Shown: in pieces, positions 1 to 64,000 of the stretch | How positions within the stretch are numbered: position 1 is the stretch's first letter | Layout of the letters: every line of letters starts with the position of its first letter | Assembly (NCBI GenBank): GCA_963965975.1 | Contig: OZ014416.1 | Span: forward strand, 4,402,001 to 4,466,000 | DNA: 64,000 bases | Direction: 5' to 3' | Origin: Xestospongia bergquistia | Taxonomy: Eukaryota > Porifera > Demospongiae > Haplosclerida > Petrosiidae | Made by a program: the position numbers and the translations under genes | Notes under the pieces: model-generated | What the model saw: the letters and a program-made list of their open reading frames with translations, nothing else | Databases searched by the model: none | Told to the model about the DNA's origin: nothing

Positions 1-763
1 AGCAACAACTTATGCGCTAACTGTTGAAACTAAATTGTCATTTTGATATCTATTATTCAGCCACTATACTCTTTTAGAGAGTGAGAAGATATTTTATTAA
101 GTTAAACCAGATCTCCTTCATGTTAAGTGTTTCTCCTTCATTTCATTAGTCTAGAACTGACAAAATACAATTTTTATCATCTACAACAGAAATTTTGGCC
201 TATCTAAGTTATATTAAATTTATGCTGGTAAAATTAATTGTGAAGCTAGTAATCCTAGTATATTAGCACAAGCATTGTGAACGAGTGTTCAAAAGCTGTT
301 ATTGAAGAGTGTTTAGATGAATAGGTTATACAGGTTATGGAGCCTTTTGTCATGAAAGAGATAGAAACAGTTAAATTACTTACTGTTATTATTTAGCAAG
401 ACAAGTTTTCTGGCAATATATGAAAACTATTGTTAGGCTTGGAAAGACACTGGAGTCTTTCTGAACATTAATGTTCTATCACCAATTTATTTTCCATTAC
501 AAGGGTAATGAACAGCCATTTCGTGACTGTGTGGTTTGAGGTAGTTATTGTCTATTATAATAACCAAAATATAAACAAAAGATGTACTACTAGTAAAACT
601 CAAAGCTGTCATTACTGTAGCAAATATCTTGAAATGTTGTTATTATACGAATATTGTCACTATGAAGTAACTGATTGACATTATACATTTATCTACTGTA
701 GTATTGAACAATTATTAGTAATTAATTTGTGGCCATGTTATTTACTGTTTATTCCTTCTATAG

Positions 764-862
764 AATCATGCAACTGCTTTGCATAATGCTTCAAGGGCAG
801 GACACATTGAGATAGTCCAGCTACTCTTATCAGCAAAGGCAAACCCCAATATTTGTGACAAG
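764..862 (+). CDS. Ankyrin-repeat exon, copy 1
   Basis: This is a 99-nt phase 0-0 exon encoding one 33-residue ankyrin repeat. It carries the hallmark TALHNAS turn, then GHIEIVQLLL and a PNICDK end. It is preceded by a pyrimidine-rich acceptor ending TATAG and followed by a GTTTTT donor. Its sequence is nearly the same as the exon at 1546-1644, and the introns on both sides are duplicated too. A further upstream copy is likely just outside the window, because the sequence opens inside the same intron type. Confidence 0.8.
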
Positions 863-3800
863 GTTTTTATTATATAGAGAGATGGTTTATATTTCATGTA
901 TTTGTGTATTGTGTTTACTCCATGTACATGTATGTAATACTAGTCTACTAGTATGTATTATATCAGTACAGGATATTACAATAATATACATGTACATGGA
1001 CATCATTAAACATGATACAGTCAACATGAACTATCAACAACTCATGCCCTAACTGTTGAAACTAAATTGTCATTTTGATATGTTTATTTAGCCGCTATAC
1101 TCTTTTAGATAGTAGTAAAGTATTCTATTAATTTAACAAGCCTGATATTCTTTATGTCAAGGGTTTCTCCTTCATGCATTTTGTTAGTCCAAAACTGACA
1201 AAATACAATTGTTCTAGTTTACAACCAAAACTTTAGCCTATCTAAATTCTATTAAATTTGAGACTGGTAAATTAATTATGAAGCTAGTGTGTACCTATTA
1301 TTCGAACAAACATGTGTATATATGGAAAGGGTTGTGTCCATATTGGAGAGGTGTCTATAATAGAAATATTAAAATGCAATGTCACCAATACTATCTACTA
1401 TTATAGTAGTTATTTTTATAAAGTAAAGATTATGCTTTGTCTGTTATCTTTTAATTAGTAAGGCTTAGAAAATTTTTGAAATTTTATTGTCAGTTCTTAG
1501 TAATTATTTTGTAGCCACCTCATTTATAGTTTATTCTTTTTATAGGATCATTGGACTGCTTTGCATAATGCTTCAAGTGCAGGACACATTGAGATAGTTC
1601 AGTTACTATTAACAGCTAAAGCAGATCCCAATATTTGTGATGAGGTTTGTGTTATATATTGAGATAATTTATATTCCATGTGCTTGTGTATTATGTTCAC
1701 TTCATGTACATGTATGTAATACTACTAGTATGTATTATATCAGTACAGGATATTATAATAATGTACATGTATATCACTGACAACATGAACCAGCAACAAC
1801 TTATGCCCTAACTGTTGCAATTGTCATTTTCAATGTCTTGTATTCAGGCTCTGTACCCTTTTAGAAAGTAGCTTTCAGAGAGTGCCTATATTTTCTGCCA
1901 ATAAGTCTGGTCTGGCTTTGGCTAAAGTACCATTAGTCCCAGCCTTTTCCCAGTTCAGAGACAACATGTTTGCAAGTACAGCACCCTTCTGCAGACTAAA
2001 TCTAATTACCCACTTTGATACTCCATTGCCCTTTAGAGTTTTTTAAAAAATACTTGGTAAATTGGTGGCAAAGGTCAAGTCTCTAACTTCGTAGATATGT
2101 GAAAGCTACTTATTGACAATGTTGTCACAATAGAATAGCTGTTGCCCTCACACATAACCCTTTAGCAGAGTCAGGCCATCCTCAAACCTACTAGATGGAT
2201 ATGATTTGACTTAGCCTCATACCCAGGCTTTCGCGAAAGAAAAGAAAGCCTGATAACTACTGTTTGCGCATGCGTTTAATTTCGCAGATTTCTTGGAAAA
2301 TAGTATACTCTAGGAATCCTTCGTTAACTATGACATCAAAATTCCTTTTACTGCAATGTCAGATTATTTGTGATGGCTACTTGTAGTACAGTTATTCACG
2401 AACCCCAATTGTTTTGCATCCCAACAGCACTGAACAAGTATTTTGCTCTTTTGGCTCCAACTAAATCTCTGCACAACTGATAAACTCAACTAGCCATGCT
2501 TAAACTCATGTAGTGAATAGAATGTCATCAATATAAACCCAGCCCATCAATTTGTCATTTAATTTATAATATGTCATTATGATGTGATGTCAACATTTTC
2601 AATAACTAAGTGCATGCGCAAGCTTTCTTTTCTATCATGAAAGCCTGGGTATGAGGCTAGATCTGACTATGAGCCTCCTTACCCTATCTTTGCAATATAG
2701 TTTGGGATGCAGTTTTTTTTTTACTTCCAAGCAGCAGCTGATCCACTCTCTGGATTAGTTGGAATTGAATCCTTGTCAATTAATATACTTTATAGGGCCA
2801 ACCCTACAAGCAACATTTTCAAGCCATATCCATTGTGCCAGGAGGCGAATCACTCAATAAATGCATGTGTGCCAGCAGTGCCAACTTCCCTCCTTCAGAG
2901 TAACATTGTCCAAGATCCAATTCACTCTTGAATAAGCTTGAATATGTAAGTCGTGGAACCAGGTTGTTGTATGATGCCTAGTATCTTCTCTTACAAACAC
3001 CAATGTGACACCTGTATAGAGGGTCCATTTCCAGAGACTACTGCCTTGCTTTTGACGACTTCATTTATAAAAGTTTCGAAAGTTACTGCTATGGCCACCT
3101 ATTAATTCAGTTGGCCAGGCCTATCATCTTTTCACTAACAGCAATCTGACTTGAGTCCACCAACCTGGTATTCCTTAATATGCCAGGTCTTCATCAGTCT
3201 TACCACCATAGTACCATCAGTCACATATGTCAGTCTATTCAATCACTCTCATGTGTACCATTGCCACTTATGTATATATATATATATATATATTCTCCAA
3301 CCTGACTCAAGGCAAACTATTCTGTTGTTATTGATCAGACATTATTAACTTATTCACGAATGAAGTACAATTGAGTGGTTGTATTATGTATATATCTTCA
3401 TGCAGTCCATATGGGGTATGTGTCCATGGGTCCAGACTTACCAGTGACTTCATGGCTTACATAGCTCTGGCTAATTCACTCTCATATCTTCCCACAGAGC
3501 TCTCAAACTACACCAAGAATCTGTAGGGTCTGGAAATACTCCACCTACTTCACAGAACCAACATTATGTCCACTCTGTTGTTAGTATACATACCTCTTTA
3601 TATTCAAATGTGTGAGGCCACTCTGGCTGACCATCTGGACCAGTGTTTTCATGTCCTACCCACTACAAGGTTTCAGGCATAGCTTCTGCATTGGCTTTGA
3701 TTACTCTCAGTATCGATTAGTCATTAAGTTACATTAAAAAACACACCTCTTAAATGACCTTTATAGCTTTTTGAAGGTTTTAGCACTTGATCATAGCTAC

Positions 3801-6800
3801 CGGTAAGTCATCTTTATGCTTTCTTTCGTTAATCTCTTTCCTTGTAGTAGAGCACAGCTGCCAGTAATATTGCACCTTGAATGATAAAAATGCTTGTTAA
3901 AGAGTAGTGCTGTTTTTCACATGTATATGTACATGTGTCATGAGTGATGACTTACTGTGAAAGAAAGGACAGATTGCATGTTCATATATTTTTACATTAC
4001 TTATTATCTACTTGATAAAGACAGAACATACTTGTTTTGAGTATCCTAGAGTAACCATAATGCCATCCTGATATCCACTCCTAACAATTTGACATTTTTC
4101 TATTGCCCTTAAAAGGGAGGATGAGCTACTTAGAAAAGCTATAGTCCAGTTATCTCAGTATATACAGACAATGTACAGGTCAGAACACTTCACTGTTTCC
4201 TCCAATATGATTATTTCTATCGATTTATTGGAAATTGTCTACAATTACAACTACTGTAGTAATAAACCACCTATTATTATTATTATTTATTTAGTACTTA
4301 CAGTCACATTTATTAGACAATAATTACTGATTATACTAATATGTTTAACAGTCACTATCATGTCTTCATTAATGTTATTGATTTAGTCATATAAAATCAG
4401 AGCACACAAGAATTGTAACTGTTCACATGACATGAATTCTTTTTACACAATTCATAAAGTCTGTTTGACTTTACCTTTCATAACATTGTATTATATTCTT
4501 ACAATATTTACCATTTGACCATACTCTGAGAATTATTGACTAGATGTTTAAATGAAGCATTTTACACAAGTCAGATATTGCAGTTTAGAAATAATACGTA
4601 TGGACATATATTCAGATCAGGATTCTTTACAAAGGGTGTGGTTTATGATGTGGTTTCTTTATGTGCTTGTATCTTTTTTCTTCAATATTGAATTTGTGGT
4701 CTTAATGTGTTAACTTGTTTAATGACTCAATATTAATGTCATATAGTGACATCATGAAATGAGATAGAACTAATAAAGAGAATATGTTACTACTACAGAT
4801 TGTTTATCACAAATGTTAGCTGCTATTGGTAGTTCGTATTGAATATGTTGAGACGTTGTGCAGTTACTTCTCATATTATACAATGTAATACAATTGATGA
4901 CTGGTTACATTGACTATATACAGTAGGAAGTCACTTATTCGAACACACTGGGACCGGGGCATGTTCGGATAATCAAAATGTTCGGATAAGTGAACATCTT
5001 TACAGATACTGTAATGTCTGTATATACCCATGTACATGTATTACACAAACATTTTATTTTACGTTGAATATCATACTGACATGTAATATATACACGTTAT
5101 ACAAAAGAGAACCAATATTAATTGGAAAAGTAATCTTTGATTTGTGTTTGTTTCTTAGTTATTAATCTCTTTCGTGCTTTTTCCAACAATAGTCCATTGA
5201 GTATTACTACAGTATCCATGGGTGTGGTGGGTTGCTGCTCAAGATACGTAAGCACTGTCTGTAGTGCATTGCAGGCAGTTGCATGAGAAACAGTTACTTA
5301 AGTGATTCCTTCTTCATCTTCTAATTCTTCTTCAGTACATTCTGTATCCTCCTCTCTTACAATTGATACAATTTCATCTTCTGAAAATTCTCGATAGCCA
5401 GGGTCATCTTTATCAGCTTTGAGCCAGTCTTCCTTTACAACGCTCTTGAGCAAACCAGAGATACACTGCTTTGTCTAGCGCAAAAAATTAGCCCTTTTCA
5501 CTGTCATCCTCTTCTTAACACAGCCTTCATCTCTATTCTGTGTCTGAAAGTCCTGTAGTTTCTTTTTGTTTTTCACGATATCATGAACAGTGGATTTTCC
5601 AACGCTATACTTGTCTGCCACGCACTGCATAGTTTTTCCATTTCTAACTAGCTTGCATATGTCGAGTTTTTCACTTATAATGAGTACCGTTCGTTTTCTC
5701 TTACGATTAGAAACACTAGCAATGCTAGCCATATCTCTAGCTGCTCACTTGTTGAAAATGGCCACGTGTTAGTGGGTGTGGTGCACAATGGCATTCGGTT
5801 AATCGACGTGTTCGGATAAGCAACGTCCTACTGTAGTTTACTGTCTAATAGTTCATTTTCTTTTGTAGTTATATAACTTCATCTCTTATGTGTTTAGAGA
5901 AGTTGTATAATAATCATGAATGATGATGTCAACTACATGCTAAAGTGCCATCTTATGGTTTGTACTTTATTAGCTGATACTTAAAATAACGTATATAGTT
6001 TTTTGTTTTGTTTATTGCATGAATATGATCAATAATAACAGACTATTATAGTTGAAATACGTTCACTTAGTTCACTATTACATACATAGCAAACAATGTC
6101 ATAACAATAACAATTACTAGATTCACAGTAATCATGTAATGATGCATTGATACTACATTGGCTGTAAATATCACTTCTTTGTGTACCATCAAGTGAATGT
6201 GCAACTCATCACTAGTAGATTGGATAGCAGATAAGCTGTTTCTTGAGTACTCAAAAATCATGTTTGTCAACACAGCATAACATTGCAGCTTGTAATGCCT
6301 TAAAGTATTTTTGATGTTACCATGGTGATCACTACATGAACTAACAACTGGTGTTAATAAGTTTTCAAGTATGGTTCACCTTTTACTGTATACTTTGCTG
6401 TATATCTCTACCACAAGTATTTACATCACTAATAACCTACGTATCAACTTTGGTTCTCCAATGTGTAGTAATACGTGGGTTCATTTCTACAAGTAATTAA
6501 AGTGTTTTGAACAGTACTTTTGGAAATTTTTATCAAATGTGGCAAAAGAATGAGGTAAAGTGTATGATGTTGTACAGCTGTGGCTGGACATCTTCTTTTT
6601 TAAATATTTTGGAAAATACTGACAGTATGTCTCTGCATATTCTTTCTTAGCTTGTTGCTAGGTTCACTGTCTGTATTGCTGAATGTCCCACTAAGGCTTT
6701 GACCAATACTTTGACAATGAACAGCTCTTACTTGGCAGCATTATTTTCATACTCCAGGATCCTAGAAACTATCAATGAAACAGCTATAATTGGACCACAT

Positions 6801-9800
6801 TATGCATGTGTCGAAAGCTTGAGCAAAACATTACTAGTTTTTAAAAAAGTGTTTTGGTAAAACATTCACATCTCCTCCGGTATTGATCTTAAAAGATTTG
6901 ACTTTATCTACATTTAATATTGCTATTTCAGCTTCTACTGTTCCCAAAAAGTGTTCTTTTTAAGTTCTCGGACACTATTGACTGAATGACACAAAACCTC
7001 ATAATGTCCCCATCACCACTTTTGAGAAATACCTTCCTGGGCTGGACATACATTTATACATTTATTGCCTGAAAAGACCTTATTGCCATAGCTATTTCAA
7101 AATTTTCAGAAACAATGTCCAAACTTACTCTATGTTCAATTTATTTCTTTTAATGTCATGGAAAATTCTCAAATATCAAACCCACGAAATTACATAATCC
7201 AAGGGATCATTTAATCCATAGTAAAATAAAACAGCACATAATTTCCAATAGCAACAGCACATATGTCATGATAGCGACAGTTACTACGCAAAAGAATTTA
7301 CATTGCAATAGCAACAATTACTCTAGCAATAGCATGTATGTCACCATAGCAACTGTTACTATAGAAACAATAACATTAGTTCTTTAGATAGATACTTGAT
7401 TAATAAAAATTGTTGTCTTTGCTTCAAAATCAAGCAATACTTTAGTAGGTCTTGAAGTTTCCACTGCATCATGTTTTCCTTGAATATGTTTGATCAAATA
7501 TTTAATTGGCTTCTTTATTTTGTTGGTTACTAGGAAGTAAAACATATGAACAGCCTTGAGTTCTAAATCATCATCATCATCATTTGCTATTCTTTCATTT
7601 TCTGTATCCACTTTAATTGTCAGTATTTCTTGTTGTACATCAATGACTAGAAAGATAGCAATAGATGGTAAATTGAAATATCTTTTTAAACAGATTGTTG
7701 TGTTTCAACCAGTGTATTTTTTCCAGAACACGGTGTCTTTGAACATGAGAGTCATGGTGAGTATTCTTTCACCATAAATTTGAATCTTATGATGTTATTG
7801 TAAAGCTAATCAGGAAATAAACCTTTCAGATTCTTGGTGTCTTTCATGGTCTCCTTGCCTTGTATTTTTTAGTCTCTTGATCTAAAGAGAAAAACGTTTC
7901 TACAGCATTTTCTTGGATCATTATGTTTACTTATTTGACTCGATTGTCATCTTTGATGATCTTTCTGTCTTGTTTTTTCAGTCTCTGCATTTGTTGATCA
8001 AATCTCCATTATAGTTATCTCTTTCTCTTTGCTTCTCTTTCTATATCTAGCTAAATGTTGTAAGTAATTGTGGGTTGGCTCAGCAAAGTCAATAACAGAA
8101 GTAACCTTGTATCCTTTCCATTTAACCTTTGTCTGACATGTTGCTGCTGCTTGATCTTTGGACATGATGTTATTTGCTTGATGTCGAAGGTATTTTCCCC
8201 CTCTTCTATCTTTTTCTCTTTCTGTCAAATACTAACATAGAGCTATAAAAGTATTGGACCTGTAAATGTCAATCTCAATACACATGATGCAGGGGAAACT
8301 GCTGATTGGTACTTATGCATGTCAAAGGTATTACACTGGGGACTGCTTTAAATATGAAAAATCTAATCAAACCTTCTACATTTCATTTTAGTGAGGTCCT
8401 TGATAAAGGTGTGTTACAATTTCACCACAGGGACATTGATTATATGTAGTGATGTAGACATCTATAGTCAAAGATAGATTTTCTTTGATTTTAATACTAG
8501 CCACTTTACTGTCTACTAGACATAGCCTACATCACTTACTCTGTCAACTCTAAGGAGTCAATTAACTTTTTTTCTCCAATATGAAAATTAGATAAACACT
8601 TCCAATTTTGTCATGTACTGTGACATTATTAAATCATATACATGATGTCCATTGTAGAAGCTGCTACTTCAAAGTAGAAGAGGGTTGAAATGTAATTAGA
8701 ATCCTTTTCTGGCATGCCAAAATATAATTTTGCTACACATTTGTAGTTGACAGCTGCTTCTTACAAGCACTCCCTTTACTACCATCTATTGCAGACAATG
8801 AAAAGCCCTAAATTGCAGAACCTTTACCACAGTTTCTGTAGTGATGTTGGTTTGTTTGCAATTGCAATTCTGCCATTGCATTATAACTCACGAAATACTT
8901 CGAATAAAATAGACAACAGTATTGTATGAAGATTTCTTACTTTTTGCAAATGATGCTAAGAGTGTTGCACTATCAATATTCTATGATCAGTAATAACCAC
9001 AACAACCTTTCTCTTGAGCACCTTGAAGAATCTCATTGCCCATTAACAAATACAAGGAATGATTAGGAAGACATTATAAATTTGATGATTATGAGTACTA
9101 GAACTGAGAAATGTGTCCAAAATTGTTGTTAACATTAAGTACACAATGAATTTAATCAACAAGTACTTCATAGACTTCCTAGCCATTAAATTAATATCAT
9201 CACACCAAGACAGTGTAAACATTTTATAAAAATGCCTTCTTTGTTGCCCAATGAAGTGTTTTCAATAAAAGTGTGTACACAACAATATCATGTACAAAAT
9301 TAAATTATAAATATCTTTGTAGAAACCAGTAACAATATTCATGTACATAATGGTACTATGAGGTTTGTCAAGGCTAAAGGGTATTTTTTGTGTGAGAGTG
9401 AGTGGTGTTTATAACATGTATATTTCTACTATTTTACTTGTTTAATATTGAGTTTGGGTGTCTTGATATCCTAGATTTGTTAGGAAGAATAATAATCTAA
9501 ATCATTCACTGTAGAAAAAGTACAAAAACCAAAATTAAATGTCAATGATGTTTCTATCAATATTATTTTTCTTTCTTTTAACATCCAATGTAACACATGA
9601 TTGCTGTTATAACATTCAGATAAACAAAGTTTCATTCTTGCTTTATTTGGAAATTACATAACATTATCATACATTATAATCCAGATTTTATTAATCATAA
9701 ATATAAATATAATTTTATTCTTCACAGTATGGGGATTCCCCCTTACATCTTGCTTGTGCTAATAGTAAAGTAGATGTGATTTCATATCTACTTCACACTG

Positions 9801-12800
9801 GAAAAGTTGATCCACTTGCTCTTAACAATCATGGGAAAACACCACTAGAAGAAGTCCGACTGAATGATCCAAACAGATTTGAAATATTAAAGATTTTTGA
9901 GCCATTTGCCAAAAGTCGTCAAGACTATCCAGTTGATTCATATAGAAAAGTAATTTTTTGTGGAAACATATCAGCTGGAAAGAGTTCATTAGCCCAATGC
10001 ATTATATATCGTGCTGATAAACCTGTTGATTATCACTACAACCCCTTTCAATGCATTAAAGGTGTACAATTAGAAACTGCTGGTATTAACTATAATAATG
10101 TTCGTAGTCATGAAGTTGGAAATATTATTCTTTATGATTTTGCTGGTCATCAAGAATATTATAGTAGTCATGCAGCTATATTAGAGAATCTTATGTTGAG
10201 AACCCCTGCAGTTTTTACAATAGTGATAGATTCAACCAAAGGTTTTGACTACTTTAAGAAACAGTTGTATTACTGGTTTAACTTTATTGAAAATGTTTGT
10301 GCTAATTTAATGAAACCATCTCAAGTAATTATTGTAGGAAGCTATGCTGATCAATTTACCAGTAGTTATGATGAATTCAAGTTGCATGTTGATTATGTTG
10401 TTAAAAATGCTATTCGTAAACAAGAGTATAGAGGTTTTGTTGCCATGGAGTGTCATCGCCCAGGTGGAAAAGGTTTCCCTGAATTCATTTGTCACCTTTA
10501 TGAAAGTTGCAAGGCTGTTCTTGATAAGTCGGATACCATTAGTTATTATTGCCATGTGCATTATGCCTACCTCCAAAAATTACAGAATGTAGCTATTAGC
10601 TTTAAGGAGCTTATTGATAGCCTAAAAACTCTTGCTGATCCGTCCCTCCCTTCAGATGAAACAGTATTGCTAGACTACTTGTCAACTCTCAGTGACAAAG
10701 GTCTTGTTCTGTTTCTGAGAAATGAAATAGTGTCTAATAGTTGGATTGTAGTCGACAAATCAAACCTCCTTGCTGAAGTTAATGGTGTTCTTTTTAATAA
10801 GAACATCAAGCATCTTCCTATACCAACCTCTAGCAACACTGGCATTGTCCATGTTTCTGTTTTACAAGAGCTCTTTCCAGCTTATGATACAAGTATGCTT
10901 ATTGATTTTTTGAAAAGCATGGAATTTTGTCATGTTTTCAATTCAGAAATAGTGAATACTATTACAACCAACCTGTCTTCATCAGATGACATATCTAATG
11001 TTGACATTCTTTTCTTTCCAGCTTTTGTTGCCACAGAGCCTCCTTCAGATTTAAATGAACGTGTCAAAAGTGGGTTTGGTTGGTGCTTGTATTGCCCTAA
11101 TCCATTACAATTCCTCTCTGTTCGCTTCCTTCACATTCTTTTGCTTCGATTAGCATATTCTGATTATTGTCCTATTCATAAACCTATAGCTGGTGAATTA
11201 GAGTCTCTTATACAGCAGTTGAATCGTTATTGTACAGTCTGGAAGAATGGTATTTATTGGAATTATATCAATGACGTAGTAGTAGAAGTTACAGATCATA
11301 ATAGATGTGTCACTGTATTTGTTTCCAATGACAAAGGAGTTAAAAGTCAAAAAATATGTTGCTCTATTATAAAACTGGTTCTTTCTCTTCAAAAGAAGTT
11401 TTGTCCATGTAAAATCAATGAGTACATCATTCCTTCTGGATCTTTAGCTGACATTCGTAGTAAGGAGATTTCAAAACAAGTACTCTATCCACTAAGTGCT
11501 GTGGCTCTAGGAATAGTAAGTAACAAAGAAATCCTTGACCATAATGGAGTTCAAGGCAGTATCGATTGGATTTGTCCACATGAGCCGTATATCTCCCTTG
11601 CACCAGCAGTTATCCATGCATTATTTTCCAGAAGCAAAGGCAATGAAGTTATTCCAGATAGATTTCTTCACCACATAAAAGAATTTGCTCCCAGTATAAT
11701 GTCATCTTTTAATACATCCAAAGGGAGCACCTATTCTGATGTCGCCAGTCATCTCAATGACTATAGCTTTTTCACTGGACGAAATCCATTGGTAAGTTAC
11801 AATACTATATTAAACTTAATACTTGTCTTCATTAATATATTATATATGAGCCTGCCTATACATCTTTATATGTGAACATAGTTAAATATTTTAATTTATA
11901 TCTATAGCTTATTCATTTCAAATATGTATTTAATTTAATTTTAGGATCTATTGATTTCACCTTTAACATGTGATGAGATACTAAATATATCAAAAGATCA
12001 CCTTCAATCAAATAATATTTCAACACTGAAAGGTTTGTTTTGTCAAATTTATTTGTATATCTAATAACATTATATAGACTGTGTTCTGTTCTTACGTTTT
12101 TTTGATCATTTTTAAATCACTAGGAAAAACTCCTAAGAAAGGTGACCTCCTACAGCAAATGTCAGGGATTTGTAGTTGGTGGCACACTATTGGTGAATGT
12201 CTTGGAATTGAAAGTGGAGAACTGGATTGTTTACATTTTTTTAATCAGCGTGATGTTGACAAACTTTCTAAAGTCCTACAAATTTGGATGGATAGAATAA
12301 CTAAACCTGTTACATGGAATACCATTTTAGAAGTAATAGGAAGTCCACCTATCCAAAATAAATCTGTTGTGATGGATATAGAGAAGTTTTTAGAATGTGA
12401 GTACTTATGTAATATTCCCAGTAATTGTACTTTTGTTAAACTTCGCATGTATGTTTTCACTTAAACATGCATTGGCATAGGAAAACATAAGATTTTGTGA
12501 TAAGAGAAATTGTTTAACATTGATACTTTACTTATGATTGCCTTTGTAAATTAGTAATCATCATAGTTATTGTATACTATTATTTATGTAGCCCAAACAA
12601 AGGGAAGTACTGACATTTGTGATGCTGATCTGTTGGAACTATTGGCCACAACTGGTAAGATATTAAAATTTACTGGTTCACTATAGATCTTCCATATATA
12701 GTTATGACTTAGCAATTACACTCAACTAAAGTATATTTATCTGGTAAATGCATATACTAAAAATATATACTGTGTCTAGTAATTGGTTTTCTAACAAAAA

Positions 12801-14028
12801 CAACACATCCTTTTGTACTAATGATTGTTTATAATGATATCTATGTTTTTCAGTTGTGCTCCATTAAGTTTAGTAATTTTCTGATACACTATAGTGTCAT
12901 CATACTCATTGTACATACATGCACTAATATATTATATATTTATTTTTATGTCATAATTTCATAGATGTAACACAAATAGACAAAGACAAGATTGAGCAGC
13001 AAAGTAATGGTAAGTTAATATTACTACACGATTACATAGTGATTACTATATAACTAATTTAATTATATAAATATCCTTCACAATATGAGTAAAAGCGTTA
13101 ATAAGGCTATTACTGACAACAGTAAGATTATTAGTAGTAAGTTTATCATGACTATAATTAGTGGAAAGATGATATATATTATTTATTTTATTTATATTCT
13201 ATTCATTCTGATATATTGTATTCTAAGCCAGACCCAAACTGACTTGATATCTTTAATTATAACATTAAAGTTTTAGGGATTATTACAATAGTTACTAAAT
13301 TACTACTTTCCTTACAGTAGGTACCCTAGAAGAAAATATAGTTGACAGTAGTAGGACTATAACTGGTAAGGTGATGTCATTATGTTTGGCTAAATGCATA
13401 ATGTATACATTAGAGAAAATAGACGATATTATTTACCTTAAAGCAAATATACTTACTACATTCAGCATATAAACAGGGCTCAAGTTTAGTATATACTTGT
13501 ACTAATTGTTTACTACTTGTTTACTACCTGTTCTTTAATTTAGTTACATTTCCTTTTACTGCTACATTGTGTAGGCAATATTGATCCATCAGAAATATTT
13601 TTGGATTACTTTGCTGATATTTGTGATGCCATTGAAGTTAAACCTCTTCCTATTGTTAATCGGCTCCTTACTGCTAGATTGATATCATTAAATTTTAAGA
13701 AAGATGTAGAAAATATGAGTGGTGAAGCTTACGACAAAGCAAATAAAGTAGCCAATGAGCTACAACAACAGGTTGAAGAAAAAGGAATTGAGTTTTTAAA
13801 AGCTATTTGTGACTTCCTTCTAAAGCAGAACCAGGAGTTAAAAGACATTGGCACAAGAATGAAAAGTCAACTAGAAAGTGAGACATTTTATTATACAATA
13901 CTATAATTATATTAGAAAATTACTATTTCTATAAGTGAGTCTTTAATGATGTTATAATTTAGTAATCTACTGTATATGACTAATGTCTTTACTTTCTATA
14001 TGCTGCAGGCTTAGCTCCACCGACTTAG
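764..14028 (+). CDS. ANK-ROC-COR-Death-CARD-like protein gene, 3' part (ten exons joined)
   Basis: I joined ten exons whose splice phases all agree: 764-862, 1546-1644, 9728-11791, 11945-12032, 12124-12396, 12592-12654, 12965-13009, 13321-13365, 13575-13877 and 14009-14028 (TAG stop). Every intron starts GT and ends AG. In order, the product has ankyrin repeats, a ROC GTPase with a P-loop, a COR-like region, a Death domain, a short variable linker and a CARD-like death fold. Known family: ankyrin-ROC-COR-Death is the C-terminal layout of death-associated protein kinase 1, a ROCO protein. Here the start is off the window, so a kinase can be neither confirmed nor excluded. Inferred role: cytoplasmic GTP-regulated signalling adaptor in a cell-death or innate-immune type pathway. 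The extra C-terminal CARD-like domain is not part of DAPK1. The model is from sequence alone; small linker exons could be missing or optional. Confidence 0.8.
1546..1644 (+). CDS. Ankyrin-repeat exon, copy 2
   Basis: Second 99-nt phase 0-0 ankyrin exon (TALHNASSAGHIEIVQLLL, ending PNICDE). The acceptor is TATAG and the donor GTTTGT. It joins in phase to the exon at 9728, which continues YGDSPLHLAC, the start of the next ankyrin repeat. It differs from the exon at 764 at only a few positions, so the duplication looks recent or homogenised. Confidence 0.8.
2212..2659. mobile_element. MITE with long terminal inverted repeats and 9-bp target duplication (Mutator-like)
   Basis: The left end TAGCCTCATACCCAGG at 2212 is repeated in perfect inverse orientation at 2644-2659. 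The inverted match continues, with a few mismatches, for about 40 nt. The flanks are GATTTGACT (2203-2211) and GATCTGACT (2660-2668), an 8-of-9 direct repeat that fits a target-site duplication. A 9-bp duplication is typical of Mutator-like elements; an 8-bp hAT duplication is the alternative. At about 448 nt with no open frame, it is non-autonomous. Confidence 0.75.
3272..3293. repeat. (TA)n microsatellite
   Basis: Short run of alternating T and A inside the retroelement scrap. Confidence 0.9.
3741..4918. other. Intronic AT-rich sequence, nothing recognised
   Basis: This stretch lies within the 8.1-kb intron between 1644 and 9728. I see no ORF with protein-like composition and no strong splice pairs. 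There is a short ATT trinucleotide run near 4273-4290. Confidence 0.5.
4921..5833 (-). mobile_element. Tigger/pogo-type (Tc1/mariner superfamily) DNA transposon, internally deleted
   Basis: Both ends carry an inverted repeat starting CAGTAGGA and running through CTTAT-CGAACAC; 22 of 26 terminal positions match. TA dinucleotides flank both ends (4919-4920 and 5834-5835), the target duplication used by this superfamily. At 913 nt it is far shorter than an autonomous Tigger-like element. It encodes, on the minus strand, only the two ends of a Jerky/Tigger-type transposase. It inserted into the long intron of the ROC-COR gene. It would depend on a full-length relative for movement. Confidence 0.85.
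5298..5732 (-). pseudogene. Tigger/Jerky-like transposase remnant: CENP-B HTH joined to C-terminal tail, DDE core missing
   Basis: From the ATG at 5732 the reading runs through an N-terminal helix-turn-helix of CENP-B/pogo type (EKLDICKLVRNGKTMQCVAD, then YSVGKSTVHDI). A one-base shift plus a TAG at about 5475-5477 interrupts it. The next frame, at 5441-5477, reads LDKAVYLWFAQER, the start of the second CENP-B HTH. The sequence then jumps at about 5440 straight to an acidic tail ending at a TAA (5298), with DWLKADKDDPGY and a Glu/Asp-rich end typical of the transposase C-terminus. The whole catalytic DDE domain between these parts is absent, so the product could at most bind DNA, and then only if the frameshift were bypassed. 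Confidence 0.8.
5836..6650. other. Intronic AT-rich sequence, nothing recognised
   Basis: No coding-like reading on either strand beyond short open frames of low-complexity composition. Confidence 0.45.
6660..7130 (-). pseudogene. Degenerate LTR-retrotransposon gag-pol fragment (zinc knuckle and retropepsin-like)
   Basis: Read on the minus strand, about 7000-7070 has a cysteine/histidine spacing like a CCHC zinc knuckle, broken by a TGA where the second cysteine region should be. Further on, about 6840-6930, a short stretch resembles the aspartic protease active-site loop. It has Asn-Thr-Gly where Asp-Thr-Gly is needed, followed by Gly-Asp-Val and Leu-Pro. The order (knuckle, then protease) is that of Ty3-type elements. 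The catalytic aspartate is lost and stops are present, so this copy is dead. No terminal repeats were found. This is an endogenous retrotransposon fossil inside the ROC-COR gene intron. Confidence 0.5.
7245..7372. repeat. Degenerate tandem repeat with ATAGCAAC-GTTACT motif
   Basis: The motifs ATAGCAAC and AGTTACTA/ATTACTCTA recur at roughly 25-60-nt spacing, often alternating. This resembles the interior of a small repeat element. No terminal repeats were identified. Confidence 0.5.
7384..7655 (-). CDS. Unrecognised minus-strand exon-like ORF
   Basis: A CTTTCTAG acceptor at about 7656 on the minus strand opens a frame that stays open to a TAA at 7384. The peptide has a run of aspartates (NDDDDDLELKA) followed by a basic amphipathic stretch (NKIKKPIKYLIKHIQGKHD) and ends FINQVSI. 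I know no family for it. It could be a relic exon of a transposon nested in the intron, or a shadow. The acceptor and mixed composition make it more plausible than neighbouring open frames. Confidence 0.3.
7998..8228 (-). CDS. Unrecognised small minus-strand ORF, possibly part of the same relic as 7384-7655
   Basis: 76 codons from ATG to TAG, hydrophilic and basic. The middle (KVKWKGYKVTSVIDFAEP) is balanced in composition and looks protein-like; the end is Arg/Lys/Glu-rich. The minus strand between this ORF and 7655 also holds an exon-like patch (QENAVETFFSLDQETKKY), so a decayed multi-exon gene or transposon on this strand is possible. No domain recognised. Confidence 0.25.
   Translation of the reverse strand: MTEREKDRRGGKYLRHQANNIMSKDQAAATCQTKVKWKGYKVTSVIDFAEPTHNYLQHLARYRKRSKEKEITIMEI
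8229..9727. other. End of the long intron, nothing recognised
   Basis: AT-rich DNA without supported genes. It ends with a pyrimidine-containing acceptor (TTCTTCACAG) immediately before the large ROC-COR exon. Confidence 0.5.
9728..11791 (+). CDS. Large exon: last ankyrin repeat, ROC GTPase and COR-like region
   Basis: This exon has 688 codons, phase 0 at both ends. It opens YGDSPLHLACANSKVDVISY and NNHGKTPLEE (ankyrin). The ROC domain follows: P-loop GNISAGKSSL at about 9962-9990 (the GK-S/T consensus is intact), the switch-II motif DFAGHQEYY at about 10135-10160, and VGSYADQ at about 10334-10355 where the guanine-specificity motif should be. The last has aspartate but lacks the usual NK/TK; related ROC proteins often have H-A-D there. 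After about residue 240 of the exon, a winged-helix-like stretch (LDYLSTLSDKGLVLF, then WIVVDKSNLLAEVNG) matches the COR pattern of ROCO proteins. The downstream part to 11791 is less distinctive. The donor is GTAAGT at 11792. Confidence 0.88.
11945..12032 (+). CDS. Linker exon between COR and Death domain
   Basis: This 88-nt exon has acceptor TTTTAG and donor GTTTGT, and starts in phase 0. It encodes DLLISPLTCDEILNISKDHL followed by a short polar tail, and leaves one base that completes a glycine codon in the next exon. The pattern (two helices, LLxxxLTCDEI) looks like the lead-in to a death fold. Confidence 0.7.
12124..12396 (+). CDS. Death-domain exon
   Basis: This 273-nt exon is phase 1-1. 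The reading contains WWHTIGECLGIESGELDCL, then a KLSKVLQIWMDR helix and VTWNTILEVIGSPP. The order of conserved tryptophans and leucines (W..IG..LGI...L..L, then L..W, then W..IL..IG) is the Death-domain signature. It supports homotypic adaptor binding. It lies just after ROC-COR, as in DAPK1. Confidence 0.82.
12592..12654 (+). CDS. Symmetric linker exon 1 (63 nt)
   Basis: Phase 1-1 exon, acceptor ATGTAG and donor GTAAGA. It encodes SQTKGSTDICDADLLELLAT, a polar then leucine-rich stretch, between the Death and CARD-like exons. Because it is in-frame and symmetric, it could be skipped without a frameshift. Confidence 0.6.
12965..13009 (+). CDS. Symmetric linker exon 2 (45 nt)
   Basis: Phase 1-1 exon, acceptor TTCATAG and donor GTAAGT. 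It encodes DVTQIDKDKIEQQSN, hydrophilic. The phase matches the exons on both sides. Confidence 0.55.
13321..13365 (+). CDS. Symmetric linker exon 3 (45 nt)
   Basis: Phase 1-1 exon using the second of two AGs (CTTACAGTAG), donor GTAAGG. It encodes GTLEENIVDSSRTIT. A similar unassigned segment at about 13096-13140, ending near a GTAAGT, may be a further optional linker exon, but its phase does not fit cleanly. Confidence 0.55.
13575..13877 (+). CDS. CARD-like death-fold exon
   Basis: This 303-nt exon is phase 1-1, acceptor TGTGTAG and donor GTGAGA. The reading shows successive amphipathic helices: EIFLDYFADICDAIE, then IVNRLLTARLISLNF, then a KANKVANELQQQVEEKG helix and FLKAICDFLLKQN before a final DIGTRMKSQL. 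The helix order and the spacing of leucines match CARD-type adaptor domains. No profile search could be run; a DED or other death-fold member is possible. A broken duplicate of this exon is at 19549-19882. Confidence 0.65.
14009..14028 (+). CDS. Terminal exon with stop codon
   Basis: After the acceptor TGCTGCAG, the frame carried from the CARD-like exon reads SLAPPT and stops at TAG (14026-14028). It is a 20-nt last coding exon. No canonical AATAAA was seen in the following 300 nt. Confidence 0.65.
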
Positions 14029-14349
14029 TCTCCAGTCCCCAACATTTTTTACTTTTGTAATTGCCTCTACATATATTTCGTTAGTATAGCTGGTTAATGA
14101 ATATGCTCAAAGCTTAAAGAGCCTAGATACTTAGTTTTTTTATATTATGGTTGCTGCTGTTTTATGTTAATTTTATTGTTAAATTACATCACAAATTAAT
14201 CCTCTATTATTATTTTAATAACAAACTGTGAAGTAATCCAAAATTACATAACTACAATATAACAATATACAATATCTTTCAGTAATTGTCTAATGATTTT
14301 TCAAAATATATTTACTAACAGCAGTGACTAGTTATCTAATGTAGTGACT
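14029..14349. other. Space between two convergent gene ends
   Basis: AT-rich 3' flank of the ROC-COR gene. A GGTTGCTGCTG segment at about 14149 has a relative after the duplicated CARD-like exon (near 19974), which shows that the duplication included some 3' flank. Confidence 0.5.
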
Positions 14350-14353
14350 TTAT
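14348..14353 (-). terminator. Polyadenylation signal AATAAA overlapping the stop codon
   Basis: Minus-strand CAATAAAG. The TAA of AATAAA is also the stop codon of the proposed last exon at 14350-14409. Confidence 0.4.
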
Positions 14354-15117
14354 TGATCAAAAAGACGTTTAAAGAGTTGAACTAGTTGGTCAAGTGTGTC
14401 TTTTACATCCTACAATAGTGACATATTACTAGAATATATAAAATAATATTAACTTGACTAGCTAAGTATTGTTTTGTTTGTAGAATTAGTTCCCAGGTCA
14501 TCAATCTCTCTAGGAGACACACCCTCTATTAGTTGAGGATTGAAACGAATGAAAGGAATTGGGTCACAACATCTCTGACATGAGATAGCAAAAATTATGA
14601 GCAGTTGTCTCTGACTCACTAATCTAAGGAATAGAGGATCATGTAGTAAATAAACTAACAATGTTATATCATCAAACATCCTACATGAACATAACACAGT
14701 TTACATAGACAAAATTTTCTAACTGGAGAAGAAGAAACTATTGGCCAGATAATGACCATATTTCTCTTGAGTGAGACTATAATATGTTAACATTATTTAT
14801 TTATACAATTCACAGCTTGAATTAACATGTCCACTATTTTTTTAACATACTGGAACTGTTTCTTAATATTAAATCCCTTGCCTTATTCTCTTCCTTTTAG
14901 TGTCTTGTCTAAATACATACCAGTACTGACGAACATAGCTAATAGAAAATGTCACTCTGATATTCCATAGACTGGTCATACAAGTTGATCTCTTTCCTAG
15001 CAAACTCACATGGATCATTAGCCATAGCATCTCCATCAACATAACTTGCCTTGATAGGGTGTAAAATACATTGGATAGCGCAAGCACTAATTGCTCTAGC
15101 TGTCTTTCAGGCAGGAA
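14350..15117 (-). CDS. Unrecognised minus-strand gene, last exons
   Basis: These exons agree in phase on the minus strand. From a TTTCATAG acceptor at 15118 the frame reads LPERQLEQLVLALSNVFYTL. It ends at 14921 with donor GTATGT, leaving TG, and the exon at 14680 supplies G (Trp). That exon reads MFDDITLLVYLLHDPLFLRL to a GTGAGT donor after 14620. The last exon (14409-14350, acceptor ATTGTAG) reads DVKDTLDQLVQLFKRLFDQ and stops. AATAAA overlaps that stop (14348-14353). The part between 15049 and 14939 is either coding or a 111-nt GC-AG intron, which would leave an 18-nt microexon. If the donor at 14620 is not used, the frame continues to a TAG at 14458. The product is helical and leucine-rich; family unknown. 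The gene is convergent with the ROC-COR gene. Confidence 0.5.
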
Positions 15118-15734
15118 CTATGAAAGGAAAGGAATAATAAGTATCCATCTTTTAGCTAGATTAAAGAATTGGACTTTAGTTGGAAGTTGTTCTTTGTTAA
15201 CAATACATATCAATGAAATTTGTGTCAATGCTTAAAAAAACTTAATTTAATTTGTTTTTTAGACTGGTGTACAAAATACTCTACTGTAAAATTTTAAGGA
15301 TGAATTTTCTGGAGGCAAGGGACTGCTTGTTTTATAATTATAATTTATGGTAGCAATTTCAAGCTACAGAATGCTGTTTTATAGAAAATATGAAAATTTA
15401 TATGATATTAAATCATAGTTTTTTTGAAATAAATTAATTAGCTATCATATTTAATATATCAACTAAAACTAATGGAGAATTCTGTCCTACATGCAATATT
15501 GTTTATGTATATTCGTATAATTCTGCAACTCCAACTCCACACTATCAAAATGCTTGAAGCCAAAAGTATTTAATAAAGCGTGGTTTTTCAGTACTTAGGA
15601 ATTGATGATTGTGCTGCTAACTTCAATAGAGTCACCTTATATTAATCTGCACAAAAATATTTTTGATCCAGGTGGTTTGAAAGTTGCCAGTTGATTATTT
15701 TAGTTGTCATCCATAGTTCATTTATATAAAATGT
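15118..15734. other. AT-rich region, nothing recognised
   Basis: Upstream exons of the minus-strand gene probably lie here or beyond, but I could not identify any with consistent phase. Confidence 0.4.
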
Positions 15735-16140
15735 ACACATAGGTTCACATCAGTCCATTGGAACAGTTTGGACTTATTGCTATTACATTAACCAATATTG
15801 GTGATCAGAACATTATTGCTCTTCCTAACACCTTTCAAGTCAGTGATGCATTGAATATAGCTGGAGAGACTATTATAAGGCAGTATATGGAGGAGTTATA
15901 AATCAACATAAACATCTCATTTACATTGTAAATGCTACAGGAAATATTATATCTGATGTAATTGCATTGCTCCATGTTTGATAATTATTATCATTCATAG
16001 GAGTATAGTAATAGTCTCTTGATTGCCTGCTACAACACAATAGATAACAGAGGTCTTTCCTTTTCTTTAAATCATTGTCTCTGAAAGATGTCTTCACTCT
16101 TTGGAGAATGAACTGACAAATGTTTGATAGATTTTCTACC
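15735..16140 (+). pseudogene. Unknown decayed coding family, copy 1
   Basis: A 45-codon open stretch on the + strand (SPLEQFGLIAITLTNIGDQN, then RQYMEEL) ends at TAA near 15901. The following 240 nt match, at moderate identity, the segment 27860-28110, including a LSFSLNHCL-like reading followed by KMSS. Both copies carry stops. No family recognised. They may be fragments of one gene or transposon family. Confidence 0.35.
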
Positions 16141-16659
16141 ATTGGAATAATTTTTGTTAGTTATAGTTAGCTCTCTGCCAGCGGAATAATTTTACTTATT
16201 TCTCTGCTTTAGGAATAATTTTAGTTAGTTATCATTGAGAAAATTAGTTGAAAATTTAATGCATTACTAGACTAATGATATTGCTCGTTTTTCTTAAAAG
16301 TATTTCACTCTCTTTAAGTTTGTATCTGCCAATCGGTTAGTTCTATCCCTTGATGCATATCCAGCTTTGGAAGGAGAATCTTATTCCATTAGTAGATCAT
16401 GAAATTCCTGGTTTTACACTAGAATTGTTGCAACATTTGCACTACCAATCATTGTAGGTAACTTAGTTATTTTCTAAGATATTTGATGTAAGAAGATTTA
16501 TGCAGCATCAAAGACTTTATTATGTTGTGTTATGTATGCATTGTAATTAATTGTAATAATTTGTGACATCATTGAGACATTTCTGTATATATATATATTA
16601 TATGTATAATAGTGGTGTATCTTTTGTTCAAGTATGACAGTTATTTATTGAGTACACGT

Positions 16660-16866
16660 ATCTGTTGTTTTAGTTTGGAACTAAGTATAACATTTAGTTA
16701 TAGTTAGCTTTTGCAATTATTGCATTAATTTTAGTTAGTTAGTTAGTTGTAGTTAGTTAATTGTCAGATAAAAAAGATTTAGTTAGTTATAGTTAGTTAA
16801 CTAAAAGTCGAATAGACTAAAATAAAAAGGTTTTAGTATTAGTTATAGTTAACTAAAACACACTAG
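16660..16866. mobile_element. hAT-like transposon end with TTAGTTA subterminal repeats
   Basis: The segment is dense in TAGTTAGTTA and its complement. It ends TTATAGTTAACTAAAACACACTA at about 16843-16866. Read inversely (TAGTGTGTTTTAGTTAAC), this matches the terminus at 61229 next to a BED-finger reading. Further TTAGTTA motifs lie at 16150-16240. I cannot define the other end. Confidence 0.5.
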
Positions 16867-16961
16867 TATAACTGATATATATACATTATAGTATAACTCA
16901 TATATGTACATTTATATTTATGTTTAGAGATCAAATTAGTAGTACCAACCCTATCCTGGCA

Positions 16962-17155
16962 ATGGGAGGTCAACTTTCTAAGAGAGAGCAGGATGAAATT
17001 GTAAGTTTATTACTAAATAATACAGTATACTATACAGATTAGTGTACAATCAATACAATACATATTATTATTATTATTATTATTACACAGAGTAACACAT
17101 AATTTGTAGAGACGTGGACAGAAAAAATGATCACCACATTCAACCTACTACAACA
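16962..17155 (+). CDS. Possible first coding exons of a myristoylated protein
   Basis: An ATG at 16962 (G at -3 and G at +4, a favourable start context) begins MGGQLSKREQDEI and meets a GTAAGT donor at 17001. Gly2 with Ser6-Lys7 is the N-myristoylation consensus. A second exon candidate, 17111-17155, is in phase and reads TWTEKMITTFNLLQQ before a GTTACA donor. Later exons were not found. The frame is also open upstream of the ATG to about 16928, so this could instead be an internal exon of a longer reading. Confidence 0.35.
17063..17085. repeat. (ATT)n microsatellite
   Basis: About seven ATT units inside the putative intron between the two small exons. Confidence 0.85.
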
Positions 17156-18329
17156 GGTTACATTCAAATAACTGTTAAAGTTGACTAATATTTTTTTCAG
17201 CACCTGCTTCCATTATTTGTTTTTACAATTAATTGGATCTTTATATACCTAGTAAGTCCTTATCTAAATGAAGAAATGGGAACTAGCTAATCAACAAAAT
17301 TGTTTCCCTTCTTTTATAATATACTAACATATACATAGCTTCTTTATAATTCAAATTATTCATGAAGTGATACAAACTGTAGCCTTTTAGTTGAGTGACA
17401 TTTTATATGATTATCAGTAATGTTTATACACACTATTAATATTTATTAATTTATAACTGATCATGTCATTACAACATGGTAAATCCTATTTGTTATGTAA
17501 GCAATGGTTGTATTAACTATCATTATATGGACCTGTCTCTATGTGTTCCTAGTACTCACATTAATACTTGAATAATGACCAATTATTACTATTACTTGCA
17601 CATGTAAAATAAACAGTAGCAACAGAAAAATTGAAACAAATTTGATAAAAATCATTTATGAATGGTAATGCTAAAAATTATTAAAACATTGTAGGAATGT
17701 AGCAATCCCTACATAACTAGAGTGACAAAGTTAGATTATGTTTAAATTATATTAAGAAATGAGTAAGACTACACTGCAAATAGTATATTGTTGTTTTAAC
17801 ATATCAATTTGTTATTTCATGCCATTCGTTACTTATGTAGTAATAATGAATAAGATACCTAGACATATCTATAATGTACATACACACATAATAGTTTCCT
17901 CACATTAGTTGTGAAGACTAATGACTCCAATTTGAACTTTACAAATAATCATCCATAGCATGGATTCTAATTAAATTCAATTCTATCCATAGAATGGCTA
18001 TATATTAGATAGGTATTGTGTGCTATTACGTTAAGAATATAAACATTTCACTTAATGGTGTTTCCTAGTAAGTACTCATATATAGATAGTTTCAGTGTAT
18101 AACAAGTCTGTACATACATATCTTAGTAAATCCATGTTTTCTAAAACTCAGTAAACGACCTGCTAATATACAAAGTCATACTCATGTATAAAGCTGACAT
18201 GACAAATTCATATGTTAAAGTATCATAATCATTTTAGCAGTGAACTAGTTATGTAGGATTACTACATCTTTACATTGTTTCGGTAATTTTTTGATACTGC
18301 AACTCTTATATTTCCTTTTAATTTTTAAA
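17156..18329. other. AT-rich region, nothing recognised
   Basis: No supported coding sequence on either strand. Confidence 0.45.
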
Positions 18330-18470
18330 ATGACTTTTATCATACTTGTTAATTATGATTATATATTTGATGATGCTCCAACTACTTCTTATGATATTAA
18401 GTTATTTGAATTACTAGTGACTGGTATTGTTAATAATAATGGTATCCATAATCGTCTTGTTGATGTTTAA
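18330..18470 (+). CDS. Small unrecognised ORF (46 codons)
   Basis: ATG to TAA. The middle (YDYIFDDAPTTSYDIKLFEL) and the end (GIVNNNGIHNRLVDV) have a balanced composition unusual for this AT-rich DNA. It could be a relic exon. I recognise no family and see no clear splice signals around it. Confidence 0.25.
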   Translation: MTFIILVNYDYIFDDAPTTSYDIKLFELLVTGIVNNNGIHNRLVDV

Positions 18471-19548
18471 TTTAATGCTACAGTCCTGCAGGAAAAAATC
18501 TTTAATGCAAAATTAATACAGTTATGTTCCAAGATTTAGGGTTTAGAGTGTAGATTATAGTATTAATTTTAAATTGAAGTATTGCATTTTTCTGCCAGAC
18601 TTTATAGGCACAGTTTTTATTAGAATGAAACTATTGTATTTCCTTGTATTAATGCTACACTGTTTACTTCAATATTATTCAACAAGAAGAAAATCTACTA
18701 TTTATAGGCAACTTTTAAATATATTAATAATCAAAAGGTGATAACAATATAATTATTTCTGTTCCTTGCTATAGATTGCTGATCAAATATGCATTGAAAT
18801 CTTATAGATAATTATAGAGCAGTATTTAATAATATATTAGGATCATTAGCAGTTATTCAATAATTACTCAATAACTTGTCATGTCAGTGAATATTAATAT
18901 AGTTTCTTTCAGTAATCAGGAGCTATCCTCACTATTTTGCTTTCTGTTAAATCTAGTCTCTTGCACAGATGCTGACTAGTTTAATGTTAAAAGAGCATCA
19001 GGTGTAGTCATAGCCAAGAAAAGATATCTCAGTTATTTGCTCCAAATATTACAAAAAATGCCTTAAGTAAGTGGTGCCTGTTACTATCTTATTAACTGAG
19101 CAATCAAATCCATATATATGTGTAGCCATATCCATGAAGCATTCTTTAAGTTTGTGGGTTCTGAGAAGCACTCCCATTCCTAAATTAAAAAAAAAGATTA
19201 ATTGATAGTTTCACTTGTGACAATGTTGCAAATCACAATCACATACAATTCCTCAACTCTAGTCTTAGCAATAACATAAACAATAGTTACATCATCGATA
19301 GTTACATTGTCTATTGTAGACCTAAATTTCTTTACACCTCATGTATCCTCACTTATATATCCTGTACTCAATAGGAACATTCTACTCATGAACTGTCAAA
19401 TGAAAACAAAGCAGGCACTCACACTAGTGTATTACACAGCAAGGTAATATGTTGACATAAATTGTTGTACTTGATTACTGACACCATGTGACGTTAACAT
19501 ACATTAATTCATTACTTATCTTTGACATTTTTTACTATTCTTCAACTC
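18471..19548. other. AT-rich region, nothing recognised
   Basis: No supported features. Confidence 0.45.
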
Positions 19549-19882
19549 AGTTACATTTCCCTTTACTTGTTATATTGTATATGTAATTTTGAGCCATCAA
19601 ATACAATAATATGCTAATATTTGTGAAACCATTGAAGTTAAACACCTTCCCATTATTAACCTGCTCTATTCTGCTAAGTTGATATCATTTCATTTTAAGG
19701 TAGATGTACAAAATATGAGTGGTGATGATTATGACAAAGCAGACAAAGTAGTTGATGAGCTAGAACAACAGGTTAATGACAAGGGAATTCAGTTTTTAAA
19801 TACTATTTGTGGTTTCCTTCTGAAGCAGAACCAGTTAAAAGACATTGGTATGGAATGAAACATCAACTAGAAAGTAAGAGGT
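19549..19882 (+). pseudogene. Broken duplicate of the CARD-like exon
   Basis: This segment aligns with 13541-13885, including the intron just upstream (GTTACATTTCC-TTTACT). The acceptor GTAG has become GTAA, an upstream TAA enters the frame, and a deletion plus TGA (MetGlu-stop) ends it early. In between, about 75 codons stay open (ICETIEV, then YDKADKVVDELEQQV and FLLKQNQ) with many substitutions relative to the functional exon. Some downstream flank also matches (CTTATGGCTGCTGC). So this is a duplicated, now dead 3' gene segment about 6 kb downstream of its parent. Confidence 0.8.
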
Positions 19883-22800
19883 TCTAATTATTGTACAAGT
19901 CCAAGTTAAGATTTTAGTGAATGTACTTAAACTTAGATAGTCTAGAGTGTTCTACCATTTGTTTTTAATCTTATGGCTGCTGCTTTTTTATAATTTTTTG
20001 CTAAAGTACAAAACAAATAAATTATTAATATATCAGTAATTTAAAAGTCAAGGAATTCATTTAAAAAAATACATAGCACAATATGTGTCATTGTAGCCCA
20101 TCTAAGAGAAACATTTAGCACTAACTTTTTAAGGGACAAAATTTGGCAAATTGCATTCTATTGATATGCAGTAAATATTATTTGTGTATTATAAATTGTA
20201 GTTTGATGCCTTAGTTACAAAATAATGAGTTCATTAATCTGTTTTCATTTGTCATAGGTACATTTACTACATAAGTAATTCACTTTGAAAACTGATGATG
20301 TCCATTATTTATCAAGCTCCTTTTCTGTTGTACAATGCAAGACTATTAACAATGTTAATAAAGTTCTTAAATCACACTGTTCCATTGGTTATATTTGTTG
20401 CTGTCTAATATATTTAGAAGATTATATCGGTATCTGTACGTTTTACTATAGACTTGTTGCTTATATACAATTTTGTATCAAAACAATAAAAATTAATGGA
20501 GAGACAACTAGTACTATTTCATCATTGATAGTGTAAGTGCAAGAAAGACGTATCTCAAGAATATTTTCTAAGAATGTTTTCTATTCACTGGACAAATTGT
20601 GTTTCTGTGACATAAAACAGCTGGAAACGTTTTGAAAATGTCAAGTATTCTGTTGTGTTTCTAGCATTTCCAAACTGAGAAAACATAAAGATTTGCTTTG
20701 ACAGGAAACTCATGCGAAGAGTAAATAACTCAGAAAGATAACTTCATTGTCATGTCAACAACTTAAACAATAACTGAGTGCTTGAAATGACCCAACACTT
20801 CATGGACATGATATAAAATGTACCATAAAAGTTTAAACAAAAACATAGGTGGTTACATTTCTTCCTCTCCAGGAAAGGGAAAGAGTGAGGACAATAAACT
20901 GGCAATCTTCATTTTCATTACACTCTTCTGAGCTCATCATGTTACCAGTGAAACAAACTCTCCACTTTGTTTTAATAGCATCAGATAGGCCAGCTGTTCA
21001 ATAATATTCAGTAAGTCTTCATTGCAGTTTTTATTAAAAAATATTTTAAAAAGAGGAACAAATAGATTATTATTTACATTATCATGACATTGGTGTCATT
21101 TTTTAAAATAGAAATTTCAATTGTATTAATTAAATGGTATGAATAAATTACTTTAGTTATCGTCTGTTTATCATACTTATTAGAATACTTTTCTGAATTT
21201 GTGAGCTTTGCCTTAATGTAATAACTTGAAAAATATGTTTTAGAAGCATCTATAAAAAGATCATAATTAGTTTGATGAGGAATATGCTACAACTGTAATA
21301 AAAATACTTAATAATCCACACATTATACTATACATAATATTTATAATTTCAACAGATATACTAACATATTTATCGAGTTGATAATATTACTAACAATTAA
21401 TAGCTGGAGTAGTTACATCAGGAAATAAGATTTCACTTCTGCTACTAATCTCTTTAATATCAATATACAGAAGACAGTGCTCTAAGTAGAGGTAGTGTTA
21501 TTAATACCTAAAGTTCTATTCAATGTTCTCATCTTCTTTATACAAAGCTAAATATGTTTTGCGTACATAATCCTAGATAATAGAAATTATTATAACATGA
21601 TGCGTGGGTGGGTCATACAGTACTGTACATACAATCAACTTTACTATTACTTTGTGATGGGGAAGAGAGAAAACATCTTAAGACTTTTGACACGATTTAC
21701 AGTGTACTGTTACTTCAGAAATGCACACCCACTTGACTGAATTGACTGCACACATAATATGGTAGTGTTATATATAATATTGCTAGTTTATATATTACAA
21801 TTTTCCTAATAACTGTATGTGGTTATAAATTTAAGGTATTTGCACTATTTAAGATTTTAAAAATTTTTTAAAAGAATGTATGAAATTAAAAATTAATTTT
21901 AACAATATCTAAAACTTAAGATCAGGAATTCTAATTCAGCATTATACACATTATATCAAAAATTTAAAAATGGAGGGAAATCTACAAGACAAAATATAAC
22001 CTAATAGTTCAAGTAACAAACACTGATACAGTCTACTAAATAAAGTATTAGATAGCAACTAACATAACAAAATATAAAAGGGAGACAATATCCAAAGAAC
22101 ATGTAACCTACAATAGAAAAGAACATGTAGTTATTATGACTTATTACATATTAAAGAGTTTGTTATTTGTATAGTCTTTGTCTCTTTGAGTATTATTGTA
22201 TATAACAACACACTAGTATTGTTAATATCATTACAAGATTGTGATCAGTTAATTCATTTAATAGAGAAAAACATGTCAGGTATTTCTTTTACATTTTATT
22301 TAGCTATATTCTGAAAAAATGGTCCCTTTATGACATCCAAAGTGGTATTCCAAATGACAGAAGTACCTTCACCTTGACCATTCATGTCAAACTACTTAAG
22401 AATGATGTGATCAAGTCTTGTTAGATTTGAGTAATTAGATTGAGCCAAATATTGAAGGTCACTGTAATTCACCCAAGAGGGACCTCTAAAGGAGAAATCA
22501 ATACTTAATATGATTAAATTACTATATTATTACTACATTACTATAGTATTTTATAATTATGATACAGGTCAGTTGCTTAGATACATAGAGGATCGAGTGA
22601 AATCATCTTTGTGAGGTAACTATGTCTGTCCTACTCAGTAAGTGTTAAAACAATTGTCAGTGAAACTGAGTTTTTAGATGCTGTTAAAATAAAGCTAGTA
22701 CATTATAAAAACATACACATATAGTCCTATCTACTTTGCCTTCCTCTATGGTCTTCACTTTGATTACCATCCAGATGTTTTTGCACTATCTGTTGCTAGC

Positions 22801-23160
22801 TGACGAGAGCTCCTGTTAATAAGTTGAAAATACTCCTTATGAGTGGTAGTGGAGGACTTGGTCATTGCCCTAGGCAGGGTAGGCTACCCAGACATCTAAG
22901 CCAATTTAAACAAGCCAGATATAGAAGACAGGTTGAGCCAGACATCAAGCCTCAACATTGAGGAGTCATGAAGATTCATGTACAACAAGCTCTGACATTA
23001 CAGTATTATTTTATGGGTTTATATTTAAGTTCTTGTTCTTCTTACTATATTTAGTGTACTAGCATTGTTAATAAAAAATAAATTGTTATATATAATACTT
23101 GATTTAAATATATCTTATGATGTCTTTATACTGGTATCTCTACCTATAACAAAGAATGGT
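19883..23160. other. Gene-poor AT-rich region
   Basis: I see no supported coding sequence, RNA gene or structured repeat. An open frame at 20285-20536 follows a CATAG that could act as an acceptor, but its composition is not convincing. Confidence 0.45.
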
Positions 23161-23189
23161 GGTTTGTTTCAGCAAGCTTTTAACTTATT

Positions 23190-23335
23190 GAAAATGGATA
23201 GATAGATGAATAAATTTGGTTGATGGATAGATAGATTGCTAGAGATAGATGAATGTAGATTAATTAATGAATGAAAGACTGATTGAATGGATAAATAGAT
23301 TAATAAATAGATGAATGGATGGATGAACTTACTAA
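23190..23335. repeat. GATA/GGAT tetranucleotide-rich tract
   Basis: Imperfect repeats of GATA, GATG and GAATG units. Similar tracts occur at 29930-30130 and at the edges of the satellite islands. Confidence 0.8.
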
Positions 23336-23359
23336 CCATATATGTACATGTGTCCATTC

Positions 23360-26300
23360 ACACATATTGCATAGACTAATATAAAATTCATTGATCCATT
23401 CATCTTCTATTATGAATTGATACAAACATATCATCTATTAGTTCAGGAGTCTATTGTTACAATCATCATTATAATATATTTGCATTTGTAATAAGAGATA
23501 ACTATACTAACAAAGTGAGTATATCTATTAACTGAGTTGTCTTAATAAAGAGTAATAGGAAGTTCATATAGTAATTACTCTTGATGTAATATCTATATAA
23601 TTATGTAGAAAACATGACAAGGGTCAGTTTTGATGGTTATATATTTAATCACTTCACAACAGTTTATAATACCTGCTGTCCTTCTATCACATTCAGAATA
23701 TAGTTAATAGCAATATTATACAGGTTATATTGATATTGTAGTCCATGCATGTCCATATGGTCATAGGACATCATATGATACATTTTGTATAGCAAGTGAA
23801 AGGATCAAGTAACTTGATGGAAATTTTACATTGGAAAGTATTTTGTTGTAGCTTAAACACATACACCTAAACTATTATAAACCTTAATAACTACTGGATT
23901 GTTGGTCATATGAATTATTGTACTTTGACCAATATTCAGACATGCTGATAATTTCTTCACGTAAAGTAAAAATTTTTTCATAGGTTTCATCTATTCATGT
24001 TATTGAATGTTTAGAATATACTGTTTTTTATTTTCTGAATATACTGCAAGTTCACGTTGATATCAGACATTTTCTCAGCGATTAATAGTGTAAAGCATTG
24101 CTTAATCTAATGTCTTATATTCATTTACTGTCACTCCTAATATTATAATTGGTTAGTTGTTTGTTTGTTTCTTTCATGAAGTCATGTACATGTTGGTGAG
24201 CATCTCTTGTTTTGTAATTGGCATGTTTGCTGATTTAAATAGCTAGTATATAACTATAAAAATGGATTGATTGATTTAATCAATCCATAGTCAAATACAT
24301 TACATATAATTCAGGATAAGATATGCAAACTAGTAAAAATCACACTGCTGTTCTTTCTAAAATATAATGCTTGAGAGTTTAGTACTGAGTTAATTGTCAT
24401 AGCAACAAATATTCTGTTTAATATCTATGTTATTTTATCGTACAATATAACTTAAACCACAAAAAATGAATTCACAATTGGTCAAAAAAAAAAGTCCGTT
24501 AGAAACGAGACATTTTGACAACAATACTGATGTCTTTTTTAATTGTGGTTGATTTCCTTATAATAGGGATAAGAATCAGTTTGTTTGTTATTTACTAAGG
24601 AGAGGGTGGAGCTACCAATTTTCCTAGGGTTATCATTCCAGTACTTCCATGATGCTTTACAAGAAATTGTAAGTAGGAAGGATCCAGCAAACTATTCATC
24701 AATGTTTTTATATGTCAAGTCCAACATAATCACTTCCAACCAGTTGATATGTGTTGAGTCTTAAACACATGCTCTGACACAGCACTCTTATCAATGTTCA
24801 ATGTTGCTTATGAACTCTTTTTGATTCAGTTGACAGCTGTTTGATGCTCAAGTTGATCTTTTTTAACACTGATATATAGTTGAGCTGCTAGTTGAACCAG
24901 TTTACAATGAACCTATTCATTAGTGTCTTAGAGGACATTCTGAAGAAGTTCTGGATGTTTATAATGTATCTTTAGAAAATATAATATATATGATATATGC
25001 ATATTTATATATACTTTAATTTTCATAGATTCATGTCTTGCATGTGAAAGGTGGTATTAAAAACAATGTCACTATTACTTTAAAGATCTAACTTGGAGTG
25101 TTAAAGTGTATACTTTAAATAGTACAGATTATAGCTAAAAACTGTCTCATGAAATGTATTGACATTCTTGATATGTCATTCAACAGAGCTCAAAAGTCAT
25201 CACAATTTGTTAACTCTTTCTAGTTTTAAACACTAAACTATATTTCTTAATTCCAAATACATCCACTAAGTATATGTAAGTCTATTGACTCGCAATATGT
25301 GAGTCACATAAGAAACTATTGAAGGAATATAACCAAATCATTGTTATGCACACAACACATACTTGATAACTTTCTGTCATCTATTCCAATATTATTTATA
25401 GAACACAGGTATATAGATTATATGTATCTATGATATACATGTGTAATTAGTAATTTAATAATTATGGCTACTTAACTTTTATTATGATGATCTCAATGAC
25501 AGTAGACATTTATATTATATAGATGTTCCTATCAAGAGGAAGCAACAGATACTCCACCTTTGTTTATTACTGAAGCACAATAGAGACTAGAAAAGGTGAC
25601 AATTACTTAACTAATGAAACATTACACAAAATCTTATATCTCTAACAACTAATCAATTCTACAACTAATGAAGTACATGACATTTGTTTAGTTTATTACT
25701 TTTCACTATCTCATTATATATATTTTCAACAATAATGATCATGTTTGATTAAATTGACTGATCAATGTGCCATTAATTCTAGTTATTTTATAGATGAAAG
25801 ATTCAATTAACAAACCCTCACCTTTACCATATCTTTTTCTCGCTATCTGCTACACAAAACTCATTTGTCCCTTCTGTTCTCTCTCTGTGGAATTCACATC
25901 CTTATCATGTGAAATCCACTTGCTATCACTTATCACACTAAGACTTATTAGATGCTATCAATTGTTTATTTTTATATCTGTCTTATTAATCATACTATAT
26001 TCAGTATTTTAATACTATGTTGTTTTGTTATTGTTCTATTCTCTTTGTGCTATTTAAACTAGCAGTAGCTATTGCACATTCATTTTGTCAAAAATGTAGG
26101 AGTGTTCATAATTAACTATACCATTATGATTGTAGCTTCGGCTTCTCCTGTTCTCTTAGGAACATTTTGATGCAACAGTACTGTTAGTAATGTGATTGAT
26201 CTCATTGACAACTTCCTATTATGTACATAGTCCAGTGCTCATTCTACTGAGTCAAAATTTGATGGCAGTTTACATGATATCATTGTAATTGTTATTTCCT

Positions 26301-26900
26301 TCTTTCCTTTGATCCAGTTTATTAAGTTAGTCATTGCACTGATTCAGACTATATCTACTAAAACTTTTGTTTACTAGTAGCTCTAGCTATTGTTGTTACT
26401 CCTGTGATTAACTCCTTTTCAGCTTCTGGCCCCAATTCATTTTATGATTGGGAAGTAGTTGTTCTTAAATGTGGCTTATCAACAGTAGGTAGACCAACAG
26501 TCATACATTGGATAATGTTTACTTTTGATAATTGATTATTAAACAGTTGTTCTTGATAAATGTACATTAACAAGTAAGTTGTTTATCTACACACAGTAAA
26601 CAAAACATGTCAATTATTTATGACTCATATTAACAAAAAGGGATCATAATATCAAAGGTAGTAAGACCTCATATTAAGTGAAATAAACATGTACAATTGT
26701 TCCATGTACTTCAGGAAACATTGTTTCCATACCAGTAAATTTACATGTATATATAAGCTCATTAATTACAAGCCTGGTTACTACACTACTACATGCATGT
26801 TCATTGTAAATTTGCTTCTGCCCTTCAACTTTTCTGGTAATCAGACTGAGTACTTGGATTGTTCTGTATGTTTACTAATTGTAATACTTAATATTACTTA
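23360..26900. other. Gene-poor AT-rich region with weak exon-like patches
   Basis: One patch at about 25523-25594 lies between a TATATAG acceptor and an AAAAG-GTGACA donor. It reads CSYQEEATDTPPLFITEAQ and is then stopped by TAG. It may be a dead exon. Nothing else is supported. Confidence 0.3.
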
Positions 26901-26927
26901 TATAATAACCCTTCGCTTGACTTGGAC

Positions 26928-27654
26928 AGGACACTCATAATCATGATAATGCCTACCATGAAATCCCTGATTCTGACAACAATAGTGATTCTGACGAGAA
27001 ATCATTAAACATTATGTATGTTCGTTTTTAATTTGCTTCATACCTGTCAGCTGAGAAGAAAGCTATTTGGTTTACTCTTTCAAAGGTGACAAATGGTTAT
27101 AATACTATAGCTTCACTATCATAATATTTTAGATCTTCAAAATGATGTATTGCACATTTTACAATCCAACTCATGATGAAGAGCTTAGACAGATTTGTCA
27201 ATATTTTGTAGATCTTATCAAGGAGCATTCTCCTGAAATGTTAAAAAAACCAATGATCCATCTGATGTTACACATCGTTGACAGCATGAGACAATTTGGT
27301 GGTACATCAACATATAACACTGAAAGGTTAGTGCATGTATTAAATACTGTGTCTCACTCTATATAATAAATAGGGCAGAGTCTTTCAATGGTTTGATGAG
27401 AATGCAAAACATATATGGTAATAAACAAGCTCCAAGGCATGATATTGCCAATAGGTTTTCCAAATTAAAGAGTATCAGACATGTGTATAGTGGAAGTTAT
27501 TTCAGTGATGAAAGATCGTAAGTATTATGTTAAAAATATATTATCTAATTATTGTACCAGTAGTGGAAAGAGCTTGGTTCAACAGTGGGCCAACACAGCT
27601 ATTCAGGCATTTTTTAATTTTGTATCCTCTCGTGATCTTTATTCACACAAATAA
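26928..27654 (+). mobile_element. CACTA/Plavaka-like transposase gene remnant (C-terminal exons)
   Basis: Exons join in phase: 27133-27326, 27374-27517, 27561-27654 (TAA). The reading has EELRQICQYFVDLI and KKPMIHLMLHIVDSMRQFGG, then TER joined across an intron to AESFNG-MR, and KQAPRHDIANRF. The motif order (histidine helix, Thr-Glu-x-x-Glu-x-Phe-Asn, then Asn-x-x-Ala-Pro-x-x-Asp-Ile-Ala) is what I associate with the C-terminal part of Plavaka/KDZ-type CACTA transposases. Possible upstream exons are 26930-27016 (DSDNNSDSDEK, acidic) and about 27050-27087. No terminal inverted repeats or TSD were found. The splice sites are intact, so this may be a recent relic or a domesticated fragment. Confidence 0.5.
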
Positions 27655-27719
27655 ATTTTCAATCCAGGGACTCTGAGACTAGTTAGTGTTGATTCTTAGC
27701 TTAGTTTCAAATTTGTTCA

Positions 27720-28420
27720 TATAACACACATGTTTGAGACTGTCCGTTGCAGGAGTTTGGTCATATTGTTGTCAATGCTGGTAATACATATATTAAAACT
27801 CTACAAGATTGTTTTCAATATAGTGACACATTAATTATATGAAATGACGCTACTGTAAAACAGTATGGGAGAGACATTGATCAGCATAAAACTCTTGTTT
27901 ATGTAGGAAATGCTGTATAAATTGTTGTATCTGAGGTATGTGAATACTTTTATATTAAAATTTTTCACTTATTCTCTATCATAGGGAACATATCAATATG
28001 GTATCATGATTGGTTGCTACATGACAACTGAGATTAGACGTCTTTCTTTCTGTTTAATTCATTGTCTCTTGAAGATGACTTCACCATCTGAGAAGAATTG
28101 ACAAACGAATTTGATTGTCCTCTACTGGAATTGGAAGACAAACTTGAAACTGTTCTCTCTTCAAAAATTAATTGTATTGTCAATATAGTACACAAATGCA
28201 CTGAAACATGTGTCTTCAGAGACAGTACAGAACTACAGACAATAGAAAGAGAAGAAACTCCTAAGTTGGCATTAATTTATGATCATGACAATTCTAATAA
28301 CATACAAAGAAAAATAAATGATTATAAATCATTTCTAGATGTAGCATCTTTTTATTACATAGTTTCTTTCCTAATAATTACATCAACGAAAAAATACAAT
28401 TACGTTATGGATTCTTGATA
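27720..28420 (+). pseudogene. Unknown decayed coding family, copy 2
   Basis: 27860-28110 aligns with 15885-16130: the KQYGRDIDQHKTLVYVGNA-like reading corresponds to the RQYMEEL region, then RRLSFCLIHCLLKMTSPSE. Stops occur in both copies. A 106-codon open frame follows at 28098-28418 (CPLLELEDKLETVLSSK, later ERTP-like acidic stretch); it has no counterpart after copy 1. Family unknown. Confidence 0.35.
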
Positions 28421-28558
28421 GAAACGATGCACATATTGATATCGTTAAACATTAACGTAATGCTCTATTACTTAACACTGTGAATTCAGTTGTGAATATA
28501 CAAGCCCGTTTTGACTTGTGTTATGTTATGAAAACATTCGCCTTGTTTTTGTTTGTGT

Positions 28559-28930
28559 ACTTTTACAGTTGCCATGACAAAAGTTCTAAGTATAGAATAG
28601 TTGTAAAATGATTTTTACAAACAACTTCAAAACCTCGCTAATCAGGAACACCCACTTTTACAGTGCCATGACAATGTTCCTATTTTAGAATAGTTACAAA
28701 AATGACTATTACAGACAATTTCAATCCTTAAGTTACCAGCAATTACTGTTTATTTTATCATTCTGGGTGGAGACATCACACTCACTTTTACAATTGCCAT
28801 GAAAACATTCCTATATATAGAATCGTTATAAAAATGACTATTGCACCCTCAAACCTTATCTTACCAGCAAAAAATCTTTCTTTAACACATTCTGACATTT
28901 CTGGCAGAAGACACCACACCCATTAGTAAA
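28559..28930. repeat. Degenerate tandem repeat, three to four units of ~95-130 nt
   Basis: ACTTTTACA-TTGCCATGA is followed by TAGAATAGTT and AAAATGA. The units start at 28559, 28654 and 28784; a partial fourth lies near 28915. The interior includes ACCAGCAA and GGTGGAGACATC-like segments. Confidence 0.7.
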
Positions 28931-30529
28931 TTGCCGCTATTGTATCACTACATTATATAGACAGTTAAAAGAGAAATGGAGAAAATGTAATAATAGTAAT
29001 AAACACAGTATAATGACAAACGTTACATGATAATTACATACTTCATTAACATTAACTTAATCCAATGTTAAGTATGTTGTATAACTACTTGAAATAAACT
29101 ACATTCACATTCAAACTGACATATCAGTTCAACATATCACTCTAGACAGATTATACTAATAAAATGATTAGATCAAAATAACTTGTGACTACTTTTTATG
29201 TTCAATTTTGTTTATATTACACTTACCTTAAAGTGTTCATTTGTATCAACTAAGTCTATACATTACATTCTCTTCTATGTCCCTGTATGTGATGGATCAT
29301 AGAGACTCAGGACACTAACTCCAGTAATTGTGCATTACTACCTGCCGTGAGTTAAGTACAAATTTTAACTCTTTACTAATTTCATGGTAATAATATGATG
29401 TACATTGTACATGTGTAAGTACAAAACTGAAATGCATAGTAATTTATAAGATATTAATAAAAATTATAATTATAACTGACAACAATATGTATTAAATTTG
29501 TTATGTAATTTTTACTTTAATAATACTTATTAATTTCCTTTAATGACCACACCTTCTCTTTAAGTAACTATTGGAAGTTTGATGTTCAACAAATAAACTA
29601 ATAGTCACTTGATCTCATACTGTTTCTAAATCTACTGGAAGTGGTCTTGACTGGACAAAGTCATCAAAACTAATGTTAGTCTAAAATGATTGAGTGAATC
29701 AGTGAATATTAGAGGAGAACAAACTACCAAAATATTAGTACCTTTAATATTGTAAAGTACTCTTATTTGTATATAATTAAAATGAGGGTAGTCAATATCT
29801 ACATATAAGTCTACTTACTTTAAGGAATGAATGAAGTATATTGGTATTGAAAAGTTGAGTGTCTCAGGAGTTGTTAATAACAACTAAATAGTTGATTATA
29901 TTAAACTATATAAAAAGATGAATAAGTTAATAGATCAATATATGGATGAATGGATGTATAAAGAGATAGACAAAAGCTAAATGGACATATAGACAGGTAG
30001 AGTAATAATGTGTTAATATATGAACAAGGAGACTAAGTGATAAATGGATAGATGGACTAGTGAATGGACAAATAATAGATAAATGAAGTACTAGTAATGG
30101 ATAGTTTGACAGATAACTAGATGGATGTACTCTATGTTACATAACATAATGTATTGTATTTAATATCTTATTATATCATACATAACAATGGAGTGACATC
30201 ATGCAGGTGTCAAATCTAAATGGAAGGACCAGACTCGTACCAATACCATGGACTGGGAATCAAGATAGTATAATTAGTATTGGCCTTTCCTTCTGAGTTT
30301 GTATGTTCTCTTTAGTATTCTCTACTTTCTTTTTAATAACCATACATTCTGTCATTATCAGGTGACTCTTGAGATAATTCATGTTCAAATAATATGAATT
30401 TCAGATACTTGTGTTAATGATACGGTAACTCTACTTCTTATGTGGTTTTTGAACTGGTTTGTGCTTGTTGATTTGTTGTGACTTTGGTGAGTAGTGTTCA
30501 TTATAAAGTCAAAGTTAACCTTCTTTCAA
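28931..30529. other. Gene-poor AT-rich region
   Basis: No supported genes. It contains a GATA/GGAT-type tract at about 29930-30130. Confidence 0.45.
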
Positions 30530-30850
30530 TGAATCTTCTCTATGGATCTAGATGGGTGTGGTCTTTGGTATGTTTGTCATTAAGGTTAGTGTATCATGGT
30601 ACAGGAGGTTATGACACATATGGAGATGACTATGGTGGTATCTTAGTACATGGCTTTGAGATTGACTTGTGCTCATTAGGTTGCTTGTCATACAGTTGAA
30701 GCAAAATTAAATAAACCTTTACCATGGAACTAGATGTGTGGTCTTTGGTATGTCTGGTAATCAGACTTAATTGAACCTGCAACAGGAGTTCATGGTACAT
30801 AATGAGCAGATATTGGATGATGACATAAAGGTATTGGACAGGAAGTGCTG
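30530..30850. repeat. Imperfect ~190-nt direct repeat
   Basis: GTGTGGTCTTTGGTATGT occurs at 30555 and 30734. Before it lies TATGGATCTAGATG / CATGGAACTAGATG and after it a GTACA--GAG-T---GACATA pattern. The first copy lies in an open frame rich in Gly/Tyr/Asp; the second is broken. Confidence 0.5.
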
Positions 30851-32040
30851 TTGATTGTTATAATGTTGAGTTGAAAGGAGTTTCTTCTTATATACTGTGT
30901 TCTCTTTTAGTTGTTCAATTTTGTATATTAGGAACTTTGAAATATGGAGAGGAATTTGTAGATAAGAGATCATTTGATATCATTGTTGGGAAATCTGTTA
31001 GAAATGTAACACTTATAAACATAGTTATACGCATATCGACTTCTTTTTAAAGCTTTTCAATAAAACACGAGTTATCAAACTAACATCATACCAGTACTGT
31101 GGATTGAGAATGAAACACATAACAATCATTGGGTTTAAAACTATTATTGTCTTTGATATATCTTAAACTATCTATATTCTCTTAATAATTTTTACTTACT
31201 TTGTAATAAACAGATTTCATATTACTATCAAGTGACTCTTTAGAAACTAGACCAGAAAAAAACAGAAGGTAAATGAGATGTAGTATACTTTAGTGATATG
31301 AATTTGACAAATGATCTGGAGACCACTCCCTGAAAAACATGAAGTGTCAGCTAAAAATGATATTTTCAATCAATATTATCTGAAAGTTCGAAATGTTCAT
31401 AATCACATATAGATGGGCTTGGTTGCATGCCACGGAATAACTTGTAGATGCTCCACCTTAATAGGGCTTCCAATATGAAAAAATGATGTTCATAATATGG
31501 AAAGATTAGCATCTCAGCATGCTTACCTTTCTAAACGAATGCTCCAGCTCCAGTAATAACTTTAGTAGAGCAGTATTTTTTTGCACAGCACTTAATTGTA
31601 ATTTCGGTGAACAAAGGGTTAAAATTGCTCATCTGTGTCGTGGGTCAGTCTTCATCTTTGTTCAAGAACGAGCTCGTTTTGAGAGTGGCTGAAAGGTCGA
31701 GGATATCAGGTGATAATTCTAGCACATAAAATAGTTTATTTACCGGTGTTGATTGGTGCTAACTGTATATGAAGCATGATATTATTGCCCCTACAGTAGA
31801 AGTGCTTGACAAGAACCCGACCCTCACAGCATTTTTGTATCAAGGGATAAGTACTCTAATAGTATACCAGCAATGAATAAAATGCAATGTGTTTTTCCAT
31901 CTGGATGATTGCTATAATGACAGAATGTTGAATTTTTGTACTTTTGTCAAGTAAATCATCAGTACTGTTTCCACTTAGTGTTTGGTAAAGGTTTACTTAG
32001 GCATACTATTGTTTATCTTGCTATTCTTTATGTATTTCAG
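30851..32040. other. AT-rich region with one less AT-rich patch
   Basis: 31625-31720 is locally GC- and CpG-richer than its surroundings (GTCGTGGGTCAGTC, GAACGAGCTCG), as a promoter might be. The only supporting context is the weak ATG-bearing patch at 32054. Confidence 0.3.
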
Positions 32041-32262
32041 GGTAAAGAGAAATATGGCCAAGCCCAAACTCAGCAAAGATTCTACTGCTAAGCCAACATG
32101 TTCAGCCAGTACTTGATCCCACTTGTAGTAGAACATCAATCTGATAGTTCTGATGACGATTAGTTCTAGGCATTCTCAGTCTTCCTTCTTTGTCAAAAGG
32201 TTTTTTCAAAACCATGGTGGCCTTATAGCTGCATCAAATCGCAAAAGACGATACCAGGTTAT
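32041..32262 (+). pseudogene. Frame-broken exon-like sequence
   Basis: After a TATTTCAG acceptor, an ATG at 32054 reads MAKPKLSKDSTAKPTCSAST and stops. A neighbouring frame continues VEHQSDSSDDD and stops, and a third reads FFVKRFFQNHGGLIAASNRK up to CAG-GTTATT. Three frames in sequence suggest a decayed exon or several small exons. Family unknown. Confidence 0.3.
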
Positions 32263-33778
32263 TGTTATAATAATAGTAATTGTTATATTGGAAAATATGT
32301 TCATATAATTAGAATTGTACTACTGTTTGTGTAGCTACATCACCTTCAATTTCATAATACATTAGTAATTAATAGTATTATGTTTCCATTTTTCATAATT
32401 ATGTAACTTGATTAATTGAATCAATTTGGGATTAATCCATTTTTACAATTTTGGTACATAAGTTATGTAATAATGTGTAATATATGACTTGTTTTGTAAT
32501 GAACCACTTCTGTCAAACTGTTTGTATATGTAGTACATGTATTTGAGACTTCAGACAAAACATGTTGTGACACTGGTAGTCTACAACTATAGACTAGTTA
32601 ACAATATATCATTAAGTCTGTGCTGAATGGTAGATATGAAAAGGCATGACACTTTTTTCTTCTCACAATAAAACAAAAATGAGAATATTCTCTATATTTT
32701 CAAATATAATGTCAAAGTTTATGTCACACAGAGTATGAGTATTCTTATGTATTTTACTAAAGGTGTTGTATTAGTATATCACAAAAGAAAGGTTGATTTA
32801 ACCAATCCATGGTCTTTTTTAGTACACATAATACATAATATAGTAGTTAAGAGCACCTTTTTATAATTGAAATTCAAATAGAAAATAGACTATCTGTTAT
32901 GTATATTGTATACATTAACTAACTAATAAGATATTAGAAAGATTCTTAAAGCTCTGACAATCAACTACATTTCTTGTCATTGTAGTAGTTACCTCACTGA
33001 CCTATAGATGTGATAAGTAAAAATTAATAAGATGTTAAAGCAATCACAGTATATCAAATTTTCTGTCATCATAGAAGGTTGCATCTGATTATCATATGGC
33101 TCACACAGAACTTAAGAAATGTGATTTGCATGCAACATTCATCATTTAAAAGTCAACTCAAATATTGACGCAAATGCAGATCAGAGGATCTATGATAAAT
33201 GAAATACGATAGATTTTCAAATTGTGTATAGATGTCCTTTATTCGAGGTCATGTTACATAGACAATGCTGTTTCATTCCACCAAATATGTTATATATTTA
33301 AAATACAATTCAGATTCCCACACAAAGGTGGACAATTTTAGTGTTCTGTTGCAAGATTGTATGCATGTGACTGTGATTACAAAATTGTAGTTTTATTAAA
33401 ACAATTAAAAACGAAGATACTGGTAGTTAAAGCAGATGAATAACAATAGATTTGTCAGTATTATGTACATTCAACATTAGAGTGTATGGCTGAGTATTTA
33501 TGGAGATCTAAAATGAATCTGATTTTGCATACAGTTGACATCATGAAACAATTTCGACAAACAAAATGATTCAACAGTGACAGATATTCACAGATATAAA
33601 GCTTTCATTTGCCTAATAATTTATTAGTACTATATCAACAATATATTAAAGTTGGTAGTGTAATACTTTGAGAAGTTGGATGATGAAGGTCCACATATTT
33701 CTCTTGATATATCAAATGTAGAAGCTCCTACAAAGCAAAGTGTGTGGTAATGTCTAGACTGGGAGCTTGTCCGTATTC
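32263..33778. other. AT-rich region, nothing recognised
   Basis: No supported features. Confidence 0.45.
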
Positions 33779-34098
33779 ATATAATTGGGAAAGCACTAGA
33801 ATACCAATTATAATGTATCGTTAATGTAGTACTAATAAATTAATTGGGAAAGCACTAGACTGACTACGAACTATAATGTATTGTCCATGTAGTACAAATA
33901 AATGTAAGATGATCAATTCACTATCCTTGTCAGGACTAACATTAAAGAGATATTGATAGTACTAACAGCAGAGATACTGGAGTTCTCTTCATAAAAAACT
34001 TAGTCGTATAAACTGTAAAAGTAATTAAGAAAGCACTAGACTACCAACTACAATGTATTGTCAATGCAGTAGTAATAAAATGTAAAATGATTAATATT
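33779..34098. repeat. Imperfect direct repeats of ~57 nt
   Basis: GGGAAAGCACTAGA followed by TACCAA-TATAATGTAT and a TAGTA-TAATAAA tail occurs at about 33786, 33844 and, more diverged, 34028. Confidence 0.65.
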
Positions 34099-34689
34099 GA
34101 GTATCCCAGACTTACATGCATTGAACTACTAACGTACTTACTATTAGCAGTTCACATATAAACTATGTCTACTAAATACCGTCAACTATCAATTTATCCT
34201 AAGTGTGTGTGTATGTGTGTGTGTCTCTCTCTCATTTATATTTTCAAGATATATTGATGTAACATACCATGCACTCTGTACAGCAACAGATGTATCAGTA
34301 TTATCATTGTTACAAAAGGTAGATAGTTGTGTAAACTTCTCTCTCTCTCTCAAACATATATAGCAGTATTACACTGTGTTAAATGTTAGATCTGTGCGTA
34401 AAATGATAATGTTCCAATGATAACTTCCATGTTGACCATTATAAGACTTTATTGATATCATCCAAGTTGATGGCATTTAAGAAAATATTTTGTAATGTCA
34501 AGGGTTACCTCATCCATAACACTAACCTCTACACTATAATTTATTGATGTTTGTATGACATCTCTTAGCAGTATATATATGTCTCAAGACATATCAACCT
34601 TCCCGATAATGAACTAATTAATGACATGAAGTAGTATATACTTTATCTAAGGATTTAATGAGATGTATGCTAAAGACCTTTTATATAAT

Positions 34690-34753
<64 letters not shown>
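34690..34753. repeat. (TA)n microsatellite, about 60 nt
   Basis: Perfect alternating TA tract. It is prone to length variation and to assembly error. Confidence 0.95.
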
Positions 34754-34754
<1 letters not shown>

Positions 34755-35283
34755 AGATTAATAATTATTAATTATAACAAATTATTTATAATTGATGATA
34801 TGAACTTTTTAATTTCCTTTTATTAGGTCATTCTTCATTAAAGTATGTATTGGTTCATGTCAGCATGTCAGTTGATGTGGCTAGTGAGTACTTCAAATTG
34901 TTTCCCAAGGAAATTAAACTGGGAAAAGATATATTGGATTACTATTTAAACCCTTGATCAAAAACAGTTTTTTAAAGGAGTGATAATAAATATTTTATTT
35001 AATATGATAATGATATATACAACGATGGGACATATAACATGTATACACTGGTATTTTGAGTCATACGTTAACGTTACTCAGATAGCTAGTGTACATGTAG
35101 GCTTGGTTATATTAGTAAGGTAGTGATATTCAACATTTCATTCTTTGATTTCCAATGGCATGTACATATCACTTCAAATTAGCATTCTTAATTGCTTTTT
35201 TCAAATGAAATAATTTTCAGTATAATTTATTCCAATTCAAAGAGTACTTTTGGCCAACAATTTCCTTGTATATACAAGTAATA

Positions 35284-35397
35284 GTGATGAATGAAATACT
35301 GACACCTGATCTAATACCGAGATCTGATTTACTCATCAGTGTGTAGTAGATACCTGATTCACTCTTATTGATATCTCATGTACTACAAACTGATCAA
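35284..35397. repeat. Outlying satellite fragment with an inverted core
   Basis: It carries satellite motifs (CTGATCTAATACCGAGATCT). It also carries TCATCAGTGTGTAGTAGATA, which is the reverse complement of the array core ATCTACTACACACTGA. About 77 nt are essentially identical to 44294-44370 inside the main array. It therefore marks the left edge of the satellite field, separated from the main block by the 46-bp repeats. Confidence 0.75.
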
Positions 35398-35645
35398 CGA
35401 TATACTACCAGTGGACATATACCGGTAATATTACTGATATATCTAATACACTACCAGTGGACATATACTGGTAATATTACTGATATATCTAATATACTAC
35501 CAGTGGACATATATTGGTAATATTACTGATATATCTAATATACTACCAGTGGACATATACTGGTAATATTACTGATATATTTAATATACTACCAGTGGAC
35601 ATATACTGGTAATATTACTGATATATCTAATATACTACCAGTGGA
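35398..35645. repeat. 46-bp tandem repeat, about five to six copies
   Basis: Units start at CTACCAGTGG (35405, 35451, 35497 and so on) with exact 46-nt spacing and very little divergence. Each unit contains ACCAGTGGACATATACTGGT, an imperfect dyad, and TAATATTACTGATATATC. The low divergence contrasts with the diverged satellite beside it, so this array is young. Confidence 0.9.
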
Positions 35646-35706
35646 CATATATGGCAACATTACAGATGAATCTATCCATATATATATATATATAATGTTA
35701 TATATA

Positions 35707-35762
<56 letters not shown>

Positions 35763-35900
35763 ACCATATATGGACATATATGGTAACATTATATATATAT
35801 ATATATACATATATACAAATGGACATGTACATATATGGTAATGTTACTGATATATCTCTATATATACTACCAGTGAACATATATGGTAATAGAATATTTA
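35646..35900. repeat. AT-dinucleotide tract with decayed 46-bp units
   Basis: Long TA/TATG runs at 35680-35760 and 35790-35815 alternate with GGACATATATGGTAACAT segments derived from the 46-bp unit. This suggests that TA expansion began within the unit's own ATATA core. Confidence 0.85.
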
Positions 35901-36225
35901 GTGAAAAAAAATCATTCTGATAGTGATTATAATTCTCTTATATAGTACATTCTTTCTTCAGACACATGTTGTAATAGGGCAGACATTATAGCCGACAGCT
36001 CTAGAGTTTTCTTGAGTTTATCCATCTTTTTTACCATAATTAAAGTATTGTGTTTATATTATTGACTGTCACTACTTAAAGAACAAACATTTGGCATATT
36101 ACAAAAAACATTGATTTTATAGACTTGCTATTTTCACTTTCATTGTTATCCTAATGTATACATGTATAACATACAGCTGGTAATGTTCATAATAATTATG
36201 TAATATGTACCACTACCACTTCATC
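35901..36225. other. Unique AT-rich spacer
   Basis: Non-repetitive sequence between the 46-bp array and the main satellite block. No genes seen. Confidence 0.5.
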
Positions 36226-39200
36226 TACTACAGACTTGCATTAACACAATTCTTAACACTGATACCTGGTCTAACACCAATATCTGATTTACTCTTGTTG
36301 ATATCTGATCTACACTAAGATCAACACGATTGTTAACACTAATACCTGATATAACACATGTTTATATGTGATCTACTACACACTGATATGAACATGATTC
36401 TTAACACTGATATCTCATCTGACATTAAAACTTTGATACTGATCTAACACTGAGATCTGATTTACTCAAGTTGATAATTGACCTACTGCAAAAAGACATC
36501 AACATGATTCTTCACACTAACATCTGATTTAACATAAACTGATATCTGATCTAACACTGAGATCTGATTTACTCTTGTTGATATCTCATCTAATTCTTAA
36601 CACTGATACCTGATCTAACATCTGTTGATATCTGATCTACTACACACTGACATCAACATAATTCTTATCACTGGCATCTCATCTGACAGTAACTATGATA
36701 TCTGATCTATCATTTAGATCTGATTTACTCATGTTGACATCTGATCTACTTCAAAGACATTAACATGATTCTTAATACTAACATTTGATCTAACACAGAT
36801 CTGATTTACTGGTGTTGATGTATGATCTACTACATACTGACAGTAACAGGATTCTTATTACTGATACATGATCTAACATCGAGATCTGATTTACTCTTGT
36901 TGTTATCTCATCTACTACACACTGACATCAACACAATTCTTAATACTGATACCTGATCTAACAACTGTTGATATCTTATCTACTACACACTGACATCGAC
37001 ATAATTCTTATCATTGATATCTCATCTGACACTAACTATGATATCTGATTTAACACTGAGATCTGATCTACTCATGTTGATATTTCATCAACTGCAAACA
37101 GACATCAACATGATTCTTAACACTAACATCTGATTTACTCTTGTTGCTATCTCATCTACTACACACTGACATCAACACAATTCTTAATACTGATACCTGA
37201 TCTAACATCTGTTGATATCTTATCTACTACACACTGACATCAACATAATTCTTATCACTGATATCTCATCTGATACTAACTATGATATCTGATCTAACAT
37301 GAGATTTAATTTACTCATGTTGATATTTCATCAACTGCAAACAGACATCAACATGACTCTTAACACTAACATCTGATTTAACACAAACCAAAATGTGATC
37401 TAACACGGAGATCTGATTTTTTCATGTTGATATATCATCTACTACACACTGACATTAACATGATTCTTATGATTCCTAAGACTGATAGATGATTTAACAC
37501 CAACATCTGATTTACTCTTGATTTCTGATCTACTACACACTGACATTAACACGATTCTTATGATTCATAATACTGATACATGATTTAACACCAAAATCTG
37601 ATTTACTCTTGATTTCTGATCTACAACACACTGACATGATCTAACACCTGTTGATATCTCATATGCACACTGACATTAACACGACTCTTAACACTGATAC
37701 CTGATCTAAAACCGAGATCTGATTTACTCTTTTTGATATCTGATCTACTACACATTGACATCAACATGATTCTTAACACTGATTCATGATCAAACACCTG
37801 TTGATAAGTCATATCCACACTGACATCAACACGATTTTTAACACTGGTATCTCATCTGACACTGACTGACATCTGATCTAACACTGAGATCTGATTTACT
37901 CATGTTGATATCTGGTCTACTGCAAACAGACATCAACATGATTGTTAATACTAACATCTCATCTAACACAGATCTGATTTACTCATGTTGATATATGATC
38001 TACTACACTGAGATCTACATGATTCTTAACACTGATACCTGATCTAACATCTGTTGATATCTGATTTACTGTAAACAGACACCAACATCATTCTTAACAC
38101 TAACATATGATTTAACAAAGGGATATCTGATCTAACACAGATCTGATTTACTCATGTTGATATATGATCTACTACACAACGACATCAACATGATTCTTAA
38201 CACTGATATCTCATCTGATACTGACTATGATATCTGATCTAACAATGAGATTTGATATACTCATGTTGATATGTGATCTACTGCAAACAGACATCAACAT
38301 GATTCTTAATACTAACATCTGATCTAACATCTGATCTAACATCTGATCTAACATATGCTCTACTACACACTGACATTAACATTATTCTTAACACTGATAC
38401 CTAATCTAACACCAAGATCTGACTTACTCTTGTTGAATTCTCATCTACAAATTTGGATCAACACGATTGTTAACACTGATATCTGATCTAATACATGTTT
38501 ATATCTGATCTACTACACACAGGTATGAAAACGATTCTTAATGCTGAATCCCAATCTAACACCGAGATCTGATTTACTCATGTTATCTGATCTACTACAC
38601 ACTGACATCGAAATGATTGTTAACACCGATACCTGATCTAACGTCTGTAGATATCTCATCTACTACACACTGACATCAACATAATTCTTATCACTGATAC
38701 CTCATCTGACACTAACTATGATATCTGATCTAACACTGAGATCTGATTACTAATTTTGATATTTGATCTACTGCAAACAGACATCAACATGACTCTTAAC
38801 ACTAACATCTGATTTAACAAAAGCAGATATCTGATCTAACACTGACTTACTCATGTCGATGTATCATCTACACACTGACATTAACATGATTCTTGTGATT
38901 CCTAACACTGATACCTGATTTAATGCAGAGATCTGATTTACTGTTGATTTCTGATCTATACAGTGACAGCAACACGATTCTTAACACTGATATCTCATCT
39001 GACACTGACGGACATATGATCTAACACTGAGATCTAATTTACTCATGTCGATATCTGATCTACTGCAAACAGACATCAACATGATTCTTAATACTAACAT
39101 CTGATCTAACACAGTCTGATTTACTCATGTTGATATATGATCTATTACACACTGACATCAACATGATTCTTAACACTGATACGTGATCTAACATCTGTTG

Positions 39201-40995
39201 ATGTCTGATCTACTACACACTGAGATCAACATGATTCTTAACACTAACATCTCATTTAACACAAGTTAATATCTGATCTAACACTGAGATCTGACTTACT
39301 CATGTTGATAGATTTGTCTACAACACACTAACATTAACATGACTCCTTACACTAATACCTGATCTAACACCGAGATCTGATTTAGTCTTGTTATCTATCT
39401 GATATACTACACACTGACATAATTCTTAACACTGATACCTAATCTAACATCTGTTTATATCTGATCTACCACATGCTGACATCAACATGATTCTTAACAC
39501 TGATATGTTATCTGACACAGACTATGATAACTAATCTAACATTGAGATCTGATTTACTCATGTTGATATATGATCTACTACACACTGACATTAACATGAT
39601 TTTCATGATTCTTACACCGATACTTGATTTAACACTGAGATCGGATTTACTCTTGATTTCTGATCTACTACACACTGACATCAACATGATTCTTAACACT
39701 GATACCTGCTGTAACACTGGTTGATATCTAATCTTTTACTCAATGACATTAACACGATTCTTAACACTAATATCTCATCTGACATCTGTTTATATCTGAT
39801 CTACTACACACTAATATGAAAATGATTCTTAACACTGATATCTACGGCAAACAGACATCAAGATGATTTTTAATACTAACATCTGATGTAACACTGAGAT
39901 CTGATTTACTGATGGTTGATATATGATCTACACACTGACATGGAAATGATTCTATCTGATACATGATCTAACGTCTGTTGACATCTGATCTACTACACGC
40001 TGATATTAACATGATTCTTAACACTGATATCTTATCTGACACTGAGTATGATCTCATCTAACACTGAGATCAGATTTACTCATGTCGATATCTGATCTAC
40101 TACACTGACATCAACATAATTCTTAACACTGGTACCTGCTGTAACACCAGTTGATATCTTATCTATTACTCACCAACATTAACATAATTTTTAATACTTA
40201 ATCTCATCTGATATCTGTTTATATCTCACCTACTACACACTAATATGAATATGATTCTTAACACTAATGTCTTATCTGACACTGATTATGATATCTGATC
40301 TAACACTGAGATCTGATTTACTCATGCTGATATCTGATATACTGTAAACAGACGTAATCATGAATCTTAACACTAACATTTAATTTAACACAAATTGATA
40401 TCTCATGTAACACAGATCTGATTTACTCATGTTGATAAATTATCTACTACACACTAACATCAACACGATTCTTAAGACTGATACCTGATCTAACATCTGT
40501 TGATATCTGATCTACTTTACACTGACATCAATATGATTCTTAAAAATGATATCTCATCTGACACTTACCATGATATCTCATCTAACACTGAGATCTGATT
40601 TATTCATTTGGGTGTCTGATCAGACAAAACAGATGATTCTTAATACTGACAAGATGATTCTTAATACTGACATCTGATGTAAAACTGAGATATGATTTAC
40701 TGATATTGATATATGATATACACACTGACATCGAAATGATTCTTAACTGATACTTGATATAACGTCTGTTGATATCTGATCTACTACATGCTGACGTCAT
40801 CATGATTCTTAACACTGATATCTTATCTGGCACTGAGTATGATCTCATCTAACACTGAGATCAGATTTACTCATGTTGATATCTGATCTACTACACATTG
40901 ACGTCAACATGATTCTTAACACTGATACCTGATCTAACATCTGTTGATATCTGATCTACTACACACTGACATCAACATGATTCTTAACACTGACA
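36226..40995. repeat. Satellite block 1 (68-bp monomer and ~85-bp variant)
   Basis: The core monomer runs TGTTGATATCTGATCTACTA, CACACTGACATCAACATGAT, TCTTAACACTGATACCTGAT, CTAACATC (68 nt). A longer form of about 85 nt adds roughly 17 nt around GAGATCTGATTTACTCA. Both forms alternate irregularly and monomers differ by 10-25% by eye. Many variants recur as sets (for example GCAAACAGACATCAACAT monomers following GATATTTGATCTACT), which indicates higher-order structure. Neither unit length is a multiple of three, so open frames across it are short and meaningless. Confidence 0.92.
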
Positions 40996-41224
40996 TCTCA
41001 TGTGACACTAACACTCAGTCATTCATAGCTGTATGGTGACCAGTATTGATTCTTCAAGGATTAGGAAATCAGAGAGAATTAGAGGAGGGAGAAGAGGGGG
41101 CAAAGAGAAAGGACAGACCCCATTAGTTAAAAAAAACCGGCAGATATAAGTACCATACCTATGAATGGATGGATTAATAGAATGAATGTACAGATTAATA
41201 GAGTGATACATATTGTTATGAATG

Positions 41225-41449
41225 TTAATCATTGCCAGGTACATCAAATCCTCCTTCAACCCGGCATATTAACTCAAAAACTCTGTAATACAAGTATTAA
41301 TAACTGGTCTGTCCAGTTTGGGTCATGCTTGAGATAAAAGATAGCCTCTTCACCTCCATCTAATGCCTCATATATTACATAAACGTCAATACAACTATTA
41401 ATGGCAAATGCATCTAAAGCATTTTGAGTAATTTGAAGAGGTGTTTTAC
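41225..41449 (-). pseudogene. Ankyrin-like exon remnant in island A
   Basis: A ACAATAG acceptor opens GKTPLQITQNALDAFAINS, an ankyrin-like turn (GKTPL) followed by an atypical helix. The reading continues VYVIYEALDGGEEAIFYLK and ends at TGA (41274). In the next frame, after a TTACAG, the sequence reads VFELICRVEGGFDVPGND and stops at 41225. So either an intron or a frameshift separates the two parts. The same layout is preserved in the copy at 54522-54739. Confidence 0.35.
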
Positions 41450-41584
41450 CTATTGTATGTACATTGTATAATGAACAATAGAGAAAGACAAAGACAGAAA
41501 GACAAAAAGAGAAAGTAAATAATAAATGAATGGATTGATGGATGGGTAGAAAATTGCTAACAAAATGCACAAATATAACCATTA

Positions 41585-41700
41585 CTTTTGATATATCTTA
41601 GTTTACAATGTTGTGGTGTGATGTTTTCATCAGTTTGATGGACATTCAAATTGTTGTGGACCAAATCACTCCCCAGTTTAAATAATTTCAGTTTGATTTC
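41585..41700 (-). pseudogene. Companion exon-like segment in island A
   Basis: Minus-strand reading LFKLGSDLVHNNLNVHQTDE followed by NITPQHCKLRYIK looks like the first half of an ankyrin repeat (LLxLGSDxx...DENxTPxH). It ends near AAAAG-TAATGG and is separated from the next segment by a pyrimidine-rich stretch. Preserved in the second island (about 54880-54990). Confidence 0.3.
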
Positions 41701-42690
41701 CCATAATTCCCACTAATCAGAACAAGACTGAGGGAGCAACAAGGGACTACACACGAGTATCAAGGAGATCATTTAAGAGAACAAAACAATCATTAGCAAA
41801 GCACACATTAATAAAATATTCATTAGTAAATCCATTTATGAATCCATATGTTCACCTGTCTTTCCATTAGTCTATCTACTCATCCATCCATTGACTTCAT
41901 TGATATGTCCATCATTCTGTCATTCACTTGTCATCTATTGTTACCCTTAATCCATCCATTCATTAAATATACCTGGTTTGTTCTGTGACATACTTCTCTT
42001 ATTACTATTAATGATATTATTACAAAGCAATAGTAGACTATCATTCATTGTAATATTACTAGAACATCTAAAGAGAAAGAAAGAGTCAGAAAACAGTTTT
42101 TGTACATACATAAAATAAATAATTAATAAATTCACTAATAATTATTCATACTCGATAATAACATTCATAGTTCATGTGAGCACAAACCTGTTATATAAGC
42201 AGACCTCCTTATGAAGAGGCAGCACTATTATGACCAACCAAATAAATCCTCTGTTAAACTTGGTATAATAGGAATAGAGAAATTAAAACTGCTACTTGTG
42301 TTACTTAAAAGAGTGTCATAGTTACTATTATTTACCAGTACTATTGCTCATACTCCTCATGTTGCTACATTATTGAGAAGGACCTAACAGTGAGGATTTT
42401 GGTATTGCTGACCAGGAGATACTTCTTTTGTGTTTATGCTTCTTTGGTGAGAGGAGTGGAGGAGAAGAAAATGGTGAGCTACAGGGCCCAGCTGCCCTGT
42501 TGAGTGTCTTTATTAAAGAGAGGTCAAAAGGGAGACAGAATTAAGAGAGATATTTGGGAACGACATGGGTTAGCTGGACAGTGTGAGGTAGAAGTAATCA
42601 TTATTTGCTTTGTTTATGTTGTAGTTAGTAATAGACATTGCTTTTTATAAGTGCTGTAATGGATGGATGAATAAATAAATGAATGAATGA

Positions 42691-45600
42691 TCTACCACAC
42701 ACTGATATCAACATGATTCTTAACACCAAGACCTGATCTAACATATGTTAATATCTGATCAACTACACACCGACATCAACATAATTCTTATCACTGATAT
42801 CTCATCTGACACTTTGATATCTGATCTAACACAGATCTGATTTACCCATGTTGATATCTGATCTACTGCAAACAGACATCAACATCATTCTTAACACTAA
42901 CACCTGATCTAACACTGAGATTTGATTTACTCTAGTTGATATATGATCTACTACACACTGTCATTAACATGATTCTTATGATTCCTAACACTGATACCTG
43001 ATTTAACTCCAAGATCTGATTTACTCTTGATTTCTGATCTACTCAATGACATTAACATGATTCTTGACACAGATATATGATCTAAAACCTGTTAACATCT
43101 GATCTACACACTGACATAAACATGATTGTTAACACTGATATCTCATCAGACACTGACAATCATATCTGATGAAACACTGAGATCTCACTTATGTTGATAT
43201 ACGATCTACTACACACTTATATTAACACAATTCTTAACACTGATACCTAATCTAATGTCTTTTTATATATGATCTACTACACACTGAGATCATCATGATT
43301 CTTAACACTGATATCTCATCTGACTCTAACTTTATCTTATCTAACACTGAGATCTGATTTACTATGTTGATATTTGATCTACTGCAAACTGTCATCAACA
43401 TGATTCTTAACACTAACACCTGATCTAACACTGAGATATGATTTACTCATGTTGAGATATGATCTACTACACAATGACATTAACCAGATTCTTAACACTG
43501 ATACCTGATCTACCACCGTGATCTGATTTACTCTATTTGTTATCTGATCTACTACAGACAGACATCAACATGATTCTTAACCCTAATACCTGATCTAACG
43601 TCTGTTGATATCTGATCTACTACACACCAACATCAACATAATTCTTAACACTGATATCTCATCTGATACTGATATCTGATCTAACACTGAGATCTGATTT
43701 ACTCATGTTGATATTTGATCTACTGCAAACAGATATCAACATGATTCTTAACACTAACACCTGATCTAACACTGAGATCTGATTTACTCATTATGATATA
43801 TGGTCTACACACTGACAATAGCACGATTCTTGAGACTGATCCTGATGTAACATCTGTTGATATCTGATATACTACACACTGACATCAACGTAATTCTTAT
43901 GACTAATATCTCATCTTACACTAACTTTGATATCTGATCTAACACTGACATCTGATTTACTCATGTTGATATTTGATCTACTGGAAACAGACATCAACAT
44001 GATTCTTAACACTAACACCTGATCTAACACTGAGATCTGATTTACTCATTATGATATATGGTCTACACACTGACATTAGCACGATTCTTGAGACTGATCC
44101 TGATGTAACATCTGTTGATATCTGATATACTACACACTGACATCAACGTAATTCTTATGACTAATATCTCATCTTACACTAACATTGATATCTGATCTAA
44201 CACTGACATCTGATTTACTCATGCTGATATTTGATCTACTGGAAACAGACATCAACATGATTCTTAACACTAACACCTGATCTAACACTGAGATCTGATT
44301 TACTCATCAGTGTGTAGTAGATACCTGATTCACTCTTATTGATATCTCATGTACTACAAACTGATCAACATGATTCTTAACACTGATACATGATCTAACA
44401 CCTGTTGACATCTTATCTACACACGGACATAAACATGACTGTTAACACTGATATCTCATCAGACACTGACAATCATATCTGATCAAACACTGAGATCTCA
44501 CTTATGTTGATATACGATCTACTACACACTTACATTAACACAATTCTTAACACTGATACCTAATTTAATGTCTTTTTATATATGATCTACTACACACTGA
44601 GATCATCATGATTCTTAACACTGATATCTCATCTGACACTAACTATGATATCTCATCTAACACTGACATCAGATTTACTCATGTTGATATCTGATCTACT
44701 ACAGACTTACATTAACACAATTCTTAACACTGATAGCTGATCTAACACCAATATCCGATTTACTCTTGTTGATATCTGATCTACACTAAGATCAACATGA
44801 TTGTTAACACTAATAATGATATAACACATGTTTATATGTGATCTACTACACACTGATATGAACATGATTCTTAACACTGATATCTCATCTGACATTAAAA
44901 CGTTGATACTGATCTAACACTGAGATCTGATTTACTCATGTTGATAATTGACCTACTGCAAAAAGACATCAACATGATTCTCTACACTAACATCTGATTT
45001 ATCATAAACTGATATCTGATCTAACATCTGTTGATATCTGATCTACTACACACTGACATCAACATAATTCTTATCACTGATATCTCATCTGATAGTTACT
45101 ATGATATCTGATCTAACGTTGAGATCTGATTTACTCATGTTGACATCTGATCTACTGCAAAATAACATCAACATGATTCTTAATACTAACGTTTGATCTA
45201 ACACAGATCTGATTTACTCATGTTGATGTATGATCTACTACATACTGACATTAGCAGGATTCTTACTACTGATACATGATCTAACACCGAGATCTGATTT
45301 ACTGTTGTTGCTATCTCATCTACTACACACTGACATCAACACAATTCTTAATACTGATACCTGATCTAACATCTGTTGATATCTTATCTACTACACACTG
45401 ACATCAACATAATTCTTATCACTGATATCTCATCTGATACTAACTATGATATCTGATCTAACATGAGATTTAATTTACTCATGTTGATATCTCATCAACT
45501 GCAAACAGACATCAACATGACTCTTAACACTAACATCTGATTTAACACAAACCAAAATGTGATCTAACACCGAGATCTTATTTACTCATGTTGATATATC

Positions 45601-48600
45601 ATCTACTACACACTGACATTAACATGATTCTTATGATTCCTAACACTGATAGATGATTTAACACCAACATCTGATTTACTCTTGACTTCTGATCTACTAC
45701 ACACTGACATTAACATGATTCTTATGATTCCTAACACTGATAGATGATTCAACACCAACGTCTGATTTACTCTTGATTTTTGATCTACTACACACTGACA
45801 TTAACACGATTCTTATGATTCATAACACTGATACATGATTTAACACCAAAATCTGATTTACTCTTGATTTCTGATCTACTACACACTGACATGATCTAAC
45901 ACCTGTTGATATCTCATATACACACTGACATTAACATGACTCTTAATACTGATACCTGATCTAAAACCAAGATCTGATTTACCCTTGTTGATATCTGATC
46001 TACTACACATTGACATCAACATGATTCTTAACACTGATTCACGAACAAACACCTGTTGATAAGTCATATACACACTTACATCAACACGATTTTTAACACT
46101 GGTATCTCATCTGACACTGACTGACATCTGATCTAACACTGAGATCTGATTTACTCATGTTGATATCTGGTCTACTGCAAACAGACATCAACATGATTCT
46201 TAATACTGACATCTGGTCTAACACAGATCTGATTTACTCATGTTGATATATGATCTACTATACACTGACATCAACATGATTCTTAACACTGATACCTGAT
46301 CTAACATCTGTTGATATCTGATTTACTGTAAACAGACACCAACATCATTCTTAACACTAACATATGATTTAACACAGAGATATCTGATCTAACACAGGTA
46401 TGAAAACGATTCTTAATGCTGAATCCCAATCTAACACCGAGATCTGATTTACTCATGTTATCTGATCTACTACACACTGACATCGAAATGATTGTTAACA
46501 CCGATACCTGATCTAACGTCTGTAGATATCTCATCTACTACACACTGACATCAACATAATTCTTATCACTGATACCTCATCTGACACTAACTATGATATC
46601 TGATCTAACACTGAGATCTGATTACTAATTTTGATATTTGATCTACTGCAAACAGACATCAACATGACTCCTAACACTAACATCTGATTTAACAAAAGCA
46701 GATATCTGATCTAACACTGACTTACTCATGTCGATGTATCATCTCCTACACAATGACATTAACATGATTCTTGTGATTACTAACACTGATACCTGATTTA
46801 ATGCCGAAATCTGATTTACTGTTGATTTCTGATCTACTACACAGTGACATCAACACGATTTTTAACACTGATATCTCATCTGACACTGACTGACATCTGA
46901 ACTAACACTGAGATCTGATTTACTCATGTTGATATCCAATCTACTGCAAAAAGACATCAACATGATTCTTAATACTAACATCTGATCTAACACAGATCTA
47001 ATTTACTCATGTTGATATATGATCTTCTACACACTGAAATCAACATGATTCTTAACACTGATACCTGCTATAACACTGGTTGATATCTAATCTTTTACTC
47101 AATGACATTAACATGATTCTTAACACTAATATCTCATCTGACATCTGTTTATATCTGATCTACTACACACTAATATGAACATGATTCTTAACATTGATAT
47201 CTTATCTACTGCAAACAGACATCAAGATAATTCTTAATACTAACATCTGATGTAACACTGAGATCTCATTTACTGATGGTTGATATATGATCTACACACT
47301 GACATGGAAATGATTCTTAACTGATAGATGATCTAACGTCTGTTGACATCTGATCTACTACACGCTGACATTAACATGATTCTTAACACTGATATCTTAT
47401 CTGACACTGAGTATGATCTCTTCTAACACTGAGATCAGATTTACTCATGTTGATATCTGATCTATTACACTGACATCAACATGATTATTAACATTGGTAC
47501 CTGCTGTAACACCAGTTGATATCTGATCTATTACTCACTGACATTAACATGATTCTTAACACTGATCTCATCTGATATCTGTTTATATCTCATCTACTAC
47601 ATACTGATATGAATATGATTCTTAACACTGATATCTTATCTGACACTGATTATGATATCTGGTCTAACACTGAGATCTACTCATGCTGATATCTGATATA
47701 CTGTAAACAGACATAATCATGAATCTTAACACTAACATCTAATTTAACACAAATTGATATCTCATGTAACACAGATATGATTTACTCATGTTGATATATT
47801 ATCTACTACACACTAACATCAACATGATTCTTAAGACTGATACCTGATCTAACATCTGTTGATATCTGATTTACTTCATACCAACATCAACATGATTCTT
47901 AGGAATGATATCTCATCTGACACTTATTATGATATCTCATCTAACACTGAGATCTGATTTATTCATTTTGGTATCTGATCAGACAAAACATACATCTAAA
48001 CAGACATCAATATGATTCTTAAAAATAACATTTCATTTAACACAAATTGACATCTGATCTAACAGATATGATTTACTCGTGTTGATATATCATCTACACT
48101 GACATTAACATGATTCTAACACTGATTCATGATCTAACATGTTTATATGTGGTCTACACATTGAGATCAGCATGATTCTTAACACTGATCTCTTCTGACA
48201 CTGACTTTATCTGATCTAACACACTGATCTCATCTGACACTGACTATATCTGATCTAACACTGAGATCTCATTCACTCATGTTGATATCTGATTACTCCA
48301 AGCAGACATCAACATGACTCTTAATACTAACATCTGAAATAACACTGAGATCTTATTTACTCATGTTGATATATGATCTACTACACACTGTCATTAACAT
48401 GATTTTTAACACTTATATCTTATCTACTGCAGACATCAACATAATTCTTAACACTAACATCTAATTTAAAACAAATTGACATTTCATCTAACAGATATGA
48501 TTTACTCATGTTGATATATCATCTACTACACTGACATTAACATGATTCTTAACACTGATACCTGATCTAACACCAAGATCTGATTTTCTCTTGTTGATGT

Positions 48601-51600
48601 ATTGTCTACTACAAACAGAGATTAACACAATTCTTAACACTGACACCTGATCTAACATGTTTATATGTGATCTTCTACACAGTGAGATCAACATGATTTT
48701 TAACACTGATATCTCATCTGACACTGGCTATGATATCTGATCTAACAGTGAGATCTCATTCACTCATGTTGATATCTAATCTACTGCAAGCAGACGTAAA
48801 CATGATTCTTAATACTAACATCTGAAATAACACTGATATCTGATTTGCTCATGTTAATATATGATCTACTACACACTGACATTAACATGACTCTTAACAC
48901 TGATACCTGATCTAATACTGAGATCTCATTTACTCTTGTTGATATCTGATCTACTACACATTGACATCAACATGATTCTTAACACTGATACCATCTGTAG
49001 ATATCTGATCTACTACACACTGACATCAACACGATTCTTAACACTGATATCTCATTTGACACTGACTGACATATGATCTAACGCTGAGATCTGATTTACT
49101 CATGTTGATATTTGATCTACTGCAAACAGACATCATCATGACTCTTAACACTAACATCTGATCTAAGAAAGATCTGATTTACTCATGTTGATATATGATC
49201 TATTACACACTGACATCAACATGATTCTTAACACTGAGACCTGATCTAACATCCGTTGATATCTGATGTACTACACACTGAAATCAACATGATTCTTAAC
49301 ACTAACATCTCATTTAACACAAACTAATATCTGATCTAACACTGAGATCTGACTTACTCATGTTGATATATTATCTACTACACACTAACATCAACATGAT
49401 TCTTAAGACTGATACCTGATCTAACATCTGTTGATATCTGATCTACTTCACACTGACATCAACATGATTCTTAGGAATGATATCTCATCTGACATTTACT
49501 ACGATATCTCATCTAACAATGAGATCTGATTTACTTATTTTGGTATCTGATCAGACAAAACAGACATCTAAACAGACATCAATTTAATTCTTAAAAATAA
49601 CATCTCATTTAACACAAATTGACATCTGATCTAACAGATATGATTTACTCATGTTGATATATCATCTACACTGACATTAACATGATTCTAACACTGATAC
49701 CTGATCTAACATGTTTGTATGTGATCTACACAGTGAGATCAACATGATTCTTAACACTGATATCTCATCTGACACTGACTATATCTGATCTAACACTGAG
49801 ATCTCATTCACTCGTGTTGATATCTGATTTACTGCAAGCAGACATCAACATGATTCTTAATACTAACATCTGAAATAACACTGAGATCTGATTTACTCAT
49901 CTTGATATATGATCTACTACACACTGACATTAACATGACTCATAACACTGATACCTGATCTAACACCGAGATCTGATTTACTCTTGTTGTTATTTTATCT
50001 ACTACAGACAAACATCAACAGGATTCTTATCACTAATATCTCAACTGACACTAACTTTGATATCTGATCTAACATTGAGATCTAATTACTCATGTTGATA
50101 TTTGATCTACTGCAAACAGACATCAACATGATTCTTAACACTAAAACCATTTCTAATACAGATCTGATTTACTCATGTTGATATCTGATCTACTACACAC
50201 TGACATCAACATAATTCTTATCACTGACATCTCATCTGACAGTAACTATGATATCTGATCTAACATTTAGATCTGATTACTCACGTTGACATCTGATCTA
50301 CTGCAAAAAAACATCAACATGATTCTTAATGCAAACGTTTGATCTAATACATATCTGATTTACTCATGTTGATATATGATCTATTACACACTGATATTAA
50401 CAGGATTTTTATAACTGATACATGATCTAACACCAAGATCTGATTTACTCTTGTTGTTATCTGATCTACTACAGACAGACACCAACATGATTCTTAACAC
50501 TGATACCTGATCTAACATCTCTTGATATCTTACCTACTACACACTGACATTAACATAATTCTTATCAATGATATCTCATCTGACACTATGTTATCTGATC
50601 TAACACTGAGATGAGATTTACTCATGTTGATATTTGATCAAATGCAAACATACATCAACATGACTCTTAACACTAACATCTGATTTAACAAACTGATATC
50701 TGATCTAACACCAAGATCTGATTTACTCATGTTGATATATCATCTGTACACACTGACATTAACATAATTCTTATGATTCCTAACACTGATAGCTGATTTA
50801 ACACCGACATCTTATTTACTAATGATTTTGGATCTACTACACACTGACATTAACATGATTCTTATGTTTCCTAACATTGATTATGATTTAACACCGAAAT
50901 CTGATTTACTCTTGATTACTGATCTACTACACACTGACATCTACATGATTCTTAACACTGATACATGATCCAACACCTGTTGATATCTCATATACATACT
51001 GACATCAACATGATTCTTAACACTGATATCTCTTATGACATTGATATCTCATCTAACACTGAGATCAGATTGACTCAGGTTGATATCTGATCTACTACAC
51101 ACACACATTAACACAATTCTTAACACTGACATCTGATCTAACACCAATATCTGATTTACTCTTGTTGATATTTGATCTACACTGACATCAACATGATTGT
51201 TAACACTGACAGCTGAACTAACACATGTTTATATCTGATCTACTACACAGTGATATAAACATGATTCTTAACACTGATATATTATCTGACACTGGCTATG
51301 ATATCTAATCTAACACTGAAATCTGATTTACTCATGTTGATATCTGATCTACTGTAAACAGACACCAACATGATTCTTAACACTAACATGATTTAACACA
51401 GTGATATCTGACCTAACACAGATCTGATTTACTCACGTTTATATATGATCTACTACACAGTGACATTAACATGATCCTTAACACTGATATCTCATCTGAT
51501 ACTATGACATCTACTCTAACAGTGAGATTTAATTTACTCATGTTGATATACGATCAACTGTTAACAGAAATCAACATGACTCTTAACATTAACATCTGAT

Positions 51601-54288
51601 TTAAAACAAACAGATATCTGATCTAACACTGATTTACTCATGTTGATTTCTGATGTACAAATTGGCATCAACACGATTGTTAACACTGATATCTGATCTA
51701 CACACTGATATGAACATGATTCTTAATGCTGAATCCTGATCTAACACCGAGATCTGATTTCTTCTTGCTGTCATCTGATCTACTACACACTGACATTGAA
51801 TGATTCTTAACACTGATATCTCATCTGACACTAACTATGATATCTGATTTAACATTGAGATCTGATTACTTATGTTGATATTAGATTTACTGCAAACAGA
51901 CATCAACATGACTCTTAACACTATCATCTGATTTAACACAAACAGATATCTGCTCTAACACTGATTTACTCATGTTGATGTATCATCTACTACACACTGA
52001 CATTAACATGATTATCGTGATTCCTAACACTGATACCTGATTTAATGCTGAGATCTGATTTACTGTTGATTTCTGATCTACTACATAGTGACATCAATCT
52101 GACACTGACTGACATCTGATATAACACTGAGATCTGATTTACTCATGTTGATATCTGATCTACTGCAAACAGACATCAACATGATTCTTAATACTAACAT
52201 CTGGTCTAACAAAGATCTAATTTACTCATGTTGATATATGATCTACTACACACTGACATCAACATGATTCTTAACACTGATACCTGATCTCACATCCTTT
52301 GATATCTGATCTACTACACACTGTAATCAACATAATTCTTAACAGTAACATCTCATTTAACACAAATTAATGTCTGATCTAACACTGAGATCTGACTTAC
52401 TCATGTTGATAGATTTGTCTACTACACACTAACATTAACATGATTCCTTACACTAATACGTAATCTAACACCGAGATCTGACTTACTCTTTTTATCTTAT
52501 CTATCTGAACTACTACACACTGACATCAAGACGATTTTTAACACTGATACCTGATCTAACATCATCTGTTTATATCTGATCTACCACATGCTGACATCAA
52601 TATGATTCTTAACACTGATATGTTTTCTGACACAGACTATGATAACTAATCTAACATTGAGATCTGATTTACTCATGTTGATATATGATCTACTACACAC
52701 TGACATTAACACAATTCTTAAAACTGATACCTGATCTAACGCCGAGATCTGATTTACTCATATCTTCTACTACACTGACACTAACGTGATTTATATAATT
52801 CTTAACACTGATACCTGATTTAACACTGAGATCTGATTTACTCATTTCTGATCTACTACACACTGACATCAATACCTGCTGTAACACTGGTTGATATCTG
52901 ATCTATTACTCACTGACATTAACATGATTCTTAACACTGATATCTCATCTGACATCTGTTTATATCTGATCTACTACACACTGATATGAACATGATTCTT
53001 AACATTGATATCTTATCTACTGCAAACAGACATCAAGATGATTCTTAATACTAACATCTGATGTAACACTGAGATCTGATTTACTGATGTTGATATATGA
53101 TATTCACACACTGACATCGAAATGATTCTTAACTGATACTTGATATAACGTCTGTTGATATCTGATCTACTACACGCTGACATCATCATGATTCTTAACA
53201 CTGATATCTTATCTGACACTGAGTATGATTTCATCTAACACTGAGATTAGATTTACTCATGTTGATATCTGATCTACTACACAGATATGAACATGATTGT
53301 TAACACTGATACCTGATCTGACATATGATAATATCTGGTGTACTACACATTGACATCAACATAATTCTTAACACTGGTCCCTGCTGTAACTCTGGTTGAT
53401 ATCTGATCTATTACTCAGTGACATTAACATGATTCTTAACACTGACATCTATTTATGTCACATCTACTACACATTGATATGAACATGATTTTTAACACTG
53501 ATGTCTTATCTGACACTGATTATGATATTTGATCTAACACTGAGATCTGATTTACTCATGCTGATATCTGACATACAGTAAACAGACATCAACATGAATC
53601 TTAACATTAACATCTTATTCAACACAAATCGATCTCATCTAACACAGATCTGATTTACTCATGTTGATATATTATTTACTACACAATAACATCAACATGA
53701 TTCTTAAGACTGATACCTGATCTAACATCTGTTGATATCTGATCTACTTCACACTGACATCAACATGATTCTTAACACTAACATCTCATTTAACACAAAT
53801 TGACATCTGATCTTACAGATATGATTTACTCATGTTGATATATCATCTACACTGACATTAACATGATTCTTAACACTGATACCTGATCTAACATGTTTAT
53901 ATGTGATCTACACAGTGAGATCAACATGATTCTTAACACTGATATCTCATCTGACTCTGACTATATCTGATCTAACACTGAGATCTCATTCACTCATGTT
54001 GATATCTGATTTACTGCAAGCAGACACCAACATGATTCTTAATACTAACATCTGAAATAACACTGAGATCTGATTTACTCATGTTGATATATGATCTAAT
54101 ACACACTAACATTAACATGACTCTTAACACTGATACGTGATCTAACACCGAGATCTGATTTACTCTTGTTGATATCTGATCTACTACACATTGACATCAA
54201 CATGATTTTTAACACTGATACCTGATCTAACATCTGTTGATATCTGATCTACTACACACTGACATCAACATGATTCTTAACACTGACA
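42691..54288. repeat. Satellite block 2 (68/85-bp monomers, with duplicated sub-blocks)
   Basis: Same monomers as block 1. Large parts are copies of block 1. 44695 onward matches 36226 onward (offset about 8.47 kb, drifting to about 7.88 kb by 46,690 through deletions). 52,870-54,300 matches 39,710-40,995 (offset about 13.2-13.3 kb). The marker monomer CCTGCTGTAACACTGGTTGA occurs at about 39,706 and 52,866, with relatives near 47,065. Short local duplications are also present (43,690-43,990 with 43,990-44,300). Confidence 0.9.
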
Positions 54289-55980
54289 TCTCATGTGACA
54301 CTAACACTCAGTCATTCATAGCTGTATGGTGACCAGTATTGATTCTTCAAGGATTAGGAGATCAGAGAGAATTGGAGGAGGGAGAAGAGTGGGCAAAGAG
54401 AAAGGACAGACCCCATTAGTTAAAAAAACCGGCAGATATAAGTACCATACCTATGAATGGATGGATTAATAGAATGAATGTACAGATTAATAGAGTGATA
54501 CATATTGTTATGAATTAATCATTGCCAGGTACATCAAATCCTCCTTCAACCCGGCATATTAACTCAAAAACCCTGTAATACAAGTATTAATAACTGGTCT
54601 GTCCAGTTTGGGTCATACTTGAGATAAAAGATAGCCTCTTCACCTCCATCTAATGCATCATGTATTACATAAACATCAATACTACTATTAATGGCAAAGG
54701 TATCTAAGGCATTTTGAGTAATTTCAAGAGGTGTTTTACTTATTGTATGTACATTGTATAATGAACAATAGAGAAAGACAAAGACAGAAAGACAAAAAGA
54801 GAAAGTAAATAATAAATGGATGGATTGATGGATGGGTAGAAAATTGCTAACAAAAATGCACAAATATAACAATTACTTTTGATATATCTTAGTTTACAAT
54901 GTTGTGGTGTGATGTTTTCATCAGTTTGATGGACATTCAAATTGTTGTGGACCAAATCACTCCCCAGTTTAAATAATTTCACTTTGATTTCCCATAATTC
55001 CCACTAATCAGAACAAGACTGAGGGAGCAACAAGGGACTACACACGAGTATCAAGTAGATCATTTAAGAGAACAAAACAATCATTAGCAAAGCACACATT
55101 AATAAATATTCATTAGTAAATCCATATATGAATCCATATGTTCACCTGTCTTTCCATTAGTCTATCTACTCATCCATCCATTGACTTCATTGATATGTCC
55201 ATCACTCTGTCATTCACTTGTCATCTATTGTTACCCTCCATCCATCCATTCATTAAATATACCTTGTTTGTTCTGTGACATACTTCTCCTATTACTATTA
55301 ATGATATTATTACAAAGCAATAGTAGACTATCATTCATTGTAATATTACTAGAACATCTAAAGAGAAAGAAAGAGTCAGAAAACATTTTTTGTACATACA
55401 TAAAATAAATAATTAATGATGAATTCACTAATAATTATTCATAATCAATAATAACATTCATAGTTCATGTGAGCACAAACCTGTTATGTAAGTAGACCTC
55501 CTTATGATGAGGCAGCACTCTTATAACCAACCAAAATAAATCCTCTGTTAAACTTGGCATAATAGGAATAGAGAAATTAAAAATGTTACGTGTGTTACTT
55601 AAAAGAGTGTCATAGTTACTATTATTTGCCAGTACTATTGCTCATGCTCCTCATGTTGCTACATTATTGAGGAGGACCTAACAGTGAGGATTTTGGTATT
55701 GCTGAAGAGGAGATACTTCTTTTGTGTTTATGCTTCTTTGGTGAGAGGAGTGGAGGAGAAGAAAATGGTGAGCTACAGGGCCCAGCTGCCCTGTTGAGTG
55801 TCTTTATTAAAGAGAGGTCAAAAGGGAGACAGAATTAAGAGAGATATTTGGGAACGACATGGGTTAGCTGGACAGTGTGAGGTAGAAGTAATTATTATTT
55901 GCTTTGTTTATGTTGTAGTTACTAATAGACATTGCTTTTTATAAGTGCTGTAATGGATGGATGAATGGATAAATGGACGA
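54289..55980. repeat. Unique island B within the satellite (copy of island A)
   Basis: Near-identical to 40996-42690. The differences are single bases plus small indels, for example a 3-nt loss at 54517 and an expanded GGATGGATGAAT tract at its right end. The minus-strand ankyrin-like readings are retained in both copies. Confidence 0.9.
54522..54739 (-). pseudogene. Ankyrin-like exon remnant in island B
   Basis: Copy of 41225-41449 with GKTPLEITQNALDTFAINS. The short frame VFELICRVEGGFDVPGND after the TTACAG is again present despite nearby indels. That could mean weak past constraint or simply recent duplication. Confidence 0.35.
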
Positions 55981-58900
55981 AGGAATGAATGAATGGATGG
56001 ATGGATAGATGAATGAACACTTACATTAACACGATTCTTAACACTAATACCTGATCTACCACACACTGATATCAACATGATTCTTAACACTGATATCTCT
56101 CATTGACATTAACAGGATTCTTAGCACTGATACCTGATCCAACACCAAGATCTGATTTACTCTAGTTGTTATCTGATCTACTACAGACAGATATTAACAT
56201 GATTCTTAACATCAAGACCTGATGTAACGTCTGTTGATATCTGATCTACTACACACTGACATCAACATAATTTTTATCAATGATATCTCATCTGACGCTT
56301 TCATATCTGATCTAACACTGAGATCTGATTTATCCATATTGATAAGTGATCTACTGTAAACAGACATTAACATGATTCTTGACACTAACACCTGATCTAG
56401 CACTGAGATCTGATTTACTCATGTTAATATATGATCTACTACACACTGACATTAACATGATTCTTATGATTCCTCCAGTTGACATCTGATCTACTACACA
56501 TTGACATCAACATAATTCTTAACACTGATATTTCATCAGACACTGACAATCATATCTGATTAAACACTGAGATCTCACTTACTTATGTTGATATATGATC
56601 TACTACACACTACATTAACACAATTCTTGACACTGTTACCTAATCTAATGTCTGTTTATATCTGATCTACTACACATTGAGATCATCATGATTCTCAACA
56701 CTGATATCTCATCTGACACTAACTATGATATCTCATTTAACACTGAGATCTGATTTACTCATGTTGATACTTGATCTACTGCAAACAGACATCAACATGA
56801 TTCTTAACACTAACACCTGATCTAACACTGAAATCTGATTTACTCATGTTGATATATGATCTACCACACACTGACATTAACACGATTCTTAAAACTGATA
56901 CCTGATCTAAAACCTAGACCTGATTCACTCTTATTGACATCTCATGTAGTACAAATTGATCAACATGATTCTTAACACTAATACATGATCTAACACCCAT
57001 TGACATCTGATCTACTACACACTGACATCAACATGATTCTTAACATGGTATCTATTCTGACACTAACTATGATATAACATCTAACACTGACATCAGATTT
57101 ACTCATGTTGATATCTGATGTACTACACACTGACATCAACATAATTGCTATTTCTTATATCTCATCTGACAGTAACTATGACATCTGATCTAACATTTAC
57201 ATCTGATTTACTCTTGTTGATAACTCATCTACTACACACTGACATCAACACAATTTTTAACACTGATACCTGATCTAACAAATGTTGATATCTGACCTAC
57301 TGCTAACAGACATCAACATGATTCTTAATGCTAACGTTTGATCTAACATAGATCTAAATTAATCATATTGATATATGATCTACTACACACTGACATTTAC
57401 AGGATTCTTAACACTGATACCTGATCTAACATCTGTTGATATCTTATCTACTACACACTGGCATCAACATAATTCTTATCAATGATATCTCATCTGACAC
57501 TATGATATCCGATCGAACACTGAGATCTGATTTACTCATGATAATGTTTGATCTACTGCAAACAGACATCCATATAACTTTTAACACTAACATCTGATTT
57601 AACGCAAACTGATATCTGATCTAACACCGAGATCGGATTTACTCATGTTGATATATCATCTACTACACGCTGAGAAAAAAATGATTCTTATGACTACTAA
57701 CACTGATACCTGATTTAACACCGAGATCTGATTTACTCTTGATTTTTGATCTACTACACACTGACATTAACATGATTCTTATGATTCCTAGCACTGATAC
57801 CTGATTTGACACTGAGATCTGGTTTACTCTTGATTTCTAATCTACTATATACTGAGAACAACATCATTCTTAACACAGATACACGATCTAACACCTGTTG
57901 ACATCTCATTTACACACAGACATCAACATGATTCTTAACACTGATTTCTCTTATGACACGAAAAATGATATCTCATCTAACACTGAGATCAGATTTACTC
58001 ATGTTGATATCTGATCTACTACACACTTGCAATAACACAATTCTTAACATTGATACTTGATCTAACACTAATATGCGATTTACTCTTGTTGATATCTGAT
58101 CTACACTGACATCAACAAGATTGTTAACACTGATACCTGATCTAAAACATGTTTATGTCTGATCTACTACACAGTGATATAAACATGATTCTTAACACTG
58201 ACACTGGCTATGATATCTGATCTAGCATTGAAATCTGATTTACTCATGTTGATATATGATCTACTGTAAACAGTCACCAACATGATTCTTATCACTAACA
58301 TATGATTTAAAACAAAGTAATATCTGATCTAATACACTGAAATCTGATTTACTCATGTTGATTTATGATCTACTACACATTGACATTAACATGATTCTTA
58401 ACACTGATACCTATTGTAACACCGAGATCTGATTTACTCATGTTCATATCTGATCTACTACACAGTCACATCAACATGATCTTAACACTGATATCTCAAC
58501 TGTTAGTGGCTGATATTTGATCTAACAGTGAGATCTGAGTTACTCATGTTGTTATCTGATCTACTGCAAATATATATCAACATGATTCTTAATACTAACA
58601 TCTAATCTAACATTGAGATTTGATTTACTCATGTAGACATATGATCTACTACACACTGACATTAATATTAATCTTAACACTGATACCTAATCTAACACCG
58701 AGAGCTGACTTACTCTTCATGATTTCTGATCTACACATTTGCATCAACACGATTGTTAACACAGATACCTGATCTAATACATGTTTATATCTGATATACT
58801 ACACACTGATATGAACATGATTCTTAATGCTGATACCTGATCTAACACCGAGATCTGATTTACTCTTGTTATCTGATCTACTAAACACTGAAATCGAAAT

Positions 58901-60765
58901 GATTCTTAACACTGATAACTGATCTAACGTCTGTTCATATATATGATCTACAACACACTGACATCAACATAATTCTTATCACTGATATCTCATCTGACAC
59001 TAACTATGATATCTGATCTAACACAGATCTGATTTACTCATGTTTATGTTTGATCTACTGCAAACAGACATGAACATGATTCTTAAAACTAACATGATTT
59101 AACAGAAACTGATACCTGATCTTACACTGAGATCTGATTTATTCATGTTGATATATAATCTACTACACACTAACATCATCATGATTCTTCTGATTCCTAA
59201 CACTGATACCTGATTTAACACCGAGATTTGATTTACTGTTGATTTATTATCTGCACATTGGCATCAACACGATTGTTAACACAGATACCTGATCTAATAC
59301 ATGTTTATATCTGATCTATTACACACTGATATGAACATGATTCTTAATGCTGATACCTGATCTAACACCGAGATCTGATTTACTCTTGTTATCTGATCTA
59401 CTAAACACTGACATCAAAAGGATTCTTAACACTGATAACTGATCTAACGTCTGTTCATATATATGATCTACAACACACTGACATCAACATAATTCTTATC
59501 ACTGATATCTCATCTGACACTATGATATCTGATCTAACACAGATCTGATTTACTCATGTTTATGTTTGATCTACTGCAAACAGACATGAACATGATTCTT
59601 AAAACTAACATGATTTAACAGAAACTGATACCTGATCTTACACTGAGATCTGATTTATTCATGTTGATATATAATCTACTACACAATAACATCATCATGA
59701 TTCTTCTGATTCCTAACACTGATACCTGATTTAACATCGAGATTTGATTTACTGTTGATTTATTATCTGCACATTGGCATCAACACGATTGTTAACACAG
59801 ATACCTGATCTAATACATGTTTATATCTGATCTATTACACACTGATATGAACATGATTCTTAATGCTGATACTTGATCTAACACCAAGATCTGATTTACT
59901 CTTGTTGTTATCTGATCTACTAAACACTGACATCAAAATGATTCTTAACACTGATAACTGATCTAACGTCTGTTCATATATATGATCTACAACACACTGA
60001 CATCAACATAATTCTTATCACTGATTTCTCATCTGACACTAACTATGATATCTGATCTAACACAGATCTGATTTACTCATGGTGATATATGATCTACTAC
60101 AGTGACAACGTGATTCTTAACACTGATATCTCGTTTGACACTGAGTATGATCTGATCTAACACTGAGATCTGATTTACTCATGTTGATATGTGATCTACT
60201 GCAAACATACATCAACATGATTCTTAAAACTAACATCTGATCTACACTGACATTTGATTTACTCATGTTGATATATGATCTACACATTGATATCAACATG
60301 ATTGTTAACACACATACTTCATCTGACACTGACAATGATATCTGATCTAACACTGAGATCTGATTTACTTATGTTAATATCTGATCTACTGCAAACAGAC
60401 ATCAACATGATTCTTAATACTAACATCTGATCTAAAACAGATTTGATTTATTCATGTTGATATATGATCTAACACTAACTTTGATACCTGATCTGACACC
60501 TAGATGTGATTTACTCTTGTTGTTATCTGATCTACTACACACTGACATTAACATAATTCTTATCACTGATATCTCATCTGACACTGAGATCTGATTTACT
60601 CATGTTGATATTTGACCTACTGCAAAAAGACATCAACATGGTTCTTCACACTAACATATGATTTAACATAAACTGATATCTGATCTAACATTGAGATCTG
60701 ATTTACTCATGTTCATATATGATCTACTACACACTGACATTAACACGATTCTTAAAACTGATACC
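55981..60765. repeat. Satellite block 3 (68/85-bp monomers)
   Basis: Continuation of the same satellite. It includes a clear triplication of about 550-600 nt: CACATTGGCATCAACACGAT occurs near 58,735 (variant), 59,250 and 59,770, each followed by the same ordered set of monomers. The block ends at 60,770 where island C begins. Confidence 0.9.
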
Positions 60766-60960
60766 TGATCTACAAGTATTGATTCTTTAAGGATTGGAGG
60801 ATTAGAGCATTATAGGAAGGAAAAGAATGGGTAAAGGAGGAAGAACAGTCCCCTTGGGTGAAAACAGACTGGCAGATATAAGTACCATACCTATGAATAG
60901 ATGGATCAATAGAGTGGATGTACAGATTAATAGAGTGATAGATGAATGGATAATTACAAT
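60766..60960. repeat. Partial, diverged third island (C)
   Basis: AGTATTGATTCTTTAAGGATT through GGCAGATATAAGTACCATAC and CTATGAATAGATGGAT match the start of islands A and B, at lower identity. The match ends near 60,960 and the sequence becomes unique. This is therefore the right edge of the satellite field, and possibly the ancestral location of the island sequence. Confidence 0.8.
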
Positions 60961-60989
60961 TACTTTACATGTACATGTACATGTTTGAT

Positions 60990-61200
60990 ATAGACATACC
61001 TCTTCCTCTTGTTACAGGTTGTATATATAAAAAGACTAACTCTTGGTGTACATCAGTAGGTAAGATTAACATTTTTAGAACTTCTGAGAGATTTGGAGGA
61101 GTATGAAGAAAAGTGGAGTGACTCATTTTAAATATAGTGTACTGAGGAGGGAGATATGTATTGGAAAGGTGTTGAAGGAGATAAAAGAACATAGCATGGT
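60990..61200 (-). CDS. Unrecognised minus-strand exon candidate
   Basis: The reading HSTFLHTPPNLSEVLKMLIL and PTDVHQELVFLYIQPVTRG is continuous and ends at AAGAG-GTATGT, a good donor (exon end near 60,998). Composition is protein-like. Because it sits immediately beside the third island, it may be an upstream exon of the same gene whose ankyrin-like exons were carried into islands A and B. Family unknown. Confidence 0.35.
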
Positions 61201-61228
61201 GGTTAGGGATCCAATTTAGTAATGTTAA

Positions 61229-61850
61229 TTGTAGCGTTGTTTTAGTTAACTATAACTAAAAATAAAATTCATTTTAGTAAGCCTAAATCATTTTAGTTAA
61301 CTATAACTAAAAATAACTAAATCTATTTTGCACAAACTTACTTTAAATAAAACTAATATTCTTGGACATTTTAGTGAACATTAAATTTTACACAATGGAT
61401 AGGAGCAATTTAATACTTCATTGACCTTGAATAGTTGATAGTCACACTTATTCAGCACATGCTTCAGCTTCCATTATGTCAAGATGGCTAGTGCTAGTGC
61501 TTCTAAATCAAAAATAGGTCATCCCAAAGATTGATTTAGGACTACTTTTGTTTTGATAATGCTGAATGCTATAGCAGGTGTATTTTTAATATTGATGGTG
61601 ATGGAAAAATGTACGAGAATGGAGCCAAAGTAAATGGAAAGTTCACGAGTAATCCGAAAAACCATTTGAGAAAACACCACCCTGATATTTTAATGGAACT
61701 AAAAAAAATGGAGAAGGAGAAAAGAGAAAGCTCATCAGAAGCAGCAACATCATCTTTACAAACGCTCATAGATACTGGCCTTTTGTACAGCAAATGTTAC
61801 TATGTAATCTGTTACAACTGTATACAATGGACCACTGCTATACTTTAGAT
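61229..61850 (+). mobile_element. hAT-type transposon, 5' part with broken BED zinc finger
   Basis: It begins near GTAGCGTTGTTTTAGTTAAC with TAACTATAACTAAAA subterminal repeats, matching the inverted end at 16,866. An ATG at 61,484 reads MASASASKSKIGHPKD and is stopped. A shifted frame then gives DYFCFDNAECYSRCIFN and later SNPKNHLRKHHPDIL: Cys-x-x-x-Cys and His-x4-His of a BED finger, with the expected tryptophan codon before DYF replaced by TAG or lost in the frameshift. A lysine/glutamate helix follows, then the reading decays by about 61,850. No catalytic RNase-H-like domain was found downstream. Confidence 0.65.
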
Positions 61851-63105
61851 GTTATCTTGAAATGATCCATTTTAAAGACAAATTAATATGATTCTGCATA
61901 TCCATCATGTTCCTCTGTCTTATTTCTGTAAGCAATTACCATTTGTTTTAAAAGACATCTAACAACAGAAAGTAAAATACAGACTCAGTTCCTCATGGCA
62001 AATTTTATATGGAGAATGTTACAAAAATAACACATTAAGATCAATAAATTGACTAAATCAAAAATTGGTCATGATGGGCAGTTTACAAGTTCTTGTAGTA
62101 TGTACTTGATGGTACATCCTACTATCTTGACAGCACCAAAATTAACATAATGATTGCCACTGAAAAGAGTGTCTTCATCATTGTATAAATGCAAGCACTA
62201 TACTATATAGTTTATAATAGACACCACATATAATATGTCTTTTTTCTGAGAAGTTATTTATTAAAGTACACAAATTGCAGCAACGTTCCAGAGAAATTAA
62301 CAATCTTTGGAAAAAAGGAATCTAAGTGATTATGAATCAAAAAACCAATTAATATTAACAGTCATAAAACCAGTATATTGGCGAGGACGTTCTCTTCTGT
62401 ACCATATACACCAGTATAGGGCTATAGGGAAGTAAAATGGATAGTAAAATTTTGTTAAATCCTAAGAAGGAAAGAAATATATTAACACACTATTATTGTA
62501 CCTTTTATGTAGCAAAGCATGCTGATATACTGCAGAACTGTAATCGCTCACTGCCAAAAGCTCTTAGACATACTCTAATTAGGAATGTTCTATAGAAAAT
62601 GTAAGCAATTACATTTAATATATATATAATATATATACCTCATTCAAGTTGAATTTGACATCTGACTCATTACATTTTTGCTAAGCATGTATGTTAGTGA
62701 GAAATGGCTTGGATTATTTAACAGCCCTTGAAATAGTGTTTAAAATATACAAAGGTCAGGCAATATCTAAAAGAGACCTTTTGCATTCCAGTGTTAACAA
62801 GCATTTGGATATGCATTCTCCAACAATAACAGAAACTGTACAAATTGTTAAAAAAAGGAAAAAAAGAACAAAGAATAAAGTAAACCAATTAAAAAAGAGG
62901 CTTTAGTATAACTGTAAAAAAAAACATTAAAATTATGAGGCTGGCCACAAGTGCTATGGTATTGATACAACTTTATGCCATCACAATTTCAAACTTTAGA
63001 ATCTACTAGTCAAACTAAAGAGCTACTATATTTTATACAGTTTAAAAAAGAATGAGCTGAGGATTGACAGTACTCTCAGTACATCATAGTTGATACCTAT
63101 GATGC
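61851..63105. other. AT-rich region with one small ORF
   Basis: 62,691-62,906 is open (YLTALEIVFKIYKGQAISKR, then a Lys/Arg-rich end). I recognise no family, and it could be chance. Nothing else is supported. Confidence 0.35.
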
Positions 63106-63107
63106 TC

Positions 63108-63275
63108 CAGACGACCATCTTTTAATATCCATCTTTTAATATCCTAATATGCTCAAAATACATATTTTAATAGCCTAATATGCTCAAATCCATCTTTAAA
63201 TAGCCTAATATGATAAAAAAAACATCATTTAATGGCTTGATATGATCAAAATACACAATATAATGGCATATTATT
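63108..63275. repeat. ~36-bp degenerate tandem repeat
   Basis: Four or more units of CATCTTTTAATA-CCTAATATGCTCAAAA-type sequence, increasingly diverged to the right. Confidence 0.75.
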
Positions 63276-63284
63276 CTCAAAATA

Positions 63285-64000
63285 ATTACATTAGGACACA
63301 AGAGACAGTACAGGGACAGTTATATTAGAACACAGTATATGGGACAGTTACATTAGAACACAGTAGATGGGACAGTTACGTTAGAATGCAATAAATAGGA
63401 CAGTTACATTAGGTCACAGTAGATGGAAGAGTTACAGAATAAATAGGAGTGCTACATTAGGACACAGTACATGTTAAGGTTACATTAGAACACAATTGAT
63501 AGGACAGTTATATTAGAACATAGAGATGGGACAATTACTTTAGAACACAGTAGACGGGAAAGTTACATTAGAACACAGTAGATAGCACTGTTACATTAGG
63601 ACACAGTAAACACGACAGTTATATTAGAACACAGTAAATGGGACAGTTATATTAGAACATAGTAGATGGGACAGTTACATTAGGACACAGTAGACAAGAG
63701 AGATACATAGGACACAGTAGACAGGACAGTTATATCAGAATATAGCCAACTGGACACAGTTATATTAGAACACAGTAGATAGCACTGTTACATTAGGACA
63801 CAGTAGACAGAACAGTTACAATAGGACATAGTAGACAGGAGAATTACATTAGAACACAGTAGATAGGACAGTTACATTAGGACACAGTAGACAGGATAAT
63901 AACTTTAGAACACATTAAATAGGACAGTTACATTAGATCACAGTAGAAGGGACGATTACTTTAGGACACAAACCTTAGAACACAGTAGATAGGACAGTTA
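63285..64000. repeat. 28-bp minisatellite, continues past the window end
   Basis: More than twenty units of GGGACAGTTACATTAGAACA plus CAGTAGAT, with variants (AGAACA/AGGACA, ATGGG/ATAGC/ACAGG). The unit is 28 nt and often perfectly spaced. The array is cut by the window end, so its size is unknown. Confidence 0.92.

What the first reader, a model, noticed from the sequence alone, without database searches (positions are those of the whole stretch)
9728..14028. ROC-COR protein ending in two different death folds (Death plus CARD-like)
Splice phases join ankyrin, ROC, COR and Death exons, as in the C-terminal half of DAPK1, to a further CARD-like exon. An ankyrin-ROC-COR-Death-CARD order would place a GTPase switch next to two separate homotypic adaptor domains. 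I do not know of this combination in vertebrate DAPK1. It could be a lineage-specific signalling hub.
Basis: partly seen in the sequence, partly recalled or inferred. Interest (0 to 1): 0.72.

Follow-up and report, generated by a model that had tools for sequence, protein, structure and literature searches.

The report
Ankyrin GTPase with Death and CARD
This animal gene appears to encode a switch protein of the ROCO family that carries two different cell-death adaptor domains (Death and CARD-like) at its tail, and the same unusual layout recurs in dozens of copies in this genome, which suggests a little-known family of intracellular immune or cell-death sensors.

Summary
Eight exons (9728-14028) splice into one open 966-aa frame with AG/GT borders; the six introns from 12033 on are all phase 1. 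Parts: ankyrin, ROC, a COR-position region, Death, CARD-like. In the host genome 48 of 94 ROC exons show the same-strand order ROC > Death > CARD-like. Of 150 CARD-like exons, 68 have a ROC/COR exon within 6 kb upstream, 7 downstream, 0 on the opposite strand. Profile-profile comparison assigns the last exon family to CARD and the middle one to Death (0 of 100 permutations each). The CARD exon is constrained (median dN/dS 0.28). No kinase was found upstream: not DAPK1, but a kinase-less, tandemly expanded relative.

Weak points: COR is not recognised; Death and CARD stay below Pfam's cut-offs; AlphaFold2 models show no clean CARD; no transcripts.

Unexpectedly, 26 of 99 caspase-domain matches lie just upstream of a COR exon; one such locus reads caspase-like > COR-A exon > Death > CARD-like, so two very different ROCO subfamilies share the tail. 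Best reading: GTP-switched sensors that nucleate death-fold assemblies. New variant of a known kind.

The parts
764..862 (+). ankyrin-repeat exon (33 codons, phase 0)
   Evidence: frame NHATALHNASRAGHIEIVQLLL...; Pfam Ank 30.3 bits
1546..1644 (+). ankyrin-repeat exon (33 codons, phase 0)
   Evidence: Pfam Ank 29.5 bits
9728..9829 (+). last ankyrin repeat, in the same exon as ROC
   Evidence: Pfam Ank 26.1 bits, residues 1-34
9947..10342 (+). ROC GTPase domain with GNISAGKS, DFAGH, SYAD
   Evidence: Pfam Roc 30.8 bits over cut-off 27, residues 74-205; PDB LRRK2 ROC E 4.3e-4; motifs
10343..11791 (+). region in COR position (483 residues), presumed divergent COR
   Evidence: position and length; no Pfam COR hit in the window exon; 1 of 6 relatives hits COR-B at E 0.17; marginal hhalign match
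11945..12032 (+). short linker exon
   Evidence: open frame, AG/GT
12124..12396 (+). Death-domain exon, phase 1-1
12592..12654 (+). linker micro-exon, phase 1-1, no methionine
12965..13009 (+). linker micro-exon, phase 1-1, no methionine
13321..13365 (+). linker micro-exon, phase 1-1, no methionine
13575..13877 (+). CARD-like exon, phase 1-1
14009..14028 (+). terminal exon with stop (SLAPPT*)

Best explanation
The gene encodes a probably cytosolic, kinase-less ROCO protein: N-terminal ankyrin array, ROC GTPase, a divergent COR-like region, then a Death and a CARD-like domain joined by a short linker. SHOWN by sequence: the joined frame, ankyrin and ROC, the recurrence of ROC > Death > CARD-like in many copies, and constraint on the CARD exon. 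INFERRED: the ankyrin array senses or docks a ligand; GTP exchange or hydrolysis in ROC-COR changes the dimer; this frees the Death-CARD tail to nucleate homotypic assemblies. Death recruits one class of partner and CARD another, possibly including sister proteins with the same CARD family, such as the caspase-like-ROCO-Death-CARD genes of this genome. It would work like an NLR-type receptor with a ROC switch in place of NACHT.
For: Open spliced frame and uniform phase 1; tandem paralogue with the same order next upstream (L012); 48 of 94 ROC exons in the order ROC > Death > CARD; within 6 kb, CARD exons have ROC/COR upstream in 68 of 150, downstream in 7, opposite strand 0; Death and CARD profile tests with permutation control; median dN/dS 0.28 over 29 comparisons; phase-1 donor in 27 of 30 and acceptor in 28 of 30 copies, the window's included, against 43 and 599 of 2000 random positions under the same tests; P-loop and DFAGH present; no kinase found; no methionine in the Death-CARD linker exons; a second subfamily with the same tail.
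Against: COR is not recognised by Pfam in the window exon and the profile match is marginal. Single CARD exons stay below Pfam's cut-off (best E 0.0017); among the 23 closest relatives EnY2 is hit by 5 and CARD by 2; PDB profile searches find no CARD; the closest-relative profile alone barely exceeds permutations (1 of 100). AlphaFold2 gives a 50-residue continuous helix and Foldseek no death fold among the 50 rows shown. No transcript, ligand or partner data. 46 of 94 ROC exons do not show the order in the lists used, and an 89% paralogue has no CARD within about 4.2 kb after its Death exon. The caspase-like domains lack the usual His motif by eye, so a proteolytic outcome is doubtful.
Confidence: 0.6

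Rival explanations
1. Two transcripts: an ankyrin-ROC-COR-Death gene, and a separate downstream gene or alternative last exons carrying the CARD-like domain; the CARD exon is optional rather than a constant part.
For: An 89% ROC paralogue has a Death exon but no CARD exon in the roughly 4.2 kb fetched beyond it; 46 of 94 ROC exons lack the full order in the lists; no RNA data.
Against: No methionine in the linker exons; matched phase-1 borders; recurrent order and strand bias; the same tail in the caspase-like subfamily.
Confidence: 0.2
2. The last exon is a generic helical bundle or coiled coil (an oligomerisation helix), not a CARD.
For: Low Pfam scores with unrelated families at similar E-values; AlphaFold2 gives a 50-residue continuous helix and Foldseek returns mostly coiled coils and helical bundles at E 0.24 or worse.
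Against: The diverse family profile matches CARD, not Death, DED or pyrin, and 0 of 100 permuted profiles reach the score; CARD is the family hit by most members of that set, 3 of 27; the models had 1 and 2 sequences only.
Confidence: 0.15
3. A true DAPK1 orthologue whose kinase exons lie further away or were missed.
For: Ankyrin-ROC-Death order as in DAPK1.
Against: No kinase in Pfam scans of 19.7 kb upstream or in a motif scan of 39.7 kb reaching beyond the previous paralogue (the 1.4 kb between that paralogue and L011 had the motif scan only); the gene is one of dozens.
Confidence: 0.03

Closest known systems
DAPK1 (third ROCO group)
   Same: ankyrin repeats, ROC, COR position, C-terminal Death domain
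   Different: no kinase found here (the calmodulin segment was not searched for separately); an extra CARD-like domain after Death; dozens of tandem copies. A review (PMC6337361, passages read) defines the group by the Death domain and a kinase before RocCOR
Invertebrate ROCO-TIR and ROCO-Death-TIR proteins (sea anemone NG1 and NG3; Aplysia ROCO-bearing TLR and MyD88-like)
   Same: ROC-COR shuffled with immune adaptor domains (PMC5094078 and PMC9334734, passages read)
   Different: TIR or kinase rather than CARD; no ankyrin-ROC-COR-Death-CARD order in the passages seen
NLRs with Death or CARD (NLRD and NLRC) of sponges
   Same: expanded family coupling repeats, a nucleotide switch and death folds (PMC12909245, passages read)
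   Different: NACHT and LRR with an N-terminal adaptor; here ROC GTPase, ankyrin and a C-terminal pair of adaptors
Brown-algal LRR-ROC-COR candidate immune receptors
   Same: expanded ROCO family with same-phase shuffled exons (PMC11378527, passages read)
   Different: LRR-ROC-COR only, no death folds; genes mostly dispersed in the species discussed

Membership tests
ROCO family | ROC GTPase domain | tested here: met
   Pfam Roc 30.8 bits over cut-off 27; 6 of 6 relatives aligned match Roc at E 1 or better
ROCO family | COR domain directly after ROC | tested here: inconclusive
   No Pfam COR hit in the window exon; COR-B E 0.17 in 1 of 6; hhalign 23.7 against a maximum of 21.75 in 30 permutations with one reference, below the maximum with two others
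DAPK1 | N-terminal calmodulin-regulated kinase | tested here: not met
   Pfam on 3 + frames of L011 and window 1-9728: ankyrin plus one chance-level hit; motif scan empty
DAPK1 | C-terminal Death domain | tested here: met
   10 of 10 aligned exons hit Pfam Death, best E 2.8e-4, and the profile matches Death references above 100 of 100 permutations; the window exon itself is below the cut-off (14.9 against 22.6 bits), and it is followed by another domain
CARD family | CARD sequence profile | tested here: inconclusive
   Profile-profile test positive and specific; Pfam single-sequence scores below cut-off, best E 0.0017, 18.8 against 23.9 bits
CARD family | six-helix death fold | tested here: inconclusive
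   AlphaFold2 with 1 and 2 sequences: mean pLDDT 68.6 and 79.6, three helices; Foldseek on the second model no death fold in the 50 rows shown of 140
CARD family | homotypic CARD-CARD assembly | not testable with these tools
   needs protein experiments

The most novel reading that the evidence does not exclude
An early-branching animal runs a ROCO-based counterpart of the NLR inflammasome: a large repertoire of ROC-GTPase receptors (ankyrin-headed and caspase-like-headed) sharing a Death-CARD tail, so that one switch drives two separate death-fold assemblies and the caspase-like ROCO proteins are the CARD partners of the ankyrin ones.
Probability: 0.25. Interest if true: 0.85.

Novelty: new variant of a known kind. 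Interest (0 to 1): 0.62.

Why it matters
ROCO proteins are known mainly from LRRK2 and DAPK1, where how the GTPase controls output is still debated. A kinase-less ROCO family whose only recognisable outputs are two death folds, present in dozens of natural variants, would let one ask whether ROC-COR directly gates Death or CARD assembly. It would also add a GTPase-switched receptor class beside NLRs and TLRs in animal intracellular immunity, and the same-phase exons suggest how adaptor tails were swapped.

Tried and rejected
DAPK1 orthologue: rejected, no kinase found. Chance splice of unrelated exons: rejected by recurrence, strand bias and dN/dS. COR by direct homology to the caspase-like ROCO exon: best BLAST E 0.18 and low hhalign probability; left inconclusive. 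Structure of the last exon: two AlphaFold2 jobs gave poor models; the Foldseek hits of the second were not interpreted. Solved-structure searches of the CARD-like exons found no CARD; the Death profile found a HetR chain at E 0.0032 and PIDD and RIPK1 at 0.56-1.1, HetR taken as chance. NCBIfam gave nothing useful. Silicatein test for a sponge: 10 active-site matches in the 20 of 76 loci fetched, all Cys type, so the host phylum is not settled; a sponge is my inference from the domain repertoire. A phage-collection search found nothing. In the coordinate tests I entered all 150 rows but only 99 of 150 rows, so Death counts are lower bounds; the first version held 50 of 150 Death rows and was superseded. 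The acceptor test is permissive: 599 of 2000 random positions pass, against 43 of 2000 for the donor test. The Death alignment A3 leaves out copies with a stop or cut by the locus end (seen); A1 holds 23 and A2 27 hand-picked CARD-like exons.

Papers: none of the listings described ROC-COR-Death-CARD, but they show only part of the matches and only titles and abstract starts: 20 of 481; 20 of 25; 15 of 71; 15 of 57; 8 of 8; 10 of 13; 10 of 134; 10 of 20; 5 of 43. Of the seven papers opened I read passages only. Subscription journals are mostly not held.

Full report
WHAT IS THERE. The window is G000:C6:4402001-4466000 of a 146.5-Mb genome in 21 contigs, evidently an animal by its introns and domains (the phylum is not established). 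On the + strand, eight exons from 9728 to 14028 join with AG/GT borders into one open 966-aa frame. The 688-codon first exon holds an ankyrin repeat, a ROC domain and 483 residues after it. The intron after 11791 is phase 0; the six later introns are all phase 1, so the Death exon, three linker micro-exons and the CARD-like exon are symmetric 1-1 modules. Two more ankyrin exons lie at 764-862 and 1546-1644, and another in the preceding locus (L011); by eye, further ankyrin-like exons lie around L011:6975-8230. That these join 9728 across an 8-kb intron is inferred; the first coding exon was not identified.

ROC AND COR. Pfam Roc scores 30.8 bits against a cut-off of 27 and Ank 26.1 against 21.1. 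Among the 60 shown of 222 PDB matches, those to the GTPase part are LRRK2 ROC domains (best E 4.3e-4; family profile E 1.3e-4). GNISAGKS, DFAGH and SYAD are present (the motif meaning is recalled). COR is not recognised: no Pfam hit in the window exon, one of six relatives hits COR-B at E 0.17, and a post-ROC profile match is marginal, 23.7 against a maximum of 21.75 in 30 permutations with one reference and below the permutation maximum with two others. I treat COR as inferred from position and length.

DEATH AND CARD. The Death exon alone has E 0.031; it and nine paralogues all hit Pfam Death, 10 of 10, best E 2.8e-4; where bits were shown they are below the cut-off of 22.6. The last exon alone hits no death fold; the L012 copy has CARD at E 0.076. 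Among 23 close relatives EnY2 is hit by 5 and CARD by 2; among 27 diverse relatives CARD is hit by most, 3 of 27, best E 0.0017, below its cut-off. Profile-profile comparison separates the two exons: the 27-member CARD-like profile against eight CARD references gives probability 75 and score 31.7, with a permutation maximum of 18.3 in 100 and 16.8 for the reversed profile, while Death, DED and pyrin references score 8.7-11.6, within the permutation range. The 23-member close profile gives only 20.7 (probability 9), with 1 of 100 permutations as high. The Death exon profile scores 20.8 against Death references (probability 9; 0 of 100 permutations reach it) and about 10.5 against the others. 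AlphaFold2 on the exon alone (mean pLDDT 68.6) or with one window relative (79.6) gives three helices, the last 50 residues long, and no death-fold match in the 50 rows shown; with so few sequences I count this as inconclusive, leaning against.

RECURRENCE. The next gene upstream (L012) has the same order: ROC exon, Death exon, CARD exon. Genome searches scored 65 of 348 and 64 of 238 candidates, 94 ROC exons in union; 62 have a Death exon within 1.5 kb downstream, 55 a CARD-like exon within 9 kb and before the next ROC, and 48 the full order. Of 150 CARD-like exons scored (218 candidates), within 6 kb 68 have a ROC or COR exon upstream on the same strand, 7 downstream and 0 on the opposite strand; within 9 kb the numbers are 71, 8 and 5. 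So 79 of 150 have none within 9 kb upstream: the module also occurs elsewhere, or beside ROC exons not scored. The tools state that such counts are lower bounds. Pfam COR-A gives 146 further matches, none overlapping the 94 exons.

CONSTRAINT AND MODULARITY. Against the window CARD exon, 29 copies give a median dN/dS of 0.28 (0.18-0.55; four are near-identical copies, so they are not independent). Of 30 copies, the window's own included, 27 pass a phase-1 donor test and 28 a phase-1 acceptor test; at 2000 random window positions 43 and 599 pass, so the donor test is the telling one. The linker between Death and CARD has no methionine, which argues against a separate CARD gene starting there. 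The CARD seems dispensable: an 89%-identical ROC paralogue has Death but no CARD-like exon in the roughly 4.2 kb fetched beyond it (L084), and some copies have two; in others CARD lies more than 4.5 kb away, so a more distant one is not excluded.

NOT DAPK1. The three + frames of L011 and of window 1-9728 contain ankyrin matches and one chance-level hit in Pfam (E 0.55), no kinase, and a motif scan of 39.7 kb upstream, both strands, was empty. A review places Death-bearing ROCO proteins in a kinase-containing DAPK1 group (PMC6337361, passages). This family has the Death domain without the kinase.

A SECOND SUBFAMILY. Caspase (Peptidase_C14) searching gave 99 matches; 26 have a COR/ROC exon within 2 kb downstream on the same strand, 0 have one upstream and 0 on the opposite strand; 13 are on C11 and 13 on C12. 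Seven of the 13 on C11 have an exon of the same CARD family within 4.6 kb after COR; 4 of the 13 on C12 have a listed Death exon after COR. One locus read in full (L085, C11) has, in order, a caspase-like frame with an internal stop (first part C14 52.9 bits, cut-off 21.4), a 703-aa frame with COR-A just over its cut-off (35.6 against 35.3 bits; Roc itself not hit), a Death frame (E 2.8e-4, 21.4 bits, cut-off 22.6) and the CARD-like frame (E 2.2e-19 to the window exon; Pfam CARD only 0.058). This Death frame was not in the Death lists, another sign that those are incomplete. Seven other copies read by eye lack the usual SHG motif; a Cys sits at the expected place in 4 of 4 on C11 and 0 of 3 on C12 (motifs recalled), so they are probably pseudo-caspases. 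The same Death-CARD tail behind ROCO exons that BLAST does not align significantly (E 0.18) is independent support for the architecture.

MECHANISM. Shown: the parts, their order, recurrence and constraint. Inferred: ankyrin sensing, a GTP-controlled ROC-COR switch, and release of Death and CARD to nucleate separate homotypic assemblies, with caspase-like ROCO sisters as possible CARD partners. Two sponges raise expression of some ankyrin, Death and CARD genes after microbial patterns (PMC6208332, passages), which fits an immune role but does not concern these genes directly. That the host is a sponge is my inference.

NOVELTY. ROCO proteins with TIR, or with kinase, Death and TIR, are described in anemones and Aplysia (PMC5094078, PMC9334734; passages), LRR-ROCO families in brown algae (PMC11378527, passages), and many Death-superfamily architectures in Amphimedon (PMC8195603, passages). 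I found no description of ankyrin-ROC-COR-Death-CARD in the partial listings. I rate it a new variant of a known kind.

Noticed in passing
G000:C11:6373978-6473670 and C12:5393780-5536559: Two clusters in which a caspase-like (Peptidase_C14) exon sits 1.1-1.5 kb upstream of COR on the same strand: 26 of 99 caspase matches. Seven on C11 also have the CARD-family exon; in L085 the caspase frame is preceded by a weak CAP-Gly match.
   Followed up: partly
window 19604-19855 (+) and 22302-22472 (-): Decayed second CARD-like exon (about 66% identical, with a stop) and a broken Death-like fragment on the other strand: remains of further copies.
   Followed up: no
G000:C13 3.41-4.04 Mb: Four near-identical ROC-Death-CARD copies, spaced about 190-220 kb apart: recent segmental duplication or assembly repeat.
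   Followed up: no
window 5475-5744 (-): ORF resembling a helix-turn-helix DNA-binding segment of a pogo/CENP-B-type transposase (by eye), inside the long intron.
   Followed up: no
G000:C6:7583731-7584515 and 7603943-7604726: Two ROC-Death genes carry two CARD-like exons whose starts lie about 490 bp apart.
   Followed up: no
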